Source: Rhodotorula mucilaginosa
Taxonomy: Eukaryota; Basidiomycota; Microbotryomycetes; Sporidiobolales; Sporidiobolaceae
Direction: 5' to 3'
Assembly (NCBI GenBank): GCA_034406715.1
Contig: CP137878.1
Location: forward strand, 310,001-374,000
DNA length: 64,000 nucleotides
The notes beneath the pieces are model-generated. The model was not told where the DNA came from. It ran no database searches and saw only the letters and a program-made list of their open reading frames with translations. The number at the start of each line of letters is the position of its first letter. Within the stretch, counting starts at the first letter, position 1. Shown in pieces: positions 1 to 64,000 of the stretch. A program made the translations under genes and the position numbers.

Positions 1-1385
1 CGCCAGAAGTAAGGCTCTCAGCTCTTGACGCACCCGGAAGTTCGCGGAGACCGGTCAACAAGTCGTTCAGGTTGTCCTCGTGCATCTTGCGACGGTCTCG
101 AAGCGTCTCGACCTTGCTGATGATGTCCTGGTACTTTGACGCCTGGTTGAAAAAGTTCTTGTTGTCTGCGACGAGCTTGGCGATGCGCCCTTCGAGCTCT
201 TCGTAGTTGCTCTGTTTGATGGAGATTTGGGACGAGACCTTCTTGAGGTTCTCGCGAAGCTGGGAGTGGAAGTGGGCTCTCTGTCAGTCAGACCTCCCAA
301 ACAGACTCGACTGGACCCAGTGCACCGACCTTGTAAGCGCGATCCCGGTCCGTCTTGAGCGCAGAAAGCTTCTCCTTGTCGACCTTAATGTCCACGGTCT
401 GCTCCTTCCGAATGCGCTTGATCTCGTCGAGCACTTTCGTATAGCTGCGCGTCATGTCCGAGTCAGTATAACCACCTTCAACAGCTTGCGGAATCGAGTG
501 AAGTAAACTCACTCGCTCGCCTCGAAGATGTCGTCAAACTTTTTCTTGAGCGCAGCGGGTTCACTGAGCGGCCAGTTGGATTCCTCCTGGTGGCAAAAGA
601 TGACGTTCTGGAGGATGGCGCGCGAGACGCCGAGTTGCGCCGGGACCTCTTCGTCGAGGTTGGCGCACTTGGTTGAGAGCGTTTGCCGTTTCTGGAAACA
701 GGAGCGGGCGTCGGCGAGGGGGCGTCAGCAAGTCGTGCGCGACGGCGGCGGCGACACCGTGCGTACCTTCTTGTCGACTTGATCGCTGTCGACGTAGGAG
801 ATGACACCTTCGAGCGTCTTCATCGAGAGACCCGAGACGGTCTTTTTCTTGGTGACTTGCAAGCGCCGTTCGACAATCATGCGTTCCTTCCTGACGTTGT
901 TGAACCGGAGTTTAACCTGCGCCATGACGGTGTTCGCGCCCGAGATCTGCGATTGGGTTGATCCGTTAAACGTGCGTCAGCCATTGAAGCTACATCGTGG
1001 CACGAATGAGCGACTGGATTGAAAAACAGACCGTCGGATCGTGGATGAAGGCTCCGCCTTTGGCTCCCGGCGGGAGATCTCCCGTCGCGGCATATTTGAG
1101 ACATTCGATGATGGTCTGTTGGCAAGGGAGCAAGGGGATCAGTCTACAGTCGTCCGTCTCGGCGAGCAGGGCAGGAAGAAGCAACTTGCCGTCTTTCCGC
1201 TGCCGTTGTGGCCGACAATGACGGTCAAGGGCGAGTAGAACTGCATGACTGCATACTCTTGCGCATCGAATGACCGGCTACCGGGCTCAGGAAGCCGTCA
1301 GTCTATCGGCAGTACTTGAGCGACCAAACGAGGAGACTTGTTTGACGCACATGCCGCGGATTGCGAGCTTGTCGAGAGACGACAT
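1..1385 (-). CDS. RAD50: DNA repair ATPase Rad50, N-terminal part (3' end outside window)
   Basis: Rad50 is the SMC-like ATPase of the Mre11-Rad50-Nbs1/Xrs2 complex, which tethers and processes double-strand breaks in the nucleus. The start ([14 protein letters not shown] at 1385-1383) fits the short Rad50 N-terminus. An intron joins it to [18 protein letters not shown], then the Walker A GHNGSGKT, then [20 protein letters not shown] and FIHDP. Further exons carry [18 protein letters not shown], the highly conserved [16 protein letters not shown], and the start of the first coiled coil ([16 protein letters not shown]). At least five introns are visible. One, at 1189-1116, starts with GC (GCAAGT) and splits Walker A. 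The zinc hook, second coiled coil and Walker B half lie beyond position 1. The identification is secure because motif order and spacing match the family. Confidence 0.93.
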
Positions 1386-2006
1386 GGTCCCCGAATCGGT
1401 CTGCGGGCTCTGGTCAAGCTAGACAAGGCGGTCCTTGGTCACGAGGCTGCTGCTCTGCTTCGGTTTGCGGCGTCGAGGTCGAACAGGTTTCGATGATGAC
1501 AAGCAGCGAGTTGGCACCGCTCGCCTCGCACGTCAAACTGGCAGGCAGGGCAAGGTGGGCCTGCAGCAGCACTTGGCAGCGGGGCTGGGTAAGGAGCTCG
1601 CGAGCACTGGCAAGCGTACAGGCGACGACTTGGCCTAATGTCAACTTGGCGAAAGCAGACGCGTCGCGGCAGCCGACAGCGACGGGAATTTCAACCTCTA
1701 GCGATACGCCTCGCGTCGATATAAGGTGGTACAGGATCATTTTCTGGCAATGCTAAAGGCACAGGTCGTAGACACGGTTTTCGGGGGCTTCTTCTCAGAA
1801 ATTCACCACGTTTTTGCCCGGTATTTACATTCGAAGTTGTCCTTTTCTCGAACACCGCTCACCGGATCGAGCATGAGAGAAACAGTTCTCGTAAAGTGTT
1901 CCCACGGGGAGAGTCGGGATGGTCTTACAGGAGCTGCGTGAGGATGTACAGGATGCAGCGACGCGAGGGGATCGAGTCCAAGTGTGCGAATGGCCACCCG
2001 CCGCAA
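1386..2006. other. Intergenic: RAD50 upstream region
   Basis: This 621-base gap lies between the end of the V-ATPase subunit e gene and the RAD50 start, both on the minus strand, so it should hold the RAD50 promoter and the 3' UTR of the upstream gene. Short open frames on both strands (for example minus 1740-1414) show no recognisable motif. Nothing else is supported. Confidence 0.5.
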
Positions 2007-2533
2007 TTAGTGCCGGTATAGACTGTCTTTCATCGGTCGCAGGTTGGCTCGATGCGGCTCTGTTGTATCCAAGCGAGTCAGCCTGGCCGAATGACGGGGA
2101 GACAGCCTCACCGGAACAAGACACGCACTGATGAGGGGATGCAGCTGAGCGAGGTACGTGATGGCCCACCTGCACGGGCGGGGGTTCGTTAGCGGCAAAC
2201 GGTAAGAGCGAGGACTGCCGTGACTGTACACGCACATGAGCCAGCAACATGTCACGGCGAGGAGGATGCTCGTCCGGATGACGCTGCGAGGACAAGGTGT
2301 CACGGGGCACCCAATCCAAAGTCAGCGTGCATGCAAGCAAGCGTGAGCAGGATAGCAGTGACCGTTAATCAGGCACTCACACCTGGTTCTCTCCCTTGGG
2401 GACTGCGTACCAGCCTCCAGCGGCGATGCCGACGGCGACGATGAGAACGAGAAAGATGCTGCGCTCCGCACGAAACGGTCAGCGTGAGGCCCGCCGTAAA
2501 GTGGCTCTGGAGTACTCACAGTCCGCCGCCCAT
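2007..2533 (-). CDS. VMA9: V-type proton ATPase subunit e (Vma9-like)
   Basis: This is a small two-helix membrane subunit of the Vo sector of the vacuolar proton pump. Five short exons give about 79 residues, the normal family size. A 14-nt first exon (MGGGL) splices to IFLVLIVAVGIAAGGWYAVP, the first membrane helix, followed by KGENQG. Next comes VIRTSILLAVTCCWLM, the second helix, joined to WAITYLAQLHPLI, the family signature. The last intron (donor GTGCGT just after the HPLI codons) joins KPHRANLRPM before the TAA at 2009-2007. The intron pattern is inferred from GTGAGT/GTGCGT donors and AG acceptors that keep the frame. RAD50 follows in the same orientation 620 bases downstream. Genes this short and split are easily missed by automatic prediction. 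Confidence 0.85.
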
Positions 2534-4225
2534 CTCTGTAGCTCTGTTCCGCGGATTGAGGTGCACTGTCTCTGATGAACCGAGACGACGAGGCGGTGCA
2601 CCTCTCTTGTCCTCCGGCAGTTCGCATACTCGCCTCGTCTATTCTAGTATGGGGGTTTCTTCCAAGCTCATCGCGCCTCTTGCTCGCACGCAACCTGCTG
2701 CTCGAAACCCCAACTGCTGGCGTTCAGGTCCTCCGACGATTCGCTCCACGACGGACGCTGATCAAGTCAATTGCCGACAACATACATCCCCCCCGCCAGA
2801 GCTTTGGCTTGGCACGCAGAGTCTTCCAGCTTGCCTTTGCTAGTCCGAATGGGAGCTATCCAAGGCCAGTCCGGCGTTGCCTTGCGAAGCCCTTGAGCCT
2901 TGTTCGCTCCCCGCGCCGACTTCAAACTCACACGCAGAATCGACCTCACCCTGATTCTGCCGTCTGATCAGGGGACATGCTTGCTTCAGTAGCAGATTCG
3001 CCTGCTCCGCACGCCTCGGACGAGATCTGGCGGTCAGACGGCAAGTCTGCTGCGGGAACTGCCGAACTGGAACTTTGCAGCGTTTCGATGCGCACGGCGG
3101 GGCGTCCATACTGCACCGTTCAACCGCGCATGTGTAAGCGCCACAGCCTAAGCGGTCCTACCTTGACTAACTTTCATCGAGCATTTCCTAACCGGGTCTG
3201 CGTTGCGCAGAGAATAAGGAAACATCAACATCCGCTCTCATCTGATCTTGCTCTAGACTGGTCCGGCATTTCGGATCTACCTGCCAGGCCGCACCTCAGC
3301 TGCAACTGTCATAGATTCCGCACCCTCCGATGCGACTTCTCTTCTCGTCTGCACGTTCTCAAGCTCTCGCAGGGCTTCGGCGGTTCGAAGGGTCGGGCGA
3401 CCAGCATCAGCTAGGATTCCTCAGACTTCTCGGCCATGCACATTTGCTTGTCTGGGTATACTCTGCAGTCTGTTGAATGTACACGCAGGCGGCTGGCTGC
3501 CGTGTATGTAACAACGATACGTCTCTGTGATCGAAGCCGATTCCACGAAGTCGGTCCACTCGGACCGGTGGTCTGCACGGATCTTCGCGTACATTGCATG
3601 CATACAGTACGAACGCTAATGATGCTCGCGTGCATATGTATTGGCTGCCACCTGCAGCTCAGGCCTCGAGATCAGCTGAAGCTGTGAGCTGCGCGCGGTC
3701 AACTCGGGCCGACCCGACCGACTCGTCCGAATTCGACGCTAACGAGCCGACGAAGGGACACATGGTGTGGAGGCCCCTCCAAACCACGCTCCCGGCCTCA
3801 ACAGCTCGGTGGCTCCATCGATTGATGCGTGGGGTCTGTACCCTCGATCGGCGGTGAGCCTTTCGCATGCATATAGTACAGACGGCAAGTCCTGCAGGCG
3901 CCGCAGACGAGTATACTGACTTGAAGCTGATGAGGGTGAGAAGGTTCAGCTTACGCTTTCGTAGGTGCGTCATCGACCTTTTTCTGACCGCGTTTCTCGC
4001 TCCCTGACCAAGTTCTCTTGGCCGACAGATTCGCCCCCACGCGATCATGTAGACACCCTGAATTGGAACTAGTTTACCTCCGCATTGTAATTGGTGGGCC
4101 ACCTGCGGACACCCACGATTGGCTCCGCGACTTGCGTCGGCCTCTCGCTCTCTTTTCTCCTCGACTTGCTTCGTATTGAGAGGAGGACTCTGCTCTCCAG
4201 TACTGAGAGCATACCGGTACTCAAC
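2534..4225. other. Intergenic, about 1.7 kb, no supported gene
   Basis: This gap lies between the V-ATPase subunit e start (minus) and the sugar transporter start (plus), so it is a divergent promoter region. Open frames such as plus 2575-2967, plus 2977-3414 and minus 4102-3659 have no recognisable motif, and overlapping frames on the opposite strand are similarly open, as expected for GC-rich DNA. An in-frame upstream ATG of the transporter frame lies at 4091. Confidence 0.4.
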
Positions 4226-7200
4226 ATGCTACACCCGGTCGACTCTACCCACCCGGTCGAGCCGACGATCGCTCGCATGACGGAAGAGGCGGCGAAACAA
4301 AAGGCGCTTGCTACGACGGAGAAGCGCGAACTCGCCGGCGACGACGCCTTTGAGGCCAAACACCTCGACAACGTCCGTGAAGCCCCCATTGCCGTGCTCG
4401 AGAACCCGCTGCAGGTATGTCGGCTCTCAAGATTCCGTCTTTTCTTCGAGCCCTCGTACCCGCGGTCCGCGGCAGTCGAGAATTCTCGGTGCTGTTCCAG
4501 GGCTCTATTTAGGTCACTGAGCTGACGAATAACTCGCTTGACCACCAGGGCATCTCGCACGAACGTCTGGAAGGTGAGTCCCGTGGCTCGACCACGGCGA
4601 CATTTTCACGTGCTCCGAGACTCGCCGGCGGATCGCGCGAGGAGTGACCCTCTTGTGGGCGCGCACGAGCACTGACTGAAGCTCTTGTATTCTTCAGCTA
4701 TGGGACGCGCGTTTGCTCGCGAGAAAGGACTTTCCGAATTCGAAGAGGAATTCGCCAAAGGCGCTCAGATCGCCCAAAACCCGCTCGCGTACGAGTCGCT
4801 TCCTCTCCTAAACGCGGAAGACCGAGACATCATGCGTGATGAAGTCTTGCATAAGTGGCGTCAGCCTTTCACGGTCCGTCTTTCTTTGCAAAGTCCTCCG
4901 TGCACCGGCCCTTATGTGGACTCCGTCTTCGCAGCTCTACGCCGTCGTCGTCTGCTGCAGTATGGCCGCGGCTGTACAAGGAATGGACGAATCGGTCACG
5001 AACGGCGCCAACCTATTCTGGGCTCCCCAGTGAGTCGTTGATCTTGAGCTCGTGGCTTTTTTTTTTCCCGATTACTGACTCCGACTTGGTTGTCCTCAGA
5101 TTCGGCTTGCGGACCGGGGAAGGCGATGCCAACAGGGAATACAACGAATGGATCCTCGGTCTGGTCAACGGCGCTCCTTACCTTTGCTGCGCTGTTCTCG
5201 GTGAGTACTGTCAGTCTCGGAGCTCAACAAGGCGACGTCGCTTACGCCTTCTCAACCAGGATGCTGGCTCACTGCGCCTCTCAACAATCTCCTCGGCCGT
5301 CGCGGCACCATCTTCGTCACTGCCACCGTCTCGGCGTTGGCCTGCATCTGGGCCGGCTGCACGAACAGTCGATGGAACTTGTTCGCCGCTCGTTTTGTTC
5401 TCGGACTCGGAATCGGTACGTTCCCTGTCGATGGACTTGCATGTTCGTGAGCTGACGGAGAGGCCCGCATTCTTACAGGTCCCAAATCGGCTACTGTTCC
5501 CGTCTTTGCGGCCGAGACTGCTCCGCCTTTGATAAGGGGGGCCCTTGTGATGCAGTAATTCTGCTCTCCGCAGTGTGCGGTGTTTCGAGATCCGCTTCCT
5601 GACTGGCGTTCTCCCCCAGGTGGCAGGTCTGGACCGCCTTCGGTATCATGCTCGGTACCGTTTCGTCGCTCGCCTTCTACCACGTCGGCGATACCGCCAA
5701 CATCACCGGTCTGAACTGGCGTCTCATGCTCGGGTCGTAAGTGTGCTTCGGGCGCCTCCGAGTCGGCAGCAGCACCAATTTGCCTTTCAACTAATTTGGC
5801 TTTCCTATGCAGCGCTTGCTTGCCGGCCTTCTTCGTCATGGCGCAGGTTTACTTCTGCCCCGAATCGCCTCGTTGGCTCATCGGCCGCGGCCGGTACCGC
5901 GAAGCGTACGACTCTCTTTGCCGCCTCCGCTACACCAAGCTGCAAGCAGCTCGCGATCTTTTCATGATCAACGCGCTCCTCGAGGAAGAAGCCAACATGC
6001 CGACGGGCAAGGCCGCCCTCCTCGAGCTTTTCAGCGTCGGCCGAAACCGACGTGCAGTCCTCGCATCCGGCATTGTCATGTTCATGCAGCAGTTCTGCGG
6101 CATCAACGTCATCGCCTACTACAGTTCGACTATTTTCCGGCAGGCCGGTTTCGACGAAATCACGGCTCTCGGCGCCACTCTCGGTTTCGGTGCTCTCAAG
6201 TGCGTTTCGAACCTGTTCTTTCTTGTAACAGTATTAGCACACGCTAATGTGCTCCTCTACAGCTGGGTCATGGCCGCCCCCGCCGTCTGGACGATCGACA
6301 CATTCGGGTGCGTCTGCCGGACTTTTTCAACTTCGGAAAAGCACTCGACTGACCAACAGCTCTTTGATCACAGTCGCCGCGCCCTACTCCTCACCACTTT
6401 CCCCCTCATGTCCCTTTTCCTCCTCATGACCGGCTTCGCATTCTGGATCCCGGAGAGCAGCAAGGCGCATATCGGCATCATCGCCCTCGGAATTTACTTG
6501 CATTGCTGTGCCTACTCGCCCGGCGAGGGTAAGTCACAGTGCCTTCCGCTTACGCTGAGTGTTATCACCAATGACTAATACGATTTGCTTCTCTTTTCCT
6601 AACCCCCTAACAGGACCGGTCCCGTTCACGTACTCCGCAGAGGGTGCGTCCTTTTTTTTTCTCCCCTTTGACAGGACTGGTGCCGTTCGCTGATGGAGGG
6701 GAACATCTATTCGATCAGCCTTCCCCCTTTACGTGCGAGATGTTGGTATGTCGTACGCCACCGCCGTCACTTGGCTCTTCAGTAAGTCCCGATTTCCGAC
6801 CGGTTTCTAGCATTCGCCACCGCTGACGCTGCTCTTCCTCAAAGACTTCATCGTCGCTCTCACCTTCCCGCGCCTGCTCACGGCCTTCAAGCCGCAAGGA
6901 GCCTTCGGATGGTATGCGGGCTGTGAGTGACTTGATTTGCCCGCCGGAACGAAATTTGGTCCTGATTTTGCTGCTCTCTCCCATAGGGAACGCCATCGGA
7001 ACTGTCTTGGTCCTCCTCTTCGGTACGCCCACTTCTAGATCTAGACTTTCTTGCTCATACCGACGTCGATCGACGCTACAGTTCCGGAAACGAAGGGTTT
7101 GTCGCTCGAAGAGCTCGACCAGGTCTTCTCGGTTCCGACGCGCAAGCACGCCACTTACCACCTCAAGGGTGTCCCGTGAGTACCTGTCGACCCGAATTGT

Positions 7201-7310
7201 CTCCCATCAGATGTGTTGACGCCAGCTGAGCCCGCAGCTACAACTTCCGCAAGTACATCTTGCGCCAGAAGCTGCCGCGCCGCGAACCGCTGTACCACTG
7301 GGAGGACTAG
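4226..7310 (+). CDS. MFS sugar/polyol transporter (sugar porter family)
   Basis: A plasma-membrane sugar porter of the major facilitator superfamily, about 630 residues from roughly 16 exons. A cytosolic N-terminal extension of about 120 residues (MTEEAAKQ..., GISHERLEAMGRAFAREKG, AQNPLAYESL) is typical of one fungal subgroup often annotated as sugar, polyol or inositol permeases. It is followed by AAAVQGMDESVTNGANLF (helix 1), LLGRRGTIF (loop 2-3 signature), FVLGLGIG, VFAAETAPPLIRGALV (PESPR-type helix 5 region), FCPESPRWLIGRGR (PESPRWL motif), QQFCGINVIAYYS (QQxxGxN signature of helix 7), PFTYSAEAFPLYVRDVG, and VPETKGLSLEELDQVF (PETKG signature). The start at 4226 is chosen for its short leader; 4091 and 4277 are in-frame alternatives. 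Substrate cannot be told from sequence. Confidence 0.9.
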
Positions 7311-7763
7311 AGTTACGAGACTGGCTCGTTCATCCCCGCTCTCTCTTTGCAGTACATCTCCTTTCGTAATCTATCTGTCTGCTGTAGTCTGTCTCAGTAC
7401 CCTTATTTTACCCGGAAAGTGCAGTTCCAAGGCAGTTCGGCCTTCTTTCCGTTCGACAGAGCGCCTCATCCTTCCGTAATCGAGTCTGCCTCGATGCTCT
7501 TTGGGTTAACGCGAGCGCCTTCTCTCGATGTGCAGCAGGAGAAAGAGAGAGAGAGAATGGATGTCAATGCAACAAAGCGTTGAATATGTCTCTGATGAAT
7601 GAATGCCACGCTGTTGGGAGGCTTTTCGCTGATGAACCGGGAGACAGATGACATGAACACGTCAAGGAAGAGTGATGGAGAACCAAGAGGGAGAGCGAGA
7701 GAAGTATGACACTGGGGGTTACCGGAATATGGACACACACACACGGGGAAAGGAAGATGCGCC
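7311..7763. other. Convergent intergenic region
   Basis: This 453-base gap separates two genes that face each other (the sugar transporter and the CENP-B-type protein), so it should hold both 3' UTRs. A short purine stretch (gagagagagaga near 7547-7557) and a (CA) stretch near 7733-7744 are the only visible repeats. No coding signal is seen. Confidence 0.5.
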
Positions 7764-10700
7764 TCAACGCTTCTCCTGATCGAAGCTCGGTCGGACGCCG
7801 CCAGACCTGCGGGTCGCCATGCCGCTCGAGCCGGGAGGCGCGCTCGCGTTGCCGAGAGTCATGACGCTGCCGGCACTCTGCGTGCGCGAGAGCCGAACGC
7901 GTTGCTGCTTGGCGACTCGGTCGAGCGACGCGACGTTACCGGACCCGGGAAGCGGCACAAAGGGCGAGTTGAGCTGCTGCTGAAGCTGCATCGAGTTAGT
8001 TGGCATCGAGCCAAGTCCGGAAGGCGTAGCGGGAGCCGAGGCGACGGCTTCGAGCGAAGGCGCGCGCGATCCGCGGGCACGCTCCATCTTGCCCTTCAGG
8101 TCGGCGAGGACGACGAGATCTTTCGGCGAGACGTAGTCCTGGCCGGCGCGAGTCGACAAGTACTCGAGGGCGATTTCGAGGGACGAGAAAGCCTGCTCGA
8201 GGGTGACGGGCTGACCTGACGACCGGAGCGAGCTGCTCGACAGCGACAACGACGGAGTCATCGCCGCGCTCGAAGCGCTGCTGGTGCTCGCGCGCAAAGC
8301 AGTCGCGACGGCGTTGAAGGGGAGGCCTCCGGAGATCGTCGAGCGACGCAGCTGCTGCGACTGCGACGACTGCGAACTTTGCGAGTCGTTCGGAGTGGGG
8401 TATGAATGCTGGGGGTATCGTTGTTGGTGAGTGGAATGCTGATGCTGAGAGGATGACGAAGATGACGAAGAATAAGCGGAAGAAGGCGTCGTCTGGACGA
8501 TGCGGCCCGTCGAAAGAAGAGAGGATTGGAGCTGGGCTTGCTCCGAGGCGAAGTAACTGCTGTGAGCGTTCGCGGGCGTGCCGGGGAGGGAGCAGCTGTT
8601 GCTCTGACCGTCGCGGTACGAGCCGCTCAAAGACCCGGTCAGAGGCGTCCCGGGACCGTTCAGCGACGAGAACGCCGTCAGGCCCGAGTAGACCGAGTTG
8701 GTCGAGGCCGTCGAACCCGATCGGCGATGGTGAGCCACCGACGGCGCCGTCGACATGCCCTGCAGCGCCGTCATGCCGAGTCCGTGGTTGTCGAAACCGC
8801 CGAACGAGGCGCTGGAACTCGATGCGGACAGTCTGCCTGCGAAATTGGCGGCATGCTCGTGCGGCGGCAGCGGCATGCGACCATGTGCGCCGTACGCGTC
8901 AAACGCGTTCAGGTACTGCCCTCCCGCATCGGTCGGCGAGTACTCGCCCGCCGACGGCAGGTACTGCACCTCTGAGCGCGAGCCGGACCGAGAAGGAGTC
9001 GAAGTCCCGGTAGCGGGACCCGTCGGACTGTACGAGTACGGCTGCGCGAGACCGTCGGCACGGGTGGTGTCGCGCGAATGGATGGTCGAGTGCGTCGGCG
9101 TCGATTCGGACTCCATCGAGAGGTCACCAAAGGTGCCGCCGATGGTCGAGGAGACCGACGCGTTCAACTCGCAAGCTTGCGTCTGAGCGGGCGGTACCGC
9201 CGGTGACGACGAGCGGATCAAGCCGTCGGCGAACGCGCCCAGAGTCGACTTGGCACTCGCGAGGCACCGAACCGTCTTGCTGCCAATGTTGCGCTTGCTG
9301 CGACGGGTCGCGACCTGCTGCACCTCCTCGGGCTGTTGCTCGGGCGACTGGTCGGCGCGCATGGTAGTCTGACCGGCGTCGTCGTCCTCGTTCTCCTCCT
9401 CGACGGGAGGCGAGAGCGCCCGCGGCAGGTGCGTCGAGGACGCCAAGGTGCCGGTCGGCGGCGAAAATTGGCCCGCGTGCGAGGAACTCTCGTTAAAGTG
9501 ACCGCCCGAGATGCCGGCCCGCGTCTTGAAGCCGTCGAGCCAGGTCGTGCTCGCCTTGAACTTGTCGTCGCCGGTGCCGCGGGCGATCGCGCGCGCTTGG
9601 CGTTGCAAGCTGCTGTCGGTCAGGGTCGTGCCGCGCGCAGCCTGCTCGCGCGCCCAGGACAGGAGCGCGCTATCGATATGGGGGTAACGACCAGCAGGCT
9701 TGACCGCTTGCTGCTGCTGCTGCTGCTGCGGGGGATGTTCTGCCGAGACGGACGAGCTGAGCGAGACGAGCGACGTGACCGAGGAGGAGGGCGCAAACCC
9801 GGGAGACGGTTGCGGCGTGAGGTGGTCCTGCTCAACCGTAAAGTCGAACGGCGAAGGCGAGCTTGCGTACAGCGCGTTCCGGCCCGATGCTTGCTGCGAC
9901 TGGCTGCCCGATTGCGAGCCGTCGTCGAGCGGGTCCTCGTCGTCGTCCGAGTTCATGGCCAAGTATTTCTCCTTGAACTTGAGCGTCTTGGAGATGGTAC
10001 TGCGCTCGTAGCCAAAGTGGGCACCGATGTCATCCTGCTTCCATCCCGGATGCGTGAGGTGGAAGACGCAAATCGCCTTGCGTTCGGCGTTCGACAACTT
10101 GCGCTGGTGCCTGCCCGTGACCTTGATCGGAGACGACCTGCGCCGGTTGTGCTTCTGGCTCGGTTCGCGCTGACTGTTTGAGCGTGACACCGAGGTGGAA
10201 CGGTACGGCGTCGAGGGACCGGTGCTGTCGCCAAAGACGGAACTCGTCGCCGATGACGAAGCCGTGTCGAGCCGGGACAGGTTCAAGCCGGACACGGACG
10301 ACGTGTCGCTCGGACTCGAGCCGCGTAGCGCCTGCGACGGGTGGATCGTCGACGAGACGGACGAGTACAAGTCGGCGGTCCGGAATGGCGAGGTGAGGCC
10401 GGAAGATCCGGACCCGAACGTCGGCGAGGTCGGAGACGGCATCGCCGACATCTCGAGCGTGGCCGGGGCGATCGAATGCAGGGAGGAAGCGCGTGATCGT
10501 ACGGGCGAAGCAGAGAGTGACGTGGGGTACGACTGAGCGAGCTGCAAAAAAGAAGCGGACCGAGGGGACACCAGAAATAGGTTTTTTGGCGGAAATGGGC
10601 GCGGTGCCTGGGTCAGCTTCCAGGCCTTTACTCGGATTCGCCGGCCTGAAGCGCTCGGCGGACGACAAGGGTGTTACGAGTCGCGACTCACCTGACTCTG

Positions 10701-11165
10701 TGCGAGGGCTTGCTCGTCAAGGAGCGCGGCGTGCGACATGGCGGCAGCGGGACCGAAATCCGCGCGGTGAAGTTGGAAGCCCTGGTGCGGATGCTGCTCG
10801 CCGTTCGCGGGCATCCCGGCGCGCGGAGGTGAATCGTCTATGCTCATGAGAGACACGTGCGGTTCGTACGGCGGTCCATACGGGTAGCTGCCCGTGCGGT
10901 GGTGCGCGAACGAGCCGTGAGCGGGATCGAAGCCATCGGCGGTGATCAGGTCGGCGTACGCGTCGCTGTACGGCTGCTGCGCGGCGGTCGGCCGATCGGG
11001 ACTGATCCCCTGCGTGCTCCAGTCGGTCCAGGCGTGCGACTCGAGGCCGGGCGAGCTGTGGCCGGGCGGAGCGGCTGCGGGATGCTGGTCGGCGAGCGAG
11101 CCCCTCAGCTGGGCAGAGACGGTGCGCAGGCGCGGCTGCGGGAAGCCATAGTCGGCCAAGCTCAT
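7764..11165 (-). CDS. CENP-B/psq-type HTH DNA-binding protein, large and disordered
   Basis: Two exons (11165-10692 and 10541-7764) give about 1083 residues. The intron is supported by GTGAGT and TTTTTTGCAG and joins ...ALAQSQ to LAQSYPTS in phase 0. Around residues 270-340 is a psq/CENP-B N-terminal HTH (KLSNAERKAICVFHLTHPG, then DDIGAHFGYERSTISKTLKF). About 100 residues later is a second HTH of the CENP-B/Tc5 type (IDSALLSWAREQAARG ... TWLDGFKTRAGI). The rest is Ser/Gln/Pro-rich with a polyglutamine run (CTG repeat at 9708-9728). This two-HTH arrangement comes from pogo/Tc1-type transposases. No DDE nuclease is present, so this looks like a host chromatin or transcription factor (relatives include Abp1/Cbh and Pdc2-type proteins). 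Target and role are unknown. Confidence 0.8.
9708..9728 (+). repeat. CTG trinucleotide repeat (polyglutamine on minus strand)
   Basis: About seven CTG units encode a short glutamine run in the disordered part of the CENP-B-type protein, between its two HTH modules. Such runs are prone to length change. Confidence 0.8.
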
Positions 11166-14100
11166 GCTACGAGCTGTGCAGGTCTCCCACACAGTCTCGA
11201 GCCGTCACCGCGGCACCCGAGGGAGAAGAAGGAACCGGAAAAGGCGGCGAGCGCTGCTCTCACCTTCCGCCGTCAGCTCGTCGAACAATTTCCCGTGCAG
11301 CTCTCACCCTGGCGGGCTCGTAGCGAAGCTTCTCCAGCTCGAACCTCACCTATGCAACCGCTGATCTGGTCCGATTGGCCACAGAGTGAGGGCCGACGCT
11401 TCTTTCTCACACCTCCGGGACAGTTTTTTCTTCCGGCAACCTTTTTGCTCGCACTGCACACTTGCTCGCGGTTTCAACAAGGCGATCCTTTCCGTTTCTG
11501 GGTTTCACTTTCACAGCTTCTTGCGAATAATATTCTCGAGACTAATCAGATCGAAGCCTGCACAGATGTGGTGCCTCGAAGGGTTTAAATCTCTCGCCGC
11601 CTCTTATCTTCCTCCCGCTTTACGGTATCAGACCGCATGTGCGTTACTACACTTTGCACCTAAAAGCCCGGCCGGGGCCTGCTTTACTTCCGCCCTTTTC
11701 GCAGCTGGTGCTCCCCTCGCCCGACGGCACCGACGGCACTTGGCTCGCCCCGCCAGTGCCGCCACCGATTGCAACTCTCTCGCCCGCAGCTCGCCCTTAC
11801 TTGTCGCGTCTTCGAGCTGGCGTCCGACTACGAGATCTCCCTGGGGATGCGCCCTCGAACTGACAGCAGCGTGCGGCGACATGCATTTTTGCCAGCTCCG
11901 CCGACTCCGCTCCGACCGCTCGACTCGCTCATGCTTCCCGGTTCGGCTTGAGCTGCTGAGCCCTCCGAAACTTGCAAAGTGGGCACCCTGCTTTAAGCTC
12001 TACGTACGGATCAAGCTGCCGGCGACGGGCTAGCCAACTCCGCTCCATCCGCGCCGGCCGCAAGCTCTCATGATCATTGTTCCCGCCACAGCTTGGCATT
12101 CCGCTTCGCGTGTCGGCGGAGAGCGATGGCCGAGCACATAGTCGAGCGCTTCCTCCGCTGGTTCGTCACCCCCAGAGATTAGCTTGGTGCACACTCGCGA
12201 AGCCTGCCGGTCTGGCCAGCGCAGCCGCAGCTTGCGCAAGGCCGGCGCAAGAAGTTGCAATCGGAGCTGAGAACGTGGGCGGGATTTCTCGGCGCCACCC
12301 CAAGGCGGCATACGAAAGCCGGAACAACAGCGGCCACTTGAGGAACTTTGCTGTACTTACGTGTGTACAGTAGGGACTCTGTCCGCGCGCTCCCCGTGCC
12401 AGCCGCATAGCTTTACTTGGGAAAACAGCCCTTCGCGCGAAGCTTGGACTGGCTTGGACCGGGCTGCAGGGCCGTGCGCTGTGTCCCATGTCCGGTGCGG
12501 CTTGCGCAATGCTTTACGGGCCCACATGTATACTTGCTGACTTGCTCATATCAAGAGTACCCCCCGAGCTAAGCGAGCCTGCGACTTCATGTCGAGAAGT
12601 TTATGATATGTCGCGCGGTCACAGCTCTTTGAGCCCCGGACATGAAGCTGTGTTTCAGCGCTCGCAACGCCGGAATCTCTCTTGCACATCCAATGTTCCT
12701 GTAAGCTCCAGGGATCACATCGCGCTATGATCCTACTTGCAATTGCGAACGGGCCTCGAGGTCAAAGTTGGTTGTTGGTTGACTGATCCATCGTCGTCTG
12801 AATGTTCGATCATTCCCTTGATCAGCTCGCTTGCAAAACGTCAGAGTTTCCGCTCCTGGCAAGTCGGCGAGTTGTCCGAGTTCCAGCCTTCTTCCCTTAA
12901 TTGCTTCTTTCGACAAAGCTTCCATCATCAGCCGCTGCAGATCAATTGCAACGAGAGCCAGCAGCAGTTCTTTCTCGACCTCGGTCCTCGGAGCGACTCA
13001 ATCTTGCATGCTTCTGGCTCCGACTGCAACATTTCGTGCGAGCCGTGCGTCATGCGTCACCGGGACGGGACCGCAAAGCATGACGACGATCCGGACTGTC
13101 ACGTTCCGCAGCGAACGTTCGCTCCCGAGGCACGCGGCGGGCTCCTGCAAAGCTGCGCCATCATCTCCTTGCATCGGCATGGCACAACTTTACTACTTGC
13201 TTCATAAAGCTTATGTACCGACGTATTCGGGGGTGCACCCCTTCAGATGCTCCAAGTTCGCCGCGCGACCGGGCGCGCTGCAGCTGCAGACGCTTGCGCT
13301 GCGCTTCCTTAAGTGGTCCGCGCATACAGAATGCAGCTGCTCAAGTTAAGAAAGGCACTCCGAGAGCGCAAATAGGGGTCGGCGAGTACGTGCACGTGCA
13401 CGTCCAATTCGAAGAGCGAGATCCGCCCATGCTTGCCCATGCCACAGATCAACCCGCCCCCGGACTTTTCGCTTGCGGTGCTCTGAGTCGTCACAGGCCG
13501 AGGGAGAAGCTTTATCATGACACCCTGCAGCTGTGCGCATGAGTGTGTGATAGCACCGCCGGAGCGGAAGACAGGCACGAGAGGGGATGGTACATAACGA
13601 CTCGTTGCGAGGGCCTCGTGGCTTTGAATCACGCAGCACCGTAACGCCCTGTACTGACTCATGAATGCAGCCGCGTACCGATGTAAACCTGTTTTGCATG
13701 TGTATGTAGTAATGGCAGGGCCGAAAGGAAACTGCCAGAGCTTGCAACTCTGTAAGCAGCGATGCCCGAACGAGACCGAACGAGCTGACCGGCCGGAGCT
13801 CGTTGCCGGCGGTCAAGGACCGAGACATGCATATGAATGGCGTCAAGTGAGATGAGCATGTCAAGAACCGCCCACAGGTGTTCAGCTCGGCGTCCGCTGT
13901 AATCGTGATAGGTCTGAAAGCGCAGGATGGAAGCAAATCGTTGTCACAAGGCGCTCGGCGCTACGTAGAGCGAAGTTGGGGGAAAGCGATTCGTGTGATA
14001 AGAGTGTCGGGGACAGGACTCTAGAGCTTTGAGGAGCAAGTGGGAGACGCATCGACGTGCAGCGAAACAGCAAGCGGGGCACGCGCGTCGGCTGCTCGTC

Positions 14101-14295
14101 CTGGGAAGCGTGAGGCTCGTCGTCCACCTTCGAATCTCTGCGACGGCGTCGAGTCGCCAGATAAGGGGTGACGAACAACAGGACTGCGAAGGCGTTACAA
14201 GGGTATCGGGTATGTACAAGGTTGTGTGGCCGGGTGGTGGATCACCGACCTGCGGCGGCTGCCATGGCGCTGTGAGCAGGTATCTTATCACCCGG
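11166..14295. other. Gene-poor stretch, about 3.1 kb
   Basis: This is the longest stretch without a supported gene. It lies upstream of the CENP-B-type gene and downstream of the SCOC-like gene, both minus strand. Open frames of 100-240 codons occur on both strands (for example plus 10857-11588, plus 11386-12033, minus 13936-13346), but they overlap each other, lack recognisable domains and show no convincing exon chains. The heptamer GCTTTAC occurs at 11617, 11681, 12410 and 12510. It may be a long regulatory region or 5' UTR, or hold a non-coding RNA. Confidence 0.4.
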
Positions 14296-14818
14296 TCAGT
14301 TCTCTGCTTCCCTGAGAATGAAAGGGGAGGGGAGGGACGCACTTGTTCCGGGTGAGGTTGTCGATGTCTGCGGCGAATGGGCCCAAGAATGGGGGTCAGT
14401 CTCGCAGAGCCTGGCGGTGGCGGAGGAGGAGGAGGCGGTTGTGCTTACAAGTCTGGAGGGTCTCGTTCCCTGATTTGAGTTTGTCTGCCTCGCCCTGGAC
14501 TTGGTTCACTCGTTGCAAGAGGGCTGTAACAGGCGCGAGGAGGGGGTCAGATGAGGGGGGAGGGAGGTGGGGCCTCACCTCACGAGGGCATCTCACCTCG
14601 GAGTCCTTCCTGCTTGCTTGTGATGCTCCTGTGGGGGATATGTGTGAGGTCTCGAGTCTGATACCCACCCAGCAGGACGAGGATGAGCATACTTTACGAG
14701 TTGTTCCTTTGCTTGGATGTCGGCGGGTGAGATCGAGTCTTCGGCGTCGGTGTCGGGTTGTGGTGGTTGCGCGACTGGCGCTGGTGCCCACGGGTCGTCC
14801 GCGTCTACGCTGCTCATC
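14296..14818 (-). CDS. Short coiled-coil protein, SCOC/UNC-69-like
   Basis: Five exons give a protein of about 98 residues. It begins MSSVDADDPWAPAP and continues SPADIQAKEQLVKYAHPRP. A small exon (SITSKQEGLR) is followed by ALLQRVNQVQGEADKLKSG and NETLQTYIDNLTRNKEAEN with TGA at 14298-14296. The C-terminal half is a leucine-heptad coiled coil followed by a Y-I-x-N-L motif, as in SCOC. SCOC family proteins bind Arl1-type GTPases at the Golgi and act in vesicle traffic and autophagy. Splice junctions (GTGGGT/CCCACAG, GTGAGA/TTACAG, GTAAGC/CCGCAG, GTGCGT/CTCAG) all keep frame. The gene is divergent from the G-patch gene, 293 bases away. Assignment rests on a short match, so confidence is moderate. 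Confidence 0.65.
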
Positions 14819-15111
14819 TGCTCGAGTGCCAGTTGTGGGTCAAAGAGGAGAGCCGATGATGAGTGTGAGAGCGAGGAGGCGGTGCAGCTCTGGCTCTTCC
14901 CAACTCGCACTCGCTCACGTGCATAGTGTGATTCAGAGATTGATTCAGAGACAAGTTGCGTCGCTGCTGCCGCTACGAGTACGCCAATCCCCTCGCAAGC
15001 AAACCGACTCGCGCCAAAAGTCTCTCCCTGCCGTCCGCCATCAAATCCCAGCTCGAACCTGCTGCAAACCCTCATCTCGCCTCAACTGGCACGACGCACT
15101 GACAAGCCGCC
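14819..15111. promoter_or_regulatory. Shared divergent promoter region (SCOC-like / G-patch genes)
   Basis: Only 293 bases separate the two divergent start codons, so the promoters must be shared or overlap. No clear TATA box is visible. Confidence 0.5.
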
Positions 15112-16156
15112 ATGACCGCAAAATCGTTCGATTCCGCCACCTACCTCCGCGGTCTCGGCTGGCAGGGCCCCGGCTCCTCGCTCAACAACTCGGCCAACGG
15201 CAGGGCGAAACCCGTCACCGTCGTGCAGAAAAAGACCCTCGCAGGCATAGGCAGGGACCGCGATACCAGCTTTGCCTGGTGGGATGCCGTCTTCTCCAGC
15301 GTCGCCAACAAGGTCGGATCCTCTCAGGTCCGTTCTCGTCCTCTGTCCTCTCTTTTCCTTGCTCCGACTAACCCACGGCACACACACACAGCCGGAACAG
15401 CGACGCACCACCACAGGCATCCTCTCCCACCGACCACCTCCACCAAAAGCCAACGCGTACGACGAATCACCTCAAACTCAATCCAGCGGGTTGAACCTCG
15501 ACGCCATGGCCGCCGTCAAGCTCGAACAAGCGCGCCGCCAACTCTACAGCGGGTTCTTGCGCGGTTCAGTCATCAGCGGATCCAAGGACGACGAAGAGGA
15601 TGAAGAGGCTGTGACCGGCTCAAAGGGGAAGAAGAGGAGCCGCGAAGAGGACGACGACGAAGAAGGCAGTCCGGTGGCGTTGAGCAAGGCGGAACGGAAA
15701 GCCGCTCGGGCGGCAAAGAAGGAAGCCAAGGCGCAGAAGAAGTTGGACAAGGAGGCGCGGAGAACGGCCAAGAAGAAGAAGGGCAAGAGCGCGGCAGGCG
15801 GCGAATCGTCAACTGGCGACGACTTGTCCGTCACAAGCGCGAGTGCGAGCGCGAGCGCGAGTCGCGCCACGAGCGTCGACACAGTCGATTCAAACCCGAC
15901 TGTCGAACCGAGCCTGCGCGAGAAAGCCTTACGGCGACAGCGGAAACAGAAGTCGAGCAGGCAACTGGTTGGCGAAACCCCGTCAGTTTCGAGCACCTCG
16001 ACCTCGTCCTTGCCGTCCGAAGCGGAAGCTATCGACATCGACGTCGACGACGAGCTCGCGCGCGCGAGGAAGGCGATCCGGAGAGCGGCCAAGGAGGAAC
16101 GGAGAGCTGCTCGAGCGGTAGCAGCGGCGGCGGCGGCGGCAGGAGGCGCCGTGTGA
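15112..16156 (+). CDS. G-patch nucleolar protein, TMA23/GPATCH4-like
   Basis: Two exons (15112-15327 and 15392-16156) give 326 residues. The N-terminal G-patch contains YLRGLGWQGPGSSL, then KPVTVVQKKTLAGIGRDRD and the short FAWWDAVFSSVA, the WW-x-x-F box typical of yeast Tma23 and human GPATCH4. A following YSGFLRGSVI-like segment (QLYSGFLRGSVISGSK) matches the 'F-x-x-G' block of the same family. The rest is a lysine- and glutamate-rich tail with KKKKGKS-type nuclear or nucleolar signals, alanine runs and coiled-coil propensity. Family members act in ribosome biogenesis; G-patch proteins often activate DEAH helicases. The intron ends in a CA repeat (cacacacacacag). Function is inferred from family only. 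Confidence 0.82.
15379..15390 (+). repeat. CA microsatellite at intron 3' end
   Basis: A short (CA)n run directly precedes the acceptor AG of the only intron of the G-patch gene. Confidence 0.7.
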
Positions 16157-16913
16157 AGAAGAGAGGGCCCGGCGCGGTCCTGTCTTCGGTACGCGGTTCA
16201 AAGCGTCGCAGGTGTTTCCTTGGTGTCCTTTCCATGCTCTTTCCTCCTTGTTGACAATATTACTGCCGCCTTCTCTCTCTCTCTCTCTCTCTCTTGTCGC
16301 GGCGCTGATGGTCTCGGGCCTCGGTTTTCGCCACTTCGCAAGGCGCGCATACTACTCTCGCCTCCTCGCCGCGGCGCTCAGAACCTCGCCACGTATCCGA
16401 TGTCGAGTTGGGCGCTACGTACGCTGTGGCTGCCTTCGGGAGCTCGCTTTCTTCGACTCGTCCTCGCAACTCCGCGCGACCGTCGCGCTCGCACCGCTTT
16501 CGCTCCTATCACTCCGCGGCGAACCCGACGTCTTCTCGACCGCGCGCCGCGCTCGACACGCGCAACAACAAACATTCCCTTTCCGCTTTCTTCTTCGAGC
16601 TTCGCGGAGAAGAACTCCCTCGTGATGACCCAATGGCGCTTTGACCTCCTCACGCGTACGAGTCTCTCTCGCGCGTCGCGTCCGCTCGGCAACCTTCGCG
16701 CTAATAAGCGCGCGTCGTCCGCCCCACGTCGTCGTTTGTTTTGATTCCCCGCAGCAAGCATGGGCGGTCGGTTGACCGACCGACGAGGAGGAGGACGAAC
16801 GTGTAAAGAAAAATTCCGGCCTCGTTTCGCTTGTTTACCTTCGCTTCTTCTCCTTACGACCTCACCCTCATCCTGGCAAGGACGCACGAAACTCGACGAT
16901 CGTCAGGACGGAA
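16157..16913. other. Intergenic, 757 bases, with TC microsatellite
   Basis: This gap lies between the G-patch gene and the next plus-strand gene. It is CT-rich, with many cgcgc/ctcgcg stretches, and includes a (TC)n microsatellite. It probably holds a 3' UTR and the promoter and leader of the downstream gene. Open frames on both strands have no recognisable motif. Confidence 0.45.
16272..16294 (+). repeat. (TC)n microsatellite
   Basis: About eleven uninterrupted TC units lie about 115 bases after the G-patch gene stop codon. Pyrimidine runs like this are common in promoters and leaders of GC-rich basidiomycetes. Confidence 0.85.
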
Positions 16914-18956
16914 ATGATTTCGAGTCTGCTCAACTTGCGCAAGAGGGCCCTCACCTCGCCTGCGTCGCCTCCTCCTTCTCCTCTCGCGTCGTCGAACTCT
17001 GTATGTCAGCCCCCTCCTCTCTAAGAGAACGCGTTTCTTCTGTTCTCGTCGTACTGATTCGGAGACATCATGTTCCGGACTTCCAGGCGCGCCCGAATCC
17101 TACCATGTCGCGTCTGTCGCGTCTCGGCGGTCTCACGTCGCGTCGCAAAGTGGACTCGCTCCTCAGCCCGACCACCATGACCGACCCAGCCGAAGATGAC
17201 GACGATCCGTTCTCTTTGCCCGTATCGAGTCGTTCGCTCGGCGCAAGTCTCAGACCCCTGAAGCAGATCCGTCGCCAGTCGAGATCGTTCTCTTCCGCCT
17301 TTACCGCCTTGTTCCCGCCTTCTTCTCCTTCCCCTTCCACGCCCGCGTCCGGCACAGCGACACCGCTATCATCTCGTTCCCCTGCTTCCCCTCTCACACC
17401 GTTCATTACCGTACGACCCCGTTTGACCAGCGAGAAGAAAAAGAAGACGGGAGGGCGGAGAGGCAAACGCAACGACGGCATCAAACGGCGGATCAGTTAC
17501 CCGCTCCTGTCGCGCGCGTCCTGCGATCAACCTGACCGAGTCGTCGTCCGCGAGAGTTGGGGCACGAGGGACGAGACGCAGAAGTCGCCGACGCCGTGCA
17601 CGCTTGGACACCTGGCTCCCTTGCCGATTACCTCTAACTACGAGTCGTGCATGGACCAGTCGGGATCGCCCGTGGTGCCAGAATGGACGACGATGACGAC
17701 CACTACCACCACCTTCGTACCGCAAGTGCCAGCTCGGGCCAGCTTGGCGACGTCCACGCAAGCCGTTCATCACGACGCTCACCCCGGCGATCTCGCCGGA
17801 GAGGATTCCGCTTCGCGATTCTCTGCATCGACGGCGGAGGAGAGCATCTACTCAACAGCGACCGACTCCTCTGCCACCTGGGTCAAGTTCCCGTCGACAA
17901 TGACAGTGTCGGCGACTGCCGAGGCGCCATCCATCGTCCACTTCGCCGGCCTCGCCGGAGACGAGTCCACCGACCTCGCGTACTCCCCATCTCTCGTGTT
18001 GGACGTCCAGTCCAGCGGAGAAAACGGAGACGAGATCCTGACTGCGCCGTCGTCGCCCGATTTTCGCTGCGAACCTCCTCCGAAGACGACGACGAAAATC
18101 TTTGCGCCTGCATCCGCGCCCGCGACGCTGGCTTGGACCAGCAGAGACAGCCGTACTGAGAATGCGCTGCAGTCGACTGCGACTCCGAAAAGGCAAAGGC
18201 ACCCTCATCGCCTCTTGACGCCACCGCCGACGCCTCACCTCGTACCCGTTCGTTCGCGCCTGCACACGCCCGAGAACCTCGAAATCTCTCCCCCGAAGTA
18301 CACCGGTCTTGTCTCGAGCACCGCCGCCCATTCGCACGATGACGCCCCAGGAGGGGGGTCGACGAGGGACTCGCTCCTGTCGCTCACGCTGGCCGAGCTT
18401 TCGGACGAGATGGCCCACATTCGCCGCCGTGCGCACTCTACCAAAAGGTGAGGGTCGGGAGAGGGAATCTGAATCCTTGGTTCCATTCACTGATTGATAT
18501 GGAACGTTTGGGAGCAGCAGCGACAGCGACTCGGACAGCGACATGTCGTCCCTCTCTCCTTCCTCTTTGCGAACTTTCCTCTTCCCGTTGCCGACATACT
18601 CTCACGAGGAAGGACCGCCATCGTTCCTTGACCTCCAATCGCACTCCTCGCGAGAGTCTCTCACTACTGACCCTTTCAACCCTTTGCCGCCGCCGACGAC
18701 GACGATGACAGTTCGTGCTCCTAAAGCCCCCAAGCGCCAACAGCGTCTTTTGCGCCGTATCTCCCAGCGCCTTTGCCATGCCCGCCTGCCTCCTTCTCCC
18801 CCAACTTTCCCGACAACGCCGACTCGTCCCCCACGTCAAGAGGATGAAAACTCGCCCGACATGAGCCCGAGTTCGGAATCGCTCCTTCAAACTCCGACTC
18901 GTTCCAGCTTCGCTCATCGACTCGCCAGGCAGTCTTTACATTTCTTCACCAGATGA
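16914..18956 (+). CDS. Hypothetical Ser/Pro/Thr-rich disordered protein
   Basis: I do not recognise a family. Three exons (16914-17000, 17087-18447, 18521-18956) give about 627 residues. The start MISSLLNLRKRALTSP is chosen because its exon ends at GTATGT and splices in phase 0 from TTCCAG to ARPNPTMSRLSRLGG, with a CTGAT branch site before the acceptor. The longer frame from 16760 needs no splicing but starts in low-complexity sequence. The protein has basic patches (KKKKTGGRRGKR), many SP/TP sites (LTPPPTPHL), an acidic Ser-Asp repeat at the second splice junction, and a basic C-terminus. There is no membrane segment or catalytic motif. SP/TP clusters suggest phosphorylation by CDK or MAPK, but this is inference. 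Confidence 0.65.
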
Positions 18957-19328
18957 GACTTTTGAGGCCCGCCTCGACGTCTGATCTCGTCCCACTTCCG
19001 CCAAAAGACTCCGCAACAAATCAAATGATCCGATCTGCTCTTGTAACTTCATCGGATAGGGGGAGACACTGTACAACTGTAGCATATCGAACTGAAGGGA
19101 AACAAAAGTAGCATAGCCATTCGGTGCATGAACAGAGATGCAAGTCTTGAGTCGACCCGGGGCCGGGAGCTCGCTCTGACGATGGAAAGTAGCGAGTATA
19201 GCTGTAAATACGGATTTGCACTGCATCGACATTGACTCTTGTACGAAAGATCCTGATAAAGAAGAACAACAAGAAGACGAGCAACCGGAGAGAAGAGAAA
19301 AGAGGCCGCAAAGATGACTGGGAGGTGG
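18957..19328. other. Convergent intergenic region
   Basis: This 372-base gap lies between two convergent genes and should hold both 3' UTRs. Nothing else is seen. Confidence 0.5.
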
Positions 19329-19470
19329 CTAGTGTGCCAGGTCTTCCCAGAGCCGACCGGCTGTCTTGGACAAGTCCTTGACCTCGGTGGTGGAGAAGTA
19401 ACCGGCAGCAATCTTGGCGTCGATCTCGACGCGACTGTCGGGCGGGATGAGGTCTTCGGGAACTGTTGGA

Positions 19471-19505
<35 letters not shown>

Positions 19506-21630
19506 AAATGCCGCATGTCAGATTTTCCTGTCGATTCGGGAGGAAGGGAATCCGAGGAGAGAAGTGTGCTTACTCTCATACCGACGGTTGATGGTGATAC
19601 CGCTTCCGACAATGGCGTTGTACTTCATGTCCGACATGGAGATCATCTTTGCCGAAGGAAAGCCCGAGCGGCGGACAAACCAGGTCAGCACCCGCTTCAG
19701 GACAGCTTCGCCTGACAGGACGCAACTCACGTTGTCAATCTTCTTGATACCGAGCCAGTGCAGGACGTCGGGCATCAGTTCCTGGTGGCGCATGTCTTTC
19801 ACGCCGGCAATGTTCTCCGTTCGGGCAAAGTACTGCGTCGCGTTGTCGCCACCTCGCTTGCGAGCGTTGTAGACCTGACAGTTGGTCTCGACTAAGGATC
19901 AGTTTTCGTTGCTCCCTAAAGGGAAAAGGCGAAAGAAAGGAGAGACTGACGAGGTACTTGGTCACTTCTCCGAGCGAGCGGCCCTCCTTGCGGTAGTACA
20001 CGGCTAAACCGACTCCGCCACGCTGGGCACACCGGATCGCTTCCATCATGCCGTAAATGAGGTACGGCCGGCAAGTGCAGATATCACTGCGGACAGTATC
20101 AAAGCTCCCGTCAGGACCGAGGACCGTTATGAGCGAGAACGAGGCAAGGGCACTGGACTCACGAGCCAAAGACGTCGGAGCCGTTGCATTCGTCGTGCAC
20201 GCGAAGGGTGAGCTCCTTCGACTCGTCGCGGAGGTAGTCGGGGTTGCCGAACTGTTTGCGCGAGCAAGGAACGGTCAGAGGCCTGAAAAGGGAACGAACA
20301 GCGTGAAGAAAAGGGAGACGCACGATGTAGACGGTGAGACCACCGATCGGAGGCAGGAAAGTCTTCAAGTCGTGGCGGGTGAGCAATTCGGGATACATGC
20401 CGCCCGTCTCCTCAAACAAGGCGCGACGGAGCGTGCCCTCGCTGACGCCGAACCGCTCTGCGACGCCGGGCAGGTACCAGACGTTCTCGCACGCGACCTT
20501 GCTGACGTTGATCTCGACTCCGGCATCGAACCCAGCATGAGCCATATGCTGAGCAGCGACGTCGTCCGCCTCGCGGGCCGTCTTGGCCGCAGCCGAGTTG
20601 GCGCGGTTCTGGTTGATCCAGTCGGTCGGAGTCCGGACGACAATCTTGCCGTCGACTTCGAGCTCGCCGGCTCGGACCGCTTCGTCAAAGTCGTTCAGCT
20701 TGATGTGGGCGCGCGTGATGGCGATGGTCGGGCGGGCGTCGATCCCGGCGTCGAGGTAGGATTTGAACACTTGCGGGACGAGGTGGCCGTACGGGTCGAG
20801 GGTCACAATCTTAGAGCGGTCGTCCCATGCCGGGTTGTGAGGGACCGAGATGGGAGGTTCCGTGTTGGTGTAGTCTGTGAAGGGCGCGCGGGTCGGTGTC
20901 AGCAAGAACTCGACAGCGCGAAGGGACAAGTCGGGGGCACAAAAAGGCGACCGTGCGCCGCTTTCGCGCAGGCCCGCGTGCCCACGAGGGAAAGTCGCTT
21001 TGAAGAAACTCACCTGGCCTGTGGCTGGGGTCGATCTGTCCCGCTGCGGCGGCGATGGCGCGGTAAATCGAGTACGAGCCCGAGTACGCTCCGATCGCGT
21101 TCCTGACCTTGAGCGAGTTGGGTTGCCTACTCGCGACGACCGGTCCTCGTTCCTCCGGAGTCGGAGCTCCCCACCTGAGCGGGATCGGGTGAATCCCAAC
21201 TTGGCCAGGGTAAGTAGTCAAGACGACGCGGGACGAGTAACCCTTCGGGGCGGCTTCGGCGCGGGCGACCAACGAGGGCGAGACGGGGACGGCACTGGCC
21301 GAAGTGGTGGGGGCGCCGATCTCGGCGGCTTTGACGAAGGGGGTCGTGGGCGGCGAGGAGAGGGTGCCGTTCTTGAGAGGCGGGACGTGCGAGGACGCGG
21401 CCGAGACGCCGGCGAGACTGAGCGGCGAGGTCGGAGCGAGGGCGAGCGAGTCAAACTGCGCGCGATCGGTGCGGTCAGCATACTCGTTGACTGGTAGAGG
21501 ATAAGCAAGAGGCGCGGCGGCGGACCTTGTTCTCGAGATGAGCGTGCGATGCCTTCAAGTTCTGCAACTCTGCGAGGATCGCCTGCAAGATCTGCGGTTC
21601 GGTCGCGGTGTGTGGATGACTGCAAGCCAT
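19329..21630 (-). CDS. URC1: Uracil catabolism protein Urc1, GTP cyclohydrolase II-like
   Basis: Urc1 belongs to the RibA-like family and is required in fungi to use uracil as nitrogen source by the URC pathway. The N-terminal exon (MACSHPHTATEPQILQ) splices to FDSLALAPTSP. The conserved body contains VVLTTYPGQVGIHPIPLRWG, DPYGHLVPQVF, RPTIAITRAHIKLNDF, READDVAAQHMA, EINVSKVACENVWYLPGVAE, LPPIGGLTVY, HDECNGSDVFGSDICTCRPY, GVGLAVYYRKEGRSLGEVTK, NIAGVKDMRHQELMPDVLHW and DSRVEIDAKIAAGYF, ending WEDLAH. The Cys residues in NGSDVFGSDICTCRPY and the YRKEGR motif match the zinc and GTP sites of GTP cyclohydrolase II. At least seven introns are present; the last has a 28-C polypyrimidine tract. The pattern of conserved blocks makes the assignment firm. 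Partner genes URC4 and the uracil phosphoribosyltransferase are not in this window. Confidence 0.93.
19474..19501 (+). repeat. 28-base homopolymer G tract (C on the coding strand of URC1)
   Basis: An uninterrupted run of 28 G lies in the last URC1 intron, just upstream of the acceptor (ccctcctccaacag on the minus strand). The run is part of the polypyrimidine tract. Its exact length is doubtful, because homopolymers this long are hard to sequence. Confidence 0.9.
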
Positions 21631-22864
21631 GTCTAGAGTGTCGTATCGTGTGTGGGAAGAGAGAGAGAAGGGCTGAGCGCTCGCCGATGAGGCGCCACCT
21701 CGGGCGGCCCAGTTCCGATCCGCTCGCTCGCACGGCTCACCCGCTCTCGGCCGCCAACGTGCCGCTCGCCCCTTCCAGAGATTACAGTAGCGTCGTTGTA
21801 CTGATAGCGAATGATTGGCCTCTCCGGTCGCTTGTCCGGTATCGCGTATATTGATAGCGCCCCCCTGTCGTTGTAAGATTCACTCCTCCTGCGCGCCTTC
21901 TGGGACGCGGGCTGGCATCGGATTGATCAGGGCGTTCCGACCATCTTGTCCTCCTCTACTTACTCAGTGTGCTCATCCTGGCACGGCGGGACCGGTGCTG
22001 TCTCCCTCGGGGTCGCCGTCCACGGTGCGCAATGCCCGACTCGCCCGCCACTCCTCCTCCATCTGCACTGGCAGAGTTTGCCGCATTATCGGACGACGAC
22101 AGCCTCCCTCGGTCAAGCATTGACATAAGCCGGCGTACTCTTCTTGAGAGTTTGTTCAGTACATAGAGTAAGCGGCTTCCAAGGATTCTAGGCGCCTGGT
22201 CTGTCGGCTGTTACGCACGAAAAGTCGCCTCCCTGTTGCGCGATGGGATGTGGCGTAGCGAAGTTGCAGCTACCTTTGACCGCGTCGGTCGTGCAACTTC
22301 TCGGCAGCTTGTGCTGTCGGTAGAATCGCAGGTCGCGCACAGAGCACTGCAGGTAACCGAGCGAGGAAGTCTCGACAAGCAGAGTTGGCGGAAACGCGAG
22401 ATTTGAGAAAGCGGTCACCGAGGTGCAACCGGCTGAAGTTCCCACCGAGAGCAGCAGTCTTACCTTCGTTCGTACTGCTGGCAGCCCAGAGACCGGCTTA
22501 TACGCGAGAGCGTGGAAAAAGCGGCGGGGCCAAAGCGTCCCGTTGACGGAGATGCAGTATCAATCTGGGCACGACCACCGAGCCAAAGCACGAGGTCGAA
22601 GAGCAGACGCCTTAAGGAGAGAACAACAGTGCTGCTCCCTGCTCGGCAGGCTGTCATACGCTGGAGTCGGGACTCGGAAAGCGAGCGCACCGTCGAGCCC
22701 GTGTTTGAGAAGGCCGTCGTGAAGGGGAGTGCCACGTCCGCGTCAACCGGCAGCCGGGGCGAACCGGAAGCCGAGAACCGCAAAGACGAGAAATGCGCGC
22801 GCTTCCACTCGCTCGGTCAACTCGCACTCACTCACCACTCGGACCGACTGTAGCAGAGACAGAG
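21631..22864. promoter_or_regulatory. Divergent promoter region between URC1 and cytochrome c peroxidase
   Basis: This 1.2-kb region lies between divergent start codons. An inverted CCAAT box (attgg, 21814-21818) lies about 185 bases upstream of URC1. Open frames on both strands (for example minus 22783-22460, plus 22512-22853) carry no recognisable motif and overlap each other. No other element is supported. Confidence 0.45.
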
Positions 22865-24831
22865 ATGGCACCTCCGCAGACTCAGAAGGATGCGACCAAG
22901 GCGGCTCACAAGCCAGACTATGACGCAGTCCGCAAGGTGAGTACCGGGTCTTGGAGGAGGCTGTCGCTTTTCACGCGCCGGCCCCGGCTCACGCGGGTGT
23001 AGCATCAGACCTGACCGAGTTCCACCGCATGACCACCCGCGCAGGACATTGCCTCGATCCTCAAGATGCCAGACTACGACGACGGGTCGTGCGGCCCTGT
23101 CTTGGTCCGATTGGCATGGCACGCCTCGGGCACCTACGACAAGGAGACCAACACGGGAGGCAGCAACGGCGCCGGAATGAGGTGAGCGAGCTGCTGCTCC
23201 TTGTACTCCGCCTCGTCGACTACTGCACGGGACGGAAGACGAGAGCCGAGAGCCGGACCTTGGGGGCGGTGGCGAACCTGGGTTCATGATCAGGTCTCGT
23301 GCACTCGCTCCTGGCTAGCGTTGGTACTGGCTGGAGATAATGTACTGACTGTTGTTACTGCTGTATCACAGGTACGAGGCAGAAGGTGGCGACCCGGCAA
23401 AGTGAGTCTGTTCGCTGCCAGTTGTCTCGTTCTGATCTCCCCGCCCGCCGCCCCCTCACGCACGGGTTGTAGCCTGGAGATCATAATGTACAGCGTAGTG
23501 TACTCACACCAGCGATTCCCTCCCGCAGCGCCGGCCTCGAACACGCGCGCCGGTTCCTCGAGCCGATCAAGCAAAAGCACCCGTGGATCACGTACGCCGA
23601 CTTGTGGACCCTCGCCGGCGTCGTCGCGATCAAGGAGATGGGAGGTCCCGACTGCAAGTGGAAGCCCGGCCGGACTGACTTTGCCGACGAGTCCAAGGTG
23701 AGTGGTGGCGCTGAGAGGATGCTCTCCACCTCCCGGGCTGCTTTTTTTTTTGTCGTTCCCGCCACAAGGCATGCGAGGCAAGAGTTGCTGACAACTTTGT
23801 TCACACGCATAGTGCCCGCCGCGAGGACGTCTCCCCGACGGTGCCCTCGCTGCCGACCACCTCCGCCACGTCTTTTACCGTATGGGCTTCAACGACCAAG
23901 AGATTGTCGCCCTCGCCGGGGCTCACTCGCTCGGGGTGCGTTGCTCTCTCTCCTCGAAGTTTTCGATGCTGTAGCGCGACCGGCTTGATGCCGGGGGGAC
24001 AAGCAGAGGTACTGATCTGGGGTGACGTTGATCGCACAGCGTTGCCACTCTGACCGGTCAGGGTTCGAAGGCCCGTGGTCCGTCACGCCGACCAAGTTCT
24101 CGACTCAATACTTCAAGGTGGGTCTCCTTAGACTGTTTTTCTCGATGTGTATTCTGAGCGTTCCGCTCGGGAGTGAAGGCTGACTGACCGTTCTTTCTCT
24201 CCCTTTTCCTCGTGCGCAGATGGTGCGTCTCTTTCCCTCAATGTCTTCCTGTATCCTTCTTGCGTGCGCTCTGCTCACAGTGGTTGCTGACGCCTTGCCG
24301 TGGTCCGCAATAGCTCACCAAGTTCAAGTGGGAGAAGAAGACGTGGGAGGGACCGGTCCAGTACAAGGTGCGCACACGCAAGCCGCCGCCTTCGTCTTCC
24401 TACTCGGACTCTCCTTTCTACAAAGAAGCTGACTGGGATTTGGTTGCTCTTGTTCTGCACAGAACACGGACCTCGGCGAAGAGTTGATGATGCTCCCGAC
24501 CGACATGGCCTTGATCGAGGACAAAAAGTTCCTGCCCTACGTCAAGAAATGTACGTTCCTGTTTCCTTCCTTAATCGCGGGACCTGGAGAATGGCGCGCA
24601 CGTTGTGCCCAAACCTGTCCGAACCCGTCTCGCTGACTGCTGCCTGCGTCTGCACCCGCCACCGCGAGAACAGACGCCGAGGATCGCGAGGCGTTCTACT
24701 CTGATTTCGCCGCCGTCTTCTCCAAGCTGATCGAGCTCGGCGTGACGCGCGACGACGACTATGAGAGCGCGCCGACGATGAGCAAAGAGGCGGGAGACGA
24801 GAAGGAGCGCGAGGCCAAGTCCAAGATGTAG
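22865..24831 (+). CDS. CCP1: Cytochrome c peroxidase (class I heme peroxidase), probably cytosolic type
   Basis: Reduces hydrogen peroxide using cytochrome c as electron donor. The protein starts [20 protein letters not shown], with no evident mitochondrial presequence, so it resembles the shorter Ccp2-like form. Visible motifs are [40 protein letters not shown] (distal Arg, Trp and His), [58 protein letters not shown] (proximal heme-ligand His), [18 protein letters not shown] (the Trp of the radical site is present), and [20 protein letters not shown], then [19 protein letters not shown]. There are about ten introns. One exon seems to be only three bases (ATG, 24220-24222), adding the Met in YFK-M-LTKFKW. 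Divergent from URC1. Confidence 0.93.
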
Positions 24832-25291
24832 TTAGCGGCGGGCCGGGTTCCATTGCATTTCGGCTTGAGCTGCCTAAATCATATGTTGCGTTGACACACT
24901 TATACTCGCCCCCGACCGGAATCGAAAGAAGGGGAGAGAGAGACGAGGTCATTGGGAACGACGCAATTTTTGAGCGAGCGTTGCAAAATGCCAAGAGCTG
25001 TGCGTCGCTTCCCAGCCAATCGCGGCTGCGCATCGGAACCGATCAACTTGTGCAGCTTGCTCGCGCCTCTTCAGTACGCTCGACTGCGCTTGTCAATATC
25101 CAAGGCTAGGAGCTCGCATAGCTCTGCTTGAGTGAACCACCGGGCTCAGCTGCCAGCGTGCTCTGTGCGCCGCTCCGTCGACACACCGACGTCGACAACT
25201 CCGCGACATCTCGCTCATCGCCTGCGCTCTCGGACTCGCTCAGCAGGCCGCGCCGAGTTAACCAGCGGCAGGAAAAGTACCAGGTCAAGCC
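24832..25291. other. Intergenic, 460 bases, NHA1 promoter side
   Basis: This gap lies between the peroxidase stop and the NHA1 start, both plus strand. A CCAAT box (25016-25020) lies about 275 bases upstream of the NHA1 ATG. No coding signal is seen. Confidence 0.45.
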
Positions 25292-28200
25292 ATGCCGGCT
25301 CAAGGCAGCGGCGGCGGTAGTGCAGCGGGCGCGGTCGCTCAATGGCTGTGGGCGAGAGCGGGCGACTACCTCTTGATGCGCCGGAACGAAGTCTTTGAAC
25401 CGGCACGAGGGGACCCGACCGACGCGGCAAAGTATGCTGGCGCTGGAACGCCAGAAGAAGCGAGGTGAGCAAGGAGATTGCTCTCTGCTCTCGAGGCCGA
25501 GCGGTGTCGGTCTTCTTGTTACGGGGAATCGAACTGACTATGTACCAATTGTATTGCAGTCATGAGCTCTTTAGCGTCGTCACAGAGGTGCGATTTCTAT
25601 CCCTGGCCGTTGTGCCGCTCTGCAGCAACGTCGCTGAACCTGGCTCGCCGACTTGATGCGCAGGTCAACATTGTCCACCTCGCCATCACTGTCATCACCG
25701 TCTTCATCACCGTATTCGGCATGTTCTCGTACGTGCCCCTCAACTCGGGAGGAAGTCAGCGAACGAACGAGCAAAGACTTGACCTGAATCCCGTGCACCA
25801 CCACACAGCGGTTTCGTCAAGGAGCGATTGTATGTCGGTGAAGCCATCGTCGCAACCATGTTCGGCGTCGCCTTTTCGTAAGTCTCGGGCGGGTACGACT
25901 TGAGAGAAGCGAGGCGAGAGCTGACACGGACGGTGGGCGGTTGACAGTGGCTACGCGGCCGGAATCTTTGCACCTCGCACTTGGGACGAAGGTGCGCCTC
26001 GATTATGAAAAAGTCAGCCTCTTCGGTGCAGGGCTGACGTTCGTACGCACCCGTGAAAACAGGTCATCACACGGACGAGATCACGCTCGAGTTGACCCGG
26101 ATCGTGATTGCGCTTTCCGTCTTTGCTGTCGGTGTCGAACTGCCGAGGTGCGCACTCCCTCTGCCTCTCTCTGCTTCCTCGCTGGGTCGCACTCTCGCGG
26201 CAGGAAGCTGACGTTGCGGGAAAATGCATACAGAGCCTACGTTCTGCGGCATTGGAAGAGTCTCGCCATGTTGCTCGGACCTTTGTACGTAAACTTCCCA
26301 GCCGCAGCCCTGATGACCAGTCAGCTGCGGACCCGGACTGACCCGTACACCGATATCGAATCATGACCACCTATGCTTTCCCCCCGCTCAGAATGTTCCT
26401 CGGATGGATGACTGCCGGAGCGCTCATGTACGCCATCATCCCCGGCCTCGAGTTCCTGCCGGCGCTCGTCCTCGCCGCCGGTGTCACTCCGACCGATCCC
26501 ATCTTGGCTTCCTCGGTCGTCGGCAAGGGTAAATACGCCCAGGAACACGTCCCGAGTCATATCCGGCACATCCTCCAAGCCGAGAGTGGCTGCAACGACG
26601 GCGCCGCATTCCCTTTCCTCGTGAGTCCCGCCCCGCCCCACTTGGTCGCCGCGCGCTCGAATCCGGTGCTGACCCATGTTCGCCAATTCCAAAACAGTAC
26701 CTCGCACTCATGCTCTTGCTCCGCGGAACTCACTCGGTCGGAGAAACCGTCGGGTACTGGATCCTCCTCGTCCTCCTCTACCAGATCATCCTCGGCATCA
26801 TCATCGGCGGTCTTGTCGGCGTCATCGCGCGCAAGGTCCTCAAGTTTTCGAAGCGACGAGAATTGATCGATCGAGAGAGTATGGTCGCCATGTATGTCGC
26901 GCTGTCCTTGCTCGTCACGGCGTTGACGACCTTGGCGGGGAGTGACGACTTGCTCGCCGCGTTCGCTTGCGGTACCGCTTTCGCCTGGGACGATTGGTGA
27001 GCTCTCTCTTCATGTCAATGCATCCTCTAGTCCGTGTGAAAACCCGCTAACGCTCCCCTCGTCAGGTTCACGGAATCGATCGAGGAGTCCAACTTTTCGT
27101 CGACGATCGACTTACTCGCCAACTCGGCGATCTTCATCTACATTGGCGCCACCATGCCCTTTGCGTCGTGGAGCATGGAGTACTTGACGCTCAACTGGTG
27201 GCGGTTGACCCTCCTGTGCCTTTCGATTCTCGCGTTCCGTCGCTTGCCGGCCATGTACGCCTTGTGGCACTGGATCCCCGACATCAAGACTCGGAGGGAG
27301 GCCATCTTCTCGGGTCACTTTGGCCCCATGGGTGTCGGCGCCATCTTTATCTCGACGCTGGCCGCGACCAAGCTCCCGACGCCGACGGTCCCGCCCGAGA
27401 CGGTCATTGATCGCCTTGCACTCATGATCGTTCCCGTCACGTACTGCATCGTCCTGACTTCGATCCTCGTCCACGGTCTCACCATCTCGTTCTTCACCCT
27501 CGGCCGACGCATGCATTCCCGCGTCCAGTCGTTCTCGCGCACCCTGACGGCCAACTCGACCCGGTCTGGATACGGCCGAACGTTCTCGTTCGCGACTTCG
27601 ACGCGCAAGCAACCGGATCGGGAGGAACCGAGCTGGATGGCGCGGGTCAAGCGTGCGACGAGGGCAGAAGACATCATCATCAATCGAGACGAGGAGGAGG
27701 GAGAGGAACGTCCTCCTCGACGGAGTGATGAGAGTCCCGAATCGCTCGCGGAGAAGGGTCGCGCCTTCGACGAGGACGAGGACGAGGCGCTGCCAGGCGA
27801 GGATGAGGAAGCCGAGCTCGATCGCGAGGAAGCCGAGCTTGAAGAGCATGCGAGGGAGGAATGCGAAGCGGAAGGGAAGGAGCCGACGCCGAGCGAAATC
27901 GAGGCTGAGATTGATCGGGAAGTCGAGCAGGATACGGGTACGACCGCCATGTTTGGCGCGCCTCCGAACGAGAACAAGGTCGGCGCGGGTCAGAGGGAGC
28001 AGCTCATCCGGGAACGGAGGGAGGCGAAGCGACGAGGTGGCGGGGAGCGGTCCGGTTCCCGACGCCGTCGGCTGTCCCGTTCGCATCACGAGGCAGACGC
28101 AGACGCCCCCGGTGACCGCGAGGAGGACGTTGCCGAACTGGGCGGCACCGACCTCGAGAAGGAAGTCGAGACGGCCGACGACGTCCGTAGGGGCGAAACC

Positions 28201-29783
28201 CGCGCCGAGCGTCACCGCGAACAACTCCGGATCGAACGCGAGCGCGAAGCGAACGACCACCCGCGGAAGAATATCCTCGGTGAGCTTGGCGAAGACGAGG
28301 ACGATACGGCGGACGCGCGGGAGAGGTACCGCGCCAAGCAGCGAGAGCGGCGCCACAGTGAGCGGCGCGACAGCGCCCGCCGCGTGCCTAGTCATACTCG
28401 GCCAAGGCACGAGTCGAGTCGCCGGGGTCAGGCGCACACTCCTACGGGAAAGCCGGACCCGCGCAAGGAGGCTCGGTACTGTCGTGGTCCACAGACTTGG
28501 CAAGAAGGGCGCAAGGTGAGGCTCTCCTTTCGAAGGCCTCCCCTCTAAAGCATGACTGATTCCTGTTCACTCCAACAACAACAACAGATCATCGTCGATC
28601 ACGGGGACGGTAATGTCGATGTGATTGACCACGATGCGTCTCCGGAAGACGCCCGACGCGCGGCCAAGAGCGGCAAGAAGACGGTGCTCGACGTCCCGCC
28701 CGAGGCGATCGAGAAGGAGCACAAGGCGTTGCAGCAAGAGCACGGTCCCGGCGACCACGAAACCAACGCGGTCAAGCGCGTCGCGGCCAAGATGATTCGG
28801 CAGAGCTCGGCGATCGGCGGGCGCATCATCGGCAAAGAGAACAGCAAGCTCTCGCCGGAGGAGAAGGAGCGTCGGCGGAAGGAAATGCTCGAGCGCGATG
28901 CCTGGTGTCGCCGGGAGCGCAAGTACCGCGACTCGAGTCCCGACGGGCGGGGCGAACCGACCGAGTGGTTGGAGGGAGACAAGGTGAGGGAACGAATGCT
29001 GATGCCATTGGCTTACACACCGCTGATCCTCCCCCTCCGTAGGTCGTCATCGAGTACCCGGACGGCCGCACAGACGTCCGTGACCTCACTGAGGAAGAGC
29101 GACGTCAATCGGCAAAGAAGCACCTCGCCGCTCTCCACTCGCTGGGACACTACTCGGAAGCGATGGAAGCCGAGTTCTCCCGCCTAGCTCGCCAGATCTC
29201 GAACGGCAGTCTCCGCAGTCTCCGGCGGGAAGGGAAGGAACCCAAAGACGTCGCTGCTCCCGCGGAACGTGCCTCTTCGCCTCCGCCTCGCCGCTTCACC
29301 GAATCACCCCAACAACAAGGCGCCATCGCCGAAGAGGAGGAAGCAGACGGGTACTTTTCCCCCGCCTCTGAGCACCGGACGGGACTCCCGCTGGACCGGA
29401 CAGAACGCATCGAGCCTGCGTCGGATGACGAGGAGGAGGCGTCGCCTCGGCAACCGGAAGCATCGACGAGCCGAGCTCCCCCGCCGCCGGGTAGGCGCGC
29501 ACCCGTTCGGCAGGGAAGCGCTGCCATGCAGGCTGTGCGAGGCCTGTTCCGCCCTCGTGCCAACACAGCGGCCGAGTCGTCTCGAGCGCAGGCAGCTCAG
29601 CCCACGGCTGACGACGAATCGCCCAACTCTCAAGATCAGAATGGCAACCCTTCGATCCGGTTCGCGACTCAGACTAGGCCGGACCGAGAAGGCTCGACGG
29701 CCGGTAACGGTCGGCCGTTGCCAGTGGTAGGCAGCTCGATGAGCGTTCGGCGCGATCCGTCGAGGCGTGTCGAGGACCAGTGA
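25292..29783 (+). CDS. NHA1: Plasma-membrane Na+(K+)/H+ antiporter, NHA1/SOD2 type
   Basis: Exports Na+, K+ or Li+ in exchange for protons at the plasma membrane. After a poorly conserved start (MPAQGSGGGSAAGAV) the exons read in order SHELFSVVTEVNIVHLAITV, GFVKERLYVGEAIVATMFGV, GYAAGIFAPRTWDEG, DEITLELTRIVIALSVFAVG, VELP joined to RAYVLRHWKSLAMLLGPLMF, ALVLAAGVTPTDPILASSVV (the TDP core motif), HILQAESGCNDGAAFPFL (the ESGCNDG ion-site motif), DDLLAAFACGTAFAWDDW, STIDLLANSAIFIYIGATMP, and GHFGPMGVGAIFISTLAATK. Order and motifs match yeast Nha1 closely. A long hydrophilic C-terminal tail (roughly 700 residues, rich in Arg and Glu) follows and is split by two introns. In yeast the Nha1 tail has regulatory roles. 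About ten introns in all. Confidence 0.93.
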
Positions 29784-29937
29784 TCGGCGTCATGTGTAAC
29801 TTTCTCGCTTCTATTACTCGGAATCCCTCGCGTATTTCAGAGTAGACTCTTTTCCTCGCATTATACATATGTCATATCATCCTCTGGAGCCGCTGCGACG
29901 TCTACATCTCGGAACCACGAATCTGACGACCACGCGC

Positions 29938-32060
29938 TCATCGCCGCTTCTTGCCCGCTTTCGAGTTGCGCTGTATAGAGAGAAAAAGGATGAGCAGGAG
30001 TGTCTGAGAGGAGGCGGGTTGGCTGCTGCGACTCACCCTGCACTCGTCACAGAACCAGCGACCATCGGGGATGCTCTTGAGGCCGACGCATGGCAAGTGG
30101 AACTGTACGTAACGACAAACTCGGGTGAGTCAGCACGATACGTCCCGCATTAGTAGTTTCCTCTTGGTCCGGAAGGGGAACCACACGAGAAAGCAACGTG
30201 AAGGAAGTCGATGCTGACACGCACCCATTCGTGTTCGCAATCCGGCGCGTCGCACGCAATCATCTCGCCGAAACTGACTCGCTGACAGAAGCAGTACAGC
30301 GTCTTGTCGCCATCGTCGTCCGCGCCTTCGAGCGCCGGGTCAAACTCGTCTTCCCCGCCTGCGACGATGCCGCCAGCACCGCCGAGGCCTGCACCCGCGA
30401 GGGCATAGTCTTGCTGCGAGAGGGGCAAGGTGTCGTAACCATCGTTGATGGCGCCGCCGCGGGAAGAGGTGCCGGACCCGGAACCGGCGCCTGCTTGGCG
30501 ACGAGGAGCACGCGAACTGCTGCCAGAACCGGGCAAAGTGCGCGCGGACAAGTCCGGAGAGTCGACACTATTGGACGTGGACGTGGGAGTGAGAGGGATC
30601 AGCTCGTGGCAAGGACGACATAAAACCGGAGGGAGGCAGAGAAAGGGGGGGAGAGAGAGGGGAACGCACCCCTTTTTGCGGCGCTTGCTCGCGCCCGAGA
30701 CCTCGTCGACTTTGCGTTTCGCCGGCGCGCGCTGACTCGCGGCTCCCGTCGCCCCGTACATGTTGTACTCTTCGGGCGTCGCCATGCCGCTGTACCCAGC
30801 CCCGTAGGCCATCGCGCCTGCTCCTCCCGCTCCTCCAGACCCCCCAACTCCGACTCCAACGCTACCCGCTCGACTGGCACTTCCACTCGCAGTCATGGCT
30901 GCAGCGCCGGCAGCGGCGCCGTTGTTGTTGTTGTTGTTGTCCGCACCTCTGCGCTTCTCTTTGACCGCCTCGACGGCCGTCATGCCTCCATAAGGATGGT
31001 GCGGCGAAGCGCCGAGGCCACTCGCCGCGTTGTAGATCCCGGCGGCGGCGTTGATCGAAGCGGCCGAGACGGGACCTCCGTGAACGCCGTACGCGGGATG
31101 ACCGTACGCTCCTTGTTGCTGATGCATCGCGGGAGAGTTAGCAGCAGCAGCTGCGGCGGCTGCAGCGGCAGCGGCGGCACGCTTCTTGGTGTACTGGTTC
31201 GGGTGTCGTTGGGTGCTCGCGGCTGCATTCGAATCGGCGCCACGACGGCCTCCTGCGGCCCCACCGGTGGCCGAGCCGTATCCGCTCGCAGTAGCAGAAG
31301 GCATGCCCGGGTAGTCGTCGCCGTAGATGCTGTAATCGATCTGGGCAGCGCGTTTCCTTCCTCCGCCTCCTGCCGTCGCGGCGGCGGAACCTCCCGCTCC
31401 TGCGCCGTTCGCAGCATAGGCTGCTCCTCTCGCACCTCCTCCAGCCACGCCCGTAGCGGCACCTGCCGCCCCTGCGCCTGCCCCACCGCGGACGAGGTCG
31501 TAGTGCTCCCTGACGAGTCCGAGTGCAGCAGTCAAGCGGGAGGTGCTGCCCTGCCCTGGGTGTCTCGCGGGCGGGTAATCGAACAGTTGGCGTCTCGCGA
31601 TCTGACTCGACAGGCTGCTCGATTGGGGGTAGCCGTGCGGTGCTGCGGGACCGGGAAGGAGGGGCAAGAGGTGGGCGGGGAGGAACGAGAGCAAGAGGGA
31701 CGAGAGAGTCGCGAGGTGGGCTTGGTGGGTCGCGACGGTCTCGCACGTGTTGGTCGCGACTCTGATCTTGTCCTCTCCGCCGAGCCTGAACACGCGCGCG
31801 TCCTCTGCGACTTGGCGCACGAGTTGGAGGCGATCGAGCGGGGTGACCTTGTCCGCCTCGCTGTCGGGATCGGGGTGCATCATGCGGTGGAGCCTGTTGA
31901 GCTTTTCGGTGATCTGCTCGAGGGCGCCGTTCAACACGGCGTCGAGCTCTTTGAGGTCGGACAGGCTGCGGGCGAGCGAAGGCGGCAACGAGTCGACCGC
32001 GTCGACGTAGGTCGTCACGAGGTGGATGATCTCGCTCGACGGCGTAGGAGTCGTCGTCAT
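29938..32060 (-). CDS. ING-family PHD-finger protein (Yng2/Yng1/Pho23-like)
   Basis: A subunit of a histone acetyltransferase (NuA4 or NuA3) or Rpd3L deacetylase complex, acting in the nucleus. The N-terminal ING helices begin MTTTPTPSSEIIHLVTTYVD, then SLSDLKELDAVLNGALEQI and VTPLDRLQLVRQVAEDARVF. The middle is a long Gly/Ala/Ser-rich region with alanine and asparagine runs and basic NLS-like stretches (AKRKVDEVSGASKRRKKG). The C-terminus is a C4HC3 PHD finger: LYCFCQRVSFGEMIACDAPD, then CEHEW spliced to FHLPCVGLKSIPDGRWFCDE and CRRNSKAGKKRR. PHD fingers of this family bind H3K4me3. Three introns are visible, one inside the PHD finger and one splitting its last Cys-Arg from the basic tail. 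Which ING paralogue it is cannot be settled by eye. Confidence 0.9.
30921..30938 (+). repeat. TTG/CAA trinucleotide repeat (polyasparagine in ING gene)
   Basis: A short trinucleotide repeat encodes an asparagine run in the disordered middle of the ING protein. Alanine-codon runs (gcagcagcagctgcggcggc) near 31140-31180 are similar low-complexity sequence. Confidence 0.7.
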
Positions 32061-34300
32061 GGCTGCACACTTGCACACAGCAGCACGTCTCGACCGCTAT
32101 ATGGAGCGAGGAGCGAGGGCGAGAGCGCGGGGGAGTCGAAGCTGCTTCCGCGTCGGATCTCTCGTTCAGCGCCAGGCGCCACGTGTCGGCCCAATGCGCC
32201 AATGCGCCCAATTCGCTCCTTGTTCTTGCTCAGCTCCGCTTGTTCTCGGGTCAAGCTCTGAACGTGCCGGCGCGCAAGCTTTCAGCCGACCCTCACCCGT
32301 GCTGCACCGCTCGCCCAGCTCGAATAGATCGTACAGTCACCCTCGCCGAAATCTCAGTACTCATCAAATGCAAGCCGTGGTCAAGCCGGGCTGCAGTCGA
32401 GCACGCATAGTGCCTTGGCTCGTGTCCAGCGCTAAATTGCTGCGTATCGCTGCTGCTCAACCAGCTTGTCTCTCTCCGTCAAGTGGTCGCCCTCGGACGT
32501 TTGAAGCGGCGAGGGGGGCTTTCCGGTGCTCGCACCTCTTCATCGCCATCTCTCTCCTTCTCCCCGAGTGGAACTCGCTACGTTCTCAGCATGTGGCTCA
32601 CCGGCAGCCATACAATGCTGGACAAGATCCCAACGCCATTCGCACGCAGGACGATTGGAACTTCGCTTCGCCTCCGTGCTACCTTCTCTGCCTGCAGTGA
32701 CACAACGAACCCGACCCGTCGGCGTGCACGCCAACTACGGACTCGGCACGAGCTACATCGCACTCTGCGCGTGTGCAGGACGGGGCACTTGCGCCAGCCG
32801 TCACGACGGTGCTCTCGCCCTGGTCCGTTGCTTTCTGGGTTTCGATGCTGTCTCTGCTCTCTCGCCCCTCACTGCGATCCGGACACGCGGTCTCGGTTGC
32901 TTGTCGCGTCCTACTTGCCTTACCGATGCACATGCATCTCTTCAATCTGCTGCTTTCGCAGCGTTCTCCGCTCGTCGGGCGAGGTGCAGCGTTCTCGAGC
33001 GTTACGATCCGGGTCTGTTCGACCCGCTCGAAGAGGCCGGCGGAGGACCGCGCATACAAGAAGACCGTCGCTCGACGCAAAGCCGTGCGGGCACCTCCGT
33101 CGCATGGGTTAGACTCCTATACTTAGAGTTCGTGCTCTCTCTCACTTTCGGATGCACCTTGGCATCCAGTGCGGCTCGAGCAGAGAACTTGCAGCGAACT
33201 CAGCTTGTCTCACACGGTGTGTGTGACCGGCTCGAAAGTTTGCGAGTCCTTACACAAGACCGAAGGAAGCTCTCCATTCAACCGACTCGTGGCACCATAC
33301 TGTAGACTCGGACTGGACAAGAACGGAAGGAAATACAGGCCTCGGCGATGTCGCCGCCACCCGACCGGCATTGAAACTCTGCAGCCTGACCGCGCGGTAC
33401 TGGCCTGGGTAAGCAAGAACTCAATACATCTTGCTGTTGGGCGGCGCCGTGCAATCTTGATTTGAGGCGTGTAAGTTTACAGAGACCGTGCCCCTTTGAG
33501 TCTGGAGAAGGAGCTGGCTGGACGCAAGCTGCAGCTGCGAGCGCGGCGCTTGATCAAGCTGGAGAAAGCGCGGGCGTTGAAGCGTTCTGATTGGCTCGTG
33601 ATCGACATTTTTGACGCTAACTTGAGCGCTAACCTAAAAACCCGACACATGCACGCGAAGCCCGGCCGGCCGAGGCTTTTTGGCAAGAGAGCTGTGCTGC
33701 TTCAGTCGCTGTTTCGTTGGACCGTGTAGGCTTGCTTGCTTGCTCTGCGTGTACGCGACCGTCCAGTGCGCCCAGTGTGCGGAATCCGGATCGACTCGCG
33801 CGGCAACTCATTGATCGGAGGCTAGAAAATGTGGGGTTCCAGCCATTTTTCGCGGTCCTTGTCTAGTCTCGTTCGCGGTCGCCGAGGCAGCTGAGCTCTG
33901 CAAGCAGGAGCCATGTCGCTGACTTGTCTGAACACTCTCTAGATCAGCCAGCAGCAGTCTGTCTACTGCCCCGCCCGCCCGCGAGGCCAGCTGTCCGACA
34001 CCCGCTCGTTCGGCGCTCAATCCGCGCCGTTGTTCCTCGACGAACCGACGACGGACGGGGGCATACCACCGCATCGAATCCCGCTAAGCGACGTACGCGA
34101 GGCTCTCAGTCGCAAGCTGGCGACGCCGACTGCACCTACTCCGGCGGCCAGCGCGCTATACGCTTACTCGCGGTGACGTTTCGAATCGCTCCTTGCCGAC
34201 GGCTCGTGGCCGCCTTCTCGCCGCGCCGAAACCTGCAGCACGACGGACCCCGCAAACCCCTTATATACCCCGTCCGCCCGACTGCCGCGGTCAAGCAAAC
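32061..34300. other. Divergent intergenic region, 2.2 kb, one doubtful ORF
   Basis: This gap lies between the ING gene (minus) and the arrestin-like gene (plus). The best open frame, plus 32773-33126 (117 codons), has two hydrophobic stretches (SVAFWVSMLSLLSRP and CRVLLALPMHMHLFNLLL), but it begins at a possible acceptor site (gtgcag) and has no clear first exon or family match. The frame in plus 32526-33305 overlaps it. I list it here as unresolved and not as a gene. Confidence 0.35.
34262..34268 (+). promoter_or_regulatory. Candidate TATA box of the arrestin-like gene
   Basis: A TATATA motif (cccttatataccccg) lies about 35 bases before the ATG at 34301. If it acts at the usual 25-35 bases, transcription would begin almost at the start codon, giving a very short leader. 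Confidence 0.45.
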
Positions 34301-36862
34301 ATGCTCGTCCTGCGCGTCCTGCCGCCGAATGGGAACCCCAACAACCTGTTCCCGTACGAAGGCATTTGGGGACTCGAGCCCATCTCGGTCCCTGGTCGGA
34401 TCGGCTGCACGTACGACGCACGGGCTTCGGGCAAACCGCCCCTCGTCAAGTCCGTCCAGGTCCGAATCGTCCGGATTGAGAGTATCAAGGGCAAGACGGT
34501 CCGCGAACGGATGGCCGAAGCCGTCATTTGGACGCCGCCGCAGGGCAAGGACGCAGTCGAGATCGGACAGGTCGAGATCCCCTTTCAGCTTTCGCTGCCG
34601 GCAAACGTGCGCGGCATGTCGAGCATGACCATGTTCCCGACTGCGCGGGTCGCGTATCACGTCGAAGCGAGTGCGTCCCATTTCATTCCCGTTTCCTCCA
34701 ATTCTTGCGCGTATATTGACTCTTACTTCGTACTGTCACAGGTGCTACGCTCGCATCAGGACGGAGAGTAACGGCGGAGAGCCGGACGATGCACGTCGTC
34801 CGCTTCTCCAAGGTCGATATGGATCCTTCGTCCTCGGGCCCCATCAGCTGGTCGTCGTCGACCGTTTTCGATCGAGTCCCGCCCTTCGAGTACTCGATTC
34901 GGATCCCGAATCAGCCCTTTACACCAGAAGACTACCTCAACGTTCACGTCGAGATCCGCGTACCCAGAAACGCACCAGGCCCCGTCCAGCTCAAGGACTT
35001 TGAACTCTCGACGAAACGACAAGTGTATACCCTCGCGACCGGCGCACCTTCCGGCCCCGTCGAGTCGACCCCGTTTCAATACGAGTCTGAGATCTTGGCC
35101 GCACGGATAGCGAGGCCGTCGACACGAGCTGCGCGGGCCGCGGCGAAGAGGGCCGGCGAGCCGGATCCGTTCGACTCGCTGCTGCTGCTGCAGCAGCAGC
35201 AGCAGATGCAGGTCGACATCGAGACGGACCCTCCAGGTCTTCCTTTGTGGGAACCGAACACGTTCCCGATGGTCCTCAACCCGGGAGAGGCGCGCGTGGG
35301 CGTGGCTCGATTGCGACTGTGCGAGCGAGGGTTTCACGCGTGGTCGTACGGCGAATCGGGCGAGAACGACGTCTTCAAGGTCGCCTTTACGCTTGCTCCC
35401 AAGGTGTGTACGCTCCACATGACGATTCGACGCCCAAAGCTGACCTGAAGCTGCCCCCGACCCGACCTGCCAGTTTATTGTCAAGAAGGGTCGATCTTCC
35501 GAGAGCTTCAAGCTCAAACCGAAACCGATCCACGTCTGCTCGGCAGAAGACTATCCCGCCATGCCGCGACCACTCGTCGTTACATCTTCAAGTTCGAGCA
35601 TCTCGAGCGACGAGGTCTTTGAGCCGACTTGGCCCAAAGTTGCCCCTCCTCCTCCTTCACGACCCGCCAGCAGTCTATGCGTCCCGGGTCGATGCGATGC
35701 CGCTTCCAACAAAGCCCCATGCTCGGCAGCGCCGCAGTTCTGTCAGCGTGGACGTCGGCTCGCCGAAGCTTCGGAAGCATCCGGAGCGCCCGCGCGGACT
35801 CGCGCACGGAGGGACCCGCCGCTCGAACTGCCGCTACCCGATGGCGCGAGCAGTTTTTCGGACCTTGAAGGACGTATCTCCGGATCAAGCACGCTCGAGA
35901 CCCTCGGGCCGACCACTCCGCATTCGCTCGACACGCCGAGCGAACCGCCGCCCTCGCCCGTTCCGTCGAGTCGCAGCTCGCACGCGGGGGTCCAATGGCA
36001 CACGACGACAACGGCTGGAGCGGCTCGGCACCCTTCGCGTCTCGTGCGCGCTTCACAGCGCCATCGACCGAGGAGTGCCGCCTCGGGTCGCGCGTCCACC
36101 TTTGACAGCTCGTCGGGCACGAGTCTGTCCAACATCTCGACGGCGTCGTACGGCACCGTACACTCCTCGCACAACGGACACAGCCCGAGTCTCGACTCGA
36201 GAAGACCTCGAACACGGTCGGCGAGCATGACTGCCATCGCGGGCGTCCCGATCTCGCCGTCGTCTTGCTCGTCACCGACACTCGCGGCCAACACGGACGG
36301 CATGCACGGTTTGCACCTCGGCGACGAACCGATCGCGTTCGCAGGCCAGTCTTCGGAGGTCCTAGCGAGGGAGCCGAGTCCGCGGTCGCAGTTTGTCGCG
36401 CTGGCGCCACTCGAGGCGGCGCCGCCGCAGGCTCCGCCCTCCCCCGAGGCGGTCGAGGGGACCGCCTTGCCGAAAGAGGCTCCGGTCTTTCGCGACCCGT
36501 TCGCGACTGCCTCGACACCGCAAGGAACTCCGATCCGAGCCGAGACCACTCCCGACATGAGCTCTGTTCCGACGATCGTTGCTCCTGATGGGAGGAGCAC
36601 GAGGGCTGGCCGAGCAGAAGTCGCCCGAGGCAGGTCCGAGAGCAGTGCGGTCCCGCCGAATAGCCTCAAAGGCAGCACCAAACACCCGCACGAAGGATTC
36701 GTGGCGGGGCGGCGCTCGTCGACGCCGCATTCGACCAACTCGACTTTGGCTTTCGGGCGGAGAGCGAGCAGTTCTCCCCCGGGGTCAATGTCCTCGACGC
36801 GAAAACCGAGCGTCGCAACCTTGCTCGTGAACCTCTTCTCGAGACGGGGCTCAAAGGCCTGA
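34301..36862 (+). CDS. Arrestin-like (alpha-arrestin/LDB19-like) domain protein
   Basis: Three exons (34301-34670, 34742-35403, 35474-36862) give 806 residues. The N-terminal half has an arrestin-type beta-sandwich pattern: LVLRVLPPNGNPNNLFPYEG, LVKSVQVRIVRIESIKGKTV, EIGQVEIPFQLSLPANVRGM and MTMFPTARVAYHVEA. The second lobe has STVFDRVPPFEYSIRIPNQP, LNVHVEIRVPRNAPGPVQLK, GEARVGVARLRLCERGFHAW and VFKVAFTLAPKFIVKKG. An insertion with Leu and Gln runs comes from a CTG/CAG palindrome. The C-terminal half is Ser/Pro-rich and disordered, with many phosphorylation-like sites. Fungal alpha-arrestins link Rsp5-type ubiquitin ligases to plasma-membrane transporters. I see no clear PPxY motif, so adaptor function is only a guess. 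The fold assignment rests on the pattern of strands and is moderately sure. Confidence 0.68.
35179..35205 (+). repeat. CTG/CAG inverted trinucleotide repeat
   Basis: Four CTG units are followed at once by five CAG units, forming a perfect 24-base palindrome inside the coding sequence. It encodes four Leu then five Gln. Confidence 0.85.
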
Positions 36863-37106
36863 TTTCCCTTCTCCCTCCTATACCAAGGAATCCGCCTTTA
36901 TTTTACCCATTGCATTTCTCCCTCTGTCGGTCGTGTCATCTGTTTACACCACGCATCTTCAGGTCCATTAAGTTGTGTATACCCCCCTGCATCAGATTTC
37001 GTTAATTTACGGTCAGTGCGCCTGAATCAAGTCCGTAAATCGTTGCGTTTCTCCTTCTCCCTCAATTCCGAACGCTCTCTCCATCTCGCCGTTCGTGCAC
37101 GACGCC

Positions 37107-38773
37107 ATGCTCGTCTTCCACACTCCGCTCTCCTTGTCTCACGATCCGCCCAACGAGATCCTCAGCGGTTGTGCCCAACCGTATTTCGAGTCGCCCGCTC
37201 GCGTCACGCGCATCCTATCCGCCCTGCTAGATCCAGAATCCCGAGACGGGTCCGAATTCGAGGAACGCTGCTGCGACTGGACGAAGGAAGACGTCGCTTC
37301 GGATGCGGCGCTGCTCCAGGCTGTCGCTCGAGTCCACGACCCGCTCTACCTCGACTTTTTGCGCGAGATCTACGACGAGTGGATCGAGGAAGGGGGCTCA
37401 AAAGTGAGCGGACTCTACAGTGATTCAAGCTATCTATCAGCCGGTTGACGGTCATGCTCGTCGGGGACGCGCAGGAAGCGGCGTTGCCGGAAACGTTTCT
37501 GCGGCATGATCTGCTTCTCGAACCAGATCATCCTGCTCGCAACTACAGCGTCGATGCAATCGCTCGTATTGGTTAGTCTCCGAGCACGGGTCCCAAGGCG
37601 CTTGACTTGTCGCTCACCGTCGATTGCGTAGGCCGTCACTCTTTCGACCTTTCTGCGCCCGTGACAGCCGGTACGTGCTCTCGTGTTGCCAGTCGTGGAT
37701 GAGCTCGCGTTGACACGTTGTCTTTCCCTATAGATACCTGGGTTGCGGCGCTTGCTTCCGCACGCGTCGCGCTCGAAGCTCTTTCAGCTCTGACGAGTTC
37801 AACCGCGGATGCGACTTTCGCACTCTGGTGAGCGCCGCATGCAGCTTCGGCGCGTTGGACCGGGCTCACATAGCCGCCTTTCAGTCGGCCACCGGGACAT
37901 CACGCGACCGACAGTCTCTGCGGCGGCTACTGCTATCTCAACAATGCGGCGGTGGCGGCGCGCCAGTTTCAGCACAACCGTGGGACAAAAGCCAAAGTCG
38001 CGATCCTCGACATTGATTACCACCACGGGAACGGTACGCTGGAGAGCTCTAGGTAAAACTCCGCTGCAATCCGATTGTATAGCTGATGCTCTTTCTTTTT
38101 AGGCACGAGCAAGATCTTTTACAACGACCCGTCGGTTCTCTACGTCAGTCTGCATGCTTGGGCGGATTATCCCTGTGCGTCTATCGTGACCTTGGCACCT
38201 GTTCTAACGGTACAAGGGAAAACTGATCATCCTGGCAAGGCTAGACTACACCGGCGCGGAGCAAGAACGTGGTGGCCCGGACGCCAAGGGCATGAACATC
38301 AATTACCCGCTCCCGCGCGGCTGCTCAAACGACGAGTACATTCTCACGCTCCTAAAGGCGGTTAACAATGTCCGGCGCTTTGCGCCCGAGCTTTTGATCG
38401 TGTCGTACGCCCAAGATCACGCTCACGCTCTTTCCGAGTCGCTAGTCCTCTTGCTCACATCGTTTTCGCCTGCTGGTTCGCAGCCTCGGTGTCGACACCT
38501 ACAGCCGCGACCCGATCACCGACTTCTGCATTACCCTGGAAACATACCCAGAAATTGGCAGGACCATTGCGCAGATCGAACGGCCGACGCTGTTCGTCAT
38601 GGAAGGTGCGCTCCGCTCCGCAAGATTGGCAGTGGCAATGGCGAAAGAAAGACCGCTGAAGAAAGTCGCCACCTGCAGGAGGCTACTGTATGGACGCCAT
38701 CGGAGAGTGTGTGCGCAGCGTGCTGGCTGGATTCCAGGAGGAGGCTCGTGACCTTGCCGAGCTTTCCGAGTAG
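37107..38773 (+). CDS. Class II histone-deacetylase-fold enzyme, acetylpolyamine amidohydrolase-like
   Basis: A zinc hydrolase of the arginase/deacetylase fold, about 370 residues in about ten exons. It reads MLVFHTPLSLSHDPPNEILS, QPYFESPARVTRILSALLD, LLQAVARVHDPLYLDFLREI, NYSVDAIARIG, then CRPPGHHATDSLCGGYCYLN (the catalytic His-His of the family), VAILDIDYHHGNGTSKIFYN (zinc ligands Asp and His), VLYVSLHAWADYPYYTGA, GMNINYPLPRGCSNDEYI, FAPELLIVSLGVDTYSRDPI (the third zinc-ligand Asp), and PTLFVMEGGYCMDAIGEC. The short length, the early SPARV motif and the GAEQERG loop match bacterial acetylpolyamine amidohydrolases better than Rpd3/Hda1-type histone deacetylases. Substrate may be acetylated polyamine or protein lysine. 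The start at 37107 gives a compact N-terminus; ATG 37095 is in frame. Confidence 0.87.
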
Positions 38774-39548
38774 GACCGACCGCTCTGTCGCAGAAGTCCT
38801 GAAAAACCTGTTGGAACGCCTTTACGAGTCGCGAAATCTTGCACACACACGCTGGGTAATGCACAAGGTGGTTAATGCGCGCACACACAAGTCTACTCGC
38901 AAGTCAGACCTCTCAGCTTTCTGAACAGAGCGGCGAAGCTGGGGCGATGAAGGTCGACAAGAGCTGTGTATTCGACGCGTTCGGGAGGCCGCTTCATCAC
39001 CGTAGGACATGTACTGTAAGAGAGCGATAATGTACTGTAAGGGGTCCACGGCAGCGTCGGAAGTCCGTTCTCGATCATAAAAACAGTTGCCACACGACGG
39101 AGGCGATCTCTTTTTCCAGCCTCCCAAGTCTTGCACCTGCAGTCTCGGCTATTGGGTATGTACATACAAGCGATCGAGCCCCGGATGAGACTCTCAGAGC
39201 GTGCCCGAGGGAGTTGCTCGAGGTTCTTGCGCCGTGGTGGTCGTCGCGGCAACAGCAGCAGCAGCAGCGAGCCGTAACCACCATATGCTAGAGGCTGGCG
39301 TGAGCGAAGGAGAGGGATTAATTCTCGAAATGTGAGCATGCATTGCGATGATGCCAACGACGTTAACGGAGGAGGGAGGAGATTCCACGAATAGCTCGTG
39401 TGCGCGTGCTGCAGGCCATGATGCGAAATCGAGTTCATGTCGAGGTTGTTCGGAGGTTCCTCGCGAAAAGCCGCACGCACCAAGACCGCCGCCGTACCGA
39501 CCCGGACCTCACGACGACACAAAACCCGCACCACTTCAATTCGGAAAG
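38774..39548. other. Convergent intergenic region, 775 bases
   Basis: This gap lies between the deacetylase-like gene (plus) and RPN13 (minus). A short CAG-type run (agcagcagcagcagcga) occurs near 39255-39270. Open minus-strand frames here (for example 39136-38822) have no recognisable motif. It should hold both 3' UTRs. Confidence 0.45.
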
Positions 39549-40793
39549 CTAAGACTTTGACTCGCCCTCCTTCTCCTTCTCCGCCTGCTTCTGCACCTCC
39601 TCCAAGAACTCTTCCGTCCCACTCGCAGCTCTCAACGGCATCCCCAACCCCTGCACCAGCGGTCCGGTCGCCCCCGTCCTCAAGGCCCTCTCCAAACTGG
39701 CGAGGGCGCGTCTGAATTCGGGAGACGAGACGGCGCGGAGGAGGGAGGCGCGTTGTTCGGATGGAGAAGAAGTGGGGAGGGACGGAGGGAGGTAGGAGGT
39801 GGAGAGGTGGGAGAGGGCCGAGTCGGAGAGGGAGGAGGAGGAGATGAGGGACGAGGCGGCACTCGGGGTGAGGACGTCCGTCAGAGTGTACTCGGGTACG
39901 CCGCCGCCGCCACTTCCGCCGCCACCGCTGCCGCTGCCACCGAGCCCGGCGAGGATGTTTTGAAGTTGCGCGAGCTGGTCCGCTTGACCGAGCGGCGGTT
40001 GAGGTTGAGGTTGACGAGGTTGAGCGGTGGCAGTGGCGGCCGGTTGGGAGGAAGTCGAGGTCGAGGTCGGGAGTTGGGGTTGGGAGGCGTCCGACATGGC
40101 TACGTCTGCGGTGGTGCCGGATCCTCTGTTGTAGGGGGTGAAAAGAATCATTCACCGGGTCAGTTTCTCTTTGAAGCAAGTTGTTAGGGTTCCGTCCGAG
40201 GCCTCCCCTTTCCCGCCTGCACCACGTCACTCGCTCGCAGCTCTCTGTCTGTGACTTTGGCTCTTCCCGCTTCTAACCCCCGCGAGCCCGAGAGCGACAA
40301 TGTGGGATTACAACAAGGAAAGGGGTGAAGGGCTTACGACTCCGACTCGAGGTCCATGGTCCCGGCGGCTGGCTCGTCGTCTTCTTCTGCAGCTCCGATG
40401 AGGCGGTTGACCTCGTCCCTGGTGCGTTTGAACTGTTGCGGATCGAGTTGAGGGTCCTGGTGCCAGTAGAAATGCCTGGCCGAGGACGAGTTGAACTTGA
40501 GGACTTGGACGCGGTCGTTGACGTCGTGGAACGAGGCGTCGCCCGGGAAGATGATGAGGTCGTCCTCGAGTTGGCCCGTGGCGAGGTCCTTGTAGCAGAA
40601 ATGGAGGAGCCCGTCGTCCTCTTCTTGGATGTACACGAGGCTGTCATGCGGGCGGTTAGCTGGGCGTCATCTCAGTGAGAGGAGAGGAGAGGAGGGGGAC
40701 TGACCCTCGCTGGGGCTGCGGGGTGACGGTGTTGGAGTCGCCCTGCCTGACTGCGCGCCCTGCTCTGAACTGCAGCAGCCTCTGTCCCGACAT
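39549..40793 (-). CDS. RPN13: Proteasomal ubiquitin receptor Rpn13 (ADRM1)
   Basis: A 19S proteasome subunit that binds ubiquitin and recruits a deubiquitinase. Exons give about 320 residues. The N-terminal Pru domain reads MSGQRLLQFRAGRAVRQGD, NTVTPQPQRGLVYIQEEDDG, LLHFCYKDLATGQLEDDLII, FPGDASFHDVND, RVQVLKFNSSSARHFYWHQD. A Gly/Ser/Pro linker follows, then a C-terminal DEUBAD-like helical domain (YTLTDVLTPSAASSLISS, SEQRASLLRAVSSPEFRRAL, GPLVQGLGMPL, EEFLEEVQKQAEKEKEGE). The whole-domain architecture (Pru plus DEUBAD) matches human ADRM1; budding-yeast Rpn13 lacks the second domain. The last intron acceptor is ctacaacag, joining ESES to GSGTTADVAMSDASQ. The start lies only 170 bases from the divergent FAR1-like gene. 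Confidence 0.93.
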
Positions 40794-40963
40794 CGTGCTC
40801 GCTGGGGTGGTCGATTCGAGAGAGAGACTCGCTCCGTCATCTCGTTGCTCGCTCTTGTCGACAAACACTCGCCAACAGAAAGCGCTGTATCGTGCCAAGC
40901 AGTCAAGGGCTGCTAGAGTCCGAGTCGCTCCACACCCCGCCCGCATTACCGAGTCGCTCAACC
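40794..40963. promoter_or_regulatory. Short bidirectional promoter (RPN13 / FAR1-like copy A)
   Basis: Two divergent start codons lie 170 bases apart, so both promoters and leaders must share this stretch. No obvious hexanucleotide proteasome element (GGTGGCAAA) is seen. Confidence 0.5.
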
Positions 40964-42674
40964 ATGGCGTCGCCTGCCCCGTCTGCTACCCACCCCGCCA
41001 AGGTCCGTGCAAGCGAGTCGACAGCAGCAGCAACGCCATCCTGACCGCGTCTTCTCCCCTGTGCCAGCTCAAAGCCAAGCCGCCAAAGGTGCGCCCCCCT
41101 CTTCGCTCGCCCGTCCGCACAGTCCCCTGTTCCCCCACTGACCGACTTAAAAACAGCCGCCAAAGCTGTTGCTCGACAGGACTCACGGTCCACAGCCTCA
41201 CGTCAGCAGCAAGTTCAAGAGCTCGGTACGTACAGTCACCTCCCGCACGGCACGCGCGGCGACACTGCACTTTCGAGTTGACGCGGCATCCCCCCCCCCC
41301 CCTCCCCGACACCCCTCCAGAGCGACTTCAAAAAGAGTGCGTTCCCCCGACCCAAAGACTCTCAAAGAAGCCCGTCTGTGAATAGAGCTGACACTAGACC
41401 TGCTCTCTTTGAACTTGCAAAACAGTGTACCGCGCCTACCAGTGGTTGCAAGGCTACGACCTACGCGTCGCAGACGAGACGCCGACCTCGATCCGTCTCG
41501 CGTGCGCCACCCACCCGTGCGCTATTCCCACTCCGAGAGGGACACGGCCACAGAGATACTGATTCAACCTCGCCTGCGCGCGCCCGCTGAAAACAGGACC
41601 TGCCCTTTCACCGTCACGGCCCTCTACACCGTCTTTACCGAACCTCCCGTCAAAGACTGCCCGGGTTTCTATATCCACCCGACCGACTTTGATCCCAAGC
41701 ACGACCACTCGCCTCCTTACATCCCTATGGATCTCAAAGTCGAGAATGCTCGCCGGGCCAAACTCGCACACGACCACCCTTCGCTCGAGAACCCGCCGCT
41801 CGTCAAAGTCCAGGGGTTCGCCGGCAGCGATTCGGACGAACCCGAGTCGGAAACGGGGCACGCGGCGCCGTCGGGAGCGGGAGCCGCACCTGTGTACGGG
41901 TTCGCGTCGGCGGACGACCAGAGTCGTGCCACTCCTTCGGCGCGCGGCGGTTCGCATCAGCCTCCGCCTCCTCGCGCCCACTCCCACTACACCGACCCTC
42001 CTCATCAACACCAGCCCCCTCCTCCTCCTGCGTTTGGAGCTTCTTCCTCAGCTCCGTACTCTACCTACACGGGTACCACGACGATGATGCCGCAAGCGAC
42101 TCTTTCGACGGCCGCGACGATGACGACGACGACGCCGTACCCGCACGACACGGTCATGCGCGCCTCGTCCGCGTCCGCCAGTCCTGCTGTCCCTCTCGCG
42201 CCGCCTTCACAACAACAACAACAACAACAACCAGCAGCAGCGAGCAGCTACCCGAACTTGAACCCGACCACGACGACGACGCCGATGAGGACCGAGTTGC
42301 AAAATTTCCTTCTCGAGATCACTCCCGCCTTTAGCGACTACTTCCCCTATTTCGGACACCTCATCCCACTCGACACGTCCATCGAAGACCTCCTCTCGCT
42401 CGACGAAGGTCTCCTCGCCACTCCCGAAGACCACACCGTCTTCAACCTCTTCAAAGAGATCAAAGAGTTGCCCCTCTTGCTCGTCGCGATGGCGGCGGAT
42501 GGGGTGCGGAAAGCCAAGATTAGGAAGGCGAAGAACCCTGGAGTGGCGATGGGGTATAACCCGAGGATCGCGGAGGGGTTGGAGAAAGCGAGGGCGGAGA
42601 AATGGGTCAGGGATCGGATCAGGGACGGGCAGGCCGTGTTGGCGAGGGAGGCGACGGCGGCGGCGGCGGTGTGA
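40964..42674 (+). CDS. FAR1/WRKY-GCM1-like zinc-finger protein, tandem copy A
   Basis: Several tiny exons encode MASPAPSATHPAK, LKAKPPK, PPKLLLDRTHGPQPHVSSKF, SDFKK, then MYRAYQWLQGYDLRVADETP and RLACATHP joined by a GTGCGC intron to TCPFTVTALYTVFTEPPVKD. Then come GFYIHPTDFDPKHDHSPPYI and a long Ser/Pro/Gln linker. The C-terminal conserved block is LQNFLLEITPAFSDYFPYFG, HLIPLDTSIEDLLSLDEG, DGVRKAKIRKAKNPGVAMGY. The C-x(5)-C-P-F ... H-D-H arrangement after a YxxYQWLQG helix matches the FAR1-type finger of the WRKY-GCM1 superfamily, a DNA-binding fold also found in MULE transposases. No transposase domain is present, so it is probably a host transcription factor. The adjacent copy B keeps the same intron positions. 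Role unknown. Confidence 0.65.
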
Positions 42675-43120
42675 GGGCGCCACCATGTCTTGAGCGGCAG
42701 GATTGTGCCGCTCTCGAGTGCGAGGGTGCGAGGAGGGACGGTGGCCGTCAGCTTGGCTTGGCTTGCGTGGGTTTTTGCGGGTTTTACCGAGAAAAAGAAG
42801 GGTGTTTGTTTTAGCTTAGTTTCAGTTCACTTGTTGTTGTTGCATACTCACATCCTTTTCTCCCGTACTGTATTAAAGCCCTCGCAGCTCGCAGCTCGAG
42901 AGGCCGGCAACTCGTGCACAGCGCGCCATTATTGCATCGCGTCCGTCCCGCGTCCGTGTCCTCCCTCTCTCTTTCTCTCCCGACCAACGATTGCTTCCAA
43001 TCCGGCTACAACCACGGCAGAGAGCAGACTGCAAAAGGCTACCCTCTCGCGCTCTCTCTCTCAAACAAACAAGTCGATCCACCCGGCCCGCACCGACCGA
43101 GAGACGCCGAGAGTCTCAAG
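42675..43120. other. Spacer between tandem copies A and B
   Basis: This 446-base stretch holds the 3' end of copy A and the promoter of copy B. It includes a CT-rich run (tccctctctctttctctc, near 42962-42979) shortly before the start codon. No extra gene is seen. Confidence 0.5.
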
Positions 43121-44805
43121 ATGGCTTCATCATCGGTAGCGTCTGCTTCAAACCCTGCTGTGGTGCGTGCATCCCCGCCGGCTAGAGTACACTAACTACC
43201 CATGACTGACCCTGTTTCTCCCGCTCTCCCCCTTCCAGCCGAAGAAGAAGAAGACGGTACGCCCCGCTAGTTCGCCGCACGCACGGTCCTCGTCCGGACT
43301 CCGAATTGTTGACTGACTTTGAGTTATGGGCGGACAGCCGAACCGACTCTTGCTCGACAGCACTGGTCCGGAGCCTCACCTGGGAGCCAAGTACAGAACG
43401 TTGGTACGTTGTCGGATCCCGTCAGACCTGAGCGACATCGATGACACCCGAATTGACGCCTCCTCCCCTTCTTTGCAGTCTGACTTCAGGCAAAGTACGC
43501 AACTCATTCGGTTCAAGGCGAGACGAGGATGTATTCCTGACCATGAACCCGCTCCGATGCACAGTGCACAGGGCTTATCAATGGTTGCAAGGACACGATA
43601 TCCGAGTCGCAGCAGACGAAACGCCGACCGTCGGCTCGATGCGCCTCGTCTGCGCCACCCACTCGTGCGCATTTGCTCCCCATTCCGAGAGACACTTGTT
43701 AAGAATCGCGCTGATCCGCTCACCCCGCGCGCGCGTGTGTAACAGGCCCTGCCCCTTCACCGTCACCGCCCTCTACACCGTCTTCACCGAACCTCCCGTC
43801 AAAGATATGCCAGGTTTCTACATCAATGAGGCCGATTTCCATCCCAAGCACAACCACTCCCCTCGTTACATCCCCATGAACCGAGAAGTCGAGAATGCGA
43901 GGAGGGCCAACCTCCGACATGACGATCCGTCGCTCGAGGACCCGCCGCTCGACCCCGTCCACGGTTTTGCGGGCAGCGACTCGGACAAATCCGAGTCTGA
44001 ATCGGGGCGTGTGGCGCCTGGAGCAGGAGCCGGCTTTGCGTCGACCGTCGCGAGTCGCGCGACCCCTTCTACGTCGTCGGCGGCGGGCGGAGCGAGCGGT
44101 GACTACGAGCCTGTTGCTTCTCCCAGCGGCAGCAGGCAGTACTCCGTCTACCAGACCGGTGCGGGCGCGGGACCGGCTGCTTTCCCATCCGCCACCCACA
44201 TCGGTGCGGCCGCCACTGCAGCAGCAGGAACCGGGTCCATTCCGGCGCAGGCGCAAGTCACGGCTCTCGGCATCGGGGTCGGAGGGACTTTGTATGCGGC
44301 GGCAGCACCACCTTTGCCGTTTCAAGGCGCCGCGTTCGCGTCCGGCAGCGGCTCAGCCCATTCCGCCGTCGGTTCAACTGCTCCGTTCCCGCCGCCGTCG
44401 CCACCGGCGAGCTCGTCGCGCAACAACGAGCTGTCGGAACTGCAGCAGTTCCTTCTCGAGATCAGTCCCGCTTTCACGGACTACTTCCAGTTCTTCGACG
44501 ACGTGATCCCGCTGGACACGTCGGTTGATCGGTTGCTCGCGCTCGACGATGGTGCGGACAGGATCTTCCGTCTTTTTCGCGAAGTTCCTGGCCTGCCCCT
44601 CTTGCATGCTGCGATGGCGAGCGACGGGGTCCGCAAGGCCAAGATGCGGAAGGCGAAGAATCCGTCGAGTGCGACCCTGGACCCGAGGATAGCGATCGGG
44701 ATGCCGAGGGCCGAGGCGGAGAAGTGGGTTCAGGACCGCATGAAGGATGGGCAGGAGGTCTTGGAGCAGGAGGCAGCTGCAGCGGCGGCGGCGGCGGCGT
44801 GGTGA
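43121..44805 (+). CDS. FAR1/WRKY-GCM1-like zinc-finger protein, tandem copy B
   Basis: A paralogue of copy A in the same orientation. Exons encode MASSSVASASNPAV, PKKKKT, PNRLLLDSTGPEPHLGAKYR, SDFRQ, MHRAYQWLQGHDIRVAADET, then MRLVCATHS spliced to PCPFTVTALYTVFTEPPVKD. Next are GFYINEADFHPKHNHSPRYI, an Ala/Gly/Ser-rich linker unlike that of copy A, and the shared C-terminal block LQQFLLEISPAFTDYFQFFD, VIPLDTSVDRLLALDDG and DGVRKAKMRKAKNPSSATLD, ending in an alanine run. The finger ligands (Cys, Cys, His-x-His) are kept. The conserved ends and diverged middle suggest an older duplication with both copies functional. Stop TGA at 44803-44805. Confidence 0.65.
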
Positions 44806-45128
44806 GGAGCCTCGGAGGTCGCCACTCTGTCGAAGAGAAGAGGAGGAGGTTTCGCTTGGCTTGAGTTTTGGCGGGTCGATCAGGACTACAGATTAGTTCA
44901 AGTGTTCTTGTGCATAGTCAAGATTTTCTCGCACCTAGAGGCCTCGCTCGCAGCTCCTGCAGCTCGCTCTCCGACTTTTTTCTCCGAGACGCGTCTCGAC
45001 GCGCCTGAGCGAGTCAAGTTCCCCCAAAATCCTTTGAGCGCGTGTTTCTCTCTCCCTCGAAGACAGCGCGCACGACTACAAGCCGCTCAGTCTATAGTGT
45101 GCTGAGCTACAGCGGCCCCCATATCGCT
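44806..45128. other. Intergenic, 323 bases
   Basis: This gap lies between copy B and the RNase H2C-like gene, both plus strand. It is CT-rich near its right end (tttctctctccctcg). Nothing else is seen. Confidence 0.5.
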
Positions 45129-46357
45129 ATGGCGCCCGTTCCGCCGCAGACGCTCCTTTCGCTCGCTTCTCATCCGGTCCCATCCACCTCGACCGTGTCG
45201 CTCTTGCCCTTCACGCTCGCACACGACGGACCAGCGCGCATCTCGACCTTCTTCCACCCTCGGCCCTATCCCTCCCCCGCGGCGAAAGACGAGGAAGGTG
45301 CGACGACGACGACGACGACGGCGCATCGACAGGCTGCGTTCCGAGGGAGGAGGATCGTCTCGAGCACGCTCTCGCTCCCCGAGGGCTACCGGGGACTTGT
45401 GTATTCCACGACTGCACCACTACCACCCTCGGCTACTGAAACCGACTCCGCCGAAGTCGACGGCGAGGTGGAGGAACGCGCCGCCAAGAGGGCGAAACGA
45501 GCCGCCGCCTCAGCAGCCGCGCTCGACAAGCCCGCCGCCGCCGTCGAAGATGACGAAACCGAGCAAGCGGACGCCGACATGAGCAGCAGGAGGAGGAGTC
45601 CGCGCAAAAGCACCTCGGCTGCGAGTACGAGGGCGCGCGAACGAGCGATCCGACTTGCAAAGGAAAAGGCGCGGCGGAAATCGGCTGCGGCGGGGACGCT
45701 GCCGAAGAAGGGCTTCTCGCTCGACAGCGACGAAGAAGATCAAGGCGGGGTGGAGATGGCGACTCTGGCTGCTCCAAGAGCAGACGAAAAGGCACGCGAG
45801 CCGGTTCTCGTATCCGAAATCGAGGCGCCGGCGCCGACTCCCATTGCGCTGGAAGAAGCAGCAATCATCGAGACCTCTGAGGCGCCAGTCTTTCCGGCGG
45901 AATCGCTCGTCGAAGAGACCCTCGCTCCGACAACGGTTTCGATCGAAATGGAAGACGCCGCCGCCGCCCCTCTGCCGGTCCCCGCGCCACCTCTTCGGAC
46001 AATCTCGACCGTCTCTGTCGCTTCTTCGTCCATCATCACTTCTGCCCCTCGAACTCCATCACCTCCTCCTCCCCCGTCCTCCACCGCCAAAGTCGAGTTC
46101 GACTCCCCAGCAGCTGCCACCGTCGTCTCGCTCTCGCGCGACGAGAAACGCCTCGTCCCGAGCCTCACGTTCGACAGCATCGAGATCTGGAATCCCGATT
46201 GGCCTCTTGCCGGTGGCAAAGTCACCGAGGACGACGAAGTCGGCCGCGCCGTCTTTGAGTGGATCGGGTTGGCGAACAAGGTATTTGCTTTAACGCTTAT
46301 CCCTGGCGAACGGGTCCCTGACTTCCGGTCTTCTGCGTACAGATTCATGCCTATTGA
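45129..46357 (+). CDS. Ribonuclease H2 subunit C-like protein (Rnh203 type) with long insertion
   Basis: Two exons (45129-46280, 46343-46357) give 388 residues; the second exon encodes only IHAY and the stop. The N-terminal part has VSLLPFTLAHDGPARISTFF, HRQAAFRGRRIVSSTLSLPE and GYRGLVYSTT, the F-RGR...L-P-x-GY-G-V core of RNase H2 subunit C. The C-terminal part has LTFDSIEIWNPDWPLAGGKV, EVGRAVFEWIGLANK joined to IHAY, the typical 'F-x-x-W ... EW ... A-x-x-IH' ending. Between them lie about 200 residues of Lys/Arg/Ala/Glu/Ser-rich disordered sequence (for example RSPRKSTSAAS, RAIRLAKEKARRKSAAAG). Subunit C pairs with subunit B to support the catalytic RNase H2A in removing ribonucleotides from DNA. 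The identification depends on accepting the last intron. Confidence 0.78.
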
Positions 46358-46675
46358 AGGTCTTATGGCGTATTGTAGCTCTGTTCGGTGCAGAAGTGCT
46401 TAGCTTAAAAGCTTCGATCTTGAGAGTCGGGTCTTTCCAGCGAGAAGACTGCTCTTTATCTCTCCTTGTCCTGCTCCTAACTGTTCGAGTCCATCGTGGT
46501 AATTGCGCAGCGATCGGTCGGAACTGAGGTTTTGGCAAAGATTATGTATGCTGCGGAATGCTACAGAGGGGGGTTAGAGAGGATACAGGGACCGCGTGGT
46601 ATCGACCGCCGAGAGTGGTATGTCTAGAAGGTGAGGAGATACACAGAGAGAGGAGTCAACGGATTCCAGAGCTGT
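46358..46675. other. Convergent intergenic region, 318 bases
   Basis: This gap lies between the RNase H2C-like gene (plus) and the CBM1 gene (minus). It should hold both 3' UTRs. Nothing else is seen. Confidence 0.5.
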
Positions 46676-48997
46676 CTATGGTGTGCAAATGGGCGCTTGG
46701 CCGCCTTCTCCAAAGTGCTGGTTGTAATCGGCGACCTGCACCCAGATCTGCAGACAGACTCGACGTCAGTCTGCATTCAAGACTTGCGAGAAGGGAATGG
46801 CTACGAGAAGACTCACGATGCAGTAACCGCCAGGGAAGGCCTGCGCGGCCGCGCCAAAGTCGAAAAAGTTGCGACCGATGTAGACCCCGCCCGGTTGGTT
46901 GTTGTTCGGATCAAAGTTGCCGCTGAAGCCGCTCGGGGTCCACCCTGCTCCCGGTTTGGTGTACGTCTGACCTGGCGAGTACTGCGATTTCGGGATCGCC
47001 TGGTAGTTGACGTGACCTCCCGCCGGGAAGGTTTGGCCTGCCGGGAGGGTGACTCCGGCGTAGCTGACGGTGTACGGCGTGCAGCCATCGGATCCGCTCT
47101 GCGCAAGTGAAGAATACCACGACTCGGGGATCAGAATGAGGGAAAGTGTAACCGAGCGTAGTGGAGGACTCACCGAGGCTTTGTTGCAGGCCTGAGACGG
47201 GGTCGCCGACGGTGTGGCGGACGAACTCGTCGTCGACGTGCTCTTGATCGTGGTCGTGTAGGTCACCGAGGGCACGACCGGCAAACATTGGCTGTAGTAC
47301 GGGTTGATGATGGCGCAAACGTAGCCGGAGGGGCAAGCGAGCTGCGCGAACCCGAGTCCGCCGCACTGCCCAAGAGCGGCAGCCAGCGTGCTCGAGGAAG
47401 GCGTAGGAGAGCTCGAAGTGGTCGTCGCAGACGACGTCTTGGACGAGGACGTTGTGGTCGTCGAAGACGACGTTTTCGACGAGGTAGTTGTGGTCGAGGA
47501 CGACGTCGTGGTCGAGGACGAGCCCGAGGCAGGCAGGCATTGAGAATCTGTCATCGAGTGAAACACACACAAGTCAGTTCATCCCTTCTCGGTCGCGCTG
47601 ATTTGCAGAAGCAAAGTGCTCACAGTAGTCGTTGGAGAAAGTGCAAGTCCAGCCCGAAGGGCAGCACGTCGCGCCGGACCAGCCGATTCCGCCGCATTGT
47701 CCGTAGCCAGTCTGCATGCCGGAGCACGCCGCGGACGGCGTCGCGCTAGCAGACGAAGTTGTGGTGGTCGTCGAGGTGGTCGTCGAGGTGGTCGATTTCG
47801 ACGTCGATGTCGTTGTCGAGGTTGTCGATGTCGATTTCGTTGTTGATGACGAAGAGGACGAGGAGGACGTTGAGCTCGGCGTCGGCGTCATCGACGATGA
47901 AGCAGCGGGAAGGCATTGCGAGTCTGCGGTGCAGTTGCAGCTCAGAGATCAGCTCGATGACCTCCTTGCCTTCAGCACATGCCAATGCAACACCAACTCA
48001 CAGTAATCGTTCGAGAACGTGCAAGTCCATCCCGAAGTACAGCAAGTCGGACCGCTCCAGCCGATGCCTCCGCATTGACCGTATGCGACCTGCAGACCTG
48101 AACAGCCCGTGGGCGTCGCGGAGGGCGAAGTCGTCGTGGTCGTCTTCGTCGTCGTAGTCGAAGAGCTGCTGGTCGTGGTCGTCGAAGACGACGACAGAGA
48201 CGTGCCGGGACTGCATTGCGACCCTGTTTTTCACCGCGAGAAGCAGAACATCAGCTTGCCGGATTCTCGAAGCGCGGCATGGAGCGGGCACCGACGCACA
48301 GTACGGATTGCTGTACGAGCAGTAATAGCCTGACGGACAGCACGTGTCGCCAGAGTATCCGACTCCTCCACACTGGCCGTACGCGACCTGGGCCCCCGTG
48401 CATCCGGACGGAGTCGGCGAAGCGCTCGAAGACGTCGAAGTTGTGGCCGAAGTGGTCGTCGTCGTCGCGACCGGCCTGCATTGCGAGTCTGTGCCCCGAT
48501 GATGAAAGGTTAGCTTGATACTTCAGCTTCGGGAACCGCACCTTGCGAAGCTCACAGTAGGCGTCCGAGACGACGCAAGTGTAACCCGGAATGCAGCAGG
48601 TGTCTCCGGACCAGCCCATTCCGCCGCATTGCTGGTACGCAGTGACAGTGCCTTGACAGACGACAGGGACCGAGGAAGGGGCTGCCCGCCGCGCGAGCTC
48701 GCCCTTGCCGTCGTCTTCGAGTCGGCGGAACCAGCGCCGGTGCGCCTCACGTGAATCTCGCACTTGGCGAGCTGCGTACGCCGGCGCTTCTCGGCGCGAC
48801 TCGTTCTTGATCCGTCGCCGCGAGAGATGCTTGCGGTGGTGGTGTACGGCACGACGAGCATGGTTGTTGTTGTGGTCGTGTTGGTTCAGGCGGGCTGGTC
48901 CCAGCGCCATTTCCCGCGGATCCGAAGGGGCGGTCGCGGCGGCGAGGGCAATCATGTTGAGCACCGCGGCCGGCCACAGCAACAGTCGCAGCGCCAT
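46676..48997 (-). CDS. Secreted multi-CBM1 (fungal cellulose-binding module) protein
   Basis: A signal peptide ([20 protein letters not shown], then ATA) is followed by a basic region and five CBM1-like modules: [18 protein letters not shown]..., [19 protein letters not shown]..., [19 protein letters not shown]..., [19 protein letters not shown]... and a more divergent [18 protein letters not shown].... Each ends in Y/W-S-Q-C. Ser/Thr-rich linkers separate them. A C-terminal region of about 110 residues ([76 protein letters not shown]) belongs to no family I recognise and has no glycoside-hydrolase signature. CBM1 binds crystalline cellulose or chitin. The protein may be a wall-attached adhesin or carbohydrate-binding scaffold. 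A phase-1 intron interrupts modules 1-4 at the same codon. Confidence 0.88.
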
Positions 48998-49838
48998 CGG
49001 CAGAAGCAAGGGTAAGCCTCCAAGCGTAGCACTACAGTCTCTCCTTGCCGAGTGTCCGAGGTCAAGAGAGCGAGCGAGCAGGTGAGATTTTCTGAACCAC
49101 GGCGGATCATGGATGCAGATCTGGGCCTCTCTTGCCGAAAAGGTTATGGGGCGGACCGGGATCATCAGCTTGGCCCAAGGCGAGAGCAGATGGTCACTGG
49201 AGCTTTGTCTGATCGGGGGCATATTGGGGGGGGCGAGACAAGTCGTGTCGACCAGCCCACCTTCTCGAAGCGGATGTGAAAGCATGTCTCGCCAGTCCCG
49301 CATCCAGAGCTGCTCCTCCCAGGAGTCCGGTCTCGGAAAAGCTTGGAGACATACAGCGTGGTGCCCCCGGGTCGTACGCACCGCTGGCGCGGCTGGCGTA
49401 CGGCCGCGCGATCCTCGTCTGCTGGATAGTTGAGGCCATCATCATCGTGGCCGGCCGTTCCATCGCGCGGGCGAGTTCCCGGATCGACGCGCCGCCCGCC
49501 AGCTTGGGGGGAGCAGGCGACTGTCTCCCGTGCTTGCCAGACTACTCGGAGGAGGGCAGCCTGGGATTCCGATTCGCCGAGATGAAAGACCGACGCGACG
49601 CTGAAGCGCTGAACGCGTGAACGCCACCTCCTCTCTACACTCGCTAATTTAGACGCTCGACCTTGCTCTGTAGCCTGACCGATTCAAGCTGTACGCACTC
49701 GCCAGGACTGCTGCTGCGCGCACTGCTCGCGGAACCCACGGCGTCAACGCCCGACTCGCCGTCGCAGCTCTCGGCCGACGCACCTTCTCACCGACGCAGC
49801 AGCTGCAGCAGCTGCTGCGAGTCCGACCCGCCACCTCG
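48998..49838. promoter_or_regulatory. Divergent promoter region (CBM1 protein / phytochelatin synthase)
   Basis: This 841-base region lies between divergent starts. Plus 49276-49620 is an open frame of 114 codons with one hydrophobic stretch (AILVCWIVEAIIIVAG), but it has no family match and the opposite strand is also open, so it is not called. No clear metal-response or TATA element is recognised. Confidence 0.4.
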
Positions 49839-51444
49839 ATGGCAGCCACCGCCGCACCTTCCAAACCACCTCTAGCGTCCCAAACAAGCTTCTACAAGCG
49901 ACCGCTACCCGAATCCTGCATCGCCTTTGCATCGCCCGAGGGGAAGCAGCTCTTTGCGACTGCGTTAAACGAAGGCAACCTCGAATCGTACTTTGTCCTC
50001 GCACCGCAGGCCGTCACGCAGAATGAACCGGCATACTGTGCACTCGGCACGCTGGTTCAGATTCTCAACTCGCTCGAGGTCGATCCGATGAGGAGGTGGA
50101 AGTCGGGGTGGCGGTGGTGAGCCTGCTCGCGGCACTTCTTCTTTGCTTTTGCTCTTGTGTCCCACGACGCTCACCACGAACCTGTTGCTTCTTGCTCTCT
50201 CCTCCCCGAAAAAGGTACGACCAAGGTGGGCGGCAAGAGAGAGAAATGTTCAGGGCTCAGTGGACGCTCAGTTGACTTTGAAGGGATGCATCCAGACATG
50301 CTCGACTGCTGCCGCCCACTCAACGACATCGCCCAAGTCGGCTTGACCCTATCCGAATTTGCCTGCCTCGCCCGCTGCAACGGCCTCCAGGCTCAAGTCG
50401 TTTCGCCCCTACTCGACTGGTCGCCGCAAGAACGCGAAAAGGGCCTCGAACGATTCCGGAACGACCTGCGCCGTGTCTCGCGCGGAGACGGAACGATGGC
50501 GTTGAGTTACTCGAGAAAGACGCTCGGTCAGACGGGCGACGGTCATTTTAGTCCGATTGGGGCGCTCTGCGAGGAGAAGGACATGGTCCTGATCCTGGAC
50601 GTCGCGCGGTTCAAGTGCGTGGCCGCCCCTTCCCCCGGGAATTGCACAGGGGAAGGAATGCTGAACTTGCTTTTTCTGCTTGTCCAGGTATCCCTCGTAT
50701 TGGGTGCCCGTTTCGCTCGCGTACGAAGCCATGTTTCCGCTCGACAAGGCGACGGGGCAACCGCGAGGCTATGTTTTGCTGCGGACTGCCGGCAGCGAAC
50801 CAGGATCGCTTGATGCTCCTCAGACCCTGACAACCGTCATGCTCAACAAGGCAAGTCGCGGTAATGCGGATTGTGCGCGCTTTCGGCCAACTCCTGAACT
50901 GACGGAGGTTCTTTCTCTACATCCTTTCGACGTCACACAGTCGTCCTGGGCCGCCTTGAACACGACCTTGTCCCGTACCCTCCTCTCGCAAGCCAAGTCG
51001 GGATCTAGCCTGGCCGACCTCTTGCTCGCTCTCCTATCGACCTTGGCGGATCTCCCGACCCCGCCACTCGGACCGCGTCGGACCGAAGCCGCGACTCGAG
51101 ACCTGCCGGCCTTACTCGACGCGCTTTCGACAACTCGGCTCGCAGCCTTGGTCCCATTTGCGTCGGCCCCGAAACCGAACGCGGTCTTGACGAACCTCGT
51201 CTTTTTGCTCGCGGCCCTTTCGCCCCGATCCGCCCTCGCGGCCATGATCCCTCCTGCGGCGGCAAACGAACTCGCGTCGTTGCGAGAAGACGCCATTTCT
51301 GCGGTCGACGGACTCGGGGACGAAGTGGCAAGCGCGACGAGGCAGCTCGGAGCGCTCGGCGAGTGCTGCCGGAGTGAGGAAGGGAACGAAGCGCAGTGCG
51401 GTTGTGCAGGGCCGGACCCGAAACCGATCGCGCCGGTGGAGTGA
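49839..51444 (+). CDS. Phytochelatin synthase (glutathione gamma-glutamylcysteinyltransferase)
   Basis: Makes phytochelatins from glutathione to bind Cd and other heavy metals; a papain-fold transpeptidase (EC 2.3.2.15). The N-terminal catalytic domain reads [40 protein letters not shown] (catalytic Cys in PAYC), WRWYDQ spliced to [56 protein letters not shown] (catalytic His in GHFSPIG), [20 protein letters not shown] (catalytic Asp in LDVARFKYP). The C-terminal half is variable and ends with a Cys-rich stretch ([17 protein letters not shown]), as is common for metal-sensing tails. Four or five introns are present; one candidate of 90 bases (50851-50940) starts with GC and is also open, so it may or may not be spliced. 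Confidence 0.93.
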
Positions 51445-51685
51445 TTTGTCTAATAGAAGTATACACCACTTTCTCTGCTATGCTACACTCACTCTGCCGT
51501 GACGCTTGGATGGTCATGTTGATTGAACGACTCGGCGTCGACGGGATCCGTCGATCACCTCTCACTCACTCTGCACCGTCATCGCCTCTGGCAGGGCCAT
51601 AGCGGCTGTACAGGAGCCTGTCTGGGGCAGGGTACGCTCTCAAGCGAGTCCACAGCGACCACACGCGCCTGGGCTGTCTCTCGAG

Positions 51686-53904
51686 ATGCGCTTTCACGTG
51701 CACGCGGCGTCGTGTCAACTCTCGAGTCGTCCGCTCCTCGCAGGTGAGTGCACGCAGCCCAGAGGCAGTGAGCTACGTATGTAGAGTATTAGCCGTGCTC
51801 AACTCCGCCGCCGCTTGCTTGGATCCAGGGCTCTTCTCGCTCGCCTTGCTCGTCCTCATCTCGCACCTCGGCGGACCGAATCCCCGTCGACTCGCCTTCA
51901 ACAGGCACGACCAGGCCCACCAAGTCATGGGGTCGCCTGACCTGTACATTTCTTCGTCTTTGAACGTCGAACCGGATCCGGAAGTCGTCGTGCAACTCCT
52001 CGAAACGCTCGTCACCGTCCCGGACGACGAGGTCGGCGAGATTGCTATCTGTGCCAGTCTACGCAACGAAGGCAGGTTCATTGTCGAGTGGCTCCTCTAC
52101 GTGAGTTGTTCCCGCTTCGTGCGCCTAGGACTCGGAGCTGCATACGGATGCTCGGTCGAGAGAGGTCCGGAGAGGCTAACGACCTCGCCCGCTCCGCAAT
52201 GCTACCAGTATCGCGTCCTCGGAGTCGACCGCTTCTATCTGTGAGAACTTCACCGTCTCTTTGATCTGCAGGCAAGACGGCGAGCTGACTAGAATGCGGA
52301 TCTACGCGCAGCTACGATTCTGGCTCCGACGACGACACTCTCGAAAAGCTTCAACCTTGGCTGCGCGCCGGCACCGTCAAGCTCCATCGCTTCCGCCACG
52401 GTCAGCCCCTGCTTCTATCTGAGCCGAAGGATCGGTCCGGTCCGGTCAGAGAGGAAGACACGCTGACAAGTCGGCCACTCTGTAAAAATCGCGCAGACCA
52501 ACAGGGCCATTACCAGACCACCGCACTCGAGACTTGTTCGCGAACCTACGGACCCAAGACGGAATGGCTCGTCGAAGCAGACTGCGACGAATTCTACGTC
52601 GTCACCGAAGCGATGACCGCTTTGACTCGCACTCGCGGCAGTGGCGGCGACTTGACCGACATGACGCAACGACCGTTGGCGGCGCTCCTCGCCGGGAACT
52701 GGCTCTTCAAGAGCGCGGACGCTGTGGTCGTCTCTCGGTTGACTTGGAAGAACGCGGGGATCGACGAACTCCCGCCGGACGCGAGCGTCCTCGCGAGTCA
52801 GACGCTGAGGTACGAAACAAGTTCGCCCTAGGCGGTTCGAAGCTTCACCCAGTTGCTGACTTCGCAAAGGCCGTTGGCAGGGAGTACCAGCACTCGATTA
52901 CGTTTGAGAAGAACCTCTTCACCAAGGTCTGTTCGGCGGTACGCCGTACGGCACGAGTCAGGGCTTCTTTCTGACTCGCGCCACCTCTCTTTTCCCCCCT
53001 GCAGTCGATCCTGCATACGCGGCGCAAAGAAACCGGTTGGGTCATTCCCGGCGCACACTACCTGCGCAACCTTCATACACCGGTCAGCAAAGCCAAGGTC
53101 ATCACCGCCAACGGCCAGTCGGTCGAGGTTGAGCCGTTCCCGCCGAATGCGAAAGAGGACGAAGCGGCCGGGACGCAGTACTCGGGAAAGTATCCAGGCA
53201 ACCGCGTGTTTGAGCCTATCGTCCTATACCATTACGTCCAACGAGGTGTGTCGGGTCGCTCGTGTCACAGTCGATGGTTATCGTTTCGCTTGTACCGAAC
53301 TTGCGAAGGCTGATCATTTTTCGTCACACAGACCTGCAGGTTAGCCCGTGCCCGGAACAATAGCTAGATGGCGTCGTGATTGACTGAATTTCTGTACCTG
53401 ACCGCGAATCCCACAGGACTGCTACCGGAAGCTCAAGGTCGCTCAAAAGCTGCGCAAAGGCGGTTGGCGCGACAAGGCCGGCTCGGAAGGCTGTACAAGG
53501 TGAGCATTCGCCACCCGCCTCTCTTTCTCGTTGACCTGAGTACGGAACCTCTATAACCAGCTACGTCGTATACGAGGCCGAAGGCTCGTCGAAGGGGATC
53601 CACGACCAGAATGGCTTTTGTGAGCGTCTTTCTCATCGCCGCTTCCACTCAGAGTCAGACTCGCTGATCTTCGTGCCGTTCCGTAGTTGGCGCAGCCCTG
53701 AGAGACGTCAGCATGGCCGAAAGCTGGTTCGGACGGTACTTGCCGCTCCTGATCGTTGCGGCGAAAGAGGTCGAAGCTTTTGGTGGCGGCGGCGACGACG
53801 ACGAGGCGACGCAAATCGAGCCGCAAGTCGTCGATCCGCATCCGGACCTCGTTGCGCAGTGGACGGCAAAAGGGTTAGACCCGAAGAACGGTATGCCGAT
53901 GTAG
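51686..53904 (+). CDS. GT92-family glycosyltransferase, type II membrane protein
   Basis: Start MRFHVHAASCQLSSRPLL is joined by a phase-1 intron (GTGAGT...GATCCAG) to AGLFSLALLVLISHLGG, which forms a signal anchor. This choice explains both the membrane segment and the frame. The lumenal domain has GEIAICASLRNEGRFIVEWL, VLGVDRFYLYDSGSDDDTLE (donor-site D-x-GS-D-D), TYGPKTEWLVEADCDEFYVV (acidic metal-site motif), LREYQHSITFEKNLFTK, SILHTRRKETGWVIPGAHYL, VFEPIVLYHYVQR, DCYRKLKVAQKLRKGGWRDK. These match the GT92 (DUF23) family, which includes beta-galactosyltransferases acting on fucose or glycans in animals. About nine introns. It opens a run of six glycan-related genes and converges with the GT64 gene. 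Confidence 0.83.
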
Positions 53905-54056
53905 GTCTGCGGGAGGGCAGGTCTCTGCGCACGTGTAGTCAAGGAGGGGGGTTCGTTATCATCGCTCGAGCACAATCAATCAAATCTCGCCTGAAGAGGG
54001 CAGTCCCACCGCAATTCATTCCTTCATAACCATATTTGCGAGTACAGTCTATTCTT

Positions 54057-55824
54057 CTACAAGTCGAATGTAGGTCTTTGGTAGAACCATCGGTCGCAAA
54101 CGGGGTGGCCGTTTTCGAACCGTTCCCAGCACGCGTCCGTTAGCCGCCAACCGACTTTTCCCTTCAGTCTCAAGTCCCAGATACACCTGCAACATCGCAC
54201 AGCATGAGAAAGCGAGTCCCGACGATCCGAGGCGAGGAGAAGGAAAGACTCACCAAGCACCGCATTGATGCCGTGCCGAAGCCCAGAGGTCTGGATCTTG
54301 CTTGATCCCATCCGGCCCGCAGGTGGGTCGCTCAACCAACGCGTCGACCCAGTACGTGACGTCTCGGTTCAGCTCGGGGCAGTACTCGACGAGCTCTGCG
54401 GCGAGACCTCGCCGGCTGGTGCCCGAGGCTGGCTCGTTCGGACTAAATGCGAGACAACCGAGAGTAAGTGATCGTCCGCGCCGGATCGAAGGGGCGAAGG
54501 GACTAGACTCACACGAGCTCGGGACAAAGGTCGTGCGCCCTCGCGGTCGACATGCTGCGCCACCGAACGAGGCTGACTTCGGGCACGATCTCGTAGCTGT
54601 CGCCTTCGCTGTTGCCTGTCAACAACAAAGTCATAGAGGCGATCAGCTCCTGCCACTGGTAGGAGGAGAAAAATCACTAGCTTACAAACAGCCACCGTCT
54701 CTTCTTCCGGGCTCGCGTCCAGGTCAAAGTTTGGAGGGGTGAGAAAGTGTGAAAGGCATTCTGTGCGATGCTGCCACCGATCGGTCTGATCCGCAAGACC
54801 GGCCGAGTTGGTTCGGTCGAGTGGACTGGAGAGAGACCGCGGCTGGTCAGAATTCTGACGCCGCGAATCGTGTAAGCAGAGTTGCCTTACCTGCAGTAGG
54901 TTGCAAAATCGCCGATACTGTTTGGCGGCAGAGCGATCCGGAGTGGCGGCAGACCGGTGAGATTCGAGATGGCGAGGTTCAGGAGTAGATCGTCGCAGTG
55001 CGCCTGAGTGCGTAGCCAAGGTCACTTGCTGACTCGCACGAGAAGAGCGAATCCTCTGATAAATCACTTACCTCCTGTTGATCTACATACGTTCTCAGCG
55101 CGGCGAGTTCGGGCTCGCCGTACAAGGAAAGGAGGTCCGAGTGGCCGACGAGAGCTCGAGGGAGTACAAAGTTGTACGGCGAGGGACGGCTGACGAGCTC
55201 GTCGAGCACGTAGATGGTATCCTCGCGGCGCCGGACGAACGGACCGGACAGTCGATCTGGATGGTCTTTTTGGACCGTATGGAGGCAGCGGATGCCGCTC
55301 TGTGGGTACAACTCTCTGTCAGCAACGTTCGCTTCGGTGAGGTAGTACACGAGGTCGAAAGTTTGCTTACTTTGGAAAGCAACAAGTCATTGTCGAGGAC
55401 GACGACCGGTCCGGTCTGCGCGTACTCTGGTGCGAGAAGCCATCTGTATTCAATCCCCGACGTATCAGCTCACCGGACGGTCCAAGCAGTGCCAAGGAAG
55501 CAGAACTGACCTATTGTTCAAGCTGTTGGAAGCGGCACGAATCACCACGACCTTGTCCGGCAAGTCTTCCGGCGGTTCGTGATCCGGCTCGTTCCACACC
55601 AAGAGAATCGAGTGAATCACGTCTGCGTATTCGTCCGAGGCGTAGGCGCGCAAGATTCGTCGGAGCCAGTCCGATCGAAGTCCTTCGGTTTCATACGCCG
55701 TCAAGACGACCGTTAGCCGGTCCTCGTCGACGACCTGCGCGTCCCGCTTGAGGAGTACCGGCGTGCACAGTAGGCACATGAGCACCCCGAGTGCGATCAG
55801 GAGCTTGAAACGGCGCCGCGGCAT
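54057..55824 (-). CDS. GT64-like (exostosin C-terminal type) glycosyltransferase
   Basis: Type II membrane protein: MPRRRFKLLIALGVLMCLLC with a signal anchor, then DRLTVVLTAYETEGLRSDWL, RRILRAYASDEYADVIHSIL, LVWNEPDHEPPEDLPDKVVV, SLNNR spliced to WLLAPEYAQTGPVVVLDNDL (D-x-D donor motif), DTIYVLDELVSRPSPYNFVL, PRALVGHSDLLSLYGEPELA, YVDQQE spliced to AHCDDLLLNLAISNLTGLPP, and CIWDLRLKGKVGWRLTDACW. The order 'V-W-N-E-P', 'NNR', 'LD-D', 'G-HSD-LL' and 'CDDLLLN' matches the GT64 domain of EXT/EXTL proteins, which transfer N-acetylhexosamine to glycans. About seven introns are present. Acceptor and donor sugars cannot be told from sequence. The gene end is 152 bases from the convergent GT92 gene end. 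Confidence 0.78.
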
Positions 55825-56263
55825 CGCTCGTTCATGGGAAGCAGCGCCCCAGCGCCGAGACAAGAAGCAGAGGTGGCGGCGGGGAGGGACGGCAACCAAG
55901 TGTACAGATGCACCGGTTTTGTCCGTCAAAGCTATCACCGTACGAAGCCCTGCACACCGCTGCAAGCCAGGCTCGTGACGTCGACCCGCCGGGGCTTCCG
56001 ACCGATTTCGCCGCACGTGATCGACCGAGTCTCATCAAGAAACGGACCGTAGGCTATACTCATGTGTACAGCGTGTGATTTCGCAAGCGCCCATGCCTCT
56101 TTGCGTTTGGTCAGGTCTTTCGGGAAGGAGTCCGGGAGGAGAGACCGAGGTAATCCTGATATGCTTGAGATGAAACGTCAAGAAAGTGTCCATTGCCGCC
56201 TGCGACCGTAAGTTACACCCGTAGTACTGAAAGACAGCATTGCCGCGGTTCTCTCGTAGCCGA
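55825..56263. other. Intergenic, 439 bases, GT64 promoter side
   Basis: This gap lies between the end of the GDP-mannose dehydratase gene and the GT64 start, both minus strand. No feature is recognised. Confidence 0.5.
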
Positions 56264-58268
<2,005 letters not shown>

Positions 58269-58717
58269 GCTTGTGTATTTGAAGGTTCGAAGCGTGTCGG
58301 CGAACAGAGGGAGAGCAGAAAGGGCGACGAGGTGACGAGGTCGGGTGCGCGGTTGTATTGGCGTTGTCGAGTCTCGCTGGAAAAAACTCTGGACTTGGAG
58401 GGCTGATCAGACAGGAGTCGAGTGTCCAGTACAGCGGTGCGAGAGCGGCTGGACTCGGACGCGTGTACCGAGCAAAGCTGGCCAGGCGCCGCGACGTGTT
58501 TCTCCGGATTCGGCTTTTTGATCGAGAGCTTGCGAAAAGGCTGGGCGCTCGGATCGGTTCGAAAAAAAATGCGTGCACACGTACAGTAGATGCAGAGAGC
58601 TGGCAGGTGGAGCGATTTTGGTACAACACATGGGCGCTGAGTCTGACTATGGTCTATCGGAGCCTAGAAAAGGTCTTCCGCGGGTTCTAGATTTGCTCGA
58701 GTGCTCTCCGCCGGTAT
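58269..58717. other. Intergenic, 449 bases, GMD promoter side
   Basis: This gap lies between the SGNH gene 1 end and the GMD start, both minus strand. No feature beyond a short A run (gaaaaaaaatg near 58560) is recognised. Confidence 0.5.
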
Positions 58718-60265
58718 CTATGGCAACGACGGCGGCTCGACCCGCAAGTCGGCGAGGTGCATCGCCGTCCACATCAGGTCGGCCTGGGCAGAGTAGACTT
58801 CGGAGAGGAAGTGCACGCTGTCCTTTTTGAGCGAGAGCGGCGTCGTCCGGGTGAGGGAGAAAAAGTCGACGACGATCGTGTCGGGAAAGGTCGAGCGGAT
58901 GTACTCGTTCGCGACCGCGTTCTGCGCATTCTTGATGATCATGTTGTTGCGCATCGCCGACTGCGGGCCGTAGCTCTCCGGGATGGTGGAAGGCTCGGTG
59001 GCGGCCGTCAACAGGAGGTACGTCGACCGCGCCAAGCCGAACCGTTCTCGCAATCCGGCGTCGAGTCGGTCCATTCCGGCGCGCATCCCAGACTGGGTCA
59101 GGCCGGGGGCGTGCGAACCGAACGAGAGGAAGAGGTCCGTCACGCGGGTTTCGGTCGCGGTGAACGATTTCGGCCAGGCGGGTGTCGGCGCGAAGGGGAT
59201 CGAGTCGAGGTACGCAGCCAGTGATGAGAGGTTGATGGCGGCGAGGTTGCGGGCGTCGCTTGGGTCTTGTCGGACAAAGAACCACTGGAACGAGAGGACG
59301 ACGCCCGAGCCGGTTCCGTCGTGGAAGATTAATGTCGTCGGATGCTTCTCGTTTACGGCCGTATGCTCCGCCGCCAGCGTAAGGTTGAGCATCTCGGCGA
59401 GTCGAGTGACGAGGTACCGGCTGTTCGAGTCGCCGAGTACTTGGATCCAACGCAAATCCGGAGTGGCCGGAAGCGCGGAGCCGGCGGCGACGACGTTGCA
59501 GGGCATGCCCTCTTCGTCGGTAAAAACGAAGTCGTTCTCGGTCGCCATGTAGACAGCCGGTAAAGGGTCGAGCGTGGAACACGTCGAAGTGTCGGCGGAT
59601 CGACCGACCGCACGAGGGCCGTGTGCCAAGCGCACCCGCTCGCCCGTCTCGGAGCGGATCTCGTCGCCGCTGAACGCCGTGCCCGTATGCGCGACGTCTA
59701 ACGGCATACAGGCGGTGTCGTCACAGGGTTGACCGCTGTCGCCGCCGGGGTAGAAACCAAAATCGAGTCGAACCTCCAATTCGGTCGGACCGATAGTCGG
59801 CAGGAGCGGCGGAGGGAAGGACTCGTAGCGGTACACGCCGAGTTCGAGTTGGGACGGCGGATCCAGCAGGACGTGCGACTCGTTACCGTAACGCACCGTA
59901 ACGACGAAAGAAGCGGCCGCGAGCCCCGGACACTGGCGAAATGCTTCGTCGTCCGCCGGTCGAATGATGAGCGCGGGATTACGGCCTGGCGTCGCGTGCG
60001 CGACCCAGAACGACGCGTTGTTCCGTCCGTAGTACATCTCGAGTGTGTTGCATTTCCGACCAATACCGGCGACCGCAGACATTGTCCTCGGAACATAGGA
60101 GGATTCGAGGGCAACGACCGCCGACATAGCGATCACGGCGAGCGCGACTACGGCCAGGATGACATAGCTGGCTGTATTGTGGGGGTCACTAGTCAGTTGA
60201 CCGGCTTCGAGAATCTCGAGCGCACCGATCTGAAGGGGGACGTACTGCTGGTGCGCCGGTACCAA
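58718..60265 (-). CDS. Membrane-anchored SGNH/PC-esterase-like protein 1 (putative glycan acyltransferase or esterase)
   Basis: A single exon of 515 residues, unusual among the intron-rich neighbours. After about 30 cytosolic residues comes one membrane helix (ASYVILAVVALAVIAMSAVV), then a lumenal domain. It has a region with NASFWVAHATPGRNPALIIR and VYRYESFPPPLLPTIGPTEL, and then the SGNH-type blocks: LRWIQVLGDSNSRYLVTRLA (GDSxSR, nucleophile Ser) and, near the end, KKDSVHFLSEVYSAQADLMW (DxxH catalytic dyad). GDS plus a C-terminal DxxH is the signature of PC-esterase/TBL and Cas1-type proteins, which O-acetylate wall or capsule glycans. Whether it adds or removes an acyl group is not known. 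It lies next to GMD in the glycan gene run. Confidence 0.72.
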   Translation of the reverse strand: MVPAHQQYVPLQIGALEILEAGQLTSDPHNTASYVILAVVALAVIAMSAVVALESSYVPRTMSAVAGIGRKCNTLEMYYGRNNASFWVAHATPGRNPALIIRPADDEAFRQCPGLAAASFVVTVRYGNESHVLLDPPSQLELGVYRYESFPPPLLPTIGPTELEVRLDFGFYPGGDSGQPCDDTACMPLDVAHTGTAFSGDEIRSETGERVRLAHGPRAVGRSADTSTCSTLDPLPAVYMATENDFVFTDEEGMPCNVVAAGSALPATPDLRWIQVLGDSNSRYLVTRLAEMLNLTLAAEHTAVNEKHPTTLIFHDGTGSGVVLSFQWFFVRQDPSDARNLAAINLSSLAAYLDSIPFAPTPAWPKSFTATETRVTDLFLSFGSHAPGLTQSGMRAGMDRLDAGLRERFGLARSTYLLLTAATEPSTIPESYGPQSAMRNNMIIKNAQNAVANEYIRSTFPDTIVVDFFSLTRTTPLSLKKDSVHFLSEVYSAQADLMWTAMHLADLRVEPPSLP

Positions 60266-61087
60266 TTGGTCGACCTGCTCGCCCGCGAAAGAGCGCCGTC
60301 CTCGGCGCCAGTCTGTAGCGGATCATAACCCAGCTTTCGCGGCGCAGTCATAATGCATATGCGTAGCAGCGCGACCCACCGTCTCCGCCTCTGTGTAGCG
60401 GGATGCTTCGACTAGAGCTGGAGGAGATGAGGAACAGCGCCAGCGCGCGCCGGAACAATATCGGGAAGCCTCCGGCTGCACGCACACCAGCAGGCCGGCA
60501 CGTGGAGCGGTTATAACTTCCAAGCCAAGCCACGATCGTCGCTCCGGAAGACGCTGCTCGCGAGCTAGCGGGCGATAGCGTCGCTATCATTCTGGGGCGC
60601 GATGAGCGAGCGAGCAACGTTGGTGCGCGGTCGGCGGGCAATTCTTATCCTGCGGTTGAGCAACACGGCCTGGTCGCAGCAGGCAACAATATACACGCGT
60701 ATACTCGTACTGACTGGACGAGCTGTGCAGCGAGTTGCTTACGATAGCTTGGCGAGAGAGCTCGAGAAGAATCAAATGTCGTCCCGCGCACGACGATCCG
60801 CGAGGAACAAAGGATCGCGGTCGGCCGACTCGGCACATATATATAGCGCGCGGTACCGGTGGGCAGAATCACCTTAAGGCAGAATCCGACCAGCGTACTT
60901 AAGCTGCTTGACTTGGCGAAAACGGCAAGTAACATAAGTTACGTGTGATGAACTTGAAACGCGGGGTTGAACTCTGCCTGTAACGGTTTGGGTATGTAAC
61001 CGGCGCGAGTGTAATCATTCTTATGAAATTAGCCAGCTCTTTGCAGGCAGAGCTTGTACGCCCCTCGCAGGATCGTGTACGAAGGCG
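60266..61087. promoter_or_regulatory. Divergent promoter region between the two SGNH genes, with candidate TATA element
   Basis: This 822-base region lies between two divergent starts. TATATATA at 60838-60845 lies about 240 bases upstream of the plus-strand gene, and the motif is also a TATA candidate for minus-strand transcription. The stretch is otherwise without recognisable features. Open frames on both strands are short. Confidence 0.4.
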
Positions 61088-62838
61088 ATGATAGAGCTCC
61101 GACGGTCGGAAGACGGCGAGGCTGCCGAACCAAGCCGTGCGCCGTACCTCGACGACGAAGCTGAGAACGGCGAGGACGACTTTGGCGGCGAGCGGGTCGG
61201 CGAAGCTGGGATTCCGCTGCTCTCGGCTGCGTCGGAGCGAACACCGCAGCCGGCGTTGGCTCGGCATAGGGAGACGACTCCGATCTACCGGAGGAGAAGC
61301 ACGCTCCTCGCGGCGATTTGCGCTGTCGCCGTTCTAGTCGTGCTGTCGGGTCTCGCAGCAGTCAAGACAGGGTGAGTGGTGGGACGGAGGCCGGTATGGC
61401 AGCCTCGACGACGCCGCTAACTGCTCTCCCGCCGACGCACAGACTCGCCGACGGTCCGTCGCGGAATTTCCAACTCTTGCAGCGGAGGGTCGTCGCGAAA
61501 CTCAAGAATGGCGAGAGGCTACGGATCGGTATCGTCGGCGGCAGTATCTCGGCCATGCCGAACGCGTACGGGGACCACCTCGTCGAGTGGCTGAATCGGA
61601 ATTGGCCGGCGCGCGATGGGAGCCAGCACGAAGTGATCAACATGGCGATTCCGGGCAGCGAGTCGGGCGTCGCCAGCATCTGCCTCGGGAGCTTCTTCCG
61701 CTACAGCCCTTCGCGCGACGCCGAGCCGCCGATCGACCTCCTCCTCGTCGAGTTTGCGTACAACGACAATGGGATCTTGCCCGGGTCCGAAGGCGAGACC
61801 GACTTTACCATCTCGAGGACCTCCAACTACGAGCGGATCTTCCGTTCCGCACTCTCGTGGCCGATACCTGCGATGGTTATCGAACTCGTCTCGTACTCGG
61901 GCGACGTCCGTCGTCCGCCCCTGCGCAACTCGTTCCTGTCCTCGTCCGGTTACAGCCACGCGCTCGTCGCGCAGCACTACTCGGTGCCGGTCATCGACTT
62001 TGCTCAAACCATGTACAGCTGGCCACAACTTGACGACCTCGCCGGCTTTTATGTCGACAAGGGAATCCATCTCTCGCAGCCGGGACACATCCTCACGGCG
62101 AGCTTGATCGCGCGCGAGCTGATCCTGCAACTCTCGATCGGAACCAACGCCTCGTCTTCGGTCATCGACCTTTCCAAGGTGCATCCCGACAACAGCGGCC
62201 CGAGCTGGCCTCACGTCGCGGCGTGGAGCGCGCAGCCCTTCGCTCCGACGCCCGAGGCGCCGTCTCCGGATGCGCCGCTGTCGCCCCTTCCCCCGGCCCG
62301 CTGGCAGTACGGGCCGATGCGACAGTGGGAGTGCCTGTCGAGTCAGATCAACCATACAAAGGCGGCACTCGAGAACTCTGCCGTGGTGCAGGACGGGTGG
62401 GAGATGATGATCGACCAATCCGACGGCGGAAGGACTCGAAGTAAATCGCGTCCGGGCTTCACTGCCAACTCGACCGACTCGCACCTCGTCTACGATCTCG
62501 ACGGACGAGGGACGCAGGGCCCCACCGCGCTCCTGTACCGCCGGTCGTGGCGTGAGTCTGCCGACGCGCTGGTTTGGCTCGACCAAGACAAGTCCGCGGA
62601 CGGTGCGAAGCGCCCGAGTGGACCTTCTTGTCCTGAATCTCCCGTACGCCTTCACGGCACATGGACGACTCCGACGACCCAGATGGTGCTCGACGAGATC
62701 TGCGGCGGCGACAGCAGCTGGACGAGCAAGGCCGACTCGCAGAAGCCAACATACTTGCACGTCGTCACGGTCGAGCCGGATCGCGAAGAGAAGGAGGGCA
62801 AGTACTTCAAGAGTTATGGGTTCGCGGTTGCAGGGTAG
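61088..62838 (+). CDS. Membrane-anchored SGNH hydrolase-like protein 2
   Basis: Two exons (61088-61371, 61443-62838) give 559 residues. About 75 acidic cytosolic residues (MIELRRSEDGEAAEPSRAP...) precede one membrane helix (STLLAAICAVAVLVVLSGLA). The lumenal domain carries the SGNH blocks in order: LRIGIVGGSISAMPNAYGDH (block I, GGSIS), EVINMAIPGSESGVASICLG (block II Gly), PIDLLLVEFAYNDNGILPGS (block III, ...E-x-x-x-ND), and GFYVDKGIHLSQPGHILTAS (block V, D...H). A C-terminal beta-rich region (SDGGRTRSKSRPGFTANSTD, YRRSWRESADALVWLDQDKS) follows. This layout occurs in basidiomycete SGNH proteins thought to act on surface glycans. The gene is divergent from SGNH protein 1. Hydrolase versus acyltransferase is unresolved. 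Confidence 0.77.
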
Positions 62839-63208
62839 AACAGCTATATAGAAGTGTACAGAGCAGATTAGAGTCATAGCGTTTGCATCGAGCTGGACGA
62901 AAGATTATGCCTTTTTTGCGCCAGTCGGCGGCTTTTGCGGAATGGCACGACTGGCTGCGGAGCACACTCAAGCGGCTGGAAGAGAGAAGGCGATGTGAGG
63001 GCGATGCTTGCGATTCCGAAACGTTGCTCTACAACATGGCTGCTCGTGAGAATTGCATCTACCTATTTTGTCGGTCCTTCCCAGGTTTTCCAACCCCGAG
63101 AGCATCCCATGGGTCCACCTTCGACTCGCTCCCTGGCGGCGCAGAGTGCAGGTTCGCAGTAAGCACCCCGTCGCATATATGCGCGTCCTGAGCGGGGCTC
63201 GTATACAC
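62839..63208. other. Convergent intergenic region, 370 bases
   Basis: This gap lies between SGNH protein 2 (plus) and the GT90 gene (minus). It should hold both 3' UTRs. Nothing else is recognised. Confidence 0.5.
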
Positions 63209-64000
63209 TCACCGTGAGAGTTGGGTCTTGCAAAAGTCAACATCGACGTCCGAATGGTCGAGTTTGACGTCTGCCGCCTGCAGGTCTGCGTATTGGGACA
63301 GGATCGCCGCCAGCTGTTCCTTTGCCGCCTGCTTCGAGAGGTACGCGTCGGCAAAGGCCTCGGCGTGTTTGACGATCGACCGCGCATAGTCGTCGTGCTC
63401 GCGGAGCCAGCGGACCTTGTCGAGGAGGTCGCTGAAGTCCTCGGCGATCGGGACGTAGTGGACCCACGGAACGAGGAGCTTGTTGTGGGTGCAGAACCAA
63501 GCAGACTCGGTGAGGAGGGGTACGCTGCCGGTCTGTAAGATGGCAACGCCCCGCGACGAACCGAGGCCGCCGTCGATGTCGATGATGTACTTGAACTTGC
63601 TTTGCTCGTAGAATGACATCGGCTCGGAGAGCTGGATGCCCGCCTTCCGCAGGATGTCATCGTTTGTCGGCTGCGGGTAGAAACCCGTCTCAGGGTCGTC
63701 CGGACCGGCAGTGAGCGGGGGCATCGGCTTGGGCCGGAGCCTCGTCAAGCCAAAGTTGAGCATATCCTGATGCGCGTTCGCAAGTTGTACGGCTCGGAAG
63801 CGCGGGTTCGAATTCCAGTTGTCGGCGGCGAACGAAAAGCTGGCCGTGCCGCGAAAGATGACCTTGTCGACCTTTTCCTCCCATGGAGCGAGAGTTGACC
63901 GATTCGGCCAGACATAGTTGCCATTCGATCCATAGGCGACCGGATCAGGGATCGGAATGTCGAAATGTACGTCGGACGATCGCAAGGAGAAGATCAAGTA
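63209..64000 (-). CDS. GT90-family (CAP10-type) glycosyltransferase, C-terminal part (5' end outside window)
   Basis: The last 263 residues of a GT90 protein are present. Visible motifs are FDIPIPDPVAYGSNGNYVWP, KVDKVIFRGTASFSFAADNW (the 'W/F-RG' block), NSNPRFRAVQLANAHQDMLN, PMSFYEQSKFKYIIDIDGGL (the K-Y-x-I-x-IDG block), GSSRGVAILQTGSVPLLTES, LLVPWVHYVPIAEDFSDLLD (PW-HYVP block), and HAEAFADAYLSKQAAKEQLA. This is the core of Cap10/POGLUT-type enzymes. In Cryptococcus CAP10 is needed for capsule formation, and relatives transfer xylose or glucose. TGA at 63211-63209. The protein continues beyond the right edge, so its membrane anchor is not seen. It closes the visible part of the glycan gene run. 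Confidence 0.88.
   Translation of the reverse strand, partial: YLIFSLRSSDVHFDIPIPDPVAYGSNGNYVWPNRSTLAPWEEKVDKVIFRGTASFSFAADNWNSNPRFRAVQLANAHQDMLNFGLTRLRPKPMPPLTAGPDDPETGFYPQPTNDDILRKAGIQLSEPMSFYEQSKFKYIIDIDGGLGSSRGVAILQTGSVPLLTESAWFCTHNKLLVPWVHYVPIAEDFSDLLDKVRWLREHDDYARSIVKHAEAFADAYLSKQAAKEQLAAILSQYADLQAADVKLDHSDVDVDFCKTQLSR

What the first reader, a model, noticed from the sequence alone, without database searches (positions are those of the whole stretch)
51686..64000. Candidate surface-glycan (capsule/exopolysaccharide) gene cluster
Six neighbouring genes cover a whole glycan-building logic: GDP-mannose 4,6-dehydratase for a 6-deoxy-sugar donor, three glycosyltransferases of different families (GT92, GT64, GT90/CAP10 type), and two type II membrane SGNH/PC-esterase-like proteins suited to O-acyl decoration. 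No unrelated gene interrupts them. Clustering of glycan genes is not the rule in yeasts, and this combination is not one I know as a described fungal cluster. The GT90 gene runs off the edge, so the cluster may extend further. It could make a fucose- or rhamnose-containing, acylated exopolysaccharide or protein glycan.
Basis: partly seen in the sequence, partly recalled or inferred. Interest (0 to 1): 0.85.

Follow-up and report, generated by a model that had tools for sequence, protein, structure and literature searches.

The report
Yeast surface-sugar assembly gene cluster
A red yeast carries, side by side, genes that look able to help make a fucose building block, join sugars into a surface or secreted glycan, and add and trim acetyl groups on it; clusters of this general kind are known in moulds for another polymer, but this set of enzymes is different and untested.

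Summary
The six genes are real and in place, but the cluster runs about 7.8 kb past the window edge (51.7 to about 71.8 kb): GT92, X1, GT64, GDP-mannose 4,6-dehydratase (GMD), SGNH1, SGNH2, GT90a, GT90b, X2, GT92b. The host is probably a Rhodotorula near R. dairenensis. GDP-L-fucose is the likelier product: a GDP-L-fucose synthase gene lies on another contig, and published R. mucilaginosa exopolysaccharides contain fucose. The cluster GMD is a faster-evolving but constrained duplicate of a conserved GMD on contig C3. SGNH1 has no Pfam match; its low-confidence model is closest to the plant xylan O-acetyltransferase XOAT1. A homologue of SGNH2 is closest, over both domains, to a bacterial acetyl-mannan esterase (RiCE17). 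I read this head-to-head pair as acetyl writer and editor of a mannose-rich, fucose-bearing glycan made in the Golgi. SGNH1 and SGNH2 have adjacent locus tags in R. pacifica and R. dairenensis; synteny of the other genes and co-expression could not be tested. No fucosyltransferase was recognised in the cluster. New variant of a known kind (fungal polysaccharide cluster); function inferred.

The parts
51686..53904 (+). GT92-type glycosyltransferase (474 aa, 10 introns), N-terminal hydrophobic segment
   Evidence: model; PF13704 1.1e-16 and PF01697 4e-12; hydropathy peak 2.08 at residue 17
54057..54656 (-). X1: C-terminal exons related to X2, either a small separate gene or a C-terminal extension of the GT64 gene; start unresolved
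   Evidence: three-frame reading, spliced by hand; X2 search hits C15:364066-364224 at 40% identity, 1.8e-7
54887..55824 (-). GT64 glycosyltransferase, N-terminal hydrophobic segment; C-terminal end of the model uncertain
56264..58268 (-). GDP-mannose 4,6-dehydratase, cluster copy (390 aa, 12 exons; one acceptor corrected by hand)
   Evidence: PF16363 4.3e-152 (uncorrected model); TIGR01472 600.8 bits against cut-off 415
58718..60265 (-). SGNH1: PC-esterase-like motifs, XOAT1-like predicted fold, one N-terminal hydrophobic segment; translation start unresolved
60266..61087 (.). shared 5' region between divergently transcribed SGNH1 and SGNH2
   Evidence: gene orientations; no shared upstream word survives correction
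61088..62838 (+). SGNH2: GDSL-type, CE17-like two-domain acetyl esterase with N-terminal hydrophobic segment (559 aa, 1 intron)
63209..64000 (-). GT90a (CAP10 family), cut by the window edge; whole gene 63209-64800 in extended coordinates. Beyond the edge: GT90b 65418-66867 (-), X2 67441-68185 (+), GT92b 69731 to about 71787 (-)
   Evidence: PF05686 9e-22 and 1.5e-24; the GT92b model is truncated and below cut-off for PF13704 (25.7 against 27.5 bits) but matches GT92a at 174 of 331 residues

Best explanation
A Rhodotorula glycan-biosynthesis cluster of about 20 kb and eight to ten genes. Cytosolic GMD makes GDP-4-keto-6-deoxymannose, which a GDP-L-fucose synthase encoded elsewhere turns into GDP-L-fucose. 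Membrane-anchored, Golgi-type GT92, GT64 and GT90 enzymes build a mannose- and galactose-rich glycan or polysaccharide that carries fucose. SGNH1 (PC-esterase/XOAT1-like) writes O-acetyl groups and SGNH2 (CE17-like, two-domain) removes or repositions them while the polymer is made; the product becomes exopolysaccharide or wall glycan. Shown: gene content and order, domain families of the GTs and GMD, duplications, best-matching folds, presence of a GDP-L-fucose synthase gene. Inferred: that the genes act together, the linkages, which GT uses which donor, the direction of the two acetyl enzymes, Golgi location.
For: Gene content and order. GDP-L-fucose synthase gene. The cluster GMD pairs with the C3 GMD (support 97/93; end branches 0.11 and 0.019) and stays constrained (dN 0.052, dS 0.83; of sites kept in at least 95% of 19 other rows, one changed in the cluster copy, Val to Ile, none in the C3 copy). 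SGNH1: GDSNSR and FGSH in 7 of 7 homologues, Asp and His of DxxH invariant; XOAT1 leads the VIA-align list. SGNH2: RiCE17, an acetyl-mannan esterase with a CBM35 (PMC9487903, PMC13276840, passages), is the best match by profile and by fold. SGNH1/SGNH2 adjacent by tag in two named relatives. A GT92 on the same contig has a C-terminal stretch with PC-esterase-like motifs. A Cas1p-type acyltransferase gene is on C16, an acetyl-CoA transporter gene about 20 kb right of the cluster. Two R. mucilaginosa polysaccharides contain fucose, mannose, galactose and glucose (passages).
Confidence: 0.55

Rival explanations
1. The cluster decorates protein-bound glycans (N- or O-glycans) in the Golgi rather than building a free polysaccharide.
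For: 7 of 9 proteins scored have an N-terminal hydrophobic segment as Golgi enzymes do. GALT-1 of C. elegans beta-galactosylates core alpha-1,6-fucose of N-glycans (PMC6422873, passages; that GALT-1 is a GT92 is recalled), which would link GT92 to a fucosylated acceptor. No GT of a processive, polymerase type was recognised in the cluster (recalled family knowledge).
Against: SGNH2's closest structure acts on polymeric mannan, SGNH1's on xylan; [quoted passage not shown]
Confidence: 0.25
2. No functional unit: C15 is a hot spot where glycosyltransferase genes duplicate and stay near each other, and the GMD copy landed there by chance.
For: 4 of 8 GT90/GT64/GT92 loci found outside the cluster also lie on C15, 3.4% of the genome (expected 0.26, P 7e-5; post hoc). 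GT90 and GT92 are duplicated locally. The C15/C3 GMD duplication is younger than the split from the other species in the tree.
Against: Donor enzyme, three GT families and two SGNH enzymes are not one family; other genes flank but do not interrupt the block; SGNH1 and SGNH2 show no sequence similarity beyond nine residues yet are adjacent in relatives.
Confidence: 0.2
3. SGNH1 and SGNH2 are both esterases (or both transferases), not a writer/editor pair. (A variant of the best explanation; its odds are not exclusive of it.)
For: The SGNH fold serves esterases and transferases alike; peptidoglycan O-acetyltransferases and O-acetylesterases are among the fold matches of both.
Confidence: 0.3

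Closest known systems
Galactosaminogalactan (GAG) cluster of Aspergillus
   Same: A physical cluster of polysaccharide genes in a fungus with an acetyl-modifying step (PMC4817252: title and start of abstract in the listing, five coregulated genes, deacetylation)
   Different: Here GT92, GT64, GT90 and a 6-deoxy-sugar donor enzyme; basidiomycete; co-regulation not shown. The enzyme families of the GAG cluster are recalled, not compared here
PC-esterase/TBL family, XOAT1 (6CCI)
   Same: GDS and DxxH motifs, N-terminal anchor plus C-terminal catalytic domain, first VIA match
   Different: No Pfam PF13839 match; Tyr in place of an active-site Asn of XOAT1; large extra N-terminal region
RiCE17 acetyl-mannan esterase (6HFZ/6HH9), CE17
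   Different: Fungal, with a predicted membrane anchor, among biosynthetic genes; PMC13276840 (passage) says CE17 has been described only in Bacillota; 23% identity
Capsule genes of Cryptococcus (CAP10-type GT90, Cas1p)
   Same: GT90 family and the theme of O-acetylation
   Different: The Cas1p-type gene lies on C16, outside the cluster; relatives of other CAP genes were not searched

Membership tests
Fungal polysaccharide gene cluster (GAG-like kind) | Genes physically clustered | tested here: met
Fungal polysaccharide gene cluster (GAG-like kind) | Co-regulated expression | not testable with these tools
   no expression data; upstream words of 9 cluster genes against 29 others gave nothing that survives correction
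Fungal polysaccharide gene cluster (GAG-like kind) | Conserved gene order in relatives | tested here: inconclusive
   SGNH1/SGNH2 adjacent by tag in R. pacifica (007051/007050) and R. dairenensis (006301, 006302/006303); GMD tags far from SGNH2 in R. toruloides and R. paludigena; other genes not tested
GDP-mannose 4,6-dehydratase | Equivalog profile above cut-off | tested here: met
   TIGR01472 600.8 against 415; PDB 1t2a 1.1e-168
GDP-L-fucose synthase (gene on C10) | Equivalog profile above cut-off | tested here: not met
   NF047922 164.7 against 500 bits with a partial fungal model, a bacterial/archaeal model; but PDB GDP-L-fucose synthases 1.6e-106
PC-esterase (TBL/Cas1p N-terminal) for SGNH1 | GDS and DxxH catalytic motifs | tested here: met
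   7 of 7 homologues
PC-esterase (TBL/Cas1p N-terminal) for SGNH1 | Trp/His in place of the Asn of GxND | tested here: inconclusive
   FGSH in 7 of 7; equivalence of position is my inference from passages of PMC2824669
PC-esterase (TBL/Cas1p N-terminal) for SGNH1 | Pfam PF13839 match | tested here: not met
   0 of 7 homologues at E <= 1; catalytic part alone also none
PC-esterase (TBL/Cas1p N-terminal) for SGNH1 | XOAT1-like fold | tested here: inconclusive
PC-esterase (TBL/Cas1p N-terminal) for SGNH1 | O-acetyltransferase activity | not testable with these tools
   no assay
CE17 for SGNH2 | SGNH domain plus C-terminal CBM35-like domain | tested here: met
   R. pacifica homologue: both domains aligned to 6hh9/6hfz; CBM35 structures at Foldseek ranks 44 and 50
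CE17 for SGNH2 | 2-O-acetyl-mannan esterase activity | not testable with these tools
   no assay
GT90, GT64, GT92 | Pfam match above gathering cut-off | tested here: met
   GT90a, GT90b, GT64, GT92a; the truncated GT92b model falls short (25.7 against 27.5 bits)

The most novel reading that the evidence does not exclude
A dedicated basidiomycete glycan cluster with its own GMD isoform and an internal acetyl writer/editor pair, in which a eukaryotic, membrane-anchored CE17-type esterase works during synthesis rather than breakdown, plus a new family of small anchored Cys/Trp-rich proteins (X1/X2) that serve it.
Probability: 0.3. Interest if true: 0.75.

Novelty: new variant of a known kind. Interest (0 to 1): 0.55.

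Why it matters
In the passages I saw, the work on fucose-bearing Rhodotorula exopolysaccharides named no gene cluster for them; this gives a list of ten candidates to delete one by one. If right it is another chemical type of polysaccharide cluster in fungi, it puts a CE17-architecture esterase into a eukaryotic biosynthetic setting, and it shows a duplicated GMD kept beside the genes it would feed.

Tried and rejected
Rhamnose as product: not favoured but not excluded. Of eight epimerase/dehydratase loci fetched, one is a GDP-L-fucose synthase and none of the other seven was recognised, by eye, as a rhamnose-type reductase; 19 of the 35 candidates were not scored. One R. mucilaginosa report gives rhamnose as 0.000, but a Rhodotorula sp. 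polysaccharide contains rhamnose as well as fucose (PMC8419279, start of abstract in the listing).

GDP-L-fucose synthase, transporter or fucosyltransferase just beyond the edge: none seen among gene models of the 36 kb to the right, only part of which were scanned with Pfam; transporters were not searched in the genome. X2: no Pfam match at E <= 0.5. Shared upstream words: none after correction. The C3 GMD as part of a second cluster: two of its neighbours are a PhoD-type phosphatase and an amino-acid permease by Pfam, the rest were judged by eye. One search used a wrong Pfam accession (PF13664) and says nothing. SGNH1 as a plain GDSL esterase: less favoured because XOAT1 leads the VIA list, but the model is weak; sequence searches of the PDB with SGNH1 found nothing credible.

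Literature: the searches aimed at this cluster or at Rhodotorula exopolysaccharide genes (listings only, top rows) showed no paper that describes it. Searches were for comparison systems. PMC6476726 (passages) notes more GT90 genes in R. mucilaginosa JGTA-S1. Of every paper cited I saw a listing, the start of an abstract or passages, not the whole text.

Full report
What is there. The window is bases 310001-374000 of contig C15 (682,513 bases) of a 20.35-Mb, 19-contig genome. Homologues of SGNH2 place it in or near Rhodotorula: 81% identity to R. dairenensis and 76% to R. pacifica; Rhodotorula genomes are about 20 Mb (PMC6476726, passage). R. mucilaginosa or a sister species is an inference. 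I wrote a small intron-aware gene finder, trained it on 135 kb of this genome and checked chosen products with Pfam. GT90b and GT92b follow past the edge in its models; X1 and X2 were found by hand. To the left lies a phytochelatin synthase (PF05023 5.8e-44), to the right a cyclophilin/WD40 protein (PF00160 5.2e-50), then, among others, a metallophosphoesterase, an MSP-domain protein and a UFD2 homologue. About 20 kb right of the cluster an acetyl-CoA transporter gene (PF13000 2.1e-143) sits next to a long GT64 gene.

More than chance. The exon-wise genome searches gave five GT90 matches, five GT64 matches at three loci and three GT92-type (PF13704) matches at three loci, one of them (the window's) below cut-off. 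They missed two loci known from the region itself (the window's GT64 and GT92b), so counts are lower bounds. Random placement of 5, 4, 4 and 2 loci put all three GT families within 20 kb of a GMD in 0 of 200,000 draws. Of the eight GT loci found outside the cluster four are on C15 (expected 0.26; P 7e-5). Both numbers are after the fact, since the families came from the finding.

Donor sugar. The cluster GMD scores 600.8 bits against TIGR01472 (cut-off 415). A second GMD is on C3. The two share 361 of 390 residues; a tree of 21 rows pairs them (97/93), with branches of 0.11 to the cluster copy and 0.019 to the C3 copy. dN is 0.052 and dS 0.83; of sites kept in at least 95% of 19 other rows one is changed in the cluster copy. 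I read this as a constrained duplicate now sitting in the cluster, C3 being the conserved copy. A GDP-L-fucose synthase gene is on C10: its PDB matches are GDP-L-fucose synthases, best 1.6e-106 (the best ones are human by recall). Its partial model scored 164.7 bits against the prokaryotic equivalog, under the cut-off of 500. Two reports on R. mucilaginosa polysaccharides list fucose, mannose, galactose and glucose; in one, fucose is terminal and rhamnose 0.000 (PMC7760879, PMC5768876, passages). Rhodotorula sp. RY1801 polysaccharide contains rhamnose and fucose (PMC8419279, start of abstract). R. toruloides exopolysaccharide was reported as glucose, galactose and mannose with little xylose and ribose (PMC12628781, passage). 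Fucosyltransferases: two O-FucT matches below cut-off on C5 and C11; none for GT10, a search that rang in no control; XG_FTase and FUT8 types, reported in Pucciniomycotina (PMC10481521, passages), were not searched.

Small genes. X2 (193 aa, one hydrophobic segment) and the X1 exons share a Cys/Trp-rich C-terminal region; a third relative lies at C15:152.7 kb (4.9e-5) and a doubtful one on C1 (E 0.08). No Pfam match. An accessory role is a guess.

Relatives. Locus tags place SGNH1 and SGNH2 next to each other in R. pacifica and in R. dairenensis, where SGNH1 is doubled. Unnamed rows P0004 and P0139 list the same longest contig length (90,684), which suggests a third case. No SGNH1 row came from R. 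toruloides or R. paludigena, and the tagged GMD rows of those species (001960, 000231) are far from their SGNH2 tags (004315, 006357). Rows are clusters at 90% identity and the GMD list shows 120 of 7,999, so a second GMD copy could be hidden. Synteny of GT92, GT64, GT90, GMD and the X genes could not be tested with the collections at hand.

Judgement. The cluster is real and larger than reported. A unit that makes a fucose-bearing, O-acetylated, mannose-rich surface or secreted glycan is the best reading, at about 0.55. Its weak points are the missing fucosyltransferase, no expression data, partial synteny, the low-confidence SGNH1 model, no report of O-acetyl in the R. mucilaginosa polymers in the passages I saw, and the general richness of this contig in GT genes.

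Noticed in passing
window 58718-60265 (-): SGNH1 has no in-frame ATG where the proteins of relatives begin; the true start (upstream exon or other) is unresolved.
   Followed up: partly
G000 C15:132384-135723, L029/L030: GT92 protein of 1028 aa (model) with a C-terminal PC-esterase-like stretch (PF13839 E 0.02, below cut-off): a possible GT/acetyl-enzyme fusion.
   Followed up: partly
extended window coordinates 92050-98542 (C15:402050-408542): Acetyl-CoA transporter gene (PF13000) directly beside a gene for a 945-aa GT64 protein.
   Followed up: no
window 54057-54656 (-), extended 67441-68185 (+), G000 C15:152664-152864: Small proteins or exons with a shared Cys/Trp-rich region, three loci on C15 (a fourth, on C1, is doubtful), no Pfam match.
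   Followed up: partly
window 47746-48997 (-): Predicted gene with a CBM1 match (1.7e-9) and similar repeats in neighbouring frames; PMC6476726 (passage) reports CBM1 only in the endophytes it compared.
   Followed up: no
G000 C14:628200-631000, L027: Distant SGNH1 paralogue (135 of 406 aligned residues identical), also without a Pfam match.
   Followed up: partly
G000 C15: Half (4 of 8) of the GT90/GT64/GT92 loci found outside the cluster lie on this one contig.
   Followed up: partly
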